A stretch of 64,000 nucleotides of DNA from Methanolacinia petrolearia DSM 11571 (GTDB taxonomy: Archaea; Halobacteriota; Methanomicrobia; Methanomicrobiales; Methanomicrobiaceae). Position numbers and translations under genes: made by a program. Positions 1 through 64,000 of the stretch are shown in pieces. The DNA lies in contig NC_014507.1 of assembly GCF_000147875.1 (NCBI RefSeq), forward strand, positions 1,054,001-1,118,000, in the 5' to 3' direction. The notes below the pieces were generated by a model. That model had not been told where the DNA came from, ran no database searches, and worked only from the letters and a program-made list of their open reading frames with translations. Numbering within the stretch: the stretch's first letter is position 1; the number at the start of each line of letters is the position of its first letter.

Positions 1-136
1 TATTCTTAACAAACATCAGGGATGAGACAACATATTCAGCCGGGTTTTTTTCAGTACAACAAATGAGAATGTCTATTATACCATCTTCATTATCCGGGCA
101 TAATGAAAGGGAGTATTTTTCAAGGGGATTAAAAAA

Positions 137-2095
137 ATGGAATTGGAGTTAATAATCACAGGTCTGGCTTTTCTGGCTTTGGCCTGTGTTTCTGCGGCTA
201 TCGCAACATTCGCCGGAGAAGGGAAAGAGTCATTAAACAAACTCTCATCATTCACGGGGATCTGCGGTTCGCTGCTGACTGCATCGGGATCGCTTCTGGC
301 TTTTGCCGGAGACAGGGAGATTATTCTTGGCACCTACCCGCTTGCTCCGGGACTCGACCTCTATTTCGGGATCGACAGGCTGTCGGGAATTTTCCTTCTC
401 CTGCTTGCAATTGTGTCGTGTGCAGTATCTCTCTACATACTCGGCGACCTGAAAGAGGGGGAAAATAAGAACCTTCAAAAACGCATCAGTACGCGAAACG
501 CCCTGATGTACGGATTCATAATATCCATGGCGCTGGTCCTCATATCGAGGGACATCGTCGGGTTCATAATCAGCTGGGAGCTCATGGCAATATCCTCCTT
601 TCTTCTTGTAATGTTTGAATACGAGGACGAAAAAACGCAGAGGGCCGGAATGTATTATTTTGCTATGACCCAGCTTTCGACCGTGTTCATAATTTCCGGG
701 TTCCTTGCACTGGTTAGTGAATCGGGGAGTTATACCTTCAGCGGGATCGCTCCCGTATCGGGAGAGCCCGCGAGTCTGATCTTCTGCCTTCTTCTGGTCG
801 GCTTTTCGATAAAGGCCGGTGTGATTCCGCTGCACAAATGGCTCCCGTATGCACATCCGGCTGCACCTTCGGCAATATCCGCACTGATGTCCGGCGTAAT
901 GCTGAATATTGCAGTTTACGGTCTCCTGAGAGTTCTCCTTGACATCACTGAAATCGAGATCTGGTGGGGCGGGGCAATAATCGTGCTCGGCCTGCTTTCC
1001 GCCGTTCTAGGAGTCATGTACGCGATGAAAGAGTCCGATATAAAAGCGCTCCTGGCATACAGCAGCATAGAAAATATCGGGATCATATTCCTCGGAATCG
1101 GATTGTTCGTCCTCTTTACAGCCTCTTCCTATGAATTTCTCGGAATGCTCGCACTTGCAGGCTCTCTCTTTCATGCATTCAGCCACGGAATCGTCAAGTC
1201 GCTCCTGTTCATGACAGCCGGGTCCGTGGTCCATTCCGTTCATACGAGAGATATCGACGAGATGGGAGGGCTCATAAAAAGAATGCCGAATACCGGTTTC
1301 ATCTTCTTTGTCGGGGCGATCGCGATATCCGCAATTCCTCCCCTCTGTTGTTTCGCAGGAGAACTGATGATATTCGAATCACTCATCTACTCGTTCCAGG
1401 AGGTCGGAGCATATATGCGGCTTTTAATCCTGGTAATCCTCTCCCTGTTCGCCCTCACGAGTGCGATGTCCGCTGCATGCTTCGTCAAGGCATTCGGGAT
1501 CTCCTTCCTCGGGCTCCCCCGGTCAAAATGTGCCGAAGAGGCGGAAGAAGTGCATTCCGGAGCGGTAATCGGCCCCGCAATTCTTGCAGGCGTATGCATC
1601 CTCACCGGAGTATTCTCCGGGATGATTATGGACTTTGCAGGCTACCCGGGATTCCTTCCCGACATGCTCTCCGTCAGCCTTCTCTTGCTCCTGGTTGTTC
1701 TATTGGTCTACGCTTCGCTGAAGACGATCAGGCATCCTTCCGACAGGATCTCGGTGACATGGGACTGCGGAATACGAAGGCCGGCATCACGAATCGAATA
1801 CACATCCGAGGGATTTTCACAGCCCCTCGTTACAATCTTTTCGTCGATGTTCAGGACAAAGCAGTGCCTTGAAAAAGAGTATTACGATTCTGAAGGATGC
1901 ATCTTCAAATCCGGCACCGGCGGGATCAGACTCATCCGGTTTTTTGAGGAGTACATATACATCCCTGCCGGACATGCCGTCGAAAGATTCGCGGAACTCG
2001 TATCGAGGCACCAGAACGGCAGTCTCGATACATATCTTCTCTACCTCTTCATCACCGTGGTTTCGGTTATAATATACCTGGGGCTGATGCAATGA
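137..2095 (+). CDS. HyfB-like proton-pumping membrane subunit of Ehr-like complex
   Basis: Polytopic NuoL/HyfB-type antiporter-like subunit of 652 residues, about the length of E. coli HyfB. It keeps the family motifs: a WEL glutamate in a mid-protein helix (about residue 150), HKWLPYAHPAAPSA around residue 235, and a HyfB-like C-terminal cytoplasmic segment containing TWDCG before a last helix. Such subunits conduct protons or sodium ions across the cytoplasmic membrane. The ATG is preceded by AGGGGATT, a good ribosome binding site. It is the first visible gene of a six-gene operon, and its end overlaps the next gene by ATGA. The upstream flank is outside the window, so a further subunit could precede it. 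Membership of the family is certain; the ion and driving reaction are not visible. Confidence 0.93.
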   Translation: MELELIITGLAFLALACVSAAIATFAGEGKESLNKLSSFTGICGSLLTASGSLLAFAGDREIILGTYPLAPGLDLYFGIDRLSGIFLLLLAIVSCAVSLYILGDLKEGENKNLQKRISTRNALMYGFIISMALVLISRDIVGFIISWELMAISSFLLVMFEYEDEKTQRAGMYYFAMTQLSTVFIISGFLALVSESGSYTFSGIAPVSGEPASLIFCLLLVGFSIKAGVIPLHKWLPYAHPAAPSAISALMSGVMLNIAVYGLLRVLLDITEIEIWWGGAIIVLGLLSAVLGVMYAMKESDIKALLAYSSIENIGIIFLGIGLFVLFTASSYEFLGMLALAGSLFHAFSHGIVKSLLFMTAGSVVHSVHTRDIDEMGGLIKRMPNTGFIFFVGAIAISAIPPLCCFAGELMIFESLIYSFQEVGAYMRLLILVILSLFALTSAMSAACFVKAFGISFLGLPRSKCAEEAEEVHSGAVIGPAILAGVCILTGVFSGMIMDFAGYPGFLPDMLSVSLLLLLVVLLVYASLKTIRHPSDRISVTWDCGIRRPASRIEYTSEGFSQPLVTIFSSMFRTKQCLEKEYYDSEGCIFKSGTGGIRLIRFFEEYIYIPAGHAVERFAELVSRHQNGSLDTYLLYLFITVVSVIIYLGLMQ

Positions 2096-3042
2096 TCGCC
2101 TTTGAAAGCATCATCTATTGCCTGGTGAACGCCGGCGTGGTGATTCTCCTCGCACCGCTCTTCATGACAGTCGTCAAAAAAGTCAAGGCGAAAATGCAGG
2201 GAAGGCAGGGGCCGCCGCTGTTCCAGATGTACTACAATATCGCCAAGCTTCTTTCAAAGGAGGCCGTCTACTCGGACACGTCTTCATGGGTAACGCGTGC
2301 TGTCCCAGTAGTTTCACTGGCGGTAATGATTCTTGCGGCCCTTTTCGTGCCCGTAATATTCATCCCGGATTCGTTCGGGGGAATCGGAAACATAATCCTG
2401 TTCCTCTACATCCTGGCGATAGGGCGGTTCATGATCTCCCTTGCGGGACTCGATGCAGGGAGCACCTTCGGGGGGATGGGAAGCTCAAGAGAGATGAGCC
2501 TTTCGACCGTAATCGAACCCACGATCATAATCGTCGCGGCGGCACTTGCAACAGTCCTCGGAACGCTCGACATATTCGAGATGTTTGAAAAGACAACGGC
2601 ACTTGACATTGCAACGATGCCGACACTTCTCCTGATCTCGATATCCGTGTTCCTCATACTCATTATCGAGACCTCACGTGTCCCGGTCGACAATCCAGAA
2701 ACGCATCTCGAACTCACGATGATTCACGAGGGAATGATCCTCGAATATTCGGGAAGGAACCTCGCACTGATGGAGCTCTCGCATGCCGTCAAACAGGCCG
2801 TATACATGGGGCTTTTAATCGGGATCATCGTTCCCTTCGGGATTATGGGCAGCGGGGACCTCCTGGTGCCCGGAATTTTTATCGCTGCACTGCTGTTCCT
2901 CGGGAAGGGGCTGATCCTTGCGGCGATCGTAGGCCTTTTCGAGTCGTCGATGGCCAAGATGCGTTTCTTCAGCATACCCACGCTCTTCATGACCGCATTC
3001 TTCTTTTCGGCGCTGACCATCATCATCGAGGTGTTCGCATGA
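2092..3042 (+). CDS. HyfC/NuoH-like membrane anchor subunit
   Basis: NuoH/HycD/HyfC-family subunit, 316 residues with about eight membrane helices. Near the N-terminus it has the family motif GRQGPPLFQMYYN, and near residue 200 the conserved RVPVDNPETHLELTM loop, which in complex I and group 4 hydrogenases faces the peripheral arm. It would connect the membrane antiporter-like subunits to the soluble large and small subunits encoded downstream. It overlaps both neighbours by ATGA, which implies translational coupling. Nothing in this subunit looks degenerate. Confidence 0.93.
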   Translation: MIAFESIIYCLVNAGVVILLAPLFMTVVKKVKAKMQGRQGPPLFQMYYNIAKLLSKEAVYSDTSSWVTRAVPVVSLAVMILAALFVPVIFIPDSFGGIGNIILFLYILAIGRFMISLAGLDAGSTFGGMGSSREMSLSTVIEPTIIIVAAALATVLGTLDIFEMFEKTTALDIATMPTLLLISISVFLILIIETSRVPVDNPETHLELTMIHEGMILEYSGRNLALMELSHAVKQAVYMGLLIGIIVPFGIMGSGDLLVPGIFIAALLFLGKGLILAAIVGLFESSMAKMRFFSIPTLFMTAFFFSALTIIIEVFA

Positions 3043-3728
3043 TCGACGCAGTCATGTCAGATACAGTCAGGATAATACTCGTCCTGATACTGATAACAGC
3101 GGCGCTGATCATATCCACGAGGACTCTTTCCGCACTTGTCAGGGTGTATTCGATACAGTCCCTCCTGATCACGGTTATGGCATGCGTTCTCTGGTATATG
3201 ACAAGAGAGGATACGCTTCTCCTGATCGCCGCAATCACATTCGCGGCAAAAGTAATTCTTATCCCGTCATTCATTTCAGGAATCCAGAAAAAGATCCATA
3301 TCAGGAGAGACCTCGAATTCAGCTACCTCAAACCGGCCGGTTCGATTGTCGTGTCGCTCATGCTCATGCTCCTGGTATACGTGGTGTTCTCAGGGGTCTT
3401 CGGCAGCTTCGCGACGGAAAACCCCCTCTTCTTCCTGGGTTCGATAGTCGGAGTATCGCTGATGCTCATGGGGATGCTTGTAACATTCAGCCGCAAAAAG
3501 ACGATCACGAAGGTCATGGGATACCTTTCGATGGAGAACGGAGTGCTCGTATTCGGGTGCTTCGCCACTGAACTCCCCTTCATCGTCGAAGTGATGATCC
3601 TCGTAGATCTCATCATCCTCGTAATTCTTACGACAATCCTGACAATAGGGATCGACTCTTCGCTCGAGGAGTTCCAGGAGCGCCTGGTTAGGTATCACAT
3701 CTGGCCGGCGGGGGAGGATGAGCAATGA
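3039..3728 (+). CDS. HyfE/NuoK-like small membrane subunit
   Basis: 229-residue hydrophobic protein with about six to seven predicted helices, matching the size of HyfE (hydrogenase 4 component E), whose C-terminal part resembles NuoK. The conserved GYLSMENGVLVFG segment sits near residue 165. It overlaps hyfC-like and hyfF-like genes by four bases on each side. The role is membrane-domain structure and part of the ion path; assignment rests on length, hydrophobicity, the GYLSMENG motif and operon position. Confidence 0.88.
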   Translation: MIDAVMSDTVRIILVLILITAALIISTRTLSALVRVYSIQSLLITVMACVLWYMTREDTLLLIAAITFAAKVILIPSFISGIQKKIHIRRDLEFSYLKPAGSIVVSLMLMLLVYVVFSGVFGSFATENPLFFLGSIVGVSLMLMGMLVTFSRKKTITKVMGYLSMENGVLVFGCFATELPFIVEVMILVDLIILVILTTILTIGIDSSLEEFQERLVRYHIWPAGEDEQ

Positions 3729-5200
3729 CGGCCATTCTTTATCTCATCACGGGAATCATCGCGTTCTCCCTGATCATGATCCTGAAAGGCCACAGATCGA
3801 AAAAAGTGATACTGATACTTCATTCTGCGGCAAACATTGCGATATCAGGGTACATCATGTTCGCCTGCGCCATCCCGGAGACCTCGGGATTCTTCAGGGT
3901 CGACCATCTTTCCGCATTCGAGGCAGGGCTTTCGTCCGTCGTGTTCTTCGCGGCATCCCTCTACGCGGGAGGATATGTCACACGCCTGATTGAAACCGGC
4001 GAGCTGAACCCGAAAAGCCTCAGGCTCTTCTACGGCGGATTCTCCATACTGATGACCGTAACACCGCTGGTCTTCCTCTCCGACAATCTCGCACTGTTCT
4101 GGATTCTCGCCGAGATAACCACCGTCGTCTCGGCAATGCTCGTTGCAAGTCTCGCGGCGAAGGAGAATATCGACGCGGCCCTGAAGTACATCTTCATCGC
4201 ATCCACCGCGATGCTGTTCGCATTTATCGGGCTCATCTTCCTCTTCGAGATGTCGAGAACCGAAGGAGGGGCGGGAACCCTGAACTGGTCGGAGCTTATG
4301 ACCATGTCGCAGGGCTTTGATCCCGCAGTCTCGCTGGCGGCGTTTTTCTTCGTGTTCATCGGATTCTCGGCAAAGAGCGGTATCGTTCCGTTCCATACCT
4401 GGCTCCCGGATGCGCATTCAAAGGCCCCGTCCGCCGTTAGTGCAGTGCTCTCCGGCGTTCTGCTCAATATAGGGATATACGGAATTATCCGCGTATATGC
4501 AATTATCAGGCAGGTCCCCGAGACAGAGACCGCAGGCATGTTCGTCCTCTTCTTCGGAATCCTGACCGTGTTCGTCGCATCGATGATGATGCTGCGCCAG
4601 CACAACCTGAAGAAGCTGATCGCATGTTCGAGCATAGAGAATATGGGCCTGATACTGATCGGCCTCTCGTTCTGGACCCCCATTGCCGTCTTCTGGGTAT
4701 TGTTCCAGACCCTTGCACATTCACTGACAAAGGCGGAACTCTTCCTTTCGGCAGGAATCATCCACAGGCAGTACAAATCGGAAAACCCGGCAGAGGAGGA
4801 CGTGATCTGCGACGCCTTCGATATGCAGCCCGCCGCTTCGGCATTCCTTGTCGCAGGCGCCCTTGCGATAACCGGGACTCCGCTCTTCCCGGTCTTCCTA
4901 CCGAAACTGTTCATACTGCTCGAAGCGATCAGATTCGATACACTAACAGGAATTCTGATCCTGCTCTTTATCGCAATCGCCTCCTTCGCCCTGTTCAGGT
5001 TCATCTGGAACGCCTTCTCCTGCAGGTCCGACGGTGCCGGCATCAGGAAGCCGGAGCATTATCCGGTTGCAAAAGGCATGCACATCGGTATTGTGTTCCT
5101 GCTGGTGCTCATGCTTTATTTCGGGATCATGGTCCCGGACTGGTTCTACAATTACTTAAACATGATAATCTCGGAGCTCGGACTGGGAGGTGCGTTGTAA
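3725..5200 (+). CDS. HyfF-like antiporter-type membrane subunit
   Basis: Second NuoL/M/N-type subunit of the operon, 491 residues, similar to HyfF. Visible family features are the glutamate-bearing helix FWILAEITTVVSAML near residue 125, HTWLPDAHSKAPSA near residue 225, and LKKLIACSSIENMGL near residue 290. It has at least twelve predicted helices and should form another ion channel beside the HyfB-like subunit. The start overlaps the previous stop (ATGA) and the stop overlaps the next start (TAATG). Confidence 0.92.
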   Translation: MTAILYLITGIIAFSLIMILKGHRSKKVILILHSAANIAISGYIMFACAIPETSGFFRVDHLSAFEAGLSSVVFFAASLYAGGYVTRLIETGELNPKSLRLFYGGFSILMTVTPLVFLSDNLALFWILAEITTVVSAMLVASLAAKENIDAALKYIFIASTAMLFAFIGLIFLFEMSRTEGGAGTLNWSELMTMSQGFDPAVSLAAFFFVFIGFSAKSGIVPFHTWLPDAHSKAPSAVSAVLSGVLLNIGIYGIIRVYAIIRQVPETETAGMFVLFFGILTVFVASMMMLRQHNLKKLIACSSIENMGLILIGLSFWTPIAVFWVLFQTLAHSLTKAELFLSAGIIHRQYKSENPAEEDVICDAFDMQPAASAFLVAGALAITGTPLFPVFLPKLFILLEAIRFDTLTGILILLFIAIASFALFRFIWNAFSCRSDGAGIRKPEHYPVAKGMHIGIVFLLVLMLYFGIMVPDWFYNYLNMIISELGLGGAL

Positions 5201-6753
5201 TGGCAGATTCCTGTAAACCCACAATGATTGCAAACAATGGCGTAATGGAACACGAATTCCATCTTGCCGAAATTGACACGGATTTTGGTGAACGGATCGA
5301 ATACCTGAAAAGATCTGGCTATGTCCTGCTCTGCCTCTTCTGCCGGGAGGATTCTGCAACAAGAGATCTTTTCAGGCTGACATACATCTTCGAGAGCCAG
5401 GAGAACAGGCGTATTTACGAGATGGAATACGAAACCTCCGGTGATGCGATCTCCATTGCAGAAAAGTTTCCTACAGCATCCCTGTATGAAAGAGAGATCA
5501 CCGACGGTTTCGGCATCCTTTTCAGGGGCTCTTTCGACACGAGGAGGCTGATCCTCCATGCCGCCTATCCGAAGGATTTCCACCCGCTGAAAAAATCGTT
5601 CTGCAACGGACCCGTAAACGTCAGGGAGATTGTTCCTGAAGAGGAGCTATATAAATTCAGGAGACTCGACGGAAAAGGAGTCTACGAGGTCGCAGTAGGG
5701 CCCGTTCATGCAGGAATCATCGAGCCGGGGCACTTCAGGTTCAGCGTAATCGGGGAGGCTATATTCAACCTCGAAACCCGCCTATATTATCTCCACAGGG
5801 GGATCGAAAAACTCGCCGAGGGAAAGAAACCGGCAGAGTGCCTGAAGATTGCCGAATCGATATCCGGAGACGAGAGCGTTGCAAATGCCGTCTGTTTCTG
5901 CCTTGCGGCCGAAAAGATCGCAGGCATCAGGCCGTCCCTTCGTGCGGAGACGCTGAGAGGCATCGCACTTGAGATGGAGAGAATCTGCTCGCTTTTAAGC
6001 GACTGTGCAGGGATGCTGACCGATGTCGCCTACCCTGTCGGAGCGAGCCGTTTCATGGCCCTGAAGGAGGAGTGCATGAGAATGAACAGGAAGCTCTTCG
6101 GCCACAGGTTCATAAGGGATTATATCACCATCGGCGGCGTTTCGGGCGATGTCGGATCGACCGATCTCCTGCTGCTGGAGTCATTTGCAGACAGGATCGG
6201 CGAATCTGTAAAAGAGGCATATGATTCCGCGATTAACTCTTCATCGGTCATAGACAGGCTCGCCACAACAGGAATCATCAGGCAGTCGCTTATCAGACCA
6301 TTAAACCTGACCGGACCCGCTGCAAGATCTTCCGGGAGCAGAAGAGACGTGAGGACGGATTATCCGTACGGAATTTACAATCACCACACTCCAGTGGTCC
6401 CTTCACACGATGCCGGCGATGTGCTTTCCCGCTTCATGCAGAAGGCAGAAGAGATCCAGGCATCGGCACGGTTCATAAAGGGCATCACCGGGGAGATGCC
6501 GGCAGGAGAGATCAAAACATCCGGACCGGACATCTACGACGACGGATGTGCATTCGCGATGGTCGAAGGTGCACGGGGCCAGAACCTGCATTACCTGGAA
6601 ATTCGCGACGGAAAGATCTGGAGATACAAAGTTCGAACCGCATCTTTCACGAACTGGCTTTCGATCGAGCATGCCGTTATCGGAAACATCGTTCCGGACT
6701 TTCCGGTGATCAACAAGAGCCTGAACCTTTCCTATGCGGGGAACGATCTGTGA
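5200..6753 (+). CDS. HyfG/HycE-like large subunit lacking NiFe ligands (Ehr-like)
   Basis: 517-residue fusion of a NuoC-like domain (about residues 15-135) and a NuoD/hydrogenase-large-subunit-like domain (about 150-517), the architecture of HycE/HyfG. The start was placed at the ATG that overlaps the preceding stop (TAATG); the open frame continues further upstream but only as a shadow of the previous gene. The four cysteines that bind NiFe in group 4 hydrogenases are gone: the first CxxC aligns with S222-G-D-E225, and the C-terminal DPCxSC aligns with NLSYAG (S511, G514). The fold-defining stretch HFRFSVIGEAIFNLETRLYY is retained. It therefore cannot hold a NiFe centre and should not be annotated as an active hydrogenase. 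It fits the energy-converting hydrogenase-related (Ehr) group; its reaction is unknown. Confidence 0.88.
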   Translation: MADSCKPTMIANNGVMEHEFHLAEIDTDFGERIEYLKRSGYVLLCLFCREDSATRDLFRLTYIFESQENRRIYEMEYETSGDAISIAEKFPTASLYEREITDGFGILFRGSFDTRRLILHAAYPKDFHPLKKSFCNGPVNVREIVPEEELYKFRRLDGKGVYEVAVGPVHAGIIEPGHFRFSVIGEAIFNLETRLYYLHRGIEKLAEGKKPAECLKIAESISGDESVANAVCFCLAAEKIAGIRPSLRAETLRGIALEMERICSLLSDCAGMLTDVAYPVGASRFMALKEECMRMNRKLFGHRFIRDYITIGGVSGDVGSTDLLLLESFADRIGESVKEAYDSAINSSSVIDRLATTGIIRQSLIRPLNLTGPAARSSGSRRDVRTDYPYGIYNHHTPVVPSHDAGDVLSRFMQKAEEIQASARFIKGITGEMPAGEIKTSGPDIYDDGCAFAMVEGARGQNLHYLEIRDGKIWRYKVRTASFTNWLSIEHAVIGNIVPDFPVINKSLNLSYAGNDL

Positions 6754-6761
6754 GGCGGAAA

Positions 6762-7277
6762 ATGAAGGGATTCTTTGGTAAATTGATACAAAAACCTCTG
6801 ACAGAGAGGATCGAAGTAAACGATTCGGACTTCGAGAGATACGGATCGATGCTGAAGGCCGAAATAAACTCGGTCTTCAAGAGGAGCATTGCAATAAGGG
6901 AGGTCGACTGCGGAAGCGACAACGCCGCCGAGATCGAGATCAACAACCTCAGCTCGCCTTACTATGACGTCGAACGCTTTGGGGTGACATTCGTTGCATC
7001 CCCACGTCATGCCGACGTCCTTTTCGTAACCGGTGCCGTGACCCACAATATGAGATACGCCCTGAAGAAGACCTACGATGCAACCCCGTCCCCGAAATTT
7101 GTCGTTGCAATCGGAGACGAGGCATGCAACGGCGGCATATTCAAAGACAGCTATGCCATCTGCGGCCCGGTAAGTTCGGTCGTTCCGGTGGACCTTGAGA
7201 TCCCGGGAAACCCTCCCGAACCCGTGGATATGATCAAAAGCCTTCTGGCCCTCATGAAGGAGGCTAAAAAAGATTAA
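6762..7277 (+). CDS. HyfI/NuoB-like small subunit lacking Fe-S cluster ligands
   Basis: 171-residue homologue of NuoB/HycG/HyfI. The frame is open further upstream, but the ATG at 6762 lies eight bases after the stop of the large-subunit gene, preceded by GAGGCGGAA, and gives the right N-terminus. In active relatives four cysteines bind the [4Fe-4S] cluster next to the active site. Here the GSCNGCDIEI motif reads GSDNAAEIEI (D53, A56), the GDCA motif reads GDEAC (E120), and IPGCPP reads IPGNPP (N150). All four ligands are replaced while the surrounding motifs are clear, so this is a redox-inactive or re-purposed subunit. It is the last gene of the operon. Confidence 0.87.
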   Translation: MKGFFGKLIQKPLTERIEVNDSDFERYGSMLKAEINSVFKRSIAIREVDCGSDNAAEIEINNLSSPYYDVERFGVTFVASPRHADVLFVTGAVTHNMRYALKKTYDATPSPKFVVAIGDEACNGGIFKDSYAICGPVSSVVPVDLEIPGNPPEPVDMIKSLLALMKEAKKD

Positions 7278-7278
7278 A

Positions 7279-7301
7279 GCCTGAAATATTATCTTTCAGG
7301 C
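7279..7301. terminator. Bidirectional hairpin between convergent genes
   Basis: Perfect 8-bp stem GCCTGAAA / TTTCAGGC with a seven-base loop lies two bases after the small-subunit stop and overlaps the stop codon of the convergent carbonic anhydrase gene. Its position between two converging transcripts suggests a shared terminator or 3'-end stabilising hairpin. No long T-run follows, so factor-independent termination is uncertain. Confidence 0.55.
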
Positions 7302-7859
7302 CACTTCCTCAATCAGGCCCGTTTCGAGATCGTAATACATCCCGTGTACCTCCAGTCTGCCCTGGTCGATTGCATCACGGACCATGTAATATTTTTTAAG
7401 GTTTTCAAGCTGGTGTTTTATATTCTCTATCTCAAGGGTTTTCATCTTTTCAGGACAACCGCGTGACACTGCATTCTCGGCGGCCGGCTTCGCCTCCTCA
7501 AGCCACTGCGGAATATACTGATCGCCGGTGCTGCCTTTGGATACGAGCGCCTTCATGGCCCCGCAGTTCGAATGCCCGCAGATTACAATCTGCCCGACCT
7601 TAAGGTGGTTCACAGCGTACTCGAGCACTGTTGCGATATTCAGGTCATCTTCAGGAACGATATTGCCGATATTCCTGTGAACGAAGATCTCTCCGGCCTC
7701 GGCCGAGGTAATTCTTTCAGGATTCACCCTGGAGTCGGAACATGTAATCCAGAGCGACCTCGGGCTCTGCCCTTTTGATAATGAAGAATAGTGATCCTTC
7801 TTCCGTCTGAACTCCTTCTCTACAAATTTTTTGTTACCTTCGATAAAAGCATCAATCAT
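7296..7859 (-). CDS. Beta-class carbonic anhydrase
   Basis: Beta carbonic anhydrase of 187 residues, interconverting CO2 and bicarbonate in the cytoplasm. The zinc ligands are visible as C-x-D-S-R (CSDSRV, about residue 40) and H-x2-C (HSNCGAM, about residue 98). A TTG codon at 7871 lies in frame four codons upstream, but the ATG at 7859 is preceded by GAGAG and is preferred. It converges on the hyf-like operon. In a CO2-reducing methanogen it would supply CO2 or bicarbonate for carbon fixation. The single gene shows no degeneration. Confidence 0.9.
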   Translation of the reverse strand: MIDAFIEGNKKFVEKEFRRKKDHYSSLSKGQSPRSLWITCSDSRVNPERITSAEAGEIFVHRNIGNIVPEDDLNIATVLEYAVNHLKVGQIVICGHSNCGAMKALVSKGSTGDQYIPQWLEEAKPAAENAVSRGCPEKMKTLEIENIKHQLENLKKYYMVRDAIDQGRLEVHGMYYDLETGLIEEVA

Positions 7860-8018
7860 AACATCTCTCAAATTCTTTTATCAACAAAATGTAATTTATA
7901 GCTTATCATTATTGCCTGGCAATAAGGGGTAGAGATAAATTCGGGTTAACTGGATAAATTACTGGAGAAAAAGAGCTAAAAAATATTGTACCTGTTAGTT
8001 GAAACAGGTGTTGCGTGA

Positions 8019-9263
8019 TTATTCTTTCTGACCGAAGATGTCGAAGATCTGATCTGTGCCTGTGTCGCTGAGACGCTTTCTCTCGGCCGGCTCCTCGACA
8101 AGCGAGAGAATCGGGAGATCGAGGTTGACACCGGGTTCGTATCCGAACATATCCTGCATCTCGAGCTGAAGTGCGTGCATGAATAATGCATTTGGTATGT
8201 CCATTGCACAGAGTTCCTGGCACTGGCCGCAGTTTACACAGGAATCTGCAATATGCGAATAGCGGATTAAGTGGAACATGAATGGCGGAGTGACATCGCC
8301 GGGATCTACAAGGTGCGACTTCTTGGTAGAACACTCGACACAGTAGCAGATCGGGCAGTTCTCGATGCACTGGTAGCACTTGATGCACCTTGAGGTCTGG
8401 TCCATGATATAGTTGAGACGCTCTTTGCCTTCGCCGAGCTTTTCGAACTGTTCCTTGCGGCACTTGTCTCCGAGCTTGAACATCGCGCCCTCTACCTTTC
8501 CGCGGATATCCAGTGCGGGTCCTGCGGGCTTTGCTGTCTCGACTGCCTTGCCTTCCGCCTTTGTAACGAGGGCTGCACCCTTGTCCGAGCAGACTTCGAC
8601 GAATGTTGCCTTTCCGGCCTTGTCGCCGATAACTCCCCAGTTACCGCATGCAAGATCGCACTGGCGTGGGATCTTTGTCTTGCAGCGCTGGCAGTTTGCA
8701 CGGCGTCCGTATCCTTCCTCTTCAAGTTCGTCGATCTTGATTCCCTTGTGTTCGCCGTCCTTCGTGACAACGATGAACTGACCTTTGTCGATCTCTTCCT
8801 TGACGATGTCGTCGGGGTTGAGGCCGAACTTCTCCTCGATCATTACGCGTGCTTCGATCGGGCTTACCGATCCTCCGCAGTTGAGACCGATGGTGAGGAC
8901 GTTGTCGATATTGATCTGCTGCCTCTTGACGAGTTCGTAGAATGCCTTTGCATCGCAGCCCTTCATGGTTACTGCGATCTTCATGTCGCGTGCACCGTTG
9001 AGGAACTTCTTGATGATTTTAGGCATGAGGAGCGTACCGCAGTGGAGCGATCCTGCCGCCTTCGCAATATCCTCGGGGTTCGTGATGAACACGGGTTTTG
9101 CATCGTATAGATCGACACCCTTCTCGACCGTGAGAACACCGTCGACTTCTCCGCTTTCAAGAGCGTATTTCAGAAGAGCGGTTACTGCACCACCGCACTC
9201 TCCTCTTTCGAGAGCAGCGGAATCTTTTGCCCATGCCCAGAGCATGTCGCCTTTTGCTACCAT
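8019..9263 (-). CDS. fdhB: F420-type formate dehydrogenase beta subunit
   Basis: 414-residue FdhB of the F420-reducing family (FrhB/FdhB, N- and C-terminal domains). Cluster motifs are intact: RANCQRCKTKIPRQCDLACG near residue 190, a first ferredoxin-type motif CIKCYQCIENCPICYC near 290, and a second CVNCGQCQELC near 340. In methanogens this subunit carries FAD and passes electrons between the alpha subunit and coenzyme F420. The ATG has GGAGG seven bases upstream and follows the fdhA-like stop by two bases, so the two are co-transcribed. Because its partner lacks formate-oxidising residues, the electron donor for this FdhB is uncertain. Confidence 0.9.
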   Translation of the reverse strand: MVAKGDMLWAWAKDSAALERGECGGAVTALLKYALESGEVDGVLTVEKGVDLYDAKPVFITNPEDIAKAAGSLHCGTLLMPKIIKKFLNGARDMKIAVTMKGCDAKAFYELVKRQQINIDNVLTIGLNCGGSVSPIEARVMIEEKFGLNPDDIVKEEIDKGQFIVVTKDGEHKGIKIDELEEEGYGRRANCQRCKTKIPRQCDLACGNWGVIGDKAGKATFVEVCSDKGAALVTKAEGKAVETAKPAGPALDIRGKVEGAMFKLGDKCRKEQFEKLGEGKERLNYIMDQTSRCIKCYQCIENCPICYCVECSTKKSHLVDPGDVTPPFMFHLIRYSHIADSCVNCGQCQELCAMDIPNALFMHALQLEMQDMFGYEPGVNLDLPILSLVEEPAERKRLSDTGTDQIFDIFGQKE

Positions 9264-9265
9264 AT

Positions 9266-10825
9266 TCAGGCCTCCTTCTCAATCTTTGCAGCTACTGCCT
9301 TTTCTCCGCCTGCAATCTTGCAGATGCATTCTTCGCCCATGCTCATGGTCGGGACGAAGATTACTCCCTCGTCGAGATCCTTAGAGATCCTGACCGTCGC
9401 TTTGATGCTTCCCTTCTCGCTTGAGACAGTGACCGTCTCGCCCTTCTTGACATCGAGTGCCTTTGCGTCGACGGGGTTGATCTTCACGAACATCGAGGGA
9501 ACTTCCTTAACGAGCGAGTGGCAGTTCTCAGAGAGTGTGCCTGCTGCGCCGTAGCCGTGCCAGATCGAGGGTCCTGTTACAAGTGCGAACGGATAGTCGC
9601 CGCCTGCAGAGACTGCTGCGGGTGCAACACCTTCTGCGACTACTGCGGCTGTTGCCTCTTTAACGAATCCGTCCTTCTGGAGTGCTTCGTATGAAAGGTC
9701 GCCATACATTTCGTTGAAGATCGCTTCTGCAGATTCGTATGCAATCGATCCGCCGAGCTTTCCTGCAACTTCGGAGACGATCTGCCAGTTTGCCTTTACG
9801 CCCTCGGCAGGCTCCTGTGCCTTGCGTACGAGCTGGATGCGGCGCTCTGCGTTGGTCATGGTTCCGTCGACTTCTGCATATACTGCTGCGGGAAGAACGA
9901 CGTTTGCAGACTTTGCGGTTCCGGACAGGAACGAGTCCTGGACTACTATGAATCCGCCTTCGACGGGTCCGAGATCCTCGCCCATTACGTAACAGGCCTT
10001 GTATTCCTTTCCGAATACGTCATCGAAAGGTGCGACACCGATATCGAGTGCTCCGCGGCCGTTTGCCTGGGCGGGAAGTGCACAGAATGCTGCCTTCTTC
10101 TCGTCTGCAAGAGCCTTTGCGGCTGCTGCGACTGCTGCCTCGCTCTTTGTTGCGCCGACTGCGTAGAGAACTAATGCAGCGCTGCCTTCGACAAATGCTG
10201 CTGCTTCCTTGATTGCCTCGATCTCTCCGCCGGGTACGGCCTTTACGAACTGGTCTGCAAGTTTTGCCATCGAGCTGTTGAAGGAGTCGACTGCAATAAC
10301 CTTTGCTCCTTTGTCCTTCGCGTTTACGATCCTGCGGGCAATCAGCGGGTGCGACTCGAAGATGTTTCCGACGGCGACGATGCAGTCGGCCTTCGCGATA
10401 CCCCTGATTGTTCCTGCTGATGCGTCGATGCCAAGTGCTGCACAGCTTGTGAAGTTCCCGGTCTTGAATACATCTGATGCAAGCTTCTTGAGAGCGTAGA
10501 TGTCCTCGTTTGTTGCGTTTGCAGATGCGAAAACTGCGATATCCGCACCGGAGACGCCCTTAAGGCCGTCTGCAACTGCCGCGAGTGCTTCGTCCCATGA
10601 TGCTTCGACGAGTTCGTCGCCCTTTTTGATCATCGGGGTCGTGATTCTTGCTTCGCTGTTCACGAGCTCGTATGCATAGTGACCTTTCTGGCAGGTCTTT
10701 CCGTCACATACGGGTGAACGGTGGAACGGTGCGGATCCGACAACTTTGCCGTCTTTGACGACGAGACTGAAGGAACAGCCTGTTCCACAGAATGGACATA
10801 CTGTAGGTACGTATTTTAATTCCAT
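9266..10825 (-). CDS. FdhA-like molybdopterin oxidoreductase without formate-site residues
   Basis: 519-residue member of the formate dehydrogenase alpha family, clearly shorter than the roughly 680 residues usual for methanogen FdhA. The N-terminal [4Fe-4S] motif is complete (C10, C13, C17, C45, with the following QKG lysine). Compared with E. coli FdhF, the CARVU-H active-site stretch reads CAAL-G-I here, so the catalytic Sec/Cys and His become G132 and I133. The formate-binding arginine in VRGQNN becomes P251 (LPAQAN), although the following GALDIG still aligns. About 150 residues of the middle domains are missing. It is probably an electron-transfer or non-formate paralogue rather than a formate dehydrogenase. 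ATG is preceded by GAGGTATAGACT. Confidence 0.85.
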   Translation of the reverse strand: MELKYVPTVCPFCGTGCSFSLVVKDGKVVGSAPFHRSPVCDGKTCQKGHYAYELVNSEARITTPMIKKGDELVEASWDEALAAVADGLKGVSGADIAVFASANATNEDIYALKKLASDVFKTGNFTSCAALGIDASAGTIRGIAKADCIVAVGNIFESHPLIARRIVNAKDKGAKVIAVDSFNSSMAKLADQFVKAVPGGEIEAIKEAAAFVEGSAALVLYAVGATKSEAAVAAAAKALADEKKAAFCALPAQANGRGALDIGVAPFDDVFGKEYKACYVMGEDLGPVEGGFIVVQDSFLSGTAKSANVVLPAAVYAEVDGTMTNAERRIQLVRKAQEPAEGVKANWQIVSEVAGKLGGSIAYESAEAIFNEMYGDLSYEALQKDGFVKEATAAVVAEGVAPAAVSAGGDYPFALVTGPSIWHGYGAAGTLSENCHSLVKEVPSMFVKINPVDAKALDVKKGETVTVSSEKGSIKATVRISKDLDEGVIFVPTMSMGEECICKIAGGEKAVAAKIEKEA

Positions 10826-10860
10826 AGTCTATACCTCAGAACACAGAAGTTTTGGATTTT

Positions 10861-10889
10861 GATATATTTAAGAACCTTGTTTGGCAAAC
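10861..10889 (-). promoter_or_regulatory. fdhA-like promoter with GTTTG-G-CAAAC inverted repeat
   Basis: On the minus strand CTTAAATATATC is a strong archaeal TATA box about 40 bases upstream of the fdhA-like start. Directly upstream of it lies the inverted repeat GTTTGGCAAAC (10879-10889), a good position for an operator next to the TFB recognition element. The regulator is unknown; the divergent zinc-ribbon gene is the nearest candidate. Confidence 0.5.
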
Positions 10890-10949
10890 CTAAACATGCA
10901 CAATACCGGTGGAATTTATCATATATGAGGATCAATCCATAATCAGGAT

Positions 10950-11483
10950 ATGAAAAAAGTTGCAATCCCTCCGATGATAGCGGACATCATAATAAGCGGG
11001 ATATTAAGCCTTGAGGGATTCCTGTTTGAAGATGCGGACGGATGCCCGTTCTGCGACGGAGAACTCAGGGCACATGATGTGAAGAAGAAAAAATTCGCAA
11101 CGATCACTGAGGGTGGCAACAGGCGGAACATCACGGTAAATGTCAGGCGGTTTAGGTGCAAAGAATGCGGGAGACTCGTATATGCCGACTCGCCATTTTA
11201 TAGTGACATCAGGATGGGGGCTCCACTTATAGATTTCTGTCTCCTGAACCTGAGGCTCCATCCCGCGAACCATATCTCGAAGATTCTCCGGAAGATGAAT
11301 ATTATCGTAAATCCGTCGACGATCAGGAGCCTTTCGGATTTCAATCCGGGCGAGATCCCGTCTATCGAATTTCACGAGGTTCTCTTCCCCCCGTCCCTGC
11401 TCAACATCTCCGAGGCGGTAATGAAGCAGGAAGGCTCTGAAAGGAACAATATTCTGCTTTATATGTTACAAAGACGCCGCTGA
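10950..11483 (+). CDS. Zinc-ribbon/HTH-like protein of unknown function
   Basis: 177-residue protein not assigned to a named family. It has a two-CxxC zinc ribbon (GCPFCDG near residue 32 and FRCKECG near residue 70), followed by a segment HISKILRKMNIIVNPSTIR that resembles a helix-turn-helix, an arrangement also seen in transposase-derived DNA-binding proteins. It is transcribed divergently from the fdhA-like gene with a 124-base gap, which makes a regulatory role for that operon possible. No DDE catalytic domain is visible, so it is not an intact transposase. ATG is preceded by AGGAT. Confidence 0.6.
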   Translation: MKKVAIPPMIADIIISGILSLEGFLFEDADGCPFCDGELRAHDVKKKKFATITEGGNRRNITVNVRRFRCKECGRLVYADSPFYSDIRMGAPLIDFCLLNLRLHPANHISKILRKMNIIVNPSTIRSLSDFNPGEIPSIEFHEVLFPPSLLNISEAVMKQEGSERNNILLYMLQRRR

Positions 11484-11549
11484 CAAGGATCTTTTTTTAA
11501 CTCAAAATATTTATCAGATGACAGAGTATATGCAAACGAGGTATCGAAA

Positions 11550-11759
11550 ATGAAATACAGTGCAAGAAATGCCTTAAAGGGCAAAGTAAAAGAGATCGAG
11601 ATTGGACAGGTTGCAGCTGAAGTAGTAATCGAGCTTCCGGGCGGAGCACAGGTGGTCTCCATGATCACAAAAGAGTCCGTCGACAACCTCGGGCTTAAAG
11701 TCGGAAAGGAAGCCTATGCTATAATCAAAGCAAGCAACGTCATTCTCGGCGTCGACTAA
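11550..11759 (+). CDS. mop: Molybdopterin/molybdate-binding Mop protein (molbindin)
   Basis: 69-residue single Mop/TOBE domain, beginning SARNALKGKVKEIEIG and containing VSMITKESVDNLGLKVG, typical of molbindins that bind molybdate or tungstate oxyanions in the cytoplasm. GAGGTATCGAAA precedes the ATG, and AAAATATTTATC about 40 bases upstream is a plausible TATA box. A T-rich stretch (11766-11775) right after the stop is a likely archaeal terminator. Its place beside fdhAB-like genes fits storage or homeostasis of Mo/W for molybdopterin enzymes. Confidence 0.88.
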   Translation: MKYSARNALKGKVKEIEIGQVAAEVVIELPGGAQVVSMITKESVDNLGLKVGKEAYAIIKASNVILGVD

Positions 11760-11871
11760 ATCCAAACTTTTTTTGATCTTACGGCTCTTGTAATTTTAAA
11801 CTCTTCGCTGTTTCATGTTGGCATATAATTCGGAACAGCATACATCGTCGCTTAAATTATGATATTACTTA

Positions 11872-12166
11872 GGCAACCCCGGCACCGGCGGACGGGCCGC
11901 CGGACGGCCCCTTCCCAGGGGCCTTGCCTTAAGATAATCCTCTCATAGCACGCTCGGGGACCGGCAAGGGTCCCCTGGGCTGTTGAATTTAGTTTTTTTA
12001 CATGAACTTTTTTTGGCATATTTCGTTCCGTACACGCCATGAATCTACCGCGTCCCGCCGCGAGGGGGATACTCGTCTATCCCCTGAGCGGCCTATCATG
12101 ATAGAGAGGCCCCGAGGTCGGGGCCGGTCCGCCAGCCTGCGAAGCGGCTGGTGGCAAGGGGTTGCC
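11872..12166. repeat. GC-rich inverted-repeat element with multiple hairpins
   Basis: A 295-bp element begins with GGCAACCCC and ends with its exact reverse complement GGGGTTGCC. Inside it are perfect hairpins at 11885-11903 (7 bp), 11906-11923 (6 bp), 11956-11975 (7 bp), 12065-12084 (7 bp, extended by GCCGC/GCGGC), 12108-12125 (7 bp) and 12132-12151 (6 bp), plus the palindrome CTATCATGATAG at 12093-12104. The two GC-rich halves look like inverted copies around an AT-rich centre (about 11985-12030). No reading frame is convincing. It could be a MITE-like element, an inverted pair of a dispersed GC-rich repeat, or a structured RNA; motifs of RNase P or SRP RNA were not found. The stretch 11760-11871 before it holds only the mop 3' flank. 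Confidence 0.7.
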
Positions 12167-12186
12167 AAAAATAGTTATGCCTGATT

Positions 12187-12387
12187 TTATTCCTCTTCAA
12201 GTGCTGTTCCGTCATACGGGCAGTATATCTCGTCGCCGTAGGTTGTCCACCCGCACAGCGGACACTTTTTGGCCTTTCTCTGCCGGCCGAAGAGCGGTAT
12301 TAACGGTATGAACAGGAACATGAAGAAGAACGGCAGTCCGGCCATGAAGAAGACTGCCGAGATTGCGAGGGAGCCTACGAGGAGCAC
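12187..12387 (-). CDS. Small membrane protein with C-terminal zinc ribbon
   Basis: 66-residue protein with one or two hydrophobic segments (residues 1-30), a basic patch GRQRKAKK, then CPLCGW and a second cysteine (IYCPYDG) forming a probable zinc ribbon. The start is a GTG six bases after the stop of the mfnF gene, so translation is probably coupled to that operon; no nearer ATG exists. The family is not recognised. Its function beside methanofuran genes is unknown. Confidence 0.6.
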   Translation of the reverse strand: MLLVGSLAISAVFFMAGLPFFFMFLFIPLIPLFGRQRKAKKCPLCGWTTYGDEIYCPYDGTALEEE

Positions 12388-12392
12388 CAGGC

Positions 12393-13328
12393 TCAGAATA
12401 TACCGGTTCGTTTAGCCACCTCGCATACGGCCTGCGCAGGGAGGGCATCGGGATATATCCCCGGCTCGCAGGAGAGATCGATGCAGTCGAATAATTTGGA
12501 TATGATATGAGAGCCGATCCCGGCTGCGATTATTCCCGATGACCCGGTCTCATCCATTACTCTTTCAACCTGCTCTTTTATGAGATTCATCTGCTCCATG
12601 TAAAACGCCTTTGCGATCTCAAGGGCGCCTGACTCGCCAATCTCCTCGAGATCCGAGCATACAACCCGCGAAAGCCTCTGGAGCGACGCTTCGTAGGATG
12701 TCGCAGCAACGTCCGGGGTTGGTACAGTATAGTCGGCTTCATCAATATTGCCGAGGACGAGATGAACGTCCGCACTCTGGGCGAAATATTCGCTGCTCAC
12801 AAGAGTGTCGTAGCCGTTGACGGACACCGATCTCAGGAGCGAGGGGACCGTCGACCGCAGGGTTCCGGTATACACGAGATAGCCCTTCCTCAGGCGGTCG
12901 AGATCTCTCATCCCCTTCAGGGCCCCGAATGAGTTGAGCGGAATTATGTCGGTCGTCGTGCTCCCGAGATCGACAAGAACCTGATCCGGGTATCTCTCCC
13001 TGAGGAAATCCGCAGATGCCAGCCAGTTTGCAGCAGCAAGGATGGAAGTAGGACCATCGTGGAAACCACCGTCGGTCCCGTAGAAGAGCGAACAGGGAAT
13101 CGCTCTCTTCACGGATTCGACAATAAATTTTATGCCTTCTTTTTTGTTCGCAAAACCATCGGCAAGCTCGCCGCTCATAACCACGGCCGCCTTCTTTCCC
13201 GAATAAGGTTCGAGGATCTCCGTAATCGGGGCCTCCTGCCACATAGGACAGTAATGAATCGTGACTGTATTATCCTCGAAAACCTTCAGGTTGGCGCCGC
13301 CCACGTCTATTCCAATAATGTCACTCAA
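12393..13328 (-). CDS. mfnF: Probable methanofuran biosynthesis protein MfnF
   Basis: 311-residue protein of the hydantoinase/ASKHA-like family annotated as H4MPT-linked C1-transfer pathway protein; characterised members (MfnF) condense the furan diphosphate with gamma-glutamyl-tyramine during methanofuran synthesis. The N-terminal IGIDVGGANLK and the VDLGSTTTDIIP motif near residue 125 are nucleotide-binding loops of the actin-like fold. The start is TTG, forced by an in-frame stop upstream, with GGTGA placed six bases before it; it overlaps the end of mfnD. The neighbouring mfnD supports the pathway assignment. Confidence 0.8.
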   Translation of the reverse strand: MSDIIGIDVGGANLKVFEDNTVTIHYCPMWQEAPITEILEPYSGKKAAVVMSGELADGFANKKEGIKFIVESVKRAIPCSLFYGTDGGFHDGPTSILAAANWLASADFLRERYPDQVLVDLGSTTTDIIPLNSFGALKGMRDLDRLRKGYLVYTGTLRSTVPSLLRSVSVNGYDTLVSSEYFAQSADVHLVLGNIDEADYTVPTPDVAATSYEASLQRLSRVVCSDLEEIGESGALEIAKAFYMEQMNLIKEQVERVMDETGSSGIIAAGIGSHIISKLFDCIDLSCEPGIYPDALPAQAVCEVAKRTGIF

Positions 13329-14208
13329 GTCTCTTCACCACACCTTTAGTATCGAACGAGACCCGGCCGTTCAGGTGAACTGAACCGGGTACATTGCCTT
13401 TAGATGACTCCACGAGAATTTCGGCAATCTCTTCCTCCATGACCGCACAGATCCCGACAAGGCTCGTTGTCGGCCGGGGGTTCACGTCAACGACATATAT
13501 ATCGTCGGCCACTATAACATCGACGCCCGTGTAGCCCTGGCACCCGAGGACATTCAGGGACTTAATCGCGGTTTCTATGATCTCGTCTTTCCGCGGGTGA
13601 TCGACGGGTGTCTCCCCGCCCCTATAAAAGAACCTGTTCCCATCCCTTTCTATATACTGCCTGTTGACCGAGAGGACGACCGGCCCCTTTCCGGAGTACG
13701 AGAGGCAGGTGTCCCCGGTGACACGCCCGCCGACGAGACTTACGCTGATATTGTCGCCTTCGATGAACTCCTGCCCGAACTCACCCTTTCCGGGTTCTTC
13801 GTCCGCCAGCCGCATATTCTGCCCGTCGACACCGTTGATCCTTTTAATGAGCCTGACACCTTCGTCTATCTCTTTCGGAACCGCGATTCCCTGCGAAGAA
13901 AGCACTTCGCCCGTCCGGCGCTTGTTCGAGCAGAGCGCAATATTCAGGCTGCCGCACCCGATATTTCTCGTATTGTCCTCAACGATCTTCGTGAACCGCC
14001 AGAGTATGTCGTCCGGTGCGATTACAAGCCCCACATCACATTCGGGAGCCAGACGCCCGATCTCCTCTGCAAAGTCCCCCTTCTCGGGAGACAGGACTTC
14101 ATACCCGCAGCTTTCGAAACTCTCGCTGAGCACCCTAAGCATCGCTCTTCCCTCCGGTGCAAGGCCGGGATCGTTGAATACGGTATATTCGGCAATGAGC
14201 GCCTTCAT
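13321..14208 (-). CDS. mfnD: Tyramine-glutamate ligase MfnD (ATP-grasp)
   Basis: ATP-grasp protein of about 295 residues, matching MfnD, which adds L-glutamate to tyramine in methanofuran synthesis. Seen features are GEFGQEFIEGDNISVSLV (ATP-grasp central part), and GYTGVDVIVADDIYVVDVNPRPTTS with the metal-binding D..N..R residues near the C-terminus. The start MKALIAEYTV was chosen because it matches the beginning of the family; ATG at 14226 and GTG at 14232 are in-frame alternatives and no start has a well-spaced ribosome binding site. It overlaps mfnF by eight bases. Confidence 0.82.
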   Translation of the reverse strand: MKALIAEYTVFNDPGLAPEGRAMLRVLSESFESCGYEVLSPEKGDFAEEIGRLAPECDVGLVIAPDDILWRFTKIVEDNTRNIGCGSLNIALCSNKRRTGEVLSSQGIAVPKEIDEGVRLIKRINGVDGQNMRLADEEPGKGEFGQEFIEGDNISVSLVGGRVTGDTCLSYSGKGPVVLSVNRQYIERDGNRFFYRGGETPVDHPRKDEIIETAIKSLNVLGCQGYTGVDVIVADDIYVVDVNPRPTTSLVGICAVMEEEIAEILVESSKGNVPGSVHLNGRVSFDTKGVVKRLE

Positions 14209-14286
14209 TCCTTTAGGATTGATCATTAACACACATGAGCGTGACGATTGCGACTGTAATACAGATAATAAAAGGAGAGATTTTTT

Positions 14287-15945
14287 TTATCGCAGAATCC
14301 TGATCCTTCCGTCGGTCCCCGGGGAGATCGGAGAATTCTCTTCGATATCGGTCGCAAGAAGGTTGACCAGGTAGATCCCGGTATTCGTTTTCATGTCTCC
14401 GGGAATAGCCTCAAGATTCGAATAACCGTCGCCCCCGTCTGCAATATAGTCGTTTACGGCAACGACATAGAACGCAGCAGGATCGACCGGCACCATCCCG
14501 GATTCAGTCACGACCGTGAGATTTTCGATCCTGTTTCCTGCGTAAAGCACGGTTCCCGTATCAAAATCTGCGGAAAAAGGCTCGCCGCTCATATTGAGAT
14601 CAAATCTTACTCCCGATAACTGCAAAAATCCCCCCGACGGGACCCTGCTTTCACTATCACTCTCATCACCGGCGGCAACAAGCGCCGATGCAGACCTTTC
14701 AAGGGTATCCTTAATCTCCTGCCCGGTCATCCTGATCTTTATGACGATATCCTCGAACGGGAGAAGCGTCTCCAAAGTAAGATACGATATATTCCCTGCA
14801 GGGACTATGCAGTCCCCGCGGAATGAACCGGAATTGATAAACGCAATATCCACACCTGGAACATCTTTCCTCATTATATCCGCAACAAGATCGCCGATAT
14901 TCATCTCGCCGGCCTTTATGTTCTCCGTAGCATCGAGAGGGACAAGGGTTTCACCGATCGGCCCCGAGAGACCGGCGGTATAATTTACATAATAAGGCAT
15001 TACAAACGAAGTTATCTCCTGATCGTCAGGCAGTTCTTCGGTTATTTCGTACCGGCCGATCGATGTTCCGGCGATTTTTCCATTGCTGAACGTGAGATCG
15101 ACGGAATCGGTCTCCTCGCCGTACTTTCCCGCATGGACAATCAGGGTCTTATTCCCGTCAGGAGCGATGACCGTCTCGTTCCAGACAAGGTGATCGTGGC
15201 CGCCGATTATCAGATCAATTCCCGCCACTGACTCCGCAAGTTCGATATCCTCGTCGCCGTACTGGTGGGTGAGGGCGATAATCACATCGACGCCCTGCTC
15301 TTCAAGATCATCAATCACCGATTCCGCGATCGAGGAGATGTTTTCATACAGGATCACGCCGTCAGGTATTTCGGTCACTTTTCCGAGCTGGGGCGTAATG
15401 ATCCCGAAAACCCCGACCTTCGCACCTGCGACATCGAGAATCACGTAATCTTTTATACTCCCGTTCAGCTCCGTATCAGTGAAATCCATGTTGGCGCAGA
15501 GTATGGGATACGACGCATTCGTAACCCATTGGTTCAGAACTGAAACAGGGAAGTCGAATGCATGATTCCCGAGAACCGTCGCATCGATTCCTGCCATAGA
15601 GTATGCCTTCGCCTCCGGGACGCCGGAGTACATATTGTAGAACCCTCCCTCGCCGAGATCTCCTGCAAACAGATACAGGGTATCGTCGTTTTCTTCCCCG
15701 AGAGTATCGGCAAGTGCGGCAATCCTGCCGATCCTTGTTCCCGTATCGTTATCGTTCATCGGGAATAGATGGGAATGTATATCCGGAGTCGTGAGCACCC
15801 GTAAACCCCCCGAATAACCCGATCCCGATGAACCGATATTCCCGTCGAACGCGACACCCAAAACGAATGACGAGAGGAAAACTGCTACTATTACCAGTAT
15901 GAAAGTAAAGAAAAATACGGATTTCAGGCCGGAAGATTTCTGCAT
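14287..15945 (-). CDS. Secreted 5'-nucleotidase/metallophosphoesterase (copy 1)
   Basis: UshA-family bifunctional nucleotidase of 552 residues. A hydrophobic segment (about residues 10-32) anchors or exports it. The metallophosphoesterase motifs are TPDIHSHLF, FAGDLGEGG, LGNHAFDF, LTHQY and GGHDHLVW; the C-terminal 5'-nucleotidase domain has NSGSFRGDCIVPAG and the substrate loop NDYIADGGDGY. It would hydrolyse nucleotides or related phosphoesters outside the membrane. An upstream extension of the frame is ignored because MQKSSGLKSV matches the start of the neighbouring paralogue and has GAGA upstream. It is one of two tandem copies. Confidence 0.9.
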   Translation of the reverse strand: MQKSSGLKSVFFFTFILVIVAVFLSSFVLGVAFDGNIGSSGSGYSGGLRVLTTPDIHSHLFPMNDNDTGTRIGRIAALADTLGEENDDTLYLFAGDLGEGGFYNMYSGVPEAKAYSMAGIDATVLGNHAFDFPVSVLNQWVTNASYPILCANMDFTDTELNGSIKDYVILDVAGAKVGVFGIITPQLGKVTEIPDGVILYENISSIAESVIDDLEEQGVDVIIALTHQYGDEDIELAESVAGIDLIIGGHDHLVWNETVIAPDGNKTLIVHAGKYGEETDSVDLTFSNGKIAGTSIGRYEITEELPDDQEITSFVMPYYVNYTAGLSGPIGETLVPLDATENIKAGEMNIGDLVADIMRKDVPGVDIAFINSGSFRGDCIVPAGNISYLTLETLLPFEDIVIKIRMTGQEIKDTLERSASALVAAGDESDSESRVPSGGFLQLSGVRFDLNMSGEPFSADFDTGTVLYAGNRIENLTVVTESGMVPVDPAAFYVVAVNDYIADGGDGYSNLEAIPGDMKTNTGIYLVNLLATDIEENSPISPGTDGRIRILR

Positions 15946-16040
15946 ATTATCTCGAAAATGAAGATTGCCGTCTGATTTGATTAACATGACGATTTGACCC
16001 GGCAATAAAAAAAGTGGCAGGATTTCTGCAGAGCCAGAAA

Positions 16041-17711
16041 TTATCCCAAAACCCGAATCCTTCCGTCGCACTCAGGAGAGATCGGAGAATTTTCTTCGAT
16101 ATCGCTTGCAAGAAGACCGATTACATTGATCTCGGTATTCACTTTTTTGTCATCGGAGATCGCCCTGATATTCGTGTACCCATTGCCGCCGCCGGCCAGG
16201 TAATCATTTACGGCGACTGTGTATACGGCATCCGGATCTATGGGGGCAATCCCGTCCGTGGTTACGACAGTCAGATTCTCGATACGGTCTCCCTTCGAGA
16301 TTATCGTATCATTATTAAAATCGGCAGTAAAAGACTCCCCGCTTGAATTAATATCAAACCTGACGCCCGAAACCTGCAAAAATCCGCCGGAAGATAATTT
16401 ATGCACATTGCCTTCCTCTTCCCCGGGAAAAACAATCGCCGACGCCGAGCGTTCAAGAGTATCCTTAACCTCGTCCCCGGTCATCTGAACAGTCACGATC
16501 ATGTTCTCGAAGGGGAGAAGGGTCTCGAGCGTAAGGTATGACATCTCTCCTGCGGGAATAATGCAGTCTCCGCGTATGGAACCCGAGTTGATAAGTGCAA
16601 TATCGACACCGGGCACATTCGTGCGTATTGCATCCGTGATAAGATCACCGGCATTTGACTCGTTTGTTCTTATAGTTTCATACGTAGCATCCAGAGGTAC
16701 GAGAGTTTTTCCGATAGGCTCCGAAAGGCTGGAAGTATAATTCTCGTAATAAGGCATTATAAACGATGTAATCTCCGGGTCGACCGGCATATCCTCCGTT
16801 ATTTGATACCGTTCTATCGATGTACCGGTCACCTCACCGTTCTCGAATACCAGATCGACGGAATCGGTCTCTTCACCGTATTTGCCTGCATGGACTATCA
16901 GCGTACTGCTGCCGTCAGGGGCAGTCACGGTCCTGTTCCATACAAGATGATCGTGGCCGCCGATTATCAGGTCGATTCCTGAAACGGACTCTGCAAGTTC
17001 GACGTCCTCATCCTCATACTGGTGGGTGAGTGCAATAATCACATCGACATCCTGGTCTTCAAGCTCCTTCACAACGGATTCTGCAATGGCCGTCGTGTTT
17101 TCATAGATCACCACTCCACCCGGAATTTCGACGAACTCTCCAAGCTGGGGGAGCAGAATCCCGAACACACCAATCTTTGCATCACCGGAATCAAGAATTA
17201 CGTAATCCTTCACCGTTTCATTCAGCACGTCATCGCTGAAATCGATATTCGCGCACAGTATCGGAAATGATGCATTCGTAGCCCATACCTTAAGAAGAGA
17301 ATTATTGAAATCGAACGCATGATTCCCCAAAACAGCGGCGTCAATCCCGGCCATCGAATAGGCCCCAGCTTCCGGAACCCCGGAGTACATATGATAAAAC
17401 CCTCCTTCGCCGAGATCGCCCGCGAAGAGATAGATAGTGTCTTCGTTCTTTTCCCCGAGAGTTTCGGCGAGGGCACCTATACGCCCGATCCTTGTTCCCG
17501 TGTCATTTTCGCTCATGGAAAACAGATGACTGTGAATATCCGGGGTTGTAAGTACTCTCAGATTGCCGGAATACCCTGCGATATCTTCTGCATTCCCCTC
17601 ATCACTACCACTGAATGCGTTTTCCAAAACAAATACTGAAAATATGAGCAGAATGACAACAAGCAGCAGACCAATTACAGTAACAGATTTTAAACCGGAG
17701 GACTCTTTCAT
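16041..17711 (-). CDS. Secreted 5'-nucleotidase/metallophosphoesterase (copy 2)
   Basis: 556-residue paralogue of the gene directly downstream, similar along its whole length: same N-terminal anchor (MKESSGLKSV then a hydrophobic stretch), the same TPDIHSHLF, FAGDLGEGG, LGNHAFDF and GGHDHLVW metal motifs, and the same C-terminal NSGSIRGDCIIPAG and NDYLAGGGNGY motifs. The two genes lie head to tail with a 95-base gap and arose by tandem duplication. Differences are spread evenly, so the duplication is not recent and both appear functional. Confidence 0.9.
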   Translation of the reverse strand: MKESSGLKSVTVIGLLLVVILLIFSVFVLENAFSGSDEGNAEDIAGYSGNLRVLTTPDIHSHLFSMSENDTGTRIGRIGALAETLGEKNEDTIYLFAGDLGEGGFYHMYSGVPEAGAYSMAGIDAAVLGNHAFDFNNSLLKVWATNASFPILCANIDFSDDVLNETVKDYVILDSGDAKIGVFGILLPQLGEFVEIPGGVVIYENTTAIAESVVKELEDQDVDVIIALTHQYEDEDVELAESVSGIDLIIGGHDHLVWNRTVTAPDGSSTLIVHAGKYGEETDSVDLVFENGEVTGTSIERYQITEDMPVDPEITSFIMPYYENYTSSLSEPIGKTLVPLDATYETIRTNESNAGDLITDAIRTNVPGVDIALINSGSIRGDCIIPAGEMSYLTLETLLPFENMIVTVQMTGDEVKDTLERSASAIVFPGEEEGNVHKLSSGGFLQVSGVRFDINSSGESFTADFNNDTIISKGDRIENLTVVTTDGIAPIDPDAVYTVAVNDYLAGGGNGYTNIRAISDDKKVNTEINVIGLLASDIEENSPISPECDGRIRVLG

Positions 17712-17750
17712 GACAATTACCTGATTTAAATTATCCCTTATTTTACAAGA

Positions 17751-17813
17751 AAATCACGTTGTGATTTACATGAAACAATCCATGAAACCTTTGTTCCATA
17801 AACTTTTTTAATT
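17751..17813. repeat. Dispersed AT-rich repeat, copy A
   Basis: Begins with the perfect inverted repeat AAATCAC-GTT-GTGATTT, followed by TACATGAAA and an AAACCT-TGTT-AAC-TTTTTTA block. A closely similar block with the same spacing occurs at 31918-31978. It lies in the 143-base gap between agmatine deiminase and the second nucleotidase. The role is unknown; a 3'-end or regulatory element is possible. Confidence 0.5.
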
Positions 17814-17854
17814 AAACAGGCGGCAATCAGGCAGAACACTTTAAAAAAGTATTA

Positions 17855-19084
17855 TCAGGCCTTTGGCTCCTGCTGTGTCGAACAGTGGATTCCGCCTCCG
17901 CCGAAGTTGATCGCGATCGTATTCACCATAACGACGTCCCTCTCCGGGAAGAGCGATCTCAGGATCTCTTCCGCCTTCATATCCTTCTCTTTAAGGGATT
18001 CGGGCATACCCACGCCCCCCGTGTAATATTTCTGCCCGAGAACAAGACCGTTTGTTATCAGGAAATTGCAGTAGCTCTGTGCAGGAACGATCTTCACCGG
18101 CTCTCCAACGGGAAATACCGTTCCGTCGCGGGAGCAATATGAATCGGCAATACTGTTGTACGCCTCGTCTTCAGGCGTTGCAGTGAAATAAAGCATATCA
18201 GGAACAGGCATCCGAACGATATTGAACGGGTTTCCGTCCTGGTCGACGGAGTTTTTGAGGATTTCATAATTAACCTCCATCCGCCTCCTGTTCTCCGCTG
18301 CAACGGGATCGATCAAGGCCTCTTCTTCGGTAACTTCGGCAAGAATAATAGTGTCGGCCGATACGAACCGGCAGTACTCGTCCATGTGATTGTTCGCAGA
18401 GGCGCTCCTGAACGCTATGCCCTTCCCGTCCGGTCCGGGAAGAGCCGACTCGTCATACCTGTCGTCTTCGACCGTTCCCTGCTTCAGCCAGATCACGTTT
18501 GTAACCCCGAACAGGCGCTCGAACTCCTTTTCGAACTCTTCGCGGGCGAGATTGGGATTCCTCTGGAACTCGCAGGCCTCGGTTACTAGCAGGGTGCCTT
18601 TGCCGTTGAACTCACGATCCCCTCCTTCGCCGATGAGCCTCGTCATCACGCTTTCAAGGCCGAGATATTCCGCAACGTCCCTGTCGATCCTTTCCATCAT
18701 CCTCGACTGGGTGTCACATTCCGGGAAATACCCCCAGCAGTTGAACCCGAAATCGATGATTCTCTTCCCGCCCTCATCATTCACGACAAAGATCGGGCCG
18801 AAGTCCCTCCAGTAGAGCATCGTAAACGGCTGAACGTAATAAGAGATATTTTCCGAAGGGATATCGTTCTCCTTCAGGATATTCTGCACACGCAGCTTCC
18901 GGGCATCGTCGGGGACGCAGATAACCGTTTTTATCCTCCGCACAAGCTCTCCGACAATCTGAACGAAGACATCGTCCGTATAATATCCTATCACGTATTC
19001 TTTGGAGAGCCAGCCGATCCATACGGCCTCCTGTTCTTCGAACTCCCCCGGGAAGCGCCATCTGATATTATTGTTCGTATTCAT
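17855..19084 (-). CDS. aguA: Agmatine deiminase (peptidyl-arginine deiminase family)
   Basis: 409-residue PAD_porph-family enzyme converting agmatine to N-carbamoylputrescine and ammonia. The catalytic cysteine is in GGGGIHCSTQQEP at the C-terminus; other active-site motifs are YWRDFGPIF (near 110), GEGGDREFNGKG (near 165) and NNHMDEYCRF (near 250). The length is somewhat above the usual 360-370 residues. The ATG has GGAGAG upstream. In methanogens, arginine decarboxylase makes agmatine for polyamines; this enzyme would continue towards putrescine. Confidence 0.88.
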   Translation of the reverse strand: MNTNNNIRWRFPGEFEEQEAVWIGWLSKEYVIGYYTDDVFVQIVGELVRRIKTVICVPDDARKLRVQNILKENDIPSENISYYVQPFTMLYWRDFGPIFVVNDEGGKRIIDFGFNCWGYFPECDTQSRMMERIDRDVAEYLGLESVMTRLIGEGGDREFNGKGTLLVTEACEFQRNPNLAREEFEKEFERLFGVTNVIWLKQGTVEDDRYDESALPGPDGKGIAFRSASANNHMDEYCRFVSADTIILAEVTEEEALIDPVAAENRRRMEVNYEILKNSVDQDGNPFNIVRMPVPDMLYFTATPEDEAYNSIADSYCSRDGTVFPVGEPVKIVPAQSYCNFLITNGLVLGQKYYTGGVGMPESLKEKDMKAEEILRSLFPERDVVMVNTIAINFGGGGIHCSTQQEPKA

Positions 19085-19244
19085 CTAAATCTCTCCGTAA
19101 CCGGAAAGGGAATCACATAAAAAAACGAGATCAAATCCGGCGTCAATATTAGAATAAAACAGACGAATATAAAAAAAGGGCTTCTTTATGATTCCTTATT
19201 GAAAAAATTTAGGTTTTTGTCAGAAAAGATAGTGAAAAAACTAT

Positions 19245-20516
19245 CTATTCCTTCTTATCTTCCTTATCGCCGGTTCCCACGTCAACGGATTCTTCGGTCT
19301 TTTCTTCCTCAGGTTTCTCCTTATCGCCTGAATCTTCCTTTCCTGATTTCCCTTTCAGGACCACTTCCGCCTCAGCGATATCCTCGTCAGGCAGAACCTC
19401 ATCAGCCTTTATGTAGCTGTGATCGATAGTCTCCCCGGCTTCCAGCCTCTTGATCTTCGCGTACATCCACCCGAGTTCGTTCTCGCACTTCTTCGACTGG
19501 CAGTAATAATAGCCGAGTGCGAAAGAGAACACGCTCATAAGAACTGCAATTATACCGAGAATAATGAACTGGGCCGTGACATCGCAGCACACCGCAGTCG
19601 TGGCAGGATAGTAGACGACACTGCTCGTCTGGTTCGAACTCTGGTCAGGTTCTTCGGAAACTACAGCAGAGGAATCCGCAGCGTCGGATGTCTTGGAGAC
19701 ATCGTTCTTGAGATTGACAGCAAACGACCAGTCGTTATTCTCCTCGTCAAGTTCGTCCTCGGTCTCTGCCGCATCAAGAACGATAGTTATCTTATCGCCT
19801 TTCGAGACATTAGAGAGCGTAAAGAAGACCTTCTGCGATTCGCCTGCAGGGAGGATTCCGACAGGATTCCCGATGCCCATATCCTCATCGTTGAGCAGTA
19901 TTCCGCTCACCGTAGTATTTGCATCAAGGGGTCCGGTGTTTTTAACAATGTAATAAAATCTCAGGCCGTCTCCGTTCTCACCGGTCCCTGCCGTTCCCGC
20001 CTCTATAATCGTGAGATCCGCGAGGGGTATGTCTTCCTCTTCTACGTATATGTCGGCAGCAGCCCATTCTTCAGGATTATACTGGACTATGCCGTTTTTG
20101 TTCTGGATAGTGTATGAAGGCCAGATCCTCCAGGTTCCGGGTTTGTCAACCGTCAGTCTTGCCTTCATTATAATCGAATCACCGGGAGAGATGAACTGGC
20201 CGGTATACGCCTTTCCCGCCTCTACAAGATTGCCGTCGGGATCAAGTGCTGTAAAGTAAAGGCCTTTCGGAAGACTGATCAGCCTGTCGTAAAATCCTTC
20301 CGATGTAATTACATAGGACATTTCGAGAGTGTCGCCTGGATATATCTCGGGTCTTTCGGATGTTATTGTAAAATCACTCACTACAAACCGGTCTGATGAC
20401 ATATTCTGCCCTGACTGGGAATACTGGACGGTTTCTGCAGCGGATATGCACGGGATAACAAAAACCATTAAAAAAATAATTAAAGCGAATGAAAATTTTT
20501 TATTCAGTTTTAACAT
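19245..20516 (-). CDS. Secreted CARDB-domain surface protein with membrane anchor
   Basis: 423-residue exported protein. It has a signal peptide (KLNKKFSFALIIFLMVF, cleavage probably near CISAAE), an extracellular beta-rich part with a CARDB-like domain (LADLTIIEAGTAG to about residue 265), a serine-rich linker, a transmembrane helix (about 310-332) and a highly charged cytoplasmic tail rich in E, K and D. The start is the ATG with GGAGG seven bases upstream; an in-frame TTG two codons earlier is rejected. Function is probably cell-surface adhesion or structure; no enzymatic motif was seen. Confidence 0.8.
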   Translation of the reverse strand: MLKLNKKFSFALIIFLMVFVIPCISAAETVQYSQSGQNMSSDRFVVSDFTITSERPEIYPGDTLEMSYVITSEGFYDRLISLPKGLYFTALDPDGNLVEAGKAYTGQFISPGDSIIMKARLTVDKPGTWRIWPSYTIQNKNGIVQYNPEEWAAADIYVEEEDIPLADLTIIEAGTAGTGENGDGLRFYYIVKNTGPLDANTTVSGILLNDEDMGIGNPVGILPAGESQKVFFTLSNVSKGDKITIVLDAAETEDELDEENNDWSFAVNLKNDVSKTSDAADSSAVVSEEPDQSSNQTSSVVYYPATTAVCCDVTAQFIILGIIAVLMSVFSFALGYYYCQSKKCENELGWMYAKIKRLEAGETIDHSYIKADEVLPDEDIAEAEVVLKGKSGKEDSGDKEKPEEEKTEESVDVGTGDKEDKKE

Positions 20517-20651
20517 CAACAATCCTCCGAAATTAAGAAATATTTATCGGGTCTGCATATAACCTTTCCCAAAACCGGATTCTTAAGCTGTATGAGTAAG
20601 TCGTGGCCTATCAATCCACTTTTATTCTAACAGAACCTAAGTTAAACTAAA

Positions 20652-21434
20652 ATGAAACCCAAAGTCCTGCTTACAAACGACGACGGAGTAACATCCGCCG
20701 GCCTGTGGGCCGCATATGATGCACTCACCTCAATCGCCGATGTCACGGTCGTGGCTCCCTCCACGCAGCAGAGCGCCGTCGGCCGCTCGATATCCATCTT
20801 CGAGCCGATCAGGGCGACGAAGATCAGGATAAACGGAGTAGAAGCATATTCCGTCGGGGGAAAACCGACCGATTCGGTGATAATTGGAATATATGCGCTT
20901 GGAATAAAGCCGGACCTTGTCGTTTCGGGCATAAACATAGGCGAAAACCTCTCGTTCGAATCCATTATGACCTCGGGCACGGTAGGAGCTGCGCTCGAAG
21001 CCGCAAACCACGGTTTCCCTGCAGTTGCATTCTCGCTCCAGGTAGAGGACCAGGCAGATAAATTCGACGATCCGTTCTACTTCGACAGCAGTTTCGACGA
21101 GTCAAAAGAGATGGTCCGGAATATTTGCGGAAATGTCTTTGAAGGCGGTTTCCCGGAGAACATGGATCTTATCAATGTAAATATCCCGAAAAAAGTTACC
21201 GCCGGAATAGAGATTACAAGGCTTGCAGAGAAGCTCTTCGAGACTGGTGTCGAGAAACGCCTCGACCCGCGTGGGAAGCCTTATTACTGGATCAACGGGC
21301 CTCTCTACGACGAGGCTGAAGATGGAACTGATGTAAACGCTGTTGCAAATGGCAGGGTTTCGGTCACACCGATCACTCTTGATTCAACTGCTTTTAAAGG
21401 AATGGAGTCGCTGAAAAAACTGCTAAGGACATAA
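20652..21434 (+). CDS. surE: 5'/3'-nucleotidase SurE
   Basis: 260-residue SurE phosphatase acting on nucleoside monophosphates in the cytoplasm. The N-terminal LLTNDDGVTSAGLWA holds the metal-binding DD pair, followed by VVAPSTQQSAVGRSIS and VSGINIGENL, all family signatures. No ribosome binding site is visible before the ATG, and a TATA-like CTTTTATTC sits about 25 bases upstream, so the mRNA may be leaderless. The gene stands alone between convergent and divergent neighbours. Confidence 0.92.
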   Translation: MKPKVLLTNDDGVTSAGLWAAYDALTSIADVTVVAPSTQQSAVGRSISIFEPIRATKIRINGVEAYSVGGKPTDSVIIGIYALGIKPDLVVSGINIGENLSFESIMTSGTVGAALEAANHGFPAVAFSLQVEDQADKFDDPFYFDSSFDESKEMVRNICGNVFEGGFPENMDLINVNIPKKVTAGIEITRLAEKLFETGVEKRLDPRGKPYYWINGPLYDEAEDGTDVNAVANGRVSVTPITLDSTAFKGMESLKKLLRT

Positions 21435-21523
21435 AAACCCTGATCCCGAAAAAGCTTAACAACTTTTTGTGCATCCGCAGGTCCGGCCCCTGTATTAATA
21501 TTCTCTATGCATTAACCGGAAAC

Positions 21524-23002
21524 CTAACCCTGTATGGCCTTCGAAGCAGCAGAATCAGATCTGCTGTAGGCAAACCTGATGATAACGGTTATACCCGGAC
21601 CCCGGGTCATCCCGATATCGCCTTTGAGATTCTTTTCCACGATTAATGATAAAAACCTGGCTCCCAGCTCGTTTGAACAGGAGATCTCAAAATCACCGGA
21701 AAGTTCCAGGTCTCCGGAAGAAGCAGTTAATTTAACCATTCCTTCTCCATCCCTTTCCATTGAGATTCGAATCGTGACATCCTTTGCGGTACGGGTTGAG
21801 TGCATGAGCATACAGGAAAGCAATTCATTCAGTATAAGACCGACTGAAACTGATGTATCCAGATCAAAGTATTCATCGAATATATTCAGATCAAAGGATA
21901 ACCTGTAAGGAGCGGGGTGTGGAATGGATAAAGCCGGTATGAGAGTGTTTACCAGATTTTTGACATTGATCCGGCAATAATTTGCGTCCTTGTTTTCCAG
22001 GAGCATTTCATAGGCAGCTGCCATCGTAAATATGCGGTTATTCAGTTTTTCCAGTTCGGATTTAAGATTTTCATCGCAGGAGCATGATTGCTGGAGCTGA
22101 ACCAGGGCCGATATGATCTGGAGGTTGTTCCTGACCCTGTGATGAACCTCCCGGATAATTATATTTTTCTCTTCAAGGGCCTCATACAGGCATCTTTCGT
22201 ATTCCCGTAGTTCGGTAACGTCACGAATGGATTCGATAGCTCCCGTGACATTTCCATCTGCACCATAAAGCAGTGAAGCCTTCCCCCAAAAATGTCCTCC
22301 TTTACCGCCGTATATAAGCGGGAGGTGAACCTCGCCACTGATTGTCCCTTCATCGCTTTGTATATTTTTGTAACCGAACACGGCGCAATCATCCATGCTA
22401 TCGATCAGATCGACAAGCATAGGTCTTTTTTCGCCGTAAATAGCCTCTGAATAAAGAGAGTGATCTTTTCCAAGCATCTGTTGCCCTGGAATTCCGGTCA
22501 TCTTCTCCATTTCACTGTTTGAGACGATTGTTCTCCCTCCACTATCGATAACGAACGTTGCGTCAGGAAGGAATTCAGTGACGTTTCGGAACTGCCGGCT
22601 GACTTCCGGTAATTCTTTTTCTATCATCTTCATCTTTAAAACATGGCGAATCAGTCCTGTAAACATCGCAAGCCGGGCCCCAGGGTCTCCGTCTGTCCCG
22701 GGAAAGAGATCGGCTCTCTCATTAAGGGTACCCCGGACGATATCCCCGCTGCTTCTTCCGGTGAATATAATGAGGGGCATCTCGAATCCGCCGTTGCGAA
22801 CTGTCTTTAAAAAATCAGGTCCGTCTGTCTCAGGAATCTGGTAATTGAAGATTACGACATCATACCTGGAGCTTTTCATCCGTTCCAGTGCATCATGGGC
22901 CGATTTTACGGCATCAATAGAGAAACCGGGATTATTTTCAAGATCTGCTTTATTTATATCAAGAATCGGGTTTTCATTGTCTACAACCAGTACCTGCATC
23001 AT
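21524..23002 (-). CDS. Receiver-PAS-HisKA_2 sensor protein with degenerate receiver and ATPase
   Basis: About 492 residues: an N-terminal receiver-like domain (1-125), a PAS domain (about 140-265, VTEFLPDATFVIDSGG), and a HisKA_2 histidine region with EVHHRVRNNLQIISALVQLQ followed by an ATPase-like domain. The receiver keeps MQVLVVDNE and the PETDG loop, but the phospho-acceptor Asp is Asn (VVIFNYQIP, N53). In the ATPase, the N-box reads NELLSCMLMHS instead of NELxSNxLKHA, and the DxGxG loop is not recognisable. It may be a sensor without normal phosphotransfer, or a scaffold. ATG at 23002 was preferred to a TTG three codons upstream. Confidence 0.8.
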   Translation of the reverse strand: MMQVLVVDNENPILDINKADLENNPGFSIDAVKSAHDALERMKSSRYDVVIFNYQIPETDGPDFLKTVRNGGFEMPLIIFTGRSSGDIVRGTLNERADLFPGTDGDPGARLAMFTGLIRHVLKMKMIEKELPEVSRQFRNVTEFLPDATFVIDSGGRTIVSNSEMEKMTGIPGQQMLGKDHSLYSEAIYGEKRPMLVDLIDSMDDCAVFGYKNIQSDEGTISGEVHLPLIYGGKGGHFWGKASLLYGADGNVTGAIESIRDVTELREYERCLYEALEEKNIIIREVHHRVRNNLQIISALVQLQQSCSCDENLKSELEKLNNRIFTMAAAYEMLLENKDANYCRINVKNLVNTLIPALSIPHPAPYRLSFDLNIFDEYFDLDTSVSVGLILNELLSCMLMHSTRTAKDVTIRISMERDGEGMVKLTASSGDLELSGDFEISCSNELGARFLSLIVEKNLKGDIGMTRGPGITVIIRFAYSRSDSAASKAIQG

Positions 23003-23113
23003 GTGCCCCAAAGGTTCATAGAGAAAACAATTATAAATCTTTTCTGGTAATTAAGGCATCAATATTTCAAAACGGATCCAAAAAGAGATTAATCCGGTAA
23101 AAAGGGATGGATT

Positions 23114-23590
23114 CTATGAAATTTTTTCCAGTGCCTGTTTCATCGCATCAAGCGCTGAAGAGTCTTTTTCGATCTTCACAGCAGTTTCAAGGGCTGCCTT
23201 TGCGCTTGACGACACTCCGATATTGCCTAGCGACACAGCGGTTATCCTCCGGACATATTCGTTTTTGTCCCTGAGAAGGGGGAGAAGAGAGATCGACGAC
23301 TCCTTCTGACCGAACATCCCGAGGCCTTTTGCCGCCATGTAACGGACATGGTCCTTTTCGTCATGAAGCGATCCGGTAAGTGCGCTCAGCGCACGCTCAT
23401 CACCGATTAGGCCGAGGGCCTCCGCCGCCCTGTACCTGATAACCCACGAATCATCGTCGAGAAGATTTATCAGCGGTATGACGGCGGTCTTCCCGCATTC
23501 GACAAGCTCCTCAATGCATTTTGCCCTCTCAGCCTTGTCCGGCCCGTAAAGTCCCTCGATCAGGAGACCGATTCTCTCGCTTTTGCACAT
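23114..23590 (-). CDS. HEAT-repeat protein
   Basis: 158-residue alpha-solenoid protein with at least four HEAT/PBS-lyase-type repeats, e.g. AVIPLINLLDDDSWVIRYRAAEALGLIG and the following ALSALTGSLHDEKDHVRYMAAKGLG. Such proteins act as protein-binding scaffolds; members near phycobilin lyases are enzymes, but nothing here points to that. It lies 48 bases downstream of the condensation-domain gene on the same strand and may be co-transcribed with it. Confidence 0.8.
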   Translation of the reverse strand: MCKSERIGLLIEGLYGPDKAERAKCIEELVECGKTAVIPLINLLDDDSWVIRYRAAEALGLIGDERALSALTGSLHDEKDHVRYMAAKGLGMFGQKESSISLLPLLRDKNEYVRRITAVSLGNIGVSSSAKAALETAVKIEKDSSALDAMKQALEKIS

Positions 23591-23638
23591 TGGAAAATAC
23601 TTGGTGAGAACAGGAGATATAATTGTAAGATCGGGAGT

Positions 23639-24928
23639 TCAGGGGAGAAGCCTGTCGATAATGTCGAGGAATTTGTCTATGGTCCCGGCAGAATACGGTC
23701 CCTCCTCGTACCCGCACTGGATCGAAAGCGATCCCTTCCACGTGGACGCACACAGGAGAAAACCGGGCGGCCAGCAGATTACGGGGAGGAACAATGCATA
23801 TTCTATATTCATGACTGAACCGGGATCAAACCTCCCGTCGTCGATTACTCCGATGTTGGAAAAGACAGGATTCTTGAGTGTCGTCGTATCATAACCTGAG
23901 AGGATCTCGTTAAAAAAGTTCCTTACGGCACCTAATCCGCTGTCATAGAGATCTTCGTAGAACATTATATCAAATGCACCGAACGCCCCGGCCTTCCTCC
24001 CCTTCGTTATCTCCGCGACCTTTCGCACGGCATCTCCCAGTTCTTCACCTTCCACTGCCACGATCTCAATCATCTCCGCGATCGAGAGATTTTCGACCGA
24101 ATACTCCCATGTTCGCCGGAGATGCCGCCTCATATCGGCAGACGAAAGAACGCCCCTCAAATTATCCAGGTCGGACGGATCGTCCCTGAGTTCGATGAGA
24201 GCAAGGATGTATGCCGCGATCAGGACATCGTTTACAGTCGCACCATATCTCTTTCCAAACTCCTTCACCGCCGGGAGCCTTTCTTCCGGAAAGATCCTGA
24301 ACGCATACCGCGGAGTTCCGCGTCCCGTGTAATCGAACGGAAACACCCACCGGTCGACAATTCTCTTATCTCTTCCGGCCTCTTTCTTAATCTCGTCTTC
24401 AGAAAACTTATCGAGGATCTTATTCGCATCCCTGTCGTACCAGCCCCTGAATTCAGGTACATAAGCAGGGTCTTCGCCGAGCTTCCGGTAGACCGTAAAG
24501 AGTAACGATGCAAGATCGATAAGCCCGTGGACATCGCTGCACCCGTGGTGGATGCTTACGGTGACGACGTCGCCTTTTCCTTCCGCCCGGAATATCGCTG
24601 CAGCGGCAGGAGGGCCGGAATATACATCCACGAATCCCGGGGGAACATCAGGGGGCGCCAGGTCTCCCCCGTCCACCGTATGAATAGCGAACGCCTTTTC
24701 GTATTTTTCCCGCGGAATCCTCTCCCAGTACGCGACACCGTTCTCCTCCGTGTAACGAGACGAAAGATAAGGATCTGATTCAAGGACGAGTATGAAGGCG
24801 GATCTGAATCTCTCCTCGTCGATCCGGCCGTCGAGACTGAAGCATAGGTGCATCGTCGGGTCGTAGATCTTGTCGAAGTATATATTGAATATGTCAAAAG
24901 GCGGGGCAGGGGCTCTTTCGGGACTCAT
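23639..24928 (-). CDS. Condensation-domain-like acyltransferase
   Basis: 429-residue protein of the NRPS condensation/alcohol acetyltransferase superfamily (COG4908-like). The catalytic motif HHxxxDxxG is seen as IHHGCSDVHG near residue 130, followed by a second half with GATVNDVLIAAYILAL near residue 235. It is stand-alone: no adenylation or carrier domain is encoded nearby, so the acyl donor and acceptor are unknown; lipid or small-molecule acylation is possible. It diverges from rsgA; TATA-like ACTATATAG lies close to the start. Confidence 0.75.
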   Translation of the reverse strand: MSPERAPAPPFDIFNIYFDKIYDPTMHLCFSLDGRIDEERFRSAFILVLESDPYLSSRYTEENGVAYWERIPREKYEKAFAIHTVDGGDLAPPDVPPGFVDVYSGPPAAAAIFRAEGKGDVVTVSIHHGCSDVHGLIDLASLLFTVYRKLGEDPAYVPEFRGWYDRDANKILDKFSEDEIKKEAGRDKRIVDRWVFPFDYTGRGTPRYAFRIFPEERLPAVKEFGKRYGATVNDVLIAAYILALIELRDDPSDLDNLRGVLSSADMRRHLRRTWEYSVENLSIAEMIEIVAVEGEELGDAVRKVAEITKGRKAGAFGAFDIMFYEDLYDSGLGAVRNFFNEILSGYDTTTLKNPVFSNIGVIDDGRFDPGSVMNIEYALFLPVICWPPGFLLCASTWKGSLSIQCGYEEGPYSAGTIDKFLDIIDRLLP

Positions 24929-25060
24929 GAATTCACTATATAGAGATTGTTTCCGGGGTTATTAGAAGATAGCTGACGGGAACTGAAAAACAGGAACGCG
25001 GCCACTTCGTCTCCGGCACATTGTATTTTTTAATCCCGCGGAGCCGATAATTACAGAGAG

Positions 25061-26164
25061 ATGGTTCATATGAATTCGGATTCAGGAGAGAAGATTCGGC
25101 CGCAGAAATATAAATTGGAAGACCTGGGGTGGGACGATTCGCTTGCTTCGGCATTTGAAAAATACGGCGGGTCCTATGTTCCGGGAAGAGTATCGAGCCG
25201 GCACAAGACGGTTTTCGACGTGATAACCTGCCGGGGGTCTGTGCAGGCGGGAGCTTCCGGGGCTCTTCACAGGATCGGAAAGTTTCCGGCGGTCGGCGAT
25301 TTCGTAGTCCTTCTCCCGGTGCCGGAGGCAGGCACATATACCATAGTGGATATCCTGCCCCGGAAGACGGTGTTTAGCCGCGGAGTTCCCGGAAAGGACG
25401 GGAGCGACCAAGTGATCGCCGCAAATATCGATACGGTCTTTATAGTAACTGCAATCGGACCCGACTTCAACTCCCGGCGAATAGAGAGATATCTCGCCAT
25501 CGTCCATTCTTCCGGTGCGAAGCCTGTTATTCTCATCAACAAGGCAGACCTTTCGGAAGACCCGGACTCGGTTATCGATTCGCTTTCCCTGTCGGCATCC
25601 GGGGTGCCGGTAATAGCGATCAGCGCCCTCATGCAATCCGGACTATCACAACTCGAACAGTTCCTCTCGCCCGGCACAACCGTCGCCCTCATCGGTTCTT
25701 CGGGAGTCGGCAAATCCACGCTGATAAACGCCCTCCTGAAAAAAGAGGTTCAGGCCACAGGGGGTAATCGTGAATCCGACGGGAAAGGACGCCACAAAAC
25801 CACCGTCAGGCAACTATTCATTCTCGACAACGGAGCGCTTGTCATCGACAACCCGGGACTGAGAGAGGTCGGGCCGGGCACTTCGGGCTCGGGGATGAGC
25901 GAGGCATTCCACGACATCATCGAACTTGCAGCAGGGTGCAGGTTTTCCGATTGCAGGCACGAGAACGAACCGGGCTGTGCGGTCCGCAAGGCGGTTGAAG
26001 ACGGCGTTCTCCCGCAGGAGCGTCTCGACAACTATCTAAGGCTCTCAAGGGAGCTTGAATTCCAGCAGGAAAAGGCGGAGATCGGCTCTGCAAGACTTGA
26101 GCGGAAAAGATGGAAGGGGATCAGCAAGGCGGCACGGGATATCGGCGAACTGAAAAAAAGGTAA
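25061..26164 (+). CDS. rsgA: Ribosome small-subunit GTPase RsgA
   Basis: 367-residue circularly permuted GTPase with an N-terminal OB-fold (about 30-110), G4 INKADL, G1 [10 protein letters not shown]3 DNPGLRE and the C-terminal zinc motif [14 protein letters not shown]. In bacteria RsgA assists late maturation of the 30S subunit. It is uncommon in archaea and was probably acquired from bacteria, although codon use here looks like that of its neighbours. A second in-frame ATG three codons downstream is an alternative start. Confidence 0.9.
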
Positions 26165-26256
26165 AAACCTACAGCCCTGAAGACGATTCATTTTTTCACT
26201 TTGTAAAATGTAATGAGACCTAAAGAAAACGCTGACAGATACCAGGAGGAAGATCG

Positions 26257-27078
26257 ATGAAAATTCTGACACTTTATTACTCGGCAACAGGCAACACGGA
26301 AAAGATCGCAGATGTAATTACCAAAAAACTGAGAGAACTCGGGGCGGATGCGGAGAGAAAAGATATCACCCCGTATAATACAAGACAAAACGAGATCGAC
26401 CTGTCACCCTATGATGCCGTAATATTTGGATTTCCGGTATACTCGTGGCGTGCCCCGCGGGAGGCCAGGGAATGGCTGTACACGCTGGACGGCAGAAATA
26501 TGAAATGCTCGATGTTTTTCACTTACGGGGGTTTCATCATTCATCCGGCCCACTACTCCACACAGCAGATACTGGAAAAACAGGGTTTCACCGTCGTTTC
26601 GTCTGCCGAATTTCTTGCACGGCACACCTTCAATCTCGGCGGATGGAAGGCGATGGAAGACAGGCCGAACGGGTCGGATTGCGAGGTGGCGGAAGAGTAT
26701 GCCGAACGAACGTACCGCAGGTTTACCGGAGAAGATAATGGAATCCTGCAGGACCTTGAAAAGACGGAGTATACCGAAGAGTTCCTGGACGAAATTGAAA
26801 AATTCAGGTTCAAAATTCTGACCCAACTCCCGACAAGAGAGGGTGCCGAATGCTCCCTGTGCGGAATATGCGAAGAATCCTGCCCTTCAGGTGCAATGGA
26901 TGCAGAGACCGGGGAGGCCGACCCGGAGAAGTGCACGGCCTGCCTTGCATGTGTTTCGAAATGCCCGGAAGACGCCCTGAAGATCAATGATATGAAAGGC
27001 AGCTGGGAATACAAGCTTAATATCGAGAATATATCCGTCGATGAGATGAACAAAAAGAAGAGCAGAATCTATCTTTGA
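26257..27078 (+). CDS. EFR1-type flavodoxin-ferredoxin fusion
   Basis: 273-residue electron-transfer protein: an N-terminal flavodoxin-like FMN domain (TLYYSATGNTEKIAD at residues 4-18, FGFPVYSWRAP near 60) joined to a C-terminal two-cluster ferredoxin (CSLCGICEESCP near 202 and CTACLACVSKCP near 228). An AGGAGGAAG ribosome binding site precedes the ATG. Redox partners are unknown; proteins of this architecture shuttle low-potential electrons in anaerobes. It stands alone. Confidence 0.88.
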   Translation: MKILTLYYSATGNTEKIADVITKKLRELGADAERKDITPYNTRQNEIDLSPYDAVIFGFPVYSWRAPREAREWLYTLDGRNMKCSMFFTYGGFIIHPAHYSTQQILEKQGFTVVSSAEFLARHTFNLGGWKAMEDRPNGSDCEVAEEYAERTYRRFTGEDNGILQDLEKTEYTEEFLDEIEKFRFKILTQLPTREGAECSLCGICEESCPSGAMDAETGEADPEKCTACLACVSKCPEDALKINDMKGSWEYKLNIENISVDEMNKKKSRIYL

Positions 27079-27165
27079 ACATTTTTTCAGATCTTTTTTA
27101 GAGCCACGGCAGTGAATTAAACCAACACCTTAATTTCCACAAATACCGCACAGATCTTTAGAATC

Positions 27166-28545
27166 ATGAAAAGCCGGTTCACAGGCAGGGTCGCACTCTT
27201 CATCGCGGTCCTGGCCGGATTCCTTACGCCCTTCGATTCTTCGGCGGTGAACATCGCACTTCCGACGATCGGAACCGAATTCTCGATGGACGCAATCACC
27301 CTGAGCTGGGTTGCGACCGCCTACCTGCTGGCATCCGCCGCCTTCCTTGTTCCCACGGGTAGGATCGCGGACATCGTCGGGAGAAAGAAGGTCTTTAAGA
27401 TCGGGCTTTCGGTCTTCACAATCGCTTCGTTCCTGATGATCTTTTCGGTATCGCCGGAGATGATCATAGCCCTCCGCGTAATACAGGGAATCGGTTCGGC
27501 GATGATATTCGGAACCGCAGTCGCTATTCTCACCTCGGCGGTGCCTCCGGCGGAGAGGGGGAAATCGCTCGGCATATACATCACGTCCGTATATCTGGGC
27601 CTCGCGGCCGGACCTTTCCTCGGCGGACTGCTCACCGGGTATCTCGGGTGGAGATCGATATTCCTCATCAACGTCCCGCTCGGACTCCTGACCCTCGCCA
27701 TGATCCACCTGATGATGAAGGAGGAATGGGCGGACGCGAGAGGAGAGCACTTCGATCTTGCCGGCTCGCTGCTCTACGGCTTTTCACTTGTCGGGGTGAT
27801 GTACGGGCTCTCCCTCCTCCCGGATGCGGCAGGCTACATAATCGCAATCGCCGGTGCCGTCCTTCTGGCCGCCTTCGTATGGTGGGAGATTCACGAGAAG
27901 AGCCCTGTGCTCGAGATGAAACTGTTCATCGAAAACAGGGTGTTCGCATTCTCCAATCTCGCCGCACTGATCAATTACAGTGCAACGTTCGCCGTGACCT
28001 TCTTCATGAGCCTCTATCTCCAGTACATAAGAGGGCTTTCGCCTGAATATGCGGGGCTGGTTCTTATAATCCAGCCGATAACACAGGCGGCAATATCTCC
28101 GTTCGCGGGAAAACTCTCCGACCGCATAGAACCGGGGATTATCGCATCGACCGGTATGGCCCTAAACGCATTCGGCCTGTTCCTGCTGGTGTTCATCTCC
28201 GACAGCACTCCGTTCGTTCTTTTCGCGGCGGTGCTTGCCGTACTGGGCCTCGGCTTCGGGCTGTTCTCCTCCCCCAACCTGAACGCGATAATGACCTCGG
28301 TTGAGAAGAAGTATTACGGAATCGCCTCGGGTACGCAGGGAACCATGCGGCTAATCGGCCAGATGCTCTCCATGGGAATGGCCACCATGATCCTCGCCTT
28401 CTTCATCGGCAGGGTAGTGATCACGATCGATAACCACGCCCGGTTCATTTCGGGAATGCATGCCGCCTTCGCCCTCTTCACGATCCTGTGTATCGTCGGC
28501 GTTTTCTTTTCAATGGTTAGAGGAAAACTGAGGAGAGACGAATAG
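27166..28545 (+). CDS. MFS multidrug exporter, DHA2 (14-TM) family
   Basis: 459-residue major-facilitator protein with about fourteen helices. Motif A-like GRIADIVGRKKVFK follows helix 2, and motif C-like GLAAGPFLGGLLTGYLGWR occurs in helix 5, the signature of drug:H+ antiporters (EmrB/QacA type). It begins LTPFDSSAVNIALPTIG, typical for DHA2. No dedicated regulator is adjacent. No ribosome binding site is evident, so the message may be leaderless. Confidence 0.88.
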   Translation: MKSRFTGRVALFIAVLAGFLTPFDSSAVNIALPTIGTEFSMDAITLSWVATAYLLASAAFLVPTGRIADIVGRKKVFKIGLSVFTIASFLMIFSVSPEMIIALRVIQGIGSAMIFGTAVAILTSAVPPAERGKSLGIYITSVYLGLAAGPFLGGLLTGYLGWRSIFLINVPLGLLTLAMIHLMMKEEWADARGEHFDLAGSLLYGFSLVGVMYGLSLLPDAAGYIIAIAGAVLLAAFVWWEIHEKSPVLEMKLFIENRVFAFSNLAALINYSATFAVTFFMSLYLQYIRGLSPEYAGLVLIIQPITQAAISPFAGKLSDRIEPGIIASTGMALNAFGLFLLVFISDSTPFVLFAAVLAVLGLGFGLFSSPNLNAIMTSVEKKYYGIASGTQGTMRLIGQMLSMGMATMILAFFIGRVVITIDNHARFISGMHAAFALFTILCIVGVFFSMVRGKLRRDE

Positions 28546-28811
28546 GCGCAATGCATGGAGAGCCGGTGCGTCCCGAAACACACCCCGATCAAACATTTTA
28601 CCGCGTATTCACATATCGGGCACCTTTTTTTACATTTCTGCCTCACAAAAGAGATTACCAAAAAAATACTGGTATTAGCTCCAAATCGTATGATCCAGAG
28701 GTCAGACAAGTACTTTAATACATACAAATGGTAAATATTCATTAACAATATGTTAAAAAGTTATTACTATTGTGGGCAGATTTCTGCCGTCACCAGCGGT
28801 GGAAATTTTTC

Positions 28812-30902
28812 ATGACCGGAAAAGATTTCATATCCGCATACAGGAACGAGATCCTGCTTGCCGCCATCCTTGTTCTCTCCGGAATTCTCAACATATGGAA
28901 CATATGGAGCCAGGGGATCACGAACGAGTATTACGCGGCGGCAGTTAGGAGCATGCTGGAAAATCCCGGTGTAATGTTTTTTAATTCGTTTGATGCGGCC
29001 GGATTCGTTACCGTGGACAAGCCCCCGGTAGGATTATGGGTCCAGGCTGCGAGTGCAGCCCTCTTAGGTTTCAGCGGGTGGGCTCTCGTTCTTCCCCAGG
29101 CGCTTGCAGGGGTGGGATCGGTCGCACTCGTATATCTCATCGTCTCAAGACCGTTCGGGAAGCAGGCAGGACTCGTCTCGGCATTCGCCCTTGCAGTAAC
29201 TCCAATATTCGTTGCAGTTTCGCGTAACGGAACGATCGACGGTCTTTTGATCCTGGTACTCCTGCTTGCTTTCTGGACAGGTCTCTACGCCGCACGGAAA
29301 CAGTCACTCCCTTACCTCCTGCTTGCGATGATCCTGGTAGGCATAGGTTTCAATATCAAGATGATCCAGGCCCTGATCGTCGTTCCCGCAATTCTCGCTG
29401 CGTATATATTGGCTACAATGGATAAGCCTGCAATAAAAAGGGTCTCTCACATTTTTCTCGCGGTTGTCGTCTTACTTGTCGTTTCTTTCTCCTGGACCGT
29501 GGCAATGGACTCAATCCCCGCCGACGAGCGTCCATACATCGGGGGAAGCGGGGACAATACAGTATGGGGACTAATCACCGGCCACAACGGTATAGACCGC
29601 CTTGAGAGCAGCTCCGGTTCCGGCACCGGTTCAGCCCCTTCCCTGCAGGGAGAAGCTGCAATCTCCGATACAATTAGTGAAATCACATCATCCTCAGGCG
29701 CTTTAACCAGTGATAATAGTGAGCAAAGCGATCTTAGTAATCACACTTCAGGTAACAGATCTTCACATAGTTCCGGATTATTGAACCAGAGTAAAACATC
29801 CTCGACCCGGTCTTCATCCGCAGGGTCATCGGGCGGATCGACACACACAGGAAGCGGAAGTATGGACGACACCGGATCTCCGGGCATATTCCGTCTCTTC
29901 GGCAGTGAACTTTCGGGCCAGATCGCCTGGCTTCTTGCATTCGCCCTGATCGGGCTTCTCGCCTTTTTCAAACGGCCTGCGGAGATCTCAGGAAAAGGGC
30001 TTGAAGAATCAGGATACTTCAGCGAACGGGGAATCCTGCTTGCGGCACTTCTCCTGTGGCTCCTGCCGGGGATGCTCTACTTCAGTTTTACAACAGGGCA
30101 CTGGCACGTATACTACCTTGCGACCATCGCCCCTCCGCTTGCGGCCCTGGCAGGAATCGGTGCATTCGGACTTTACAGGGCATTCTTCACGGACGGACCG
30201 AAGAGCTGGCTGCTTGTTGCGGCGATCGCCATCGCCGGTCTGCTCCAGGCGGTCTTCCTTCTATACAACGAAGAGTGGGTGGGAGCGTTCATCCCGGCGT
30301 TTATCGCTGCGATAGTCCTGCTCACCGCTTCCCTTGTCTATATCAACATCCGGAAGAGCAAAAGCGGGCATCTGCAAAAAGCGGTCGTCTTCACCGCGAT
30401 CGCAATTTTATTCGTCGCTCCGTTCGCATGGGCATGCACCCCCATGCTGTCCGGTTCGGGTTCGAGACTGCCGACCGCGGGCCCGGATCTCCTGGACGGA
30501 GGGAAGAATTCGGCCGGCTCAGGAGAAAGTCTCTCCGGGCTCGCCCAATACCTGATATCTCATAATAACAGCGAGACCTTCCTTGTGGCCGTGCCGAGCA
30601 GCAACTCGGGCGGGGCGGAACTGATACTGGAGACCGGGTATCCGGTGATGGCACTGGGAGGATATTCCGGGAGCGACCAGATCCTTTCCGTTGAGGAGCT
30701 TGAGGAGTACGTCGATGAAGGCCGGATAAAATATTTCCTGGTAACCGATTCATCATCCGGCCGCGGTTCTTCCTCAGGGAACAGCGAAATATACTCGTGG
30801 ATACGCGATTACTGCACCGAAGTTCCTTCGTCGGAATGGAGCGGCAGCACAGGAGAGTGGTCGTCGTACACCCTCTACGAATACAACAATAGTGCACAAT
30901 AA
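28812..30902 (+). CDS. GT39-type membrane glycosyltransferase with Ser/Thr-rich insert
   Basis: 696-residue ArnT/PMT-family (GT39) glycosyltransferase, which uses a lipid-linked sugar donor at the outer membrane face. The first extracellular loop has the conserved acidic motif NEYYAAAVRSM and VDKPPVGLWV. The middle carries an unusual low-complexity insert rich in Ser, Thr, Gly and Asn (about residues 264-350), placed in an external loop, and the C-terminal domain is also Ser/Gly-rich. The start is the ATG with GGTGG nine bases upstream; an in-frame TTG at 28770 is rejected. The following GtrA gene is likely co-transcribed, fitting lipid-linked sugar handling. Confidence 0.85.
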   Translation: MTGKDFISAYRNEILLAAILVLSGILNIWNIWSQGITNEYYAAAVRSMLENPGVMFFNSFDAAGFVTVDKPPVGLWVQAASAALLGFSGWALVLPQALAGVGSVALVYLIVSRPFGKQAGLVSAFALAVTPIFVAVSRNGTIDGLLILVLLLAFWTGLYAARKQSLPYLLLAMILVGIGFNIKMIQALIVVPAILAAYILATMDKPAIKRVSHIFLAVVVLLVVSFSWTVAMDSIPADERPYIGGSGDNTVWGLITGHNGIDRLESSSGSGTGSAPSLQGEAAISDTISEITSSSGALTSDNSEQSDLSNHTSGNRSSHSSGLLNQSKTSSTRSSSAGSSGGSTHTGSGSMDDTGSPGIFRLFGSELSGQIAWLLAFALIGLLAFFKRPAEISGKGLEESGYFSERGILLAALLLWLLPGMLYFSFTTGHWHVYYLATIAPPLAALAGIGAFGLYRAFFTDGPKSWLLVAAIAIAGLLQAVFLLYNEEWVGAFIPAFIAAIVLLTASLVYINIRKSKSGHLQKAVVFTAIAILFVAPFAWACTPMLSGSGSRLPTAGPDLLDGGKNSAGSGESLSGLAQYLISHNNSETFLVAVPSSNSGGAELILETGYPVMALGGYSGSDQILSVEELEEYVDEGRIKYFLVTDSSSGRGSSSGNSEIYSWIRDYCTEVPSSEWSGSTGEWSSYTLYEYNNSAQ

Positions 30903-30921
30903 AATCCAAAATAAGCAAATT

Positions 30922-31359
30922 ATGCAGCTGAAAACTATATTGGGGAAAATAGAAGAGAAGATTCCCCCCCCTCAATTCATATTCGGCGAAAAGATCATAG
31001 TATTCTTTTTCATCGGAATAGTCTCTTCCCTCGCCGACATTGGTATTTTATACCTTCTCACCGACGAACTCGGAGTATGGTATCTTGAGTCGGCTGCGGT
31101 TTCATACTGCTGCGGGACTGTACTGAGCTACTGGCTCAACAAGCACCTCACGTTCCGGGACAGCAGCAGGAAATATTTAAGCCAGTTCCTTCTGTTTGCC
31201 GCAATCTCCATAAGCAGTCTTCTCCTTACCCTTTGTATAATCTGGGTGTCGGTCGAGATCTTCAGCCTGAGCTACCTGACGGGAAAGGTCATCGCGATAA
31301 TAATCGCGTTCTTCTGGAATTTCACAGGACAGAGCAGGATCACGTTTAAGGATTCCTGA
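30922..31359 (+). CDS. GtrA-family membrane protein
   Basis: 145-residue GtrA-like protein with four predicted helices and the family features VSYCCGTVLSYWLNKHLTF and FFWNFTGQSRITF. GtrA proteins are thought to help move lipid-linked sugars across the membrane. It starts 20 bases after the GT39 gene, or overlaps it if the GTG at 30892 is used. The pairing suggests a two-gene unit for surface glycosylation. Confidence 0.83.
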   Translation: MQLKTILGKIEEKIPPPQFIFGEKIIVFFFIGIVSSLADIGILYLLTDELGVWYLESAAVSYCCGTVLSYWLNKHLTFRDSSRKYLSQFLLFAAISISSLLLTLCIIWVSVEIFSLSYLTGKVIAIIIAFFWNFTGQSRITFKDS

Positions 31360-31440
31360 AACCCGACTCACTGCCCCCTCAAAAAATTATAAATACCATT
31401 ATGCCAGATTTCCCGCCATCGCAAAACAGGAGGATTAAGA

Positions 31441-31791
31441 ATGGCAGTCGCAGAAGGGGCCAGGAAACTTACACCTGCCCAGAAAGAATTTGTCGATCAG
31501 GCAAAGAAACGCATGAAAGACATCAAAGGAATGGAGAAGGATATCAGGACAAGGATGAAGACATGCTCTTTGGACAGATGCCGGAAGATCGAGGAATGGT
31601 TCGAGAAGGTCGAAAGCGCCAAGAGCCAGGCGGCGGTCGAGATCGAGATGATTGAGCATGCGGAAGAGAGCGAGTGGGCAGAAAGACGCCAGAGGGTTGA
31701 CCAGTTCCTCGGGGAGACTGAATGGGAGTTTGAAACCGGATACGCGATCCTCGAACAGCCTGACGAACCGGCCCATAAAAGGATCTGGTAG
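31441..31791 (+). CDS. Conserved-looking coiled-coil protein, function unknown
   Basis: 116-residue soluble, strongly charged and probably all-helical protein; residues 10-75 have long runs suited to coiled coil (EFVDQAKKRMKDIKGMEKD). Two cysteines are in the CSLDRC motif near residue 40. AGGAGG lies eight bases before the ATG, so expression is probable. No family is recognised and neighbours give no hint. Confidence 0.65.
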   Translation: MAVAEGARKLTPAQKEFVDQAKKRMKDIKGMEKDIRTRMKTCSLDRCRKIEEWFEKVESAKSQAAVEIEMIEHAEESEWAERRQRVDQFLGETEWEFETGYAILEQPDEPAHKRIW

Positions 31792-31917
31792 ATTAGATTC
31801 TTTGAGACTAATTTTTTTGCCGGGTTTTCTACAGACACGGAATAAATAATAATTCTACTCGGAGTTTATCAGAATTTCAGGGATAAATCCGGAAAAAATT
31901 ATACTGAATTTACATGA

Positions 31918-31978
31918 AAATCACATTGTAATTTACATGAAAGAGTCCTTTAAACCTATGTTTTATTAACGTTTTTAA
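31918..31978. repeat. Dispersed AT-rich repeat, copy B
   Basis: Starts with AAATCAC-ATT-GTAATTT (one mismatch in the stem) followed by TACATGAAA, AAACCT and TGTT blocks at the same spacing as at 17751-17813. Here it overlaps the 3' end of ftr. The 164-base gap 31792-31955 holds no gene. Confidence 0.45.
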
Positions 31979-32864
31979 GGATTTCATGAAGATGGAAATT
32001 ATTTGAGCCGAGTTTCCCGTCATAATTTCCGGCACCGATATACATGATACCCTCTTTTTCCGTCGCTGCAAGTATTCCATCTCTCATGGCAGCTTCAATA
32101 ACGCCTGTATCGGTTCCGTTTATGACAATCTCATAGATTGAATTCACACCTTCGGGGACGAGGGAATCTTCGATCTTACCTTTAAGTGTCGGGCAGAGCC
32201 TGTGGTTTGTGCTTGCAGACATAGGGAACCTGTAATTCTTACTTGCAACCTTTGACCCGCTTGCAACAATCCCGCCGGGAAATCCTGTTATAATTCCCTC
32301 CCTATTCCTGATTGCCTCGATTGCCGCCTGTGCAGCTGAGAGTGCGGACTCCTTATTCTTACCCATGATAAGGAAATTTCCGCCTGCAATCCCTTTGACC
32401 GCACCAAAGGACTCTTCCCCGGTATAATCTCCTTCCATCACAGGAATCTTCCAGCATTTTCTGCCCCCGACAGTGCAGCGGCTCTCGTACGAGTCACCGA
32501 AATAGTGCATCTTAATGTGGAATCTTGTGCCCGCCGCATCAGGAAATCCGTCGAATGCAGATGCGGTTGCAGCCGTAAGAACGCACTGGGATATTCTTGC
32601 AGCGACATTCTCTTTCATGCTCTTTCTGGCAGTGCAGATGAATATCGATACTCCGGGACGCTTGTCCGGTGTCTCTTCCGGGGAGTAATATCTCTCGATT
32701 CCCGCTTCGCACGGGCACATGATAGTCGAGGTTGCAAAGCCGGTGGCCTCCGTCGCTGCAACCATTGCAAGCTCATGTGTATCGGCCGTTATTATTACTC
32801 TTGAGAGCCAGATCGGAAATGCCTCTGCATATGTATCGACAATTTCAGTGCCGTTTATCTGCAT
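31956..32864 (-). CDS. ftr: Formylmethanofuran:tetrahydromethanopterin formyltransferase
   Basis: 302-residue Ftr, the second enzyme of CO2 reduction to methane: it moves the formyl group from formylmethanofuran to tetrahydromethanopterin in the cytoplasm. Family stretches are MQINGTEIVDTYAEAF at the start, CPCEAGIERYY near residue 50, and FPGGIVASGSKVASKNY near residue 215. The ATG at 32864 has GGAG eight bases upstream and matches the family N-terminus; an in-frame GTG three codons earlier is rejected. It follows the cyclo-ligase gene with a six-base gap. Confidence 0.96.
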   Translation of the reverse strand: MQINGTEIVDTYAEAFPIWLSRVIITADTHELAMVAATEATGFATSTIMCPCEAGIERYYSPEETPDKRPGVSIFICTARKSMKENVAARISQCVLTAATASAFDGFPDAAGTRFHIKMHYFGDSYESRCTVGGRKCWKIPVMEGDYTGEESFGAVKGIAGGNFLIMGKNKESALSAAQAAIEAIRNREGIITGFPGGIVASGSKVASKNYRFPMSASTNHRLCPTLKGKIEDSLVPEGVNSIYEIVINGTDTGVIEAAMRDGILAATEKEGIMYIGAGNYDGKLGSNNFHLHEILKNVNKT

Positions 32865-32869
32865 CGGTA

Positions 32870-33466
32870 TCACTCCTGTTTTCCGGTTTTGATTACATCG
32901 TCTTCAGTTACAATGTAATCCATCATCACATCATTATCCTCAAGCGGCAGTTCATCCGCCTCCTGGCAGGCAAATGCAAGTGCAATTTTAATTACATCAG
33001 GATTTTTCTCAAGGAACCTGTCATAGTAGCCCGATCCATATCCGAGCCTTCCGCCACGCCTGTCGAAACCAAGCATCGGCAGCATTACAACATCCACTGC
33101 ACCTTCGGGAACAGGGATCTCGTTTCCGATAGGTTCGGGAACATTGAATGTGCTGGGAACAAGATGCGAAAGATCCCTTAAATACGAAAGCCTGAGGCTG
33201 TAATCCTCCTTTACAATGATAGGAACAACCAGATCATATCCCTCATCGAGAAGCCTCTGCAGGATGGGAGCCGTATTGACTTCAATATCCTTTGATGAAA
33301 AACCCATAACCGTCTGGCCCGGGTTGATAAGTGTGAAAAAGTGTTTGCAGATGGCTTCGCCTTTTGTTTTTTTCTCCTCAGGAGTAAGCGAATCACGCCT
33401 GTTTCTCATAATATCGCGGATTTTGTTCTTCTCTTCACGTAGGTTAGAATCCTGAGACATACGCAT
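32870..33466 (-). CDS. 5-formyltetrahydrofolate cyclo-ligase family protein
   Basis: About 198 residues of the MTHFS (5-formyl-THF cyclo-ligase) family, which converts a 5-formyl pterin to the methenyl form with ATP. Seen are a basic ATP-site segment MRNRRDSLTPEEKK, the conserved LVVPII and the C-terminal GGRLGYGSGYYDRFL loop. The chosen ATG has GGGA close upstream; ATG at 33460 is an alternative. It is directly upstream of ftr and almost certainly co-transcribed, which suggests a role with formyl-H4MPT or formyl-folate. Confidence 0.85.
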   Translation of the reverse strand: MRMSQDSNLREEKNKIRDIMRNRRDSLTPEEKKTKGEAICKHFFTLINPGQTVMGFSSKDIEVNTAPILQRLLDEGYDLVVPIIVKEDYSLRLSYLRDLSHLVPSTFNVPEPIGNEIPVPEGAVDVVMLPMLGFDRRGGRLGYGSGYYDRFLEKNPDVIKIALAFACQEADELPLEDNDVMMDYIVTEDDVIKTGKQE

Positions 33467-33639
33467 TATTTCCCGGTAAATGTATTTATGGTTATAGTTC
33501 GGGAAAATCACCGTAACCGAATAAGAAACAATATGCGGAGATTCAGGTACTTACAAACCGGAATAATCTTTCAGGTACAAAGATCTCAAATCGTGTACCC
33601 ATGCCAAAAACGAGAGAATAGAAGAATATACTATTGAAA

Positions 33640-33843
33640 TTACCATCTTTTTGGTATAATAAAACTAGAAATAAATTTTCCAATGACAATAAGAATATCC
33701 GTCCAGAATAATTTTATTGCAATACAAACCGTGATGAATGCTAGGAATAAAGTTACATATAGGATGTTGAAAAGACCACTCAATCCTCCAAACCATAATA
33801 CGACTATAAGGAGTATCAAGAATTTTTTCAATTCTTTTTGCAT
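33640..33843 (-). CDS. Small two-helix membrane protein
   Basis: 67-residue protein with two hydrophobic helices (LILLIVVLWFGGLSGLF and LFLAFITVCIAIKLFW) and a basic end. AGGTGA is seven bases before the ATG at 33843, which supports translation; the open frame upstream of it is ignored. The DNA is AT-rich compared with the surrounding core genes. Family and function are unknown. Confidence 0.5.
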   Translation of the reverse strand: MQKELKKFLILLIVVLWFGGLSGLFNILYVTLFLAFITVCIAIKLFWTDILIVIGKFISSFIIPKRW

Positions 33844-34082
33844 AATCTTCACCTGTACAAGAATTTCAGAATTATAAAATAATAAAAAACGCCACATAGA
33901 GTGAAAGTAAAAATATACAAATACCTAATACAAAAAAGAGCATTTAAATTGATTATGCGTCCTTTCCCATCGAATTTAGACAGAATTTTCTTGGGTTTGT
34001 TGAGATGAAATTAAAGTAACATTGTTTTGTTAGATCAGATAAAACAAAGGGATTTTATTTCAGAAAGGAATCAGAAGAGAAT

Positions 34083-35378
34083 ATGAATAATATTGACAAA
34101 CTTTCAAAGTGGGTTGAAAAAAAACCCATTATCATAAAAGCATTTAACAGAGATGATTCTGAATCTCTTGCTTACTCATCTGGAGGTGGAAATGGACAAG
34201 TAACATTTGCAAGGCCTCATAATGAAGTGAACTGTTTAAAACTTCCTACAATCTGCTTGTTTGAATTTGATTTTCCCCACGAACATCAATGTTATATTGG
34301 GATAATGAAGAGAAAAGCAGCAGTATCAACATTGGATTCACGATTGACAATAGTACAACTTTATCCAATTAACATACCCTCTCTAGAATTATTATGTAAC
34401 AAAATCTCAAATAAACGCTTTAAAAATCAATTTAATGAACACTTAAAAGAAAAAATCAAAATTGAACCCCTCACTCCTCGTCTGAGTTCGCATATAATCG
34501 GCATCATAGCAGAAGATCCACAAAATCAAAAAATACTTGAATCAATTACAAATAATCTCCCAGGGATACAAACAAAATCTGATTTAGAAATAAATCGTGA
34601 AAATGCACTAAAAACTGCTTTAGAGATATTTGGCTATAACCTTAGATCTGTTCCTAGAGAGCTATTTATCAAATCAAATTCATCCACCGCATTAAGCAGT
34701 TTAAATCCGATCTATATTCGTGAAGACAATGTCATTCAAAGGGATGTTTCTCAAATTGAAGGATACTTACTGAAGAACATGGATATAACTGGAAAAGCAG
34801 TATTTTTAAAAAATGGAGAACGTCTTGAGGTATATACTGCAAACAGGAATTATCTTGAAGAAGCATTCGGGGTTGATCTCATATACTACAACCAAACATT
34901 GGGTAGTATTGTTATGGTTCAATACAAAATGCTTGAAGAAGCTTCTGACAATAAGAATTGGATATTCAGATTAGATAATCAAACAAAAGATGAAATATCA
35001 AGAATGAAAATACCAGAAATAAAATCAAATGCCACCGACTATCGCCTTAACCGTGAACCATTTTATTTCAAATTTGTACAGAGAAGGTGCACTGAATCTA
35101 ATATAAAATCCTATATAATTTCTCTGGATCATCTCAATAAAATACTAAATTCTCACAAAGCAATTGGTCCAAGAGGTGGGATTCGAATAGATTATCCTGC
35201 TCTTGAAGGTACTTATCTTAGAGAATCAGATTTTATTAGCCTAATTCGTTCGGGATATATTGGAACACACAGAGTTGAGTCTGAAGCTCTGATAACGATA
35301 ATTTCTGAAATATCTAGAGGGAATAAGGAACTAATATTTGCATTGCAAAGAAGTGAAGATCAAAATAAAGAGAAATAA
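34083..35378 (+). CDS. AT-rich gene for a predicted nuclease-like protein
   Basis: 431-residue protein in markedly AT-rich DNA, unlike its GC-richer neighbours, so probably acquired. In the middle, NRNYLEEAFGVDLIYYN followed by IVMVQYKML resembles the E...D...QxK arrangement of Mrr-type PD-(D/E)xK nucleases. The C-terminal part has GPRGGIRIDYPALEG and DFISLIRSGYIG, a pattern I recall from uncharacterised bacterial and archaeal proteins. No partner genes of a known restriction system are adjacent. The nuclease reading is an inference from the motif spacing only. Confidence 0.6.
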   Translation: MNNIDKLSKWVEKKPIIIKAFNRDDSESLAYSSGGGNGQVTFARPHNEVNCLKLPTICLFEFDFPHEHQCYIGIMKRKAAVSTLDSRLTIVQLYPINIPSLELLCNKISNKRFKNQFNEHLKEKIKIEPLTPRLSSHIIGIIAEDPQNQKILESITNNLPGIQTKSDLEINRENALKTALEIFGYNLRSVPRELFIKSNSSTALSSLNPIYIREDNVIQRDVSQIEGYLLKNMDITGKAVFLKNGERLEVYTANRNYLEEAFGVDLIYYNQTLGSIVMVQYKMLEEASDNKNWIFRLDNQTKDEISRMKIPEIKSNATDYRLNREPFYFKFVQRRCTESNIKSYIISLDHLNKILNSHKAIGPRGGIRIDYPALEGTYLRESDFISLIRSGYIGTHRVESEALITIISEISRGNKELIFALQRSEDQNKEK

Positions 35379-35470
35379 TTGGACTGTTACATAGATTCTA
35401 TCTACAAAATTAAGTGAGATAAAAATCCAATTAAAAAAAAAGATTATTACATTATTCTGAAATCAGTATT

Positions 35471-36589
35471 TTAACCGTTCAAAACGTCCTTCGCGATCCA
35501 GTCGCCGACATCAGAGGTGCTCAATGATCCTCCCATGTCTTTGGTCACCGATCCGCTTGTAATCGATCTCTCGATCGAAGAGACTATCGCATCCGCCGCC
35601 TCCTTCTCCCCGAGCGTGTCGAGAAGAAGTGCACCGGCCCAGATCGTCGCAAGCGGGTTCGCCACGTTTTTGCCCTTGTACTTCGGGGCCGACCCGTGAA
35701 TCGGCTCGAACATCGAGGTTCCCTTCGGGTTGATGTTTCCGCCCGGCGCCAGGCCAAGTCCGCCCTGGATCATCGCACCGAGATCGGTGATAATGTCGCC
35801 GAACATATTCGGGGTGACGACGACATCGAACCACTCCGGGTTCTTGACGAACCACATCGTAACCGCATCGACGAAGTTGTATTCCGTTTTTACATCGGGG
35901 TAGCCCTTCGCGGTCTCCTCGAAGACCTCACGCCACAGGCCGTAGACATCCGTAAGCACGTTCGCCTTGTCGACCGACGTGAGCTTTTTGTCGCGGGACC
36001 GGGCAAGATCGAACGCGTACTCCATCACACGCTTCGAGCCCTGCCTGCTCAGGACGCCGATCTGGTACGCAAGTTCGTCGGCATCGGTCTCAACATCGAT
36101 CCCGAACTTCACGTTGTAAAGATCGCGGACGACCGAGAGCTCGTCCCTCTGCTTCCCTGCCTTCGCCCTCGCACCGATCCCGACATAGAAATCCTCGGTG
36201 TTCTCGCGGACGACGACGAAATCGATGTCCTCCGGCTTCTTATTCGCAAGAGGAGTGTCGACACCTTTCAGGAGCTTGATCGGCCTGAGGTTCACGTACT
36301 GGTCGAAGTAGAACCTGAGTGCAAGCAGGATGCCCTTCTCCAGGATTCCGGGCTTCACACGCTCGTCGCCGATCGCACCGAAGTAGATCGCCGGGAACCC
36401 GGAGAGCTCCTTTAATTCGTCCTCGGAGATCAGCTCGCCGGTCTTTAAGTACCTGTCAGCACCGATATCGTAATCAGTCCAGTCTATATCGAACCCGAAC
36501 TTCTCCCCCGCTGCATCCAGGACCTGAATGCCTGTCGCAAGGATCTCCGGTCCTATACCGTCTCCGCCTATTGAGGCTACTTTATACAT
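35471..36589 (-). CDS. leuB: 3-isopropylmalate dehydrogenase
   Basis: 372-residue NAD-dependent beta-decarboxylating dehydrogenase of the isopropylmalate/tartrate dehydrogenase branch. Motifs include GGDGIGPEI at the N-terminus, [11 protein letters not shown] near residue 128, and [21 protein letters not shown] near 255, and FEPIHGSAP. It converts 3-isopropylmalate to 2-oxoisocaproate, the third chemical step of leucine synthesis. It overlaps leuD by 13 bases as last gene of leuACDB. Paralogues acting on homologous substrates (AksF) exist in methanogens, but the operon settles the leucine role. Confidence 0.93.
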
Positions 36590-37083
36590 GTTTCGACCTC
36601 GTCTATTCCTTTTGCATATTCGACCAGACCGCCGGCCTCGATTATCTTCGAGAGGAACTCCGGCACCGGCTCGGTCGCGAATTTCTTTCCCGAAACCTCG
36701 ATATATCCTTCGTCGAGGCGGGGCGTTATCGTATCATCCTCCGATATCTTGTCCGCCTCCGGGCAGACCACGGGGAGGAGACCCGTGTTGATGCAGTTCC
36801 TGTAGAATATTCTCGCAAACGACTTCGCGACGACCATCTCGATCCCCGCACCCTTAAGGGCGATCGGTGCATGCTCTCTCGACGAGCCGCAGCCGAAGTT
36901 CCTTCCACCGACTATCACATCGCCCTGCTTTGCCTCTTTCGGGAACTCGTCGCGGGTCCCCTCGAAGGCATGGGAAGCAAGCTCCTTCGGGTCGTATATC
37001 GTCAGGAACCTTCCCGGAATTATCGCGTCTGTATCTATGTCGTCCCCGAACTTCCAAATTCTCGTACCTCTCATATCACTCAT
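36577..37083 (-). CDS. leuD: 3-isopropylmalate dehydratase small subunit
   Basis: 168-residue LeuD with the swivelling-domain motifs [13 protein letters not shown] and [15 protein letters not shown]. It pairs with LeuC to isomerise isopropylmalate. The frame runs open into leuC, but the ATG at 37083, preceded by GGGAGGTG, is clearly the start. It lies two bases after the leuC stop. Confidence 0.95.
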
Positions 37084-37085
37084 GT

Positions 37086-38351
37086 TCACACCTCCCTCGG
37101 GTCGGTTATCACGCCTTTGATCGCACTTGCAGCCGCAGTCGCCGGGGAGCAGAGGTATACCTCGCCCTTCGTGCTGCCCTGCCTTCCGCGGAAGTTGCGG
37201 TTGGATGTCGAAAGCGAGACCTCCTCTACGCCAATCAGGCCGAAAGCGCCTCCCATACACGGTCCGCAGCACGGGGCCTCGAATAGTGCGCCGGCCTCGA
37301 CGAACTTCTCGATGATTCCTGCCCTGAGGCATTTCAGGTACTCCGTCCTCGAAGCCGGGATCGCGATCACCCTGACATCCGGCGAGAACTTCCTGGCACC
37401 CATGACCTCTGCGGCCTCGGCGAAGTCCTCGTATCTCCCGTTCGTGCAGGAGCCGATGAAGACCTGGTCAAGATGTGTTCCCTCGACCTCGTCTATGTCT
37501 ACGACGTTATCGACATTATGCGGAACCGCGACCTGCGGGACGAGATCACCGACATCGTACTCCACCTTTCCCGCATATGCAGCGCCCTCGTCGGCCTTCA
37601 GGTCGAAAGATCCGGCCTTTGCCGCATCGACATCGCCCCACTGCGAGAGCCACTTCCGGGTCTTCTCGTCAGGCGGGACGATCCCTGCCTTTCCGCCCAT
37701 CTCGATCGCCATATTGCAGCATGTCATCCTCCCGGGAATCTCCATCTCCTCGAATGCCTGCCCGGTGAACTCAGCCGCACGGTAGGTCGCACCGTCCGCA
37801 CCGATATCTCCTATGGTCTTCATGATGAGGTCTTTTGCTCCTACACGGGGTGCGAACTTCCCGTCGGCCTCGATGCGGACGCTCTCGGGAATCCTGAAAT
37901 ACAGGGCCCCGAAACGGAGGACGAATCCCATGTCAGTCGAGCCGATTCCGGTCGAAAACGCACCGACCGCACCATATGTACATGTGTGCGAATCGACGCC
38001 CACGACTATGTCCCCGGGCATGATCTTTCCCGTTTCGAGCGCGACCTGGTGGCAGATACCCTCCTTTACGTCATAATTATATATCCCCTGCTCCTTCGCG
38101 AACTCCCTCATCATGATGTGGTTCTCGGCGGCGGTAATCGAGTCGGCCGGGACCTGGTGGTCGAAGATCATGATAATCTTCTCCGGGTCGAAGACCTTTC
38201 CGCCCTTCATCCTGTGGAACATGTTGACGGCGAGCGGGCCGGTAATATCATGGACCATCGCCGCGTCAACGGGCACAACCCTCATTTCTCCAGCCGATAC
38301 GTCACACCCGCATTTACGGGAAAATATCTTTTCAGTTATCGTTTTTGTCAT
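37086..38351 (-). CDS. leuC: 3-isopropylmalate dehydratase large subunit
   Basis: 421-residue archaeal-type LeuC, an aconitase-family enzyme. The [4Fe-4S] ligands are visible in GSCTNGRYED and in EAPCCGPCMG (CxxC), with VDSHTCTYGAVGAFSTGIG upstream. It overlaps the end of leuA by 20 bases, so translation is coupled. With LeuD it converts 2- to 3-isopropylmalate. Confidence 0.95.
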   Translation of the reverse strand: MTKTITEKIFSRKCGCDVSAGEMRVVPVDAAMVHDITGPLAVNMFHRMKGGKVFDPEKIIMIFDHQVPADSITAAENHIMMREFAKEQGIYNYDVKEGICHQVALETGKIMPGDIVVGVDSHTCTYGAVGAFSTGIGSTDMGFVLRFGALYFRIPESVRIEADGKFAPRVGAKDLIMKTIGDIGADGATYRAAEFTGQAFEEMEIPGRMTCCNMAIEMGGKAGIVPPDEKTRKWLSQWGDVDAAKAGSFDLKADEGAAYAGKVEYDVGDLVPQVAVPHNVDNVVDIDEVEGTHLDQVFIGSCTNGRYEDFAEAAEVMGARKFSPDVRVIAIPASRTEYLKCLRAGIIEKFVEAGALFEAPCCGPCMGGAFGLIGVEEVSLSTSNRNFRGRQGSTKGEVYLCSPATAAASAIKGVITDPREV

Positions 38352-39867
38352 ATCTGTACACCAGATTCAGTGCGTTGACCATCGCCTCTACCGAAGCCAT
38401 CACAATATCGGAACTCGAAGCCCCGGCGTCGAACACCCGGCCGTTCTCGTCCTCGACCGCGATAGATACGTGGCCGATAGCATCGCTTCCGCCTGATATC
38501 GCGGCCACGTTGAAGTCCTTTAGGATGACCTCCTTAGGGACTACATTCAGCAGGGCCTTCATCGCGGCATCGACCGAACCGTTGCCGGTCATGCACGAGA
38601 CCTTCTCCTCGCCGTTGACGATCGCCTTGACCGTCGCGGACGGCAGGACATGGCTTCCAGTCATCACCGCGAAGCCGTCCAGGGTTATATCCTTCACCAC
38701 AACACCGGTTCCGCAGACGTTATCGGCGATCTCGTAGAGGTCGTTCTCCTCGATCTTCTTTCCGTGCGATGCGATCTCCTTGATCTTTGCGACGATTGCA
38801 TCCAGTTCGTCTTCCGAAGGATTCATCCCCACCTGGTCGAGCATCTGGCGGACGGCGTGCTTGCCGACGTGCTTGCCGAGCTTCAGCCTTCTCCTGTGGC
38901 CGACCATCTCGGGGGTCATGATTCCCGGCTCGAATGTGCTGGAGTTTGCAATAACGCCGTGAGAGTGGATTCCGCTCTCATGTGCAAAAGCATTGTCGCC
39001 GACGACGGGGTGGACTGGCAGAACAGAAATTCCCGAGTATCTCGAGACCATACGCGATACCTTCACCAGGTTCTCGGTCTTAACACCAGTATCAAATCCG
39101 AGGATCGATTCAAGTGCCATAACGGTCGAAGCGAAGTCCGCATTTCCGGCTCTCTCGCCTATTCCGTTGACCGTGACCTGCACCTGCGATGCCCCGGCCT
39201 CCACGGCGGATACCGAGTTCGCGACCGCCATCGAAAAATCGTTGTGGCAGTGAACGTCGATCGGGCATTTCACATCCTCGCGGATGGCAGATATCAGGGC
39301 GCTCATCGACGAAGGAGTCGCGACTCCCACGGTGTCGGGCACGTTTATCGTCGTCGCTCCCGCGTCGACCGCGGCCTTAAAGACCTCGCTCAGGTACGGA
39401 ACTTCGGTCCTCGTCGCATCCATCGCCGAGAAGAGAACCTTATCCACGTTCTCCCGTGCATACCCGACGATCCTCGATGTGATCTCAAGAACTTCTTCGC
39501 GGGTCTTTCGGATGGTATTCTCCCGCTGGACATCGGACGTGGGTATGAACACGTGCACCATATCGACATCACACTCGATGCACCTGTCGACATCGGATAC
39601 AACAGACCTTGCCAGACCGCAGATGTCCGCTTCCAGCCCGAGCGAGCTTATCATCTTCACGGTCTCGAACTCGGATTCCGAAGATGCCGGAAAACCTGCC
39701 TCAATTACGGATACGCCCATCCCGGATATCGCTCTAGCAATATCGAGCTTCTGGTCGAGAGTGAACGAGACGCCAGGCGTTTGTTCCCCGTCTCTTAAAG
39801 TCGTATCAAAAACAGAAATTTTCTTCGTAGAACTATTCTTATCGCCAAAGAAAGCGACCTGCCGCAT
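38332..39867 (-). CDS. leuA: 2-isopropylmalate synthase
   Basis: 511-residue LeuA: HMGL-like TIM barrel (DTTLRDGEQTPGVSF, metal motif HCHNDFSMAVANS) and a C-terminal LeuA allosteric domain from about residue 380. It condenses acetyl-CoA with 2-oxoisovalerate and is normally feedback-inhibited by leucine. It opens the leuACDB operon. AGGAG lies about 13 bases before the ATG, a rather long spacing; no other in-frame start is available. Citramalate or homocitrate synthase are alternatives for the family, but the leu operon argues for LeuA. Confidence 0.93.
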   Translation of the reverse strand: MRQVAFFGDKNSSTKKISVFDTTLRDGEQTPGVSFTLDQKLDIARAISGMGVSVIEAGFPASSESEFETVKMISSLGLEADICGLARSVVSDVDRCIECDVDMVHVFIPTSDVQRENTIRKTREEVLEITSRIVGYARENVDKVLFSAMDATRTEVPYLSEVFKAAVDAGATTINVPDTVGVATPSSMSALISAIREDVKCPIDVHCHNDFSMAVANSVSAVEAGASQVQVTVNGIGERAGNADFASTVMALESILGFDTGVKTENLVKVSRMVSRYSGISVLPVHPVVGDNAFAHESGIHSHGVIANSSTFEPGIMTPEMVGHRRRLKLGKHVGKHAVRQMLDQVGMNPSEDELDAIVAKIKEIASHGKKIEENDLYEIADNVCGTGVVVKDITLDGFAVMTGSHVLPSATVKAIVNGEEKVSCMTGNGSVDAAMKALLNVVPKEVILKDFNVAAISGGSDAIGHVSIAVEDENGRVFDAGASSSDIVMASVEAMVNALNLVYRYDKNDN

Positions 39868-39885
39868 CTGTTGCGACTACTCCTG

Positions 39886-40022
39886 CATCAAAACGTTTTG
39901 ATGACATGCAGATTACATTAGCTCCATATAATATTTAAGAGTGTTGCAATTCGCACCGAAAATAAAGAATGATACAGTTGGGGTGCACCAAAATATATGT
40001 ATTATAAATCCTGACTGCACCA
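39886..40022 (-). promoter_or_regulatory. leuA control region: three GGTGC boxes, TATA box, 18-bp palindrome
   Basis: On the minus strand (T/C)GGTGC occurs three times, its GGTGC core at 40021-40017, 39989-39985 and 39957-39953, exactly 32 bp apart (three helical turns). Downstream lies CTTAAATATTATATG (39939-39925), a good TATA box, and then the perfect palindrome CATCAAAACGTTTTGATG (39886-39903) near the expected transcript start. A second TATA-like GATTTATAAT lies between the first two boxes. The layout suggests a regulator binding one helix face upstream of the core promoter and possibly a second one at the palindrome. Confidence 0.6.
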
Positions 40023-40032
40023 CATTTATAGA

Positions 40033-40548
40033 TCACTCGCTTCGCCGGTTTAAAGCCGTCAGGAGCTCTTCAGGCTTCTTCGACCCGAAAAGGATCTCCT
40101 TCTTCCCTTTAAGGGTGAACCGGACACCTCCCCGGCCTGCAACGGTGTACGCCTTTCCGCGCCTGTTCCACCTGATGCCCCAGCCTCCAAACTCGCGGAG
40201 CCCGCTGTAATCCACGACCTCCGCCTTTTTGATATCGTGGGATTTTATGGTTCTCCACTTCAGGTGCACCGGGAAGTAGCGGTAGCCGAACACCCCGTTC
40301 ATTACTCTCGTTTCGAGACGGAGGCTGAACATGAACAGCGGAAAGAGGATTCCGAAAATGACCATTATCACCCACACGGCACTGTCGGGTGCTGGATTGT
40401 TCCCGACGGGGATGCCGAGGACCACCTGGACGGCGAATATGCCCCATGAAAATATTGCGATCGCCCACACGACTATGACCATCAGGGGCTGGTCCTTCGC
40501 CATGTACTGGGCCTCGTAGAATTCCGCAGGAGATTCTTCTTTCTTCAT
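40033..40548 (-). CDS. Two-helix membrane protein (DUF6141-like)
   Basis: 171-residue protein with two transmembrane helices (about residues 22-45 and 58-78) and a C-terminal soluble domain with repeated short beta strands (FGGWGIRW, GGVRFTLKG, EILFGSKKPEELL), like a membrane-linked PH-like domain. I believe it matches DUF6141, but the assignment is from memory. It lies upstream of leuA on the same strand; the leuA promoter elements begin only 12 bases after its stop. Confidence 0.7.
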   Translation of the reverse strand: MKKEESPAEFYEAQYMAKDQPLMVIVVWAIAIFSWGIFAVQVVLGIPVGNNPAPDSAVWVIMVIFGILFPLFMFSLRLETRVMNGVFGYRYFPVHLKWRTIKSHDIKKAEVVDYSGLREFGGWGIRWNRRGKAYTVAGRGGVRFTLKGKKEILFGSKKPEELLTALNRRSE

Positions 40549-40689
40549 ATCTTACCTTAAATTCACATTTCGGCGATTTATAACTTTCAGGGAGATGGCA
40601 CGAAACCCTTATCCCTGCGATAGCAGCAAAATTCAGGAAATTACAAACTTCAAAGAAAAAAGTCTGAATGAATTAATTTAGAATTGAAA

Positions 40690-41244
40690 TCAGAGTATGC
40701 TTTCAAGTTGTTTTTCAAGTTTGTCGAGTCCTGCCCTGACATCGTCGAGGTTTCTTCCGCCTGTAAGGATGACTTTTCCGGATGAGAAAAGAAGAGCTAC
40801 AATCTTGGGATCGTCGAGGCGGTATACAAGGCCGGGAAATTGTTCGGGCTCGTATTCGATGTTTTCAAGATTCAGGGCGACTACGATCCTGTTGAGGTTG
40901 ATCTGCTTTTCGGTATCGTAGGAGCAGACCATATTCGTTATCGCAACATCGGGTACATCGAATGTTGAAACTCCCGCCGCTTTCAGTTCCTTCATGAGAT
41001 AGTCGAGGCCGAGCTTGAGGTCTTCCTCTCTCCTGATTCCTGTCATTACGATCTTTCCCGATGAGAAAACCAAAACCGCAACCTTCGGGTTTTCAATCCT
41101 GAAGACCGCGCCCGGGAACTTCTTCTTATTGAGTTCGCAGTTTTCGATTTTTTCTGCGATATCCTCGAGATCTATGGAATCGGCAATCACACCGGATGCT
41201 ACGATATTTTCTATCTTCAAATTCTTGTATTTGTTATCAGACAT
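40690..41244 (-). CDS. tbp: TATA-box-binding protein
   Basis: 184-residue archaeal TBP made of two direct repeats: KIENIVASGVIADSIDL to about residue 92, and VAITNMVCSYDTEKQINL onward. Each repeat has the FPGAVFRI / FPGLVYRL and LVFSSGKIVMTG / LLFSSGKVILTG stirrup motifs. It binds TATA boxes with TFB to recruit RNA polymerase. It diverges from the first acyl-CoA synthetase gene with a 209-base gap. Confidence 0.96.
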   Translation of the reverse strand: MSDNKYKNLKIENIVASGVIADSIDLEDIAEKIENCELNKKKFPGAVFRIENPKVAVLVFSSGKIVMTGIRREEDLKLGLDYLMKELKAAGVSTFDVPDVAITNMVCSYDTEKQINLNRIVVALNLENIEYEPEQFPGLVYRLDDPKIVALLFSSGKVILTGGRNLDDVRAGLDKLEKQLESIL

Positions 41245-41342
41245 CTCTTATTCATATTAGGGCATTTGACCATAAGACTAACTAATCCGGGTCGGGATTT
41301 TATCTTGTGGGACCGGTTGGCGGTCGGCTGTTTACTCATTTT

Positions 41343-41456
41343 CATACACTGTCTGCGTGTATGCAATGTATTTGGTTGTCGGAAGTTTTGTTGGGGCGAT
41401 GTATGTTCCCGGATCTGAAAAAGATTATAGGTGATTTTAACTAACATTGATGTATG
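41343..41456 (+). promoter_or_regulatory. Repeated TGTATG half-sites before HTH-acyl-CoA synthetase
   Basis: CATACAC-N7-GTGTATG (41343-41363) is a perfect inverted repeat, and TGTATG recurs at 41400-41405 and 41451-41456, the last overlapping the start codon. This clustering in the intergenic space before a gene encoding its own DNA-binding domain suggests autoregulation. The divergent tbp promoter could also be affected. Confidence 0.4.
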
Positions 41457-43322
41457 AGTACGTCAAAGGCTCCTTTCTACACCCCGCAGGAGGTTGCAGA
41501 CAGGCTCAGAGTTGAGACGAGAACGGTTCATGCATGGCTGCGTGACGGTACAATGAAAGGTATGAAAGTTGGCCGGCTTTGGAGAATCCCGGAGAGCGAG
41601 ATCGATCGTGTCAGGAATAACATCGGTCCTGCAAACGGAGATCTGGGTTTTGATATACGCTACAAACCGCAGAATATGACCGACTACGACTATGCCTATA
41701 AAAATTTCAGGATCGAAGTCCCCGAGAAATTCAATTTCGGGTATGATGTCATCGACCAGTGGGCCGACAGGGAGAGAAACAAACTCGCGATGATCTGGGT
41801 GAACACCCAGGGCAGCGAGAAGAAGTACTCTTTCCGCGACCTGAAGAATCTCTCGAACCAGGCGGCGAATATTCTTCTGAAATACGATATCAACAAAGGG
41901 GATCGCATCCTTATAATGCTGCCACGTATCCCCGAGTGGTGGATCTTCGTCATAGGTATTATCAAACTCGGTGCGGTTGTCTGCCCGTGTCCTGTCCTTC
42001 TTACACCAAAGGATCTCAAGTACAGGATAAATGTAGGAAAGTTCAAGATGGTCATCACCGATCTCGAGAATGCTCCGAAGATCAATGAGATCTGCAAGGA
42101 GTGTCCGTCTCTCCGTTCGAGATTCGTAGTCGACGGCGAACTCGAGGGCTGGGCGAGTTATCCTCTCGAACTGCTTTATCCTGCACCGGTTTCACATAAA
42201 TCTGTCAGCATGCCCGAGAGCTTTACTACATATGCCGACGACCCGATGCTGATCTATTTTACATCCGGGACTACCGGCGAACCAAAGATGGTTCTTCATA
42301 ATAATGCATATCCTCTCGGTCACAGGGTGACCGCCGAACTATGGCATGACCTGACACCAAATGACGTCCACTTTACGTACTCCGACACCGGCTGGGCGAA
42401 ATGTGCCTGGGGCAAGATATTCGGGCAGTGGATTGCGGGCGCCTGCCAGCTCATCATCGATGTGAGGGGGCATTTCGAGGCCACGAAACTGCTTCCTTTC
42501 ATCGAAAAGTACGAGGTGACGAGCTTCTGCGCACCGCCGACAGTGTACAGAATGCTCATTCTTGCAGACCTGAGCAAGTTCGATCTTCGCGAACTCCGTC
42601 ACTGCACCAGTGCCGGCGAACCGCTGAACCCGGAGGTCATCAAGGTTTGGAAGGAGGGAACGGGCTGCACAATCTATGAAGGATACGGGCAGACTGAAAC
42701 ATGCTGTGCAATTTCATCTTTCCCCTGCATCAGGAACAAACCAGGTTCTATGGGCAAGCCTTCGCCGGGATGGCACATCGAGCTTCATGATGACGACGGG
42801 AAACCTGTCGGAATTCACGAGGAGGGAAGGATTGCCATCTCTCTCAACCCGAGGCCGGTGGGGCTTGTCGTCGAGTACATCGACAACCCCGAGGCGAACG
42901 CAGAATCTTTCCGGAACGGATTTTATTATACCGGCGACAAGGCGTACAGGGACGAGGACGGTTACTTCTGGTTTGTCGGCCGCAACGACGATGTCATAAA
43001 GAGTTCGGGGTACAGGATTGGTCCGTTCGAGGTCGAATCGGCGCTTCTCGAACACCCGGCAGTCCAGGAATCGGCCGTCGTAGGATCTCCCGACAGGATA
43101 CGCGGTCTTATCGTCAAGGCGTTTGTCGTACTCAACAAAGGATACACACCGTCGGAAGATCTCGTGAGGGACATCCAGAAATACGTCAAGACAGTGACGG
43201 CACCGTACAAGTACCCAAGAGCGATCGAATTTGTTGATGAACTGCCCAAGACTCTTTCCGGAAAGATCAAAAGGAACGAACTGAGGGACAGGGAGCTCAA
43301 GGCATTCAGGAAAAGGGAATAG
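41454..43322 (+). CDS. Acyl-CoA synthetase with N-terminal excisionase-type HTH domain
   Basis: 622-residue fusion. Residues about 7-55 form a MerR/excisionase-like helix-turn-helix (FYTPQEVADRLRVETRTVHA, then KVGRLWRIPESEI). The rest is a complete AMP-forming acyl-CoA synthetase of the medium-chain/ACS-like type: YFTSGTTGEPKMVLHN, EGYGQTE, YYTGDKAYRDEDGY, and SGKIKRNELR with the catalytic lysine. It should activate a carboxylic acid to acyl-AMP and acyl-CoA; a related Methanosarcina enzyme prefers branched short-chain acids. The DNA-binding part suggests a substrate-sensing regulator. It is a paralogue of the next gene, which has a different N-terminal domain. Confidence 0.88.
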   Translation: MSTSKAPFYTPQEVADRLRVETRTVHAWLRDGTMKGMKVGRLWRIPESEIDRVRNNIGPANGDLGFDIRYKPQNMTDYDYAYKNFRIEVPEKFNFGYDVIDQWADRERNKLAMIWVNTQGSEKKYSFRDLKNLSNQAANILLKYDINKGDRILIMLPRIPEWWIFVIGIIKLGAVVCPCPVLLTPKDLKYRINVGKFKMVITDLENAPKINEICKECPSLRSRFVVDGELEGWASYPLELLYPAPVSHKSVSMPESFTTYADDPMLIYFTSGTTGEPKMVLHNNAYPLGHRVTAELWHDLTPNDVHFTYSDTGWAKCAWGKIFGQWIAGACQLIIDVRGHFEATKLLPFIEKYEVTSFCAPPTVYRMLILADLSKFDLRELRHCTSAGEPLNPEVIKVWKEGTGCTIYEGYGQTETCCAISSFPCIRNKPGSMGKPSPGWHIELHDDDGKPVGIHEEGRIAISLNPRPVGLVVEYIDNPEANAESFRNGFYYTGDKAYRDEDGYFWFVGRNDDVIKSSGYRIGPFEVESALLEHPAVQESAVVGSPDRIRGLIVKAFVVLNKGYTPSEDLVRDIQKYVKTVTAPYKYPRAIEFVDELPKTLSGKIKRNELRDRELKAFRKRE

Positions 43323-43355
43323 ATTTCAATTTTTCAATTTATTTTTTCACTGTTC

Positions 43356-43415
43356 TGGTGCGCCTAACTGATTAAGCCTAAATACTATGCACCATAAATT
43401 TTATTGATATGGTGC
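43356..43415 (+). promoter_or_regulatory. GGTGC boxes around promoter and start of RHH-acyl-CoA synthetase
   Basis: TGGTGC at 43356-43361, its reverse complement GCACCA at 43389-43394, and TGGTGC again at 43410-43415 across the start codon. Centre distances are 33 and 21 bp, i.e. three and two helical turns. CCTAAATACT (from about 43378) is a possible TATA box between the first two. The same box is repeated upstream of leuA. Confidence 0.5.
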
Positions 43416-45253
43416 GCTTCTCCGTAACAATGGATGATGGTCTCGTCGGAAAAATCGACGAACTGTCTGAAAAAAAAGGGATCTCACGTTCCGAATGGAT
43501 CGGCCGCTCCTGCCTGAATTCGGCGGACGAGAGCGTCCTTCCCGACGGCCAGGGATTGTCCGATCTGCTCTCCCTGCGGGACAGGATTCCTGAAAATATT
43601 CCGAATGTAACAGATTATGATGATCTGTATAATAATTTCCATGTCACAGTCCCGGACTTTTTTAACTTCGGTTTCGATGTAATCGATGCCTGGGCGAAGA
43701 TCGACAGGAATAAGATCGCGATGATATGGTCCAACCTGGCCGGCGACGAGAAGATATTCACCTTCCGCGACCTGAGGAACCGTTCGAACGAGGCGGCTAA
43801 CATGCTGCTCAAATACGGGATCAAGAAGGGCGATCTGGTGGCGATTATGCTCCACCGTGTTCCGGAATGGTGGTTCTTTGCGATCGCATGCATAAAACTT
43901 GGTGCAGTTTTTGTCCCGTGCCCGACGATGCTGACGACGAAGGATCTGGTCTACAGGATCAACGCCGCGAACATCAAGATGATCGTAACCGACATGGAGA
44001 ACGCCCCGAAGATCAACCAGATCTGCAGCCAGTGCCAGTCTCTCAAGTCAAGGCTTGTCGTCAACGGAGATATGGAGGGCTGGGTCAGTTATCTCGTCGA
44101 GCTCGATTATCCTGCCCCGGTCTCCAGCAAACTTGCAGTAAGCGGCCTCGAAAAGACCCGCTCCTCGGACCCGATGGTCATATACTTTACATCCGGGACG
44201 ACCGGCGAGGCAAAGATGGTTCTTCACAACCATGCCCTGCCCATAGGTCATATCACTACCGGGGCATACTGGCTCGACCTGAAGAAGAACGACATTCACC
44301 TGACGATCTCCGACACCGGCTGGGCGAAATCTTCATGGGGCAAGTTCTTTGGCCCGTGGATCCAGGGATGCTGTAGTGTGGTGTATGATTCCCGCGGGAA
44401 GTTCAACGCGACCGAGGTCCTGCCTGTTCTGGAGAAGTACGGGGTGACGACATTCTGCTGTCCGCCGACGATATACCGTATGCTGATCATGGCGGACCTC
44501 GACAAGTTCGACCTGACTTCTCTTCGCCACTGCGTGAGTGCCGGCGAGCCGCTGAACCCGGAGGTCATCAAGATCTGGGAAGAAGGAACAGGCCTTAAGA
44601 TCTACGAAGGATACGGCCAGACCGAACTGACTCTTGTTCTTGGCACGTTCCCGACGATGAAGGTGAAGCCGGGTTCGATGGGCAAACCCTCGCCCGGCTG
44701 GCATATCGAGCTTCACGACGAGGACGGAAAACCTGTTCCGACCGGTGAGGTGGGAAGAATTGCGGTAAAGACGAACCCGAGGCCTGTCGGGATGTTCGTA
44801 GAATATCTCGGGAGCCCGGAGACTACCGCCGAATCCTTCCACGGCGGATTTTATTATACCGGCGATAAGGCATACATGGACGATGACGGCTACTTCTGGT
44901 TCGTCGGCCGCGACGACGATGTCATAAAGAGTTCGGGTTACAGGATCGGTCCGTTCGAGGTCGAATCGGCACTTATCGAACACCCCGCCGTGCAGGAGTC
45001 CGCGGTTATCGGTACTCCCGATCCGATAAGGGGTATGATCGTAAAGGCATTCATTGTCCTCAAAGGAGGATTCGAGCCGTCCGAAAAACTCGTCCGCGAC
45101 ATCCAGAAGCATGTCAAGACAGTGACCGCACCATACAAGTACCCGAGAGAGATAGAATTCGTCGAGGAACTCCCGAAAACGATTTCCGGCAAGATCCGGA
45201 GGAACGAACTTCGCGAAAAGGAGAAGAAGCATCTAAGGGAAGCGGAAGACTAA
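43409..45253 (+). CDS. Acyl-CoA synthetase with N-terminal ribbon-helix-helix domain
   Basis: 614-residue fusion. Residues 1-40 look like a CopG/MetJ ribbon-helix-helix DNA-binding domain (RFSVTMDDGLVGKIDELSEK then GISRSEWIGRS). From about residue 65 it is a full acyl-CoA synthetase with YFTSGTTGEAKMVLHN, EGYGQTE, YYTGDKAYMDDDGY and SGKIRRNELR, all catalytic residues present. It is strongly similar to the preceding gene except for the N-terminal domain, so the two arose by duplication with independent domain gain. GGTGC boxes at its promoter suggest autoregulation by the N-terminal domain. Confidence 0.88.
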   Translation: MVRFSVTMDDGLVGKIDELSEKKGISRSEWIGRSCLNSADESVLPDGQGLSDLLSLRDRIPENIPNVTDYDDLYNNFHVTVPDFFNFGFDVIDAWAKIDRNKIAMIWSNLAGDEKIFTFRDLRNRSNEAANMLLKYGIKKGDLVAIMLHRVPEWWFFAIACIKLGAVFVPCPTMLTTKDLVYRINAANIKMIVTDMENAPKINQICSQCQSLKSRLVVNGDMEGWVSYLVELDYPAPVSSKLAVSGLEKTRSSDPMVIYFTSGTTGEAKMVLHNHALPIGHITTGAYWLDLKKNDIHLTISDTGWAKSSWGKFFGPWIQGCCSVVYDSRGKFNATEVLPVLEKYGVTTFCCPPTIYRMLIMADLDKFDLTSLRHCVSAGEPLNPEVIKIWEEGTGLKIYEGYGQTELTLVLGTFPTMKVKPGSMGKPSPGWHIELHDEDGKPVPTGEVGRIAVKTNPRPVGMFVEYLGSPETTAESFHGGFYYTGDKAYMDDDGYFWFVGRDDDVIKSSGYRIGPFEVESALIEHPAVQESAVIGTPDPIRGMIVKAFIVLKGGFEPSEKLVRDIQKHVKTVTAPYKYPREIEFVEELPKTISGKIRRNELREKEKKHLREAED

Positions 45254-45319
45254 AACCAATCTTTATTTTAAGGGAACAACAATAAGATAGAGGAATATCG
45301 GTGCGAGTGCTTTCGCCCG

Positions 45320-45327
45320 TTTTAAAT
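45320..45327 (+). promoter_or_regulatory. TATA box of tRNA-Leu
   Basis: TTTTAAAT lies 26 to 33 bases upstream of the mature 5' end of the tRNA, the expected distance for an archaeal TATA box. Confidence 0.5.
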
Positions 45328-45352
45328 CCCGAAAAATTGTATTTGCATTGGA

Positions 45353-45437
45353 GCGAGGGTTGCCGAGCTTGGCCAAAGGCGCTAGGTTCAGGGCCTAGTC
45401 ATGTAGATGTTCGAGGGTTCGAATCCCTTCCCTCGCA
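45353..45437 (+). tRNA. tRNA-Leu (CAG anticodon)
   Basis: Complete class II tRNA. The acceptor stem GCGAGGG pairs with CCCTCGC before discriminator A; the D-arm has GCCGAGCTTGGCCAAAGGC; the anticodon stem is CTAGG/CCTAG with loop TTCAGGG, giving anticodon CAG (45389-45391) for leucine CUG codons. A long variable arm (TCATGTAGATGTTC) and T-arm GAGGG-TTCGAAT-CCCTT follow. No intron is present and CCA is not encoded. Confidence 0.97.
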
Positions 45438-45538
45438 TTTTTTTGATTTTAAGTTGTTTAAATCTAATTTTACTTTCATTAAAAGCCCAATTATTTATTA
45501 TTCAATGAAACCCTGATAATGCAGTCTTCACAAGAAAA

Positions 45539-45612
45539 GCGAACGTTTCCAAGGAGCCGGACTCAAGATCCGATCTTGTAGGAGTTCGAAGGTTCAAATC
45601 CTGCCTCTCGTA
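45539..45612 (+). pseudogene. Degenerate tRNA-Leu (CAA)
   Basis: A tRNA-Leu relic 100 bases after the intact tRNA-Leu. It keeps the anticodon arm CGGA-CTCAAGA-TCCG (anticodon CAA), a variable arm with GTAGGAGTTC and a T-loop GGTTCAAATCC, but the acceptor stem GCGAACG/CTCTCGT has two mismatches and the D-arm is largely missing, leaving 74 instead of about 85 bases. It should not be functional unless processed unusually. Like the intact gene it is followed by a T-run and GAT. Confidence 0.7.
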
Positions 45613-45664
45613 TTTTTTGATCGGGCAGGTTTGTTTGAAAGTTTAAGCGGCTAAATATTTGTAA

Positions 45665-46228
45665 TCATTTGACTTTCATATCAACAAATAGATTCTCACT
45701 CTCATCAAATGACTGATGAATTGTATAATATTGAACCCGCCCACCTCTGATGCAATCTCTAACGGCACGTTCTCTTTTACTTAAATTAGCTGTTTTCCCC
45801 GTTTTTATCTCGATAAATGCCACCTCCTGTATCTCGTCTTCATCTGATAATCCATCAAAGACAATAAGATCAACCGGAGTCCCCAAAAATCGTGCATCCT
45901 TAGGATTATAGGGAAAATCTGGAAAGAATGGGATCAGACACTCGGTAACTTTTCCTCGGGTAACAGATTGGCTACGCTTTATTGCATCGGTACGGATATT
46001 TTGCTCTTCGGCTAATCTCCAGTTTTCAAATTGGATTCGTGCTTTTTCACTGGAAAGTCTTTCAAGTTCTGTTGTTTTCCATCTGTCAATATCTTCACTT
46101 TTTTTCTGACTCCACGAATCAAAAATCACCCTTGCTTGTTGCTCAATTTGACCCTTTATTTTTGAATAATTGTAAAATAAAACTAAAATAACAATGAATA
46201 ATAAAAATATGAGAGCCCATTCAATCAT
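45665..46228 (-). CDS. Membrane-anchored Holliday-junction-resolvase-like nuclease
   Basis: 187 residues: an N-terminal transmembrane helix (about 3-20), a coiled-coil segment (about 25-85), and a C-terminal PD-(D/E)xK-type domain of the Endonuc_Holl (PF10107-like) family, with GKVTECLIPFFPDFPYNP, GTPVDLIVFDG and FIEIKTGKTANLSKRE. The D...ExK catalytic set is present. The gene is AT-rich and stands next to two tRNA-Leu copies, a typical place for inserted DNA. Its cellular role is unknown. Confidence 0.78.
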   Translation of the reverse strand: MIEWALIFLLFIVILVLFYNYSKIKGQIEQQARVIFDSWSQKKSEDIDRWKTTELERLSSEKARIQFENWRLAEEQNIRTDAIKRSQSVTRGKVTECLIPFFPDFPYNPKDARFLGTPVDLIVFDGLSDEDEIQEVAFIEIKTGKTANLSKRERAVRDCIRGGRVQYYTIHQSFDESENLFVDMKVK

Positions 46229-46638
46229 AATATCTTAAAACTCTGTCTCATTTCGCTATATACAGTTTTCCAATCTGCATTAATGTCGCAAATCTAAAAT
46301 ATTGCTCCTAAAAAACGCCCGACAGCCTCCCCTGAATAACCGCCCAAACAGCCGTGCGAATCCGCTCCTCAAATCTTTTCGTCGCTCCCCTGCACGGCAC
46401 TGTAAACCTCCTCTTGCAAACGCGGGTCTCCGTCAAAAGAGTACGCCGGTCGCGGTTGATTACCGGCTGAAGTAGATCGAAATGACTACAAAACAGATCA
46501 GAAAAGGGGCGGCCGAATTCCTCACCAAGGGCGGGGAGGAATGAATTCTCTTTTTTTATATAACAGTGATTCCCTGAAATATGATGAGGTTGCACCCTGC
46601 GACAAAGAGGGCAACTATCTTTAACTTTTGAAAACTTC
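46229..46638. other. 410-bp intergenic region with hairpin/T-run repeat
   Basis: No convincing gene: a 95-codon frame on the minus strand has no ribosome binding site or family. The region contains ATTCCTC/GAGGAAT hairpin followed by GGGAGGAATGAATTCTC and a T-run (46535-46558), nearly identical to a block at 56846-56868. It separates the resolvase-like gene from the MATE gene. Confidence 0.5.
46535..46558. repeat. Hairpin/T-run dispersed repeat, copy A
   Basis: GGGAGGAATGAATTCTC followed by seven T residues; it differs from 56846-56868 at one or two positions. The GAATTCTC-plus-T-run end looks like a terminator. Confidence 0.5.
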
Positions 46639-48027
46639 TCATATCTGCACAGCCGGTGAAGCGTTTATATTTTTACAAAAATTATGAGTCCATTTATATG
46701 CCCAAATGAATCCGATTAAATTACCTGCGATCTCCCCGACAACGATTCCGTACCAGACTCCTGTTACACCCATGTCAAGGTATAATCCGAAGAACCAGGC
46801 AAACAGAATTGTCGTAATAACACTCCGGAAGAGTGTTACACAAAGTGACTGAATACCCTTTCCGATTCCCTGGAAGAAGGATGCCGCAAATATTCCAAAT
46901 CCCAGAAAAGGAAGCGTAATGCTGATGATTTTAAGGAATTCCGATATGCCGGCGGCTAAATCCGCCGAAGACTCGGTATATGAAAATACCATCGCAATAT
47001 AGGGAGCAAAGATATACATCAGCAGTCCGAGGCAGATCCCTACCAATAAACCGAATCTTGCAGAGAATAGAAGGTTCCCGCGTAATTTCTTGAAATTGCG
47101 TGCACCATATGCTGCTCCTTCAATTGACATTACAGCAGTTCCTATTCCAATAAGGGGGGACATTGCAACGAACAGGACTCTGAAACCTGCAGTATACACT
47201 GCCACTGCATTGGCAGTTGCAACAATTACGAGAATCAAATCGATTACAAACATTGTTATCGACATGGATACCTGCTCGATTGATGCAGGAACTCCGACCT
47301 TTAAAATATCTGAAAGAACTTCTTTTTTAAATGAGAAGAATTTCAGATTATACCTGACATATGTATCCTTTTTGATCATAGTCCAGTAATATAGGATTAC
47401 AGACGAAAGAGCAACGGATATTACCGTTGCCCAGGCAGCACCGGTAATCCCCCATCCGAGGATATAGATGAGTACAGGATCAAGAAATATATTCAGGATT
47501 CCTCCGGCAATTAATGCGTACATCGAACGCTTTGCGTCCCCTTCGCTCCTGAGAACTGCTGCTATGACATTTGAATAAATTGTGAAAATACCAAGACCAC
47601 AGACAATAACAGCATAATCAGAGGCAAGCGCCGCTGCCTCCCCGGCACCGATAAGATCGAACAAAGAATCCGAAAAGAGGAAAAAAACGATTGCGGAAAT
47701 GATACTTACTATAATCGTAAGAATTAGCGCATGATTGCCTGCATTATTTGCGTCGGAATGATTATTTTCGCCGATATGCCTTGCTATTGCGGAACCAGCT
47801 CCCATTCCAAGGCCATTCCCAATTCCGTAGATCACCATGTAAAAAGGAGCCACAAAGCCCGTTGCGGCGAGTGCAAGGTTTCCGAGCCCTGAAACCCATA
47901 TGGCATCGACGACATTGTAGAGACTCATTATCAGCATTGCGATCATCATCGGAACGGATAGGCTGATAAGAGCCTTCTTTGAATCTCCCAAGAGTATATT
48001 TGTGCAGTAAGATCCTGTTTCGCTCAT
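46639..48027 (-). CDS. MATE-family efflux transporter
   Basis: 462-residue MATE exporter with twelve predicted helices; two halves with internal similarity start with KKALISLSVPMMIAML and KVGVPASIEQVSMS. GLGNLALAATGFVAPF is a family motif. It exports drugs or metabolites using Na+ or H+. It diverges from the TrmB regulator gene, and its upstream DNA carries the 19-bp inverted repeat at 48068-48086. Confidence 0.92.
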   Translation of the reverse strand: MSETGSYCTNILLGDSKKALISLSVPMMIAMLIMSLYNVVDAIWVSGLGNLALAATGFVAPFYMVIYGIGNGLGMGAGSAIARHIGENNHSDANNAGNHALILTIIVSIISAIVFFLFSDSLFDLIGAGEAAALASDYAVIVCGLGIFTIYSNVIAAVLRSEGDAKRSMYALIAGGILNIFLDPVLIYILGWGITGAAWATVISVALSSVILYYWTMIKKDTYVRYNLKFFSFKKEVLSDILKVGVPASIEQVSMSITMFVIDLILVIVATANAVAVYTAGFRVLFVAMSPLIGIGTAVMSIEGAAYGARNFKKLRGNLLFSARFGLLVGICLGLLMYIFAPYIAMVFSYTESSADLAAGISEFLKIISITLPFLGFGIFAASFFQGIGKGIQSLCVTLFRSVITTILFAWFFGLYLDMGVTGVWYGIVVGEIAGNLIGFIWAYKWTHNFCKNINASPAVQI

Positions 48028-48067
48028 ATCCGGATGTACATTTTAAAAAAATGCAAATTATCATTAA

Positions 48068-48086
48068 TGAAACTGCGAAAGTTTCA
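48068..48086. promoter_or_regulatory. Putative TrmB operator 1
   Basis: TGAAACTGCGAAAGTTTCA, a perfect 7-bp inverted repeat with a five-base spacer, lies about 40 bases upstream of the MATE start and also in the divergent trmB upstream region. The same 19-base design recurs at 49062-49080. Confidence 0.6.
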
Positions 48087-48255
48087 CGATTTGTATCTGA
48101 AGTGGCCGAATGAAAAGGACAAATCTCTGAAATAATTGATATCAAAACAATTTATTATGTAAGCAGAGATGTTCCGGCCAAACTCGTTTATGAAATGATT
48201 TTAATGAAATTAAAGAGAATCTCGTAATAAAAGAATAATAAACCCGGTGTTCTAA

Positions 48256-49035
48256 ATGAATGAAAAATTGATTGGCAGTCTTTTGAAACTTGGATTTACG
48301 GAATATGAAGCCCGGGCGTACCTGGTAATTATTCAGCTGAACCTCTCTTCTGCAAATGAAATTATCGAGCTCTCAGGTCTGCCCCGCGGGAAGATATATT
48401 CTACATTAAATCAGCTTGCCGGAAAAGGTTACATAGGAGTAAACGAAGGCAATCCCGCTTTATATTATCCGGTAAATCCTGTGGAAACAATAGCATTATT
48501 AAAAAAACAGGTGCTGGCAGATTTTTCCGAGCTTGAAGAAGATATAATTGCCATGAGCAGAAGAAACAACCTCAAACCGTCTCTTTTCTGGGACATCCCA
48601 AATCCGGCAAATATAGAGAATAAACTCAGGAATTTTCTAAAAGGCGCTAAAAACGACATATTCATCCTCCTGGACGATCCTGAAATGTATCCATTAATTG
48701 AGAGTGAACTTTTTAAAATAAGGAAAAAAATCAAAATTTCAATTCTGGTCCCGGAAGACCTGAAAGCCCTGGAAAATAAGTTTAAGTTCCATATAATGAA
48801 TGAAAAATTAATCAATTTTTTTGACGAAATGGATGGCCTCATCGGTGACGATCTCCCTAAAAACTTTCCAAAAAAAGGTCCGAGTGTTTTGATAATAATT
48901 GACAGCAGAAAGTCATTGGTTGCAATTCACGAATCATCAGGCTACCTGGTAGGAATATCCTATGATATAATCTTTACATACAATCAGAAAAAAATTATAG
49001 AATTGCTTGCACCGGAAGTTTTTGGAAAAAAGTAA
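48256..49035 (+). CDS. TrmB-family transcriptional regulator
   Basis: 259-residue TrmB-type regulator. The N-terminal winged helix (LIGSLLKLGFTEYEARAYL, then LPRGKIYSTLNQLAGKGYIG) binds DNA; a coiled linker (about 75-100) and a C-terminal phospholipase-D-like sensor domain follow. TrmB proteins usually sense sugars, but many regulate other transport genes. It sits between the divergent MATE gene and the downstream RND exporter gene, both of which have the shared 19-bp inverted repeat upstream, so it is the best candidate for the controlling factor. Confidence 0.88.
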   Translation: MNEKLIGSLLKLGFTEYEARAYLVIIQLNLSSANEIIELSGLPRGKIYSTLNQLAGKGYIGVNEGNPALYYPVNPVETIALLKKQVLADFSELEEDIIAMSRRNNLKPSLFWDIPNPANIENKLRNFLKGAKNDIFILLDDPEMYPLIESELFKIRKKIKISILVPEDLKALENKFKFHIMNEKLINFFDEMDGLIGDDLPKNFPKKGPSVLIIIDSRKSLVAIHESSGYLVGISYDIIFTYNQKKIIELLAPEVFGKK

Positions 49036-49061
49036 AAATTCTATATTACTCGCTTAATTTG

Positions 49062-49080
49062 TGAAACTATCCCGGTTTCA
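49062..49080. promoter_or_regulatory. Putative TrmB operator 2
   Basis: TGAAACTATCCCGGTTTCA matches operator 1 in both half-sites with one change, which makes a single G-T pair in the inverted repeat, and the same five-base spacer. It lies just upstream of TCTTAAACAC and AATAAATTATAG, possible TATA boxes for the next two genes. Confidence 0.6.
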
Positions 49081-49166
49081 TACTCTTAAACACTCTTTTC
49101 ATTCAATAAATTATAGTTAGGATTTCAGATTCCGTTTGACTGGTATCTGGAAGAAGGAGGTTTAGC

Positions 49167-49571
49167 ATGAGCCCTGAATCATATATTTCCGAAAAAGTTT
49201 CTATAAATAATATATCCTGTGAAACCTGTTTGTTATGGGAAGAAGCCGGTTTCATCCCACCCAAGAAGGATCTCTATCTTATTGAATTTCTCCATCTTTC
49301 ATTTTTGAATGGTGGTGATATTGCCGAGACAGATCTGCAAAACAGGTTGTCAGAAAATATCACAAAATCTGCCTTGCAATCCGGCGATTCGGTTTATATT
49401 TCAGATCCTGAAAAAATGTATCTGTTCGCTGCCGATATGAAGATTGAAACTGGAAATAAAGATGATAAATCTATTGCAGCAATGATTACCGAAGAGATAA
49501 TTGCTGAATATATGTCAATTTTCAATTTTCATGATCTTTTGAAAGATGAAAGGAAACCCGAATTTCACTGA
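49167..49571 (+). CDS. Hypothetical protein upstream of RND exporter
   Basis: 134-residue soluble acidic protein without recognised domains. The N-terminal part has two cysteines in SCETCLLWEE. The strong GGAGGTTTAGC ribosome binding site indicates a real gene. It lies 43 bases before the RND exporter in the same presumed transcript and may be an accessory or sensor protein. Confidence 0.65.
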   Translation: MSPESYISEKVSINNISCETCLLWEEAGFIPPKKDLYLIEFLHLSFLNGGDIAETDLQNRLSENITKSALQSGDSVYISDPEKMYLFAADMKIETGNKDDKSIAAMITEEIIAEYMSIFNFHDLLKDERKPEFH

Positions 49572-49614
49572 ACTGGCTGGAATATATGATAAATTAAGAT
49601 AGGAGTGATATATT

Positions 49615-51936
49615 TTGAAAAATCCCTTTGAATTTTTGGCAGAAATGATATATAAGAGACCGTTTCTTGCAGCCGGATTAATTATAGTAATGCTGATTGC
49701 TGCGATATCCGGCCTTACAATGGTTTCAATGAAGACCGGAACCGAGACTTATCTAAATCTTGATGAGCCGGTGGGTTCCCTTGTCGATCATTATTCGGAT
49801 GAGTTCGGATCGTCATCCATTATCCTTATCATTGAGGGTGAAGATCTGTCTTCACCGGGTGTTCTGGAATATCTTGATTCGCTCGAGGAGGATTTCAGGG
49901 ACGAAAGGTATGTAGACGGGGTGAGCAGTCTTGCATCTTTCCTGAAATCTGCAAATGATGGAGTTTTGCCTCAAAGTACTGCCGAAATAAATAATATTCT
50001 GGATAATTCCGGTGATGCCCTTGATTCGGTTTTGCCTTCCCCTATTCTTTCCCTGATGTATATAACTCTAGAATCAGGATTGTCGGATGACTCTCAGACA
50101 GGAACTGTCAATATGGCGGAATCTGTTCTCGAATGTTCGGAACCACCTGCGGGAGTGACTATTACCATATCGGGTAGTCCGGCGTTCTCCGTCGAGATGC
50201 AGGAGGATATGGGAAGCAGCACTATGTCTTTAATAGTTCTTGCACTTCTCCTTATGATAATTGCAATGGTGTTCCTTTTCGGCCATGTGCGTTACAGGAT
50301 GCTTCCCGTTTTTACTGTGTTTTGCGGGATAATTCTGACTTTTGGTGTGATGGGATTTGCCGGGATAAAGATCAGTACCGTTGTTGTGGCAGCCTTCCCT
50401 GTTCTTATCGGTATTGGAATTGATTATGGAATACAATTACATTCGAGACTGGATGAAGAGATCCGAAAAACATCCTCTTTAAAAGATGCGGTATTTATTA
50501 CGGTTGCAAATTCCGGTCCTGCAGTTCTTCTTGCAATGATTGCAACGTCTCTTGGATTTGTTGCCCTTAAGCTCCTTGCACCTGCTCCTATGGTGGGAGA
50601 TTTTGGGACTATATGCATTGTAGGAGTTATCTGTTGTTATATCACGGCACTTCTGATAATTCCCACATTTGCAGTGATTTTTAAGTATAAACCGAAAAAA
50701 GGAGAACTGAACGCTCTTGATTCTGCGGAATCCTGCCAGTTGGAATGGAAGGGATGCGATGATAAACCAAATGTGAAAAAGGGCAGCAAGGGATCTTTTA
50801 TGGAGAAATATGATATTCTCCTGGGAAATCTTGCAGCAAAGATTGCAAGGCATCCGGTTGCGGTAATATTGGTTCTATTGATGGTCGGTATAGTGGGCAT
50901 ACAGCTTGATGACAGGATAATTGTTGACTGCGATGAAGACGCAATGGTCTCGCAGACAATGCCGGCAAAGATCTCTATGAACAAAATTGAGAGCACTATC
51001 GGATCAACGAGCTCGATTACGGCATATATTAAGGGGGATTCAATAAAAGACGTGGATACACTGCAATGGATTGATGATTTTTCAAATTATGTCCTTAACA
51101 AACAGGATGAGATTATCGGCGTATCAAGTATCGTCTCTGTTATAAAAGAATATAATAACGGTGTTCTTCCAGGCAATCAGCAGGAAATCGATGCTATATG
51201 GGATGAGATACCTTCCGATACAATTAATCAATACGTATCCGGAAATACCGAGACAGTGATTGATTTCTCTATGAATGATCTTTCCATGCCGAAGACCCAG
51301 TCCTTGATAAATAATCTGAACGACGATCTTGACTGGTATGGCTCTCATCCCGGGATAACTGTTACGTTTACGGGCCAGATGGTTATGTTCAGCTGGATGA
51401 TGGAGCAGATCTCCGATTCAAAGAATCTGATGACATATGCCGGATTTTTGTTTATATTAATCTACCTTCTTCTGGTTTACCGGAGGTTTTCGGCAATATC
51501 CCCTCTTGTCCCGATTGTGATTATCGTTGGCTGGAATAGTCTAATTATGTACTGCCTTGGATTGACCTATTCGCTTCTTACTGCATGTCTTGGGGCAATG
51601 ACAATCGGTGTTGCATGCGAATATACGATTCTTATCATGGAGAGATATCAGGAAGAAAAGGCAAAAGGAGGAGATATGATAACGTCTATACAGACAGCGG
51701 TCCAGAAGATAGGAACGGCCATAACGGTCTCCGGCCTCACGACCGTTTTGGGTTTTTCAGCTCTTATACTTGCTTCATCACCGATGATCCAGAATTTTGG
51801 GATTACTACGGTAATGACTGTAGCTTTCTCTCTTGTTGGTGCGATAGTCGTTATGCCTGCCGTAATAGCGTTGTTCGAGCAGTTCAGGACTTATGTAGAT
51901 AAAAGAAAGGCCGGCGAGGCAGGTGTGAGGTTATAA
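49615..51936 (+). CDS. RND/MMPL-family exporter
   Basis: 773-residue RND-superfamily protein with twelve helices in the 1+5+1+5 pattern and two large external loops (about 35-195 and 440-600). Typical motifs are GIGIDYGIQLHSR in the first and GVACEYTILIMERYQEE in the second membrane bundle, each with the conserved acidic residue for proton coupling. It resembles archaeal MMPL exporters that may move lipids or hydrophobic compounds. The start is TTG, nine bases after AGGAG. Co-transcribed with the preceding hypothetical gene. Confidence 0.88.
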   Translation: MKNPFEFLAEMIYKRPFLAAGLIIVMLIAAISGLTMVSMKTGTETYLNLDEPVGSLVDHYSDEFGSSSIILIIEGEDLSSPGVLEYLDSLEEDFRDERYVDGVSSLASFLKSANDGVLPQSTAEINNILDNSGDALDSVLPSPILSLMYITLESGLSDDSQTGTVNMAESVLECSEPPAGVTITISGSPAFSVEMQEDMGSSTMSLIVLALLLMIIAMVFLFGHVRYRMLPVFTVFCGIILTFGVMGFAGIKISTVVVAAFPVLIGIGIDYGIQLHSRLDEEIRKTSSLKDAVFITVANSGPAVLLAMIATSLGFVALKLLAPAPMVGDFGTICIVGVICCYITALLIIPTFAVIFKYKPKKGELNALDSAESCQLEWKGCDDKPNVKKGSKGSFMEKYDILLGNLAAKIARHPVAVILVLLMVGIVGIQLDDRIIVDCDEDAMVSQTMPAKISMNKIESTIGSTSSITAYIKGDSIKDVDTLQWIDDFSNYVLNKQDEIIGVSSIVSVIKEYNNGVLPGNQQEIDAIWDEIPSDTINQYVSGNTETVIDFSMNDLSMPKTQSLINNLNDDLDWYGSHPGITVTFTGQMVMFSWMMEQISDSKNLMTYAGFLFILIYLLLVYRRFSAISPLVPIVIIVGWNSLIMYCLGLTYSLLTACLGAMTIGVACEYTILIMERYQEEKAKGGDMITSIQTAVQKIGTAITVSGLTTVLGFSALILASSPMIQNFGITTVMTVAFSLVGAIVVMPAVIALFEQFRTYVDKRKAGEAGVRL

Positions 51937-52059
51937 ATTTCCGTTAAATGTTTTGGAGGGGTTTCCATGTAAATTATGAGGAAGGCTTCATATGTAACCG
52001 GAAAGAATGTCCATACAATCTCTTTTTATTAGATAGGAATGACTTCTTTTTTTGTGTAC

Positions 52060-52083
52060 CGGCCGGGATTGCTCCGCTGGGGG
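52060..52083. repeat. Dispersed GC-rich repeat, copy A
   Basis: CGGCCGGGATT followed by GCTCCGCTGGGG; the same 23 bases with two changes occur at 56876-56898. It lies in the 258-base gap between the RND gene and the acetyltransferase, where no gene was found. Confidence 0.5.
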
Positions 52084-52194
52084 GATGGCTTTTGTACTTA
52101 TAGGTATAATGTGAACAAGAACATGCCATGTGAAGTTCCCATACGGTCGATTTTAGGCGTTATTTTCCTGCAAAATCTTTATAAATCCAATATT

Positions 52195-52830
52195 TCAGGA
52201 TTGTTTGTCAGTTGACTTTGCCATGTAAATCCATTTGTCCAGTCCGAAGAAAAGGTATGTTAAAAGGCTCCGAATCTCTTTTTTTTGGATAAAACCCGAT
52301 CTCAGGTACAGGTTTATCGCCGGATTTGAAGAAGCCGCACAGAGAGTAAGCCAGGAAAAACCTTTACCTGCCGCATAATTCATGGCATATTCCAGAAGTG
52401 CAGAACCTATTCCAAGACCACGGAAATCTGTATTGACTGCAATATATTCGATATAGCATTCCCCTGCTTTTGCACTCTCTTCAAGCAACAATGCTCCGGC
52501 TGCAAATTTAAGTGCCCGTACAAGTCCATATCTTCTGAACACCGGCATCAGCCTGAAATCACTATCTTCTCTCATTTGTCCGGGAAATTTCAGGAGGATT
52601 ACTCCCGCAATATTTCCTTCTGTTTCAGCGACAAAATACCCGTCGACAGGATTTCTGCAGAAAAAACCGGTCTCTAACATCAGCTCTGCCGCTTCTGAAC
52701 AGTCAGTGTCAAGAAGTGAACCTATTTTTCCGGAAAACGCTTCGGTCAGCACTCCGTTTACCTGATCGAAATCTTCTCTCCTGAAAGGGCGGATTTTAAT
52801 GTCGGCGTTTTTCATCATTCTGCAATCCAT
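52195..52830 (-). CDS. GNAT-family N-acetyltransferase
   Basis: 211-residue GNAT protein with the acetyl-CoA binding motif VNTDFRGLGIGSALLEYAM near residue 140 and a preceding strand CYIEYIAV. Substrate is unknown. It is the last gene of the four-gene cluster downstream of the TetR operators, 22 bases after the ABC ATPase. Alternative starts at 52818 and 52815 exist; none has a clear ribosome binding site. Confidence 0.82.
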   Translation of the reverse strand: MDCRMMKNADIKIRPFRREDFDQVNGVLTEAFSGKIGSLLDTDCSEAAELMLETGFFCRNPVDGYFVAETEGNIAGVILLKFPGQMREDSDFRLMPVFRRYGLVRALKFAAGALLLEESAKAGECYIEYIAVNTDFRGLGIGSALLEYAMNYAAGKGFSWLTLCAASSNPAINLYLRSGFIQKKEIRSLLTYLFFGLDKWIYMAKSTDKQS

Positions 52831-52852
52831 ATTTGCTGCTTTATTGACGGCA

Positions 52853-53530
52853 TCACATCTCTATTATAGAATCAACGACACCGTCCTTCAGGTATATTAC
52901 TTTGTCAAAATATTCCCTGTGCCAGTCCTCATGAGAGACCATAACAATTGTCTGGTTCATCTCGGTGTTGATCTTCTTACAAAGGTCAAGAACCATCCTT
53001 GAGTTTACACTATCCAGATTAGCACAGGGTTCGTCGGCAAAAAGAATGTCTGGTCTGCTGACCATTGCTCTGGCGATCGCAACCCTCTGCTGCTGGCCTC
53101 CCGAAAGCTCCCTCTGGAGGTGACCTGTCCTTTCGGAAAGACCGATGATATTCAAAATATTCATCCCTTTGGTTGTATAATCCAAAATATCCTCACCTCT
53201 GACCATAGAGCACAGGCAAACATTTTCAAGTACCGTAAGTTCGGGTATTAGTGCGTAATCCTGGAATACGTACCCTAGTTTATTCAGCCTGAACATCGTT
53301 CTCTGTTCATCGGACAGGGAATTGACATCCTTGTCATCAATAAAGATCCCACCGGAAGTCGGTCGGTCAAGGAGGCCGATCATATGTAAAAGGGTGGATT
53401 TTCCCGAGCCGGAAGGTCCCATCAAACCGACAAACTCGCCTTTTTCTATCTGTATACTTACCCCGTTTAATGCACGAACTTCGACGTCGCCCATTGTATA
53501 GTATTTTTTGAGACCATCTGTAGTTATCAT
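52853..53530 (-). CDS. ABC transporter ATP-binding protein, LolD/MacB type
   Basis: 225-residue ATPase with Walker A GPSGSGKST, signature LSGGQQQR, Walker B DILFADEP and H-loop VSHED. It works with the FtsX-like permease encoded four bases upstream to form a mechanotransmission-type transporter. The ATG follows GAGG. Confidence 0.94.
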   Translation of the reverse strand: MITTDGLKKYYTMGDVEVRALNGVSIQIEKGEFVGLMGPSGSGKSTLLHMIGLLDRPTSGGIFIDDKDVNSLSDEQRTMFRLNKLGYVFQDYALIPELTVLENVCLCSMVRGEDILDYTTKGMNILNIIGLSERTGHLQRELSGGQQQRVAIARAMVSRPDILFADEPCANLDSVNSRMVLDLCKKINTEMNQTIVMVSHEDWHREYFDKVIYLKDGVVDSIIEM

Positions 53531-53534
53531 ATTT

Positions 53535-54749
53535 TCAGCCTCTCATCGCCTTTAAAATATCTTCACTTGCAATCCTCCACGCCGGAATATAACCTGCAAC
53601 AGCTGCTGAGACAAGCAGCACAATTCCATTCCCTATTATGTCTGTAAACCGTATATACGGGACGATGTCGCCCTCGGGAAATTTTATAGGGTAAACAGAA
53701 AAATAACCTGTTAAAAGTCCGAGAATTACTGTTCCGAGGATCGTTCCGAGGATGGAGAGGATCATCACCTGAAACAGATAATTATTGATAATGATACTTT
53801 TTTTCAGCCCTATGGCCTTCATTATCCCAATCTGCCTCCTGTTGTTGATCGTCTTTATCATGATTACAATGAAGATTACGACGATTGCAATTACAAGGCT
53901 TACAATCATTGTCATATCGTTGATAATCCCGTAGCTCTGAACAACCCTTCCATATGCTTTTCCGAGAAACTCTCTCCACGTCTTAACCTTTTCATGGACT
54001 CCTGACTGCAGGATGGCGGTCTTTACTTCTTTTTCACTAATTCCTTCCTTTGCTTTCACATAAACGGCCGATGCCTCATCGATATCTTCCCCATAAACTT
54101 CTTCGAGATCGGTCCAGGTAATAAAGGCCATTGTATCCACCTCCATAAGACCGGTTGAAAAGATACCTTTTATCCTGTATTCCTTGGTGACGCCGTTTGT
54201 AAATTCAATTGTAATTGAATCACCTGCCCGGACTCCTCCAAGAGACGGGATTAAATCCTCCGATTCGTCCCTGTTACCTGCAAGGAGTTTGCCGATTATT
54301 ATCTCTCCCCTGTCATTGTCACCCAGATACTGCCCCTCCACCATCTTGTCTTTAACTTTACTGACAAGAATTTCATCACGGGGCACTACCGCATTCACGC
54401 TGTTTAAGAGCCGTTTGCCTTTTTGTTTAAGAACAACAGATGCGACATACCTGGGAGATGCCCTTAGAACACCGGGCACCCTGTTCAGTTCTTCAACGAG
54501 ATCTCCGGTGTTCGTAATGAACATGTTCTCATCATTATCCCCTTTTGGTTCGATAATCACATTTGAAAAATAATAGTCTAGGGATTTGTCCTCGAAATCC
54601 TTTATCGTCCCGGTAATTATGGAGGGGAGAAGGATCATATTGGTAAATACCATTGCAATTATGATTACTGTCAGAATAGTGCTTCCGGCACTTCCTCTTT
54701 GAAGGGTTTTTATTGCAAGGAAGAGAGAAACCTTCAGATCATTGATCAT
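53535..54749 (-). CDS. ABC transporter permease, FtsX/MacB type
   Basis: 404-residue permease: one N-terminal helix (about 20-40), a large external MacB-type domain (about 45-260), and three C-terminal helices with RRQIGIMKAIGLKKS, the FtsX motif. The start at 54749 overlaps the upstream stop (TGATG); the longer frame is a shadow. It pairs with the ATPase downstream and probably with the secreted protein upstream. Confidence 0.92.
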   Translation of the reverse strand: MINDLKVSLFLAIKTLQRGSAGSTILTVIIIAMVFTNMILLPSIITGTIKDFEDKSLDYYFSNVIIEPKGDNDENMFITNTGDLVEELNRVPGVLRASPRYVASVVLKQKGKRLLNSVNAVVPRDEILVSKVKDKMVEGQYLGDNDRGEIIIGKLLAGNRDESEDLIPSLGGVRAGDSITIEFTNGVTKEYRIKGIFSTGLMEVDTMAFITWTDLEEVYGEDIDEASAVYVKAKEGISEKEVKTAILQSGVHEKVKTWREFLGKAYGRVVQSYGIINDMTMIVSLVIAIVVIFIVIMIKTINNRRQIGIMKAIGLKKSIIINNYLFQVMILSILGTILGTVILGLLTGYFSVYPIKFPEGDIVPYIRFTDIIGNGIVLLVSAAVAGYIPAWRIASEDILKAMRG

Positions 54750-55966
54750 CAGCTCTGCTCCTTTTTCTTCCTGTTTCGGTAAAACAGGTAACCTCCGCCA
54801 ATAATAATCCCTATCAGCACCACATGCACCCATTCGTCACTGGATTTGCTTACAGTGAAACTGATCTTTTCATTTACCTTTTTCTCCCCCCAGTCGTCTG
54901 TAAAGGTTATATCCAGATCGGCCGGGTATGTCCCGCTCTCCATTCCGTTAAATAGAAAAACTGCTGGAGCATCATTTCCGGGTTTTATTCTACCAACAAA
55001 GGCCTGGAATTCCTGACCGTCCTGCATGATGAGTTTTGCAGTAAGTGACCGGGCTTCACCGGTCCCTGTATTCTCGATTCTAATTATCAAGTCAAAATTT
55101 TCATCATTGATTACCCTGACCGGATTTGTTTCAACGGAAGATATCCCGATCTCTCCTTCACCTTTTAGCATTACATCGAGGAAGTCATCAGATTCTGTCT
55201 TTTCACCCTCGATTGTATAATATGACAACGATACGGGCATGGATTTGATACCTGTAAGCTCCCTGCGCTCTGTGATCAATTCGATATCAAAAGATCTCGA
55301 CATTCCCGGATCAAGGGAGCCTGCATAAAAACTACCGGTGCCCCTTGGCGCGATTACCTCCTCGATTGTACCCAAATCCACCTTTACTTCATCTGCCCTG
55401 CTTTGCCCTTCGTTTGTGATAATCAAGCTGCCGGAAACAGAATCCCCCGGGTGAATTGATTCCGGGATTTCACCCTTTACCGTCAGGTATCCTCTCTTGC
55501 TGAATTCGAGTTGTGTATCTACATTAACAGGAACTGGAAATCTAAGGTTTTTTGCATCCTTCACACCTGCCCAGACTTCAGGGAAATATATACCCGGTTT
55601 TGTTGGAGCCTCTATGTAAAAAGAAAGTTGAATCTCCTGACCCGGACCGATATCTCCAAGAAACTGATTATTCCCTCCCAGAACTGTTATTCCGTTGGGC
55701 TGGAGGAAAAGACTTTGAATCGTTGGATTTTTATCGGCTGTAATGGTCCTGGGCCCGTCACTATACTGTACTATTCTGGTTTCTGTTGAAGTAGTGGCTG
55801 TATTTTTAAGTGTGACTTCTACCACTCCTTTCTCCCCCGGCATTAAAACAGAAGGCTTTACTTCATAACCTGTTACTGTAACTGTAGGGTCTCCGGCACT
55901 GACTGATGTAACAAAACCCACGATAATTATGGCAGATATCGCCACGATAATCAAATAAGTTCTCAT
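54749..55966 (-). CDS. Secreted CARDB/COG1361-like protein with C-terminal anchor
   Basis: 405-residue surface protein: signal peptide (MRTYLIIVAISAIIIVGFV, cleavage near VSAGDP), two or three beta-sandwich CARDB/NEW3-like domains (VEVTLKNTAT, GSLIITNEGQSRADEV, LIIRIENTGTGEARSL), and a C-terminal helix before RNRKKKEQS. The ATG at 55966 has GGAG upstream; ATGs at 55978 and 55999 are in frame alternatives. Proteins of this sort often accompany MacB-type ABC systems in methanogens. It is the first gene of the TetR-regulated cluster. Confidence 0.85.
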   Translation of the reverse strand: MRTYLIIVAISAIIIVGFVTSVSAGDPTVTVTGYEVKPSVLMPGEKGVVEVTLKNTATTSTETRIVQYSDGPRTITADKNPTIQSLFLQPNGITVLGGNNQFLGDIGPGQEIQLSFYIEAPTKPGIYFPEVWAGVKDAKNLRFPVPVNVDTQLEFSKRGYLTVKGEIPESIHPGDSVSGSLIITNEGQSRADEVKVDLGTIEEVIAPRGTGSFYAGSLDPGMSRSFDIELITERRELTGIKSMPVSLSYYTIEGEKTESDDFLDVMLKGEGEIGISSVETNPVRVINDENFDLIIRIENTGTGEARSLTAKLIMQDGQEFQAFVGRIKPGNDAPAVFLFNGMESGTYPADLDITFTDDWGEKKVNEKISFTVSKSSDEWVHVVLIGIIIGGGYLFYRNRKKKEQS

Positions 55967-56003
55967 AATTTTCTCCATCTTTACAAACCAATTATTCATT
56001 AAA

Positions 56004-56019
56004 CTAACCGATGAGTTAG
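56004..56019. promoter_or_regulatory. TetR operator 1
   Basis: CTAACCGATGAGTTAG, an imperfect 16-base palindrome (CTAAC-N6-GTTAG), lies just upstream of the secreted-protein gene. Confidence 0.65.
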
Positions 56020-56051
56020 CAATAACTAATACATTCTATTGAGTTATAAAG

Positions 56052-56067
56052 CTAACTGGCCAGTTAG
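56052..56067. promoter_or_regulatory. TetR operator 2
   Basis: CTAACTGGCCAGTTAG is a perfect 16-base palindrome 24 bases before the tetR start, followed by TTATATG. It has the same half-sites as operator 1, 48 bp away, so one repressor probably controls both directions. Confidence 0.7.
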
Positions 56068-56090
56068 TTATATGCACGCATTTATACCGT

Positions 56091-56690
56091 ATGGTGGAGA
56101 TAATATATTCCATGCCAAGAGTGATGCCCGAATATAAGGAACAGGCACGTTTGAAGATCCTGGAAAAGGCCTTTATCGTTTTTTCAAAAAAAGGATATCA
56201 TTACACTACCATGGACGACATAGCCTCGGAAGTAGGGGTTACAAAAGGCACATTATATGTCTACTTTAAAAGCAAAGAAGAACTTTTCAGGGCAATGGCA
56301 GGTCTGCACAGTTCGATGTTTGATGAAAAACTCCTTAAATCATTTAGTAATAAAAGTTTTAAAGAAAATTATGGATTATTCTTTGATCTGTACGTCCGGA
56401 TGAACTCGGGAAATGAACCCCTGATTTATGAACTCGCTTCACTTTCTACAAGAAATAATGCGGTTAAAAAGATGTTGCAATTTGAAACAGAAGAGAGTGA
56501 GCGTAGGTTAATCGCATTTTTTACGCAACAGGTCAATAATGGATATCTGCCAGAGGAGACAGATTTGGAGAAATTGTCGGTTACGATCTGTCTGCTTATG
56601 GAAGGATTGATGGAAAGAATTTTTTTCGGTCTTTCAAAGAAGGATGCAAAGAATATCTGGATTGAAACAATAACGAAAATTATTGGGTAA
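56091..56690 (+). CDS. TetR/AcrR-family transcriptional regulator
   Basis: 199-residue TetR-type repressor. The N-terminal helix-turn-helix is GYHYTTMDDIASEVGVTKGT then LYVYFKSKEELF; the C-terminal ligand domain is unrelated to known sensors. It is divergent from the ABC cluster, with two CTAAC-N6-GTTAG palindromes between them, so autoregulation and repression of the cluster are likely. An ATG at 56112 is an alternative start. Confidence 0.9.
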   Translation: MVEIIYSMPRVMPEYKEQARLKILEKAFIVFSKKGYHYTTMDDIASEVGVTKGTLYVYFKSKEELFRAMAGLHSSMFDEKLLKSFSNKSFKENYGLFFDLYVRMNSGNEPLIYELASLSTRNNAVKKMLQFETEESERRLIAFFTQQVNNGYLPEETDLEKLSVTICLLMEGLMERIFFGLSKKDAKNIWIETITKIIG

Positions 56691-56845
56691 TCAATAAAAA
56701 AAGGTATTGAAATTAGAATTATTCCGGTTATCTTCACAGATTGTCTAAATAAACATTTTGTTGGAAAGAATCTCAATAAAATCGGTGACCACTACTTCAT
56801 TATAACTATGCTTTAGGAGATGTAGAAATGAGTATTTCTCCAGCA

Positions 56846-56868
56846 GGGAGAAATGAATTCTCTTTTTT
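56846..56868. repeat. Hairpin/T-run dispersed repeat, copy B
   Basis: GGGAGAAATGAATTCTC followed by six T residues, nearly the same as at 46535-46558. Confidence 0.5.
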
Positions 56869-56875
56869 ATTGTTA

Positions 56876-56898
56876 CGGCCGGGCATGCTCCGCTGGGG
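56876..56898. repeat. Dispersed GC-rich repeat, copy B
   Basis: CGGCCGGGCAT followed by GCTCCGCTGGGG, 21 of 23 bases identical to the copy at 52060. Confidence 0.5.
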
Positions 56899-57083
56899 AG
56901 TTTTTTTACGATAAGTTGTGACTATAATGTTAAAAGTGACCCAAATGGTCTAATTGGCCAAATTATCCTAAAATCTGTATTTTTATATTTTTAAGAAACT
57001 ACTAAAGGATATGCAAATATTTGAAGATTTTTTATCTAATCCGGCAGTTGTTTCTTTATTGAAAATCAGCCTGCAAGGTTTGG

Positions 57084-58484
57084 TCATTCTGCAACAAACG
57101 GGTGAACCATCTTAACCGGGTCAACAACCCTGTCATATTCCTCACCGGATACATAGCCCAGTTTCATGGCCGCCTCCCTGAGACTAAGGTCGTTGTCCAT
57201 GGCGTAATGGGCAACCTTTGATGCCTTATCATATCCAATCACCGGCGAGAGAGCTGTCACCAGCATCAAAGAGCGGTTCAGGAGGTAACTGATCTGTTTT
57301 TTATTTGGTTCTGTCCCTTCAACCAGAAAGACCCGGAAGTTGTGGCAGCCGTCGGCCATTATCCTGATCGACTGCATGATATTATGGATAATTAGTGGCT
57401 TATATACGTTCATTTCCAGGTACCCTGAGGCTCCGCCCATTGATACGGCGGTGTCGTTGGCCATTACCTGAATTGAGAGCATGGCCAGGGCTTCGCACTG
57501 TGTAGGATTGACTTTGCCCGGCATGATGGATGATCCCGGCTCGTTGGCCGGAATATTAAGTTCCGCAAATCCACAACGCGGGCCGCAGGAGAGCAGCCGT
57601 ATGTCATTGGATATTTTGAAAAGTGATACTGCCAGGGTCTTCAGGGCCGAGCTCAGGAAGATCAGGTCGTCGTGTGCACCCTGGACCGTGAACTTGTTGG
57701 GAGCAGACACAAAAGGCAGCCCTGTCAGACCTGCTATCTCTGAGGCAGTCTGTTCAGCAAACTCCGGTGCTGCGTTTATGCCTGTTCCCACGGCTGTACC
57801 TCCAAGGGCCAGACGATAGACACCGTTTAGTGCCTCTTTGATCCGTTTGATCCCATCTTCTATCATTCCTGCATATCCGGAGAACTCCTGGCCCAAAGTA
57901 AGAGGGGTGGCATCCTGCATATGGGTACGTCCGATCTTGATTATATCTTCCCATTCCCTGGCTTTCTCTGCGAGGGCATCATGCAGTTTTTCCACACGCG
58001 GAAGAAGCATTTGGGTTGTACCTATGGCCGCAGCAATGCACATGGCAGCAGGAAAAGAATCATTTGATGACTGGGACATGTTCACGTGGTCATTTGGGTG
58101 GACCGGATTTTTTGTCCCTGGCTCTGTTCCGGCTAACTGACAGCAGCGGTTGGAAATAACTTCGTTAACGTTCATGTTAAACTGGGTTCCGCTGCCGGTC
58201 ATCCATACGTGCAGGGGGAACTGGTCCCTGTGTTCTCCTGACAATATCTCATCGCAGGTCCTGATTATCAGATCATATTGCTGATCCTCCAGTCGCCCCC
58301 CCCTGTGGTTGACAATGGCTGAGGCTTTTTTGAGAATTGCATATGAATCTATCATTTCCCCGGGGATAAGTTCATCACCGATACTGAAATGCTCCAGAGA
58401 TCGCTGGGTCTGTGCCCCCCACAGTTTGTCTGCCGGAACTTTAACTTCGCCCAGGCTGTCGGTTTCTATCCTGTATTCACTCAT
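57084..58484 (-). CDS. fumC: Class II fumarate hydratase
   Basis: 466-residue class II fumarase with the superfamily signature [13 protein letters not shown], the [14 protein letters not shown] loop and [17 protein letters not shown]. It interconverts fumarate and malate in the cytoplasm. Most methanogens instead use a two-subunit class I iron-sulfur fumarase, so this gene looks bacterial in origin. The ATG at 58484 has GGTGGGG upstream and overlaps the malic enzyme stop by eight bases; an in-frame GTG three codons earlier is rejected. Confidence 0.92.
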
Positions 58485-60213
58485 TTTCCCCACCTGAATC
58501 CTCCACTACTATTTCCGGGTACACGGGCTGCCACATTGCCTGTGCCACGATACTTTCAATATCTTCGGGGATTAGCGTGGCCACTTTTTCTTCGATGGCC
58601 TTTTCTATCACTTTTTGGGCTACAATAGCTGAGACCCTGCGGAGATCGCTGACCATCGGGAGCAATGGGGCCCCGGCTCCTGACACATCGCTCATCTCCG
58701 AAACGGCTTCGGCTGCGGCAGCAATCATGCCGTCAGTCACCAGTTTGGCCTTGCAGGTGACGATACCCAGGCCAAGTCCCGGATAGAGCATGGCGTTGTT
58801 GGCCTGTGGAATGACGTAGGTCACACCGTTGTAGGTGACTGGGGCGAAAGGAGCGCCCGTGGCAACCAGAGCCTTCCCTTTCGTCCACCTGATCAGGTCA
58901 ACTGGTTTTGCTTCATGCAGCTCAGTCGGATTAGAGAGAGGAAAAATCATTGGCCGTTCGCAATGGCTGGCCATGTCCTTAACGATTTCTTCGGTAAAGG
59001 CACCCGGGCGGGTGGAAGTACCTATGAGAATAGTGGGCTTTACGATTCTCACAACCTCAGCAAGGGAGATACTGCCGTCTTTTTCTTTATTGAAACGGGA
59101 CATTTCATTTTCCGGCCGGGCAAAAGATTCCTGAAAGTCACGCATACCCTTAGGCATGCCCTGGTACAGCAGGCCGTGACTGGCCAGGCACCAGATCTGG
59201 GAAGTGGCATCTTCATGGGAGAGGCCTGCCTGGACCATTGCGTCACGAATCTGGTCTGCAATGCCTACTCCGGCCGTACCCGCCCCGAACACGACTACGC
59301 GCTGGTTCCGTATGGGAACTCCGGTGACCCTGCACCCGGAAAGAATTCCGGCCAGGGTGATGGCTCCTGTCCCCTGCATGTCATCATTAAATGTGCAGAA
59401 GCTTTGGCGGTATTTGTTAATCAGCCTCCTGGCGTTGCCCGGGCCGAAGTCTTCCCAGTGCAAAAAGCTGCCCGGAAAGCGCTTTTTGACAACAGAGACA
59501 AATTTATCGATAAAAGCATCATATTTTTCGCCCCTGATCCTTGGATGACGGCAGCCCATATACAGGTTGTCTTCAAGAAGTTCTCTGCGGTCGGTGCCCA
59601 CATCCAGGCCTACGGGAACGACCCGGGCGGGGTGTATGCCAGCCGCTGCAGTGTAAACAGCCAGTTTACCTATGACAATGTCAACACCTGCCACGCCCCA
59701 GTCCCCAATGCCCAGGATTTCCTCTGCGTCCGAGCATGCAATGATGTCCACGTCACCGGTGCCAAGTCCCAGGTTGTCAAAAGCAGTCTCAATGCTCTCA
59801 GGATCATCTATGGATAAGTATATCCCGCGTGGACGGCGGTAGATATGGCTGTGCTTTTCAATCGCTTCACCGATCACCGGATCATAAATCAGGGGGAAGG
59901 TCTCATGCATGTGGTCGCAAATTGTGCGGTAAAAAAGCACTTCGTTGCGATCGTGCATGGCTGTCAGCGCTATGTTTTTTAACAGAGGTGTCGGCTCTGC
60001 ACTGACCTGTTCCCAGACTCTTTCTGCCTGCTCTTCAAGAGTGGCTTTTCCATAGGCAATAAGCCCCTTAATTTCCAGTTGCTCACGTTGTTCTTCGGTA
60101 AAGGCAATACCACGGTTCAGCAGAGGTTCACTTAACACTTCTCTTCCCCTTGCTGTTACATGGTACACATCGCCTGTGGTTTTTCTCTCAACCGTAAATT
60201 TACGTTTTGACAT
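58477..60213 (-). CDS. NAD-dependent malic enzyme, large type
   Basis: 578-residue malic enzyme of the large bacterial/eukaryotic type: [22 protein letters not shown] (malate site), [26 protein letters not shown] with the metal-binding aspartates, and the NAD-binding loop [13 protein letters not shown]. It decarboxylates malate to pyruvate. It is in one operon with fumC, so fumarate could be channelled through malate to pyruvate. This form is unusual for methanogens and suggests transfer. GGAG precedes the ATG; AATTTTAAAT at 60281-60290 is a possible TATA box. Confidence 0.92.
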
Positions 60214-60800
60214 AATTAGGACTCCAGTTTTTATCTAAAATAATCAGGTATACTCTTGTTTGTTACTAATTTGGCCGGCTATTTAAAATTACATTATAAA
60301 CATACTGCAAATTACGTTACGTGGGTTATTATTTATTTAAATCTTTATAATGTGTCCACATATATAATATATTGAAAATGGTCTTCAATATCTTTTATAT
60401 TGTTGATACTCTGATTAAATGCTAACCTGAATTGTACTGCAAATTTCTTGATGAATGCATGTTCATTAATTGCAGGCGAATGGATTTCTGATACACTGAT
60501 GAAAGGGGGAAATCGATCTTAATCACTTCTGACGGAAAATTAATTGAGGCGTGGACCTCTGCCGGGACATCGGACAATACAGGACCTGAAGATAATGGAA
60601 ACCACCGGCTACAGGGCAAAGTATCCCGATGAAGTAAAATTGGATGATGTATAAAATTTTCGAAATATTCCGGAAGAATAAGTTAGGCGGTATTCAGACC
60701 TTTCATGAACTGACCAAAAAAAACATTTCCCCCGGAGACGAGAGTCCTGAGCGAAATTCCGAGAGCAGCCGTTGTCTTTCCCGGTCGCGTCCGGGGTAGT
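60214..60800. other. 587-bp region without an intact gene; possible gene remnant
   Basis: The first 90 bases hold the malic enzyme promoter. The rest is AT-rich. Around 60510-60660 short open stretches (e.g. LITSDGKLIEAWTSAGTSD and GYRAKYPDEVKLDDV in different plus-strand frames) look like a decayed coding region interrupted by frame changes, but no family is recognised. Confidence 0.3.
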
Positions 60801-61265
60801 TCATATCGGCCTGCATACACAGTACCTGCAGAGGGTGGGTTCGCCATCAAATATCTTACCTTTCCTGCTGCAGTAGTAATGTCCGTCCTCCCCTTTTATA
60901 ACCTTTAAATCCGGAACGTCGATGCCCGGCGGGTGCAATGGTTTTTTCGCTATAAATACCAGGTAAAGTGAAATGTTGGTAACATAACACCTCAGGTCTG
61001 TTTCTCCTGGTGCATATTCATCAAAGTAACGGTTGAGAGCCTCCCTGAACTCTTCAACCCGGTCGGATTCGATCACAATATCAGGATTCGGACAGGCTTC
61101 GTTCATGATCTCCCTGTATGCCGCGTAGTCATATTCAACTAAAATCGAAGATTGCGTAGCGGAATCCTTTGAATTTGTTTCATGTATACATTTCATAAGG
61201 GAGATATATTCTGAGATCGTGCTCAGATCGTCTTTTATTGCTTCAAAAAGCTCTGACGCCTTCAT
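60801..61265 (-). CDS. DUF2115 (UPF0305) protein, copy 1
   Basis: 154-residue protein of the methanogen DUF2115/UPF0305 family: MKASELFEAIKDDLSTISEY at the start and a C-terminal cysteine-rich end (YYCSRKGKIF ... CRYCVCRP) suited to metal binding. The start overlaps the nrdJ stop (TGATG) with GGGTG upstream, so it is translationally coupled to the reductase. Function is unknown; see also the paralogue at the window end. Confidence 0.8.
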   Translation of the reverse strand: MKASELFEAIKDDLSTISEYISLMKCIHETNSKDSATQSSILVEYDYAAYREIMNEACPNPDIVIESDRVEEFREALNRYFDEYAPGETDLRCYVTNISLYLVFIAKKPLHPPGIDVPDLKVIKGEDGHYYCSRKGKIFDGEPTLCRYCVCRPI

Positions 61266-63433
61266 CAGCTGCACCCGCTCCACCCGCAGTTTTTGCAGAT
61301 CCCCTGATTGCATCCCTCTCCGAAGTCCAGCGGTTCACCACATTCCGGACACAATCTCTTACTGCCGATATCCCGGATCTCCCAGTCCTTGAGTGTGGTT
61401 ATGGTCTGGTTGTTTGCCGTCAGGTCGATACATTTGCCGACTACGTCTGCGCACGAGAGCCCTTCGGACTGGGAATTTTTGATGGCCGAGATACAGTTGA
61501 CCTTCGCAAACTGCCTGACGAACTTAATATATGGGACTCCGTTTTGAAGCCCGGTGCTTATCGCACGACCCAGTGCACTGTTGTTTGCATCGCATCCGCC
61601 GCTTCCAACCGTCCTTATGAAGACCTCAATCGGTTTTCCATCCAGGAGATTGACAGTTACATAGAGGCGGCAGCATCCCGACTGGCACATATAAGTCCTG
61701 CCCGCCAGCTCTTTAGGACGTTCGATGCCCTGGCCTTGGGCCGGTGCAGTCTTTTCTGAATTTCCAAGGGAGAGAACAACGGAGTCCCTGCTTCCTGTCC
61801 TGTAAATCGTGATTCCCTTGAGTCCAAGAGTCCATGCAGCAAGAAGCGCCTCCTCGCAGTCCTTCCTCTCCGCAGAGTTTGGCATATTTATGGTCTTGCT
61901 TATCGAGGCATGCACGTATTTCTGAAATACTGCCTGCATCTCTATATGATCCCTGTAAGAGATGTCGAGTGCCGTCTTGAAAAGTGAACGGAAATCGGCC
62001 GGCAGCCATTCAAGATCCTGGATCGATCCGGTATCATGTACATGTGCAATGACCTCCTCCTCTCTTTTTTTAAGTTCATCCCCCGAATGTCCCTTTTCAC
62101 TGAGGGTGGAGTGAAGGGCCTCCTTAAAGACCGGGCTTACAATGAAAAACGTCTTTCCGACAGTGTTCATTCGCGTATATGCAAAGGAGAAAACAGGTTC
62201 TATTCCGCTCGAACACCCTGCTAAAAGCGATATCGTTCCGGTCGGCGCTACCGTCGTCATGGCCGCGTTTCTGACCTTCCTCTCCTTCCATGTGCTTTTC
62301 TCCCATTCAGGGAATGTCCCAAGTTTTTCTGCGAGTAACTGCGACTCTTCAACCGCAGTTTCGGTTATTCTATGCATAATTTCCCCGCACCATTTTCTTC
62401 CCCCGGGAGAGTCATAGGGGATTTTAAGCATGAGCAGGGCATCGTGTACGCCCATAACTCCCAAACCTATCTTCCTTGTCTTCTTAGTTGCCTCTTCTAT
62501 CTCCGGTATAGGATACACATTTGCATCTATGACATTGTTGAGAAACCTGACCGCCATCCTGACCGTGTCATCAAGAAGCTCCTCATCAAACTTACCTTCA
62601 TTTATGCAGGCCGCGAGATTGATGCTCCCGAGGACACAGCTTTCAAACGGGAGAAGCGGCTGCTCTCCGCACGGGTTCGTGATATCTATGTCCCCGAGTC
62701 CGGGGGTTGGGTTGTGCCTGTTTATTTCATCGTAAAAAAGAACTCCCGGCTCACCGTTTTTCCAGATCCCGTCTACTATTCCATTCCAGATCTCACCTAC
62801 GGTAACTTTGACACCTGTGACCGGATGTTTGATCCAGATTTCATCGAATTTCCGATCCCTGACCAGAGTCATGAACTCGTCATTTACCATCACGGATATG
62901 TTGAAATTTGAAATGCTCCCTTCCTCTTTTTTGGAGGTAATAAAAGAGAGGATATCGGGGTGCCAGACATTGAGTATTCCCATATTTGCACCACGGCGCC
63001 TTCCTCCCTGTTTGATGACATCGGTGGCTGCATTGAATGCCTTCATAAAAGAAACCGGTCCGGAGGCGACCCCGTCCGTCGACCTGACAGGAGAACCTTC
63101 TGCCCGTATATGCGAGAAATTGTAGCCGGTTCCGCCCCCTGTTTTATGGATGACTGCACCCTGCTTCATGGCGTCGAATATTCCTGGGATTGAATCAGGT
63201 ACCGGAAGGGTGAAACATGCAGACAGCTGGCCGATTTCCGTTCCGGCGTTCATAAGTGTCGGTGAATTAGGGAGGAATCTTAGAGATGTCATTGCCTCGT
63301 AAAAAAGTTCACGATCTTTTTCATCGCTGGCAAGAGCAGAGGCTACACGGTGGCAGATGTCTTCAAATGTCTTTTCCCCTTTCCGGAGATATCTTGCAGA
63401 AAGGATGTTGTCTGTAATTGTCGAAGTGTTCAT
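61265..63433 (-). CDS. nrdJ: Adenosylcobalamin-dependent (class II) ribonucleotide reductase
   Basis: 722-residue NrdJ, which reduces ribonucleotides using adenosylcobalamin. Visible are LSACFTLPVPDS (first redox cysteine), TGGGTGYNFS, NPCGEQPLLPFESC (thiyl-radical cysteine and catalytic Glu), and the C-terminal CxxC parts (LCPECGEPL, GICKNCGWSGC). No ATP cone is evident at the N-terminus. The ATG at 63433 has GGAG eight bases upstream; a TTG one codon before is rejected. Flanked on both sides by DUF2115 genes on the same strand. Confidence 0.95.
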   Translation of the reverse strand: MNTSTITDNILSARYLRKGEKTFEDICHRVASALASDEKDRELFYEAMTSLRFLPNSPTLMNAGTEIGQLSACFTLPVPDSIPGIFDAMKQGAVIHKTGGGTGYNFSHIRAEGSPVRSTDGVASGPVSFMKAFNAATDVIKQGGRRRGANMGILNVWHPDILSFITSKKEEGSISNFNISVMVNDEFMTLVRDRKFDEIWIKHPVTGVKVTVGEIWNGIVDGIWKNGEPGVLFYDEINRHNPTPGLGDIDITNPCGEQPLLPFESCVLGSINLAACINEGKFDEELLDDTVRMAVRFLNNVIDANVYPIPEIEEATKKTRKIGLGVMGVHDALLMLKIPYDSPGGRKWCGEIMHRITETAVEESQLLAEKLGTFPEWEKSTWKERKVRNAAMTTVAPTGTISLLAGCSSGIEPVFSFAYTRMNTVGKTFFIVSPVFKEALHSTLSEKGHSGDELKKREEEVIAHVHDTGSIQDLEWLPADFRSLFKTALDISYRDHIEMQAVFQKYVHASISKTINMPNSAERKDCEEALLAAWTLGLKGITIYRTGSRDSVVLSLGNSEKTAPAQGQGIERPKELAGRTYMCQSGCCRLYVTVNLLDGKPIEVFIRTVGSGGCDANNSALGRAISTGLQNGVPYIKFVRQFAKVNCISAIKNSQSEGLSCADVVGKCIDLTANNQTITTLKDWEIRDIGSKRLCPECGEPLDFGEGCNQGICKNCGWSGCS

Positions 63434-63474
63434 CAATATGGCTCCATAAATAAATTTTTGAGGTTCATCCGAGT

Positions 63475-64000
63475 TTAAAGCTTGTTTTCTTCGTTCTGGA
63501 TGGCCGGGCAGAAGTTGCAGATTGAAAAGGGTAAATCTTTTTCATGGTCCCGTATAGGGCATAAGAATCTGCCATCTCTCTCCTCAACTTTGAACCCTCC
63601 CGGAAATGGCATCCCGACCGGATGACCGGGATTGTCAAGGACGAAGATGGTGAAGGCAGATACGATATAGTAAAAACACCTGTGTTTCAGAGTGTACCTG
63701 AACGGTAGTTTCTGCGTCGATTCGTCACGTTGCAGGCACCCTTCGGGCAGCATCCGGCAGAAAGCAAGGAATGTTTCACGGTCTCTGATTGACTCGCTCA
63801 TGGTTGAAAATCTGGCTGTCCGTTGATATAGCAGAAGCTTGTGATACGCCCCGAAGAGCCAGTCCTTCAGGTAAGGCGAGACCTGTTCCCTGTAGGGCGA
63901 CGGCAGTCTGCAGATTTCAGCATAGAGCCAGCCCCCGATTACCTGTAGATCTGTGTTATTATAATCAGCCAATTCGGCTGCAAGGATTGATCCAAGTTCC
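63475..64000 (-). CDS. DUF2115 (UPF0305) protein, copy 2, 5' end beyond window
   Basis: At least 174 residues; the frame stays open to the window edge (reading ELGSILAAELADYNNTD), so the true start is probably outside. It has the family core WLFGAYHKLLLYQRT and the C-terminal cysteines of FLCPIRDHEKDLPFSICNFC. It lies 41 bases upstream of nrdJ on the same strand and shares only moderate similarity with the other DUF2115 copy. A TTG at 63972 is a less likely start. Confidence 0.75.
   Translation of the reverse strand, partial: ELGSILAAELADYNNTDLQVIGGWLYAEICRLPSPYREQVSPYLKDWLFGAYHKLLLYQRTARFSTMSESIRDRETFLAFCRMLPEGCLQRDESTQKLPFRYTLKHRCFYYIVSAFTIFVLDNPGHPVGMPFPGGFKVEERDGRFLCPIRDHEKDLPFSICNFCPAIQNEENKL

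Follow-up and report, generated by a model that had tools for sequence, protein, structure and literature searches.

How is leuA, the gene of 2-isopropylmalate synthase, controlled in Methanolacinia petrolearia, and at which codon do the ribosomes that translate it begin to read? The genome of this species is a single contig of 2.84 Mb, from which we analyzed a window of 64 kb (the whole stretch of DNA under study). Counted from its first in-frame ATG at 39867, leuA occupies positions 38332-39867; it is assigned to HMGL-like, LeuA_dimer and NF002085, and the frames downstream of it read as leuC, leuD and leuB. An in-frame TAG (39877-39879) closes the leuA frame upstream. Between leuA and a TATA-like sequence, TTAAATAT (39931-39938), we detected the start of a short ORF, MSSKRFDAGVVATDAAGRFLWR (39839-39907), which runs from an ATG at 39907-39905, 45 bp downstream of a set of GGTGC boxes discussed below, to a TAA at 39841-39839. 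This ORF is the proposed point of ribosome entry; if its frame is taken as frame 0, that of leuA is +1. Within the ORF, the codons TTT CTT (39848-39853) form the proposed +1 shift site, with a Phe codon in the P site and a Leu codon in the A site. All of these features are on the minus strand. The initial annotation of the region between the TATA box and leuA had overlooked both the short ORF and the shift site.

Every Methanomicrobiales leuA locus examined has such a short ORF, with its ATG about 30 nt past the TATA box and leuA in its +1 frame. The same layout has been found in Methanosarcina-like, Methanocella-like and haloarchaeal genomes (the group names are our own reading), and the 137 leuA loci that have it span 14 Halobacteriota families where typed. 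In all 137 a frame-0 start (ATG in 133, GTG in 4) is open to the shift site and a TATA box lies about 30 nt upstream, a distance measured from a start whose choice mildly favoured 30 nt; A+T content peaks at -30 to -26 before the leader start. A spacing of about 30 nt between TATA box and ATG is that expected for a leaderless mRNA, and transcription of these genes appears to be leaderless. The frame-0 peptide usually terminates within about ten codons. Its codon-position bias is weak (137/121/172), and the sequence of the leader peptide itself is under little selection.

The layout is shared by a second gene. A paralogue of LeuA is encoded at 422992 in the M. petrolearia genome, and it groups with haloarchaeal genes of the same type. 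The family HMMs fail to separate LeuA from CimA, and therefore we used a tree, in which the two form separate clades. We named the paralogue cimA because a transposon in Haloferax HVO_0644, taken as its orthologue, leads to isoleucine auxotrophy (PMC8305020). The gene is directly followed by ilvB, which encodes acetolactate synthase (G000:C1:422992-426145), and this suggests that cimA and ilvB constitute an operon.

Which codon, then, stands in the A site of the shift site in each gene? It is a Leu codon in 137/137 leuA loci with the layout and an Ile codon in 42 of the 43 cimA loci; on the tree, the split between the LeuA and CimA clades coincides with that between Leu and Ile sites. Counted by genera, leuA has Leu in 37 and Ile in none, and cimA has Ile in 27 and Leu in one (Fisher p ~2e-17). 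The only cimA with Leu at the site (TTT CTT; G003, locus L168) is divergent from leuA and shares its box array. Two further matches to the site, ATA in L208 and ATT in L235, were taken as chance, the genes concerned having an ordinary ATG.

The codon at the leuA site may be CTT, CTC, TTA or CTA, with F, S or Y as the main-frame residue there, and at the cimA site it is ATT or ATC. At a fixed place in frame 0, Methanomicrobiales leuA has YTT and then CTT or CTC. Methanosarcina-like leuA, whose frame opens right after a stop and has no ATG, GTG or TTG, has TTT TTA at the site, and haloarchaeal leuA has GTT CTT; the Leu codon thus changes from group to group while leucine stays. In the main frame the critical base falls in a wobble position. 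All 101 aligned leuA sequences have C there, giving TTC, although TTT would equally encode Phe; 39 of 40 cimA sequences have A, and the resulting TTA is a codon that makes up 3.4% of the Leu codons in Methanomicrobiales leuA. The wobble bases frozen in this way are those on which the identity of the frame-0 codon as Leu or Ile depends, and the tetranucleotide TTCT is invariant in 101/101 Methanomicrobiales leuA. A shift-prone sequence, xTT with a Leu or Ile codon after it, is conserved at a fixed place. The site codons of frame 0 are frequently rare: Methanosarcina-like leuA has no TTA in its body, and in haloarchaea 2% of Leu codons are CTT and 4.7% of Ile codons are ATT.

An alternative reading of such loci is that leuA and cimA start in their own frame, at an ATG or else at CTG or some other codon, and that the short ORF is incidental or merely lowers initiation. 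An in-frame ATG, GTG or TTG is indeed present in many loci (84/137 for leuA), the window with its ATG at 39867 among them; an NTG often lies 18-19 codons before the core, and CTG has been named as an option for haloarchaea (PMC8305020). However, the main frame lacks ATG, GTG and TTG altogether in at least 71 genes (53 leuA and 18 cimA loci), and 21 leuA and 17 cimA loci have no CTG either. In these last loci the sequence, so far as it goes, rules out both an ordinary start and one at CTG. Overlapping frames, the second of which has no start of its own, are thus found in both genes, though not in every species. Since leuA of the window does have an in-frame ATG, the claim of a frameshift for M. 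petrolearia itself rests on homology. Own-frame starts would also leave the Leu/Ile rule and the frozen wobble bases unexplained, and we consider them an unlikely general explanation. Ordinary starts occur in Archaeoglobus-like and some other genomes (leuA families f9 and f16, and more families for cimA). A third paralogue, AksA, which belongs to coenzyme B synthesis, begins at an ordinary ATG, eight codons ahead of the core, in 10/10 genomes examined.

Could the short ORF instead act as a classical leader peptide, stalling at which affects transcription or the re-initiation of leuA and involves no frameshift? Its one to three end-product codons (Leu in leuA, Ile in cimA) give it a resemblance to the leaders of bacterial leu and ilv operons. 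In those archaeal genes, however, many have no start at which re-initiation could take place. The short ORF overlaps the gene, so that there is no room for a terminator between them, and no conserved RNA structure was found downstream of the site (mean z about -0.2 and -0.3). Control of this type is accordingly improbable.

The region upstream of the TATA box raises a separate question, that of transcriptional control. The initial annotation had reported three GGTGC boxes here, proposing an array for a regulator that might bind cooperatively, and we found the boxes as described: the minus-strand cores are at 40021, 39989 and 39957, in steps of 32 and 32 bp, and TTAAATAT, at 39938-39931, agrees with the claimed 14 bp from the last box to the TATA box. 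Box 1 (TGGTGC, 40017-40022) is farthest from the promoter and is kept in the two nearest genomes, G001 and G002. Box 2 (TGGTGC, 39985-39990) lies within the palindrome GGTGCACC, at -179 from the FDTT core of leuA, and box 3 (CGGTGC, 39953-39958) is at -147 from the core; both keep their places in relatives. All three are on the minus strand.

Would such a triple be expected by chance in promoter DNA? GGTGC is frequent in the coding DNA of this genome, and YGGTGC matches the 64-kb window 74 times against 39 expected, so that a single box carries no meaning. The exact 32/32 triple, on the other hand, appeared in 0/200,000 first-order Markov versions of the leuA intergenic region. Pairs of GGTGC at 30-33 bp number 23 in the whole genome; outside long open frames there are just two pairs at leuA and one at cimA, upstream of the paralogue at 422992, and all remaining pairs are within long open frames. 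The array is therefore common to two functionally linked genes. Its positions are also kept over several genera despite diverged spacers, and a chance origin is very improbable.

The comparison of leuA upstream regions covered Methanomicrobiales, within which the closest relatives of the window genome are Methanomicrobiaceae. The steps between boxes are 31/32 in G001 and 32/32 in G002; the spacers there are just 28-52% identical, and the 7-bp boxes match at 6/7 to 7/7 positions. Upstream of cimA, the same three species have a box pair exactly 32 bp apart. Four genomes of sister genera (G007, G012, G014, G019) have the 5-mers at -147, -179 and -211 from the FDTT core of leuA (+/-1 bp), G009 has boxes at two of these places, and in G003 two boxes 32 bp apart lie at -184/-216. 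The box of these genomes is reversed and reads GCACC on the leuA strand. As leuA and cimA are divergent in several of them, the array is placed there between both genes. Methanospirillum has another geometry, with steps of 21/41/24 and one box inverted. Methanoregula-like genomes have a lone GGTGCAG immediately before the leuA TATA box (L054, L077, L084, L087, L100, L108, L157), and in one of them GGTGC adjoins the cimA TATA box too (L176). The array is absent from Methanoculleus and from most other families compared.

The footprint across leuA promoters, in which loss of the boxes or of their spacing would have spoken against a regulator, thus revealed both position and spacing kept over several genera, with the sites at leuA and cimA conserved against diverged flanks. 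This conservation, together with the presence of the array at the paralogue cimA, supports the regulator array well, and the boxes are very likely the binding array of a putative regulator. The proposal stands as regards spacing, position and the sharing by cimA; it needs amending in that the orientation is not constant, the geometry differs in Methanospirillum and most families are without the array. We found no candidate for the box-binding protein; the genes upstream of leuA encode a DUF6141 protein and TBP. In archaeal repressor arrays at amino-acid genes, such as those of TrpY, several phased sites likewise lie near the TATA box. TrpY arrays use TGTACA boxes, whereas the leuA box differs in sequence, is mostly non-palindromic and forms direct repeats at 32 bp. 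A perfect 18-bp palindrome, CATCAAAACGTTTTGATG (39886-39903, minus), is situated just within the short ORF; it is kept in G001 and G002 and absent from other genera, and may serve as an operator or form a hairpin in the mRNA.

How may these two parts of the locus work together? Our preferred reading, to which we assign a probability of roughly 0.7 from sequence comparison, is that leuA and cimA are under two layers of control, a box-binding regulator at the promoter and a programmed +1 frameshift at a hungry codon. A putative DNA-binding protein would occupy the (T/C)GGTGC boxes of both genes, which lie about three helical turns apart (31-32 bp) and at a fixed distance from the TATA box. The 5' end of the mRNA would be at or next to the ATG of the short frame-0 ORF. 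When leucine is plentiful, the ribosome would decode the Leu codon of the site and soon stop, releasing a short peptide. When charged tRNA-Leu is scarce, the A site would remain empty and the ribosome would stall on this codon; the tRNA in the P site, in most cases on TTT or CTT, could then slip by +1, still pairing with TTC or TTT, and the ribosome would enter the leuA frame. In cimA the same slip would be triggered by the Ile codon. The missing downstream structure fits a shift driven by stalling. At the haloarchaeal leuA site, re-pairing from GTT to TTC would be poor, and most haloarchaeal cimA deviate from the xTT rule. Slippage of RNA polymerase on a T run, shifting the frame in the mRNA itself, can be suggested by the 5-6 T at the site of Methanosarcina-like leuA but is scarcely credible, as most sites (GTCTTCTTCACC, GAGTTCTTCCAG) contain no homopolymer longer than 2-3.

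The proposed translational frameshift has several known counterparts. The gene prfB, encoding bacterial release factor 2, is autoregulated by a programmed +1 frameshift at CUU UGA. It resembles the proposed mechanism in being an autoregulatory +1 shift at a CUU-type codon with a slow A site. In the leuA loci L160-L163 a G-rich AGGGGGTATC, nearly identical to the bacterial prfB stimulator, lies 5' of the shift site and may be a candidate for a comparable element. In place of the stop codon of prfB, leuA and cimA would use a hungry sense codon of the end product, and their upstream spacing is longer (5-6 nt). The +1 frameshift of antizyme, which is eukaryotic, senses polyamines and takes place at a stop codon. 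There, too, one frameshift serves a metabolic feedback loop both as its sensor and as its effector, but leuA and cimA would sense aminoacyl-tRNA at a sense codon, and in archaea (compare PMC8211752). Frameshifting at "hungry" codons under starvation, described by Gallant and others and a subject of research for decades, likewise has an empty A site and a slip of the P-site tRNA; it is known as an error process, in contrast to the use proposed here. According to a 2016 review of frameshifting, no case was known in which a trans-frame product specific to starvation is functional (PMC5009743). A review from 2021 on recoding in archaea includes one archaeal -1 case, leucine genes being absent from it (PMC8211752).

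The closest precedent concerns the same gene and the same puzzle of a missing start. For haloarchaeal leuA2 (HVO_1510), Pfeiffer and Dyall-Smith noted in 2021 that a start is missing, gave an out-of-frame ATG with ribosomal slippage as one of two options, speculated that leuA2 is translated only without leucine, and reported N-terminal peptides of Haloferax LeuA upstream of Met-93 (PMC8305020). Their case comprised a single set of haloarchaeal orthologues, and no shift site or codon was proposed. In the main text of that paper we found neither a Leu codon at a fixed site nor its Ile twin in cimA, and neither AksA as a control nor the methanogens. The rule for the codon, the twin in cimA, the comparison with AksA and the phylum-wide spread were likewise not found in the papers searched, which took in few subscription journals. 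We lean towards the view that, throughout the archaeal phylum of the window, methanogens and haloarchaea make the enzymes that open leucine and isoleucine synthesis only via a programmed +1 frameshift, in which a single hungry Leu or Ile codon signals that the enzyme's own amino acid is scarce; such a general end-product control by frameshifting has not been demonstrated before.

If this is true, the reading frame that encodes the enzyme relieving the shortage has a natural sensor of aminoacyl-tRNA built into it, and the start sites of leuA and cimA are misannotated in many genomes. The matched Leu/Ile pair would provide an internal control, and the GGTGC array would offer a second, transcriptional handle on both genes.

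Other amino-acid genes of M. petrolearia were considered as further cases of frameshifting. ilvB and trpE have ordinary in-frame starts, and at the hisG locus the longest frame is that of the neighbouring gene. Before trpE (L282, near C1:934700) there are TGTACA-like repeats, which resemble the TrpY TRP boxes of other methanogens.
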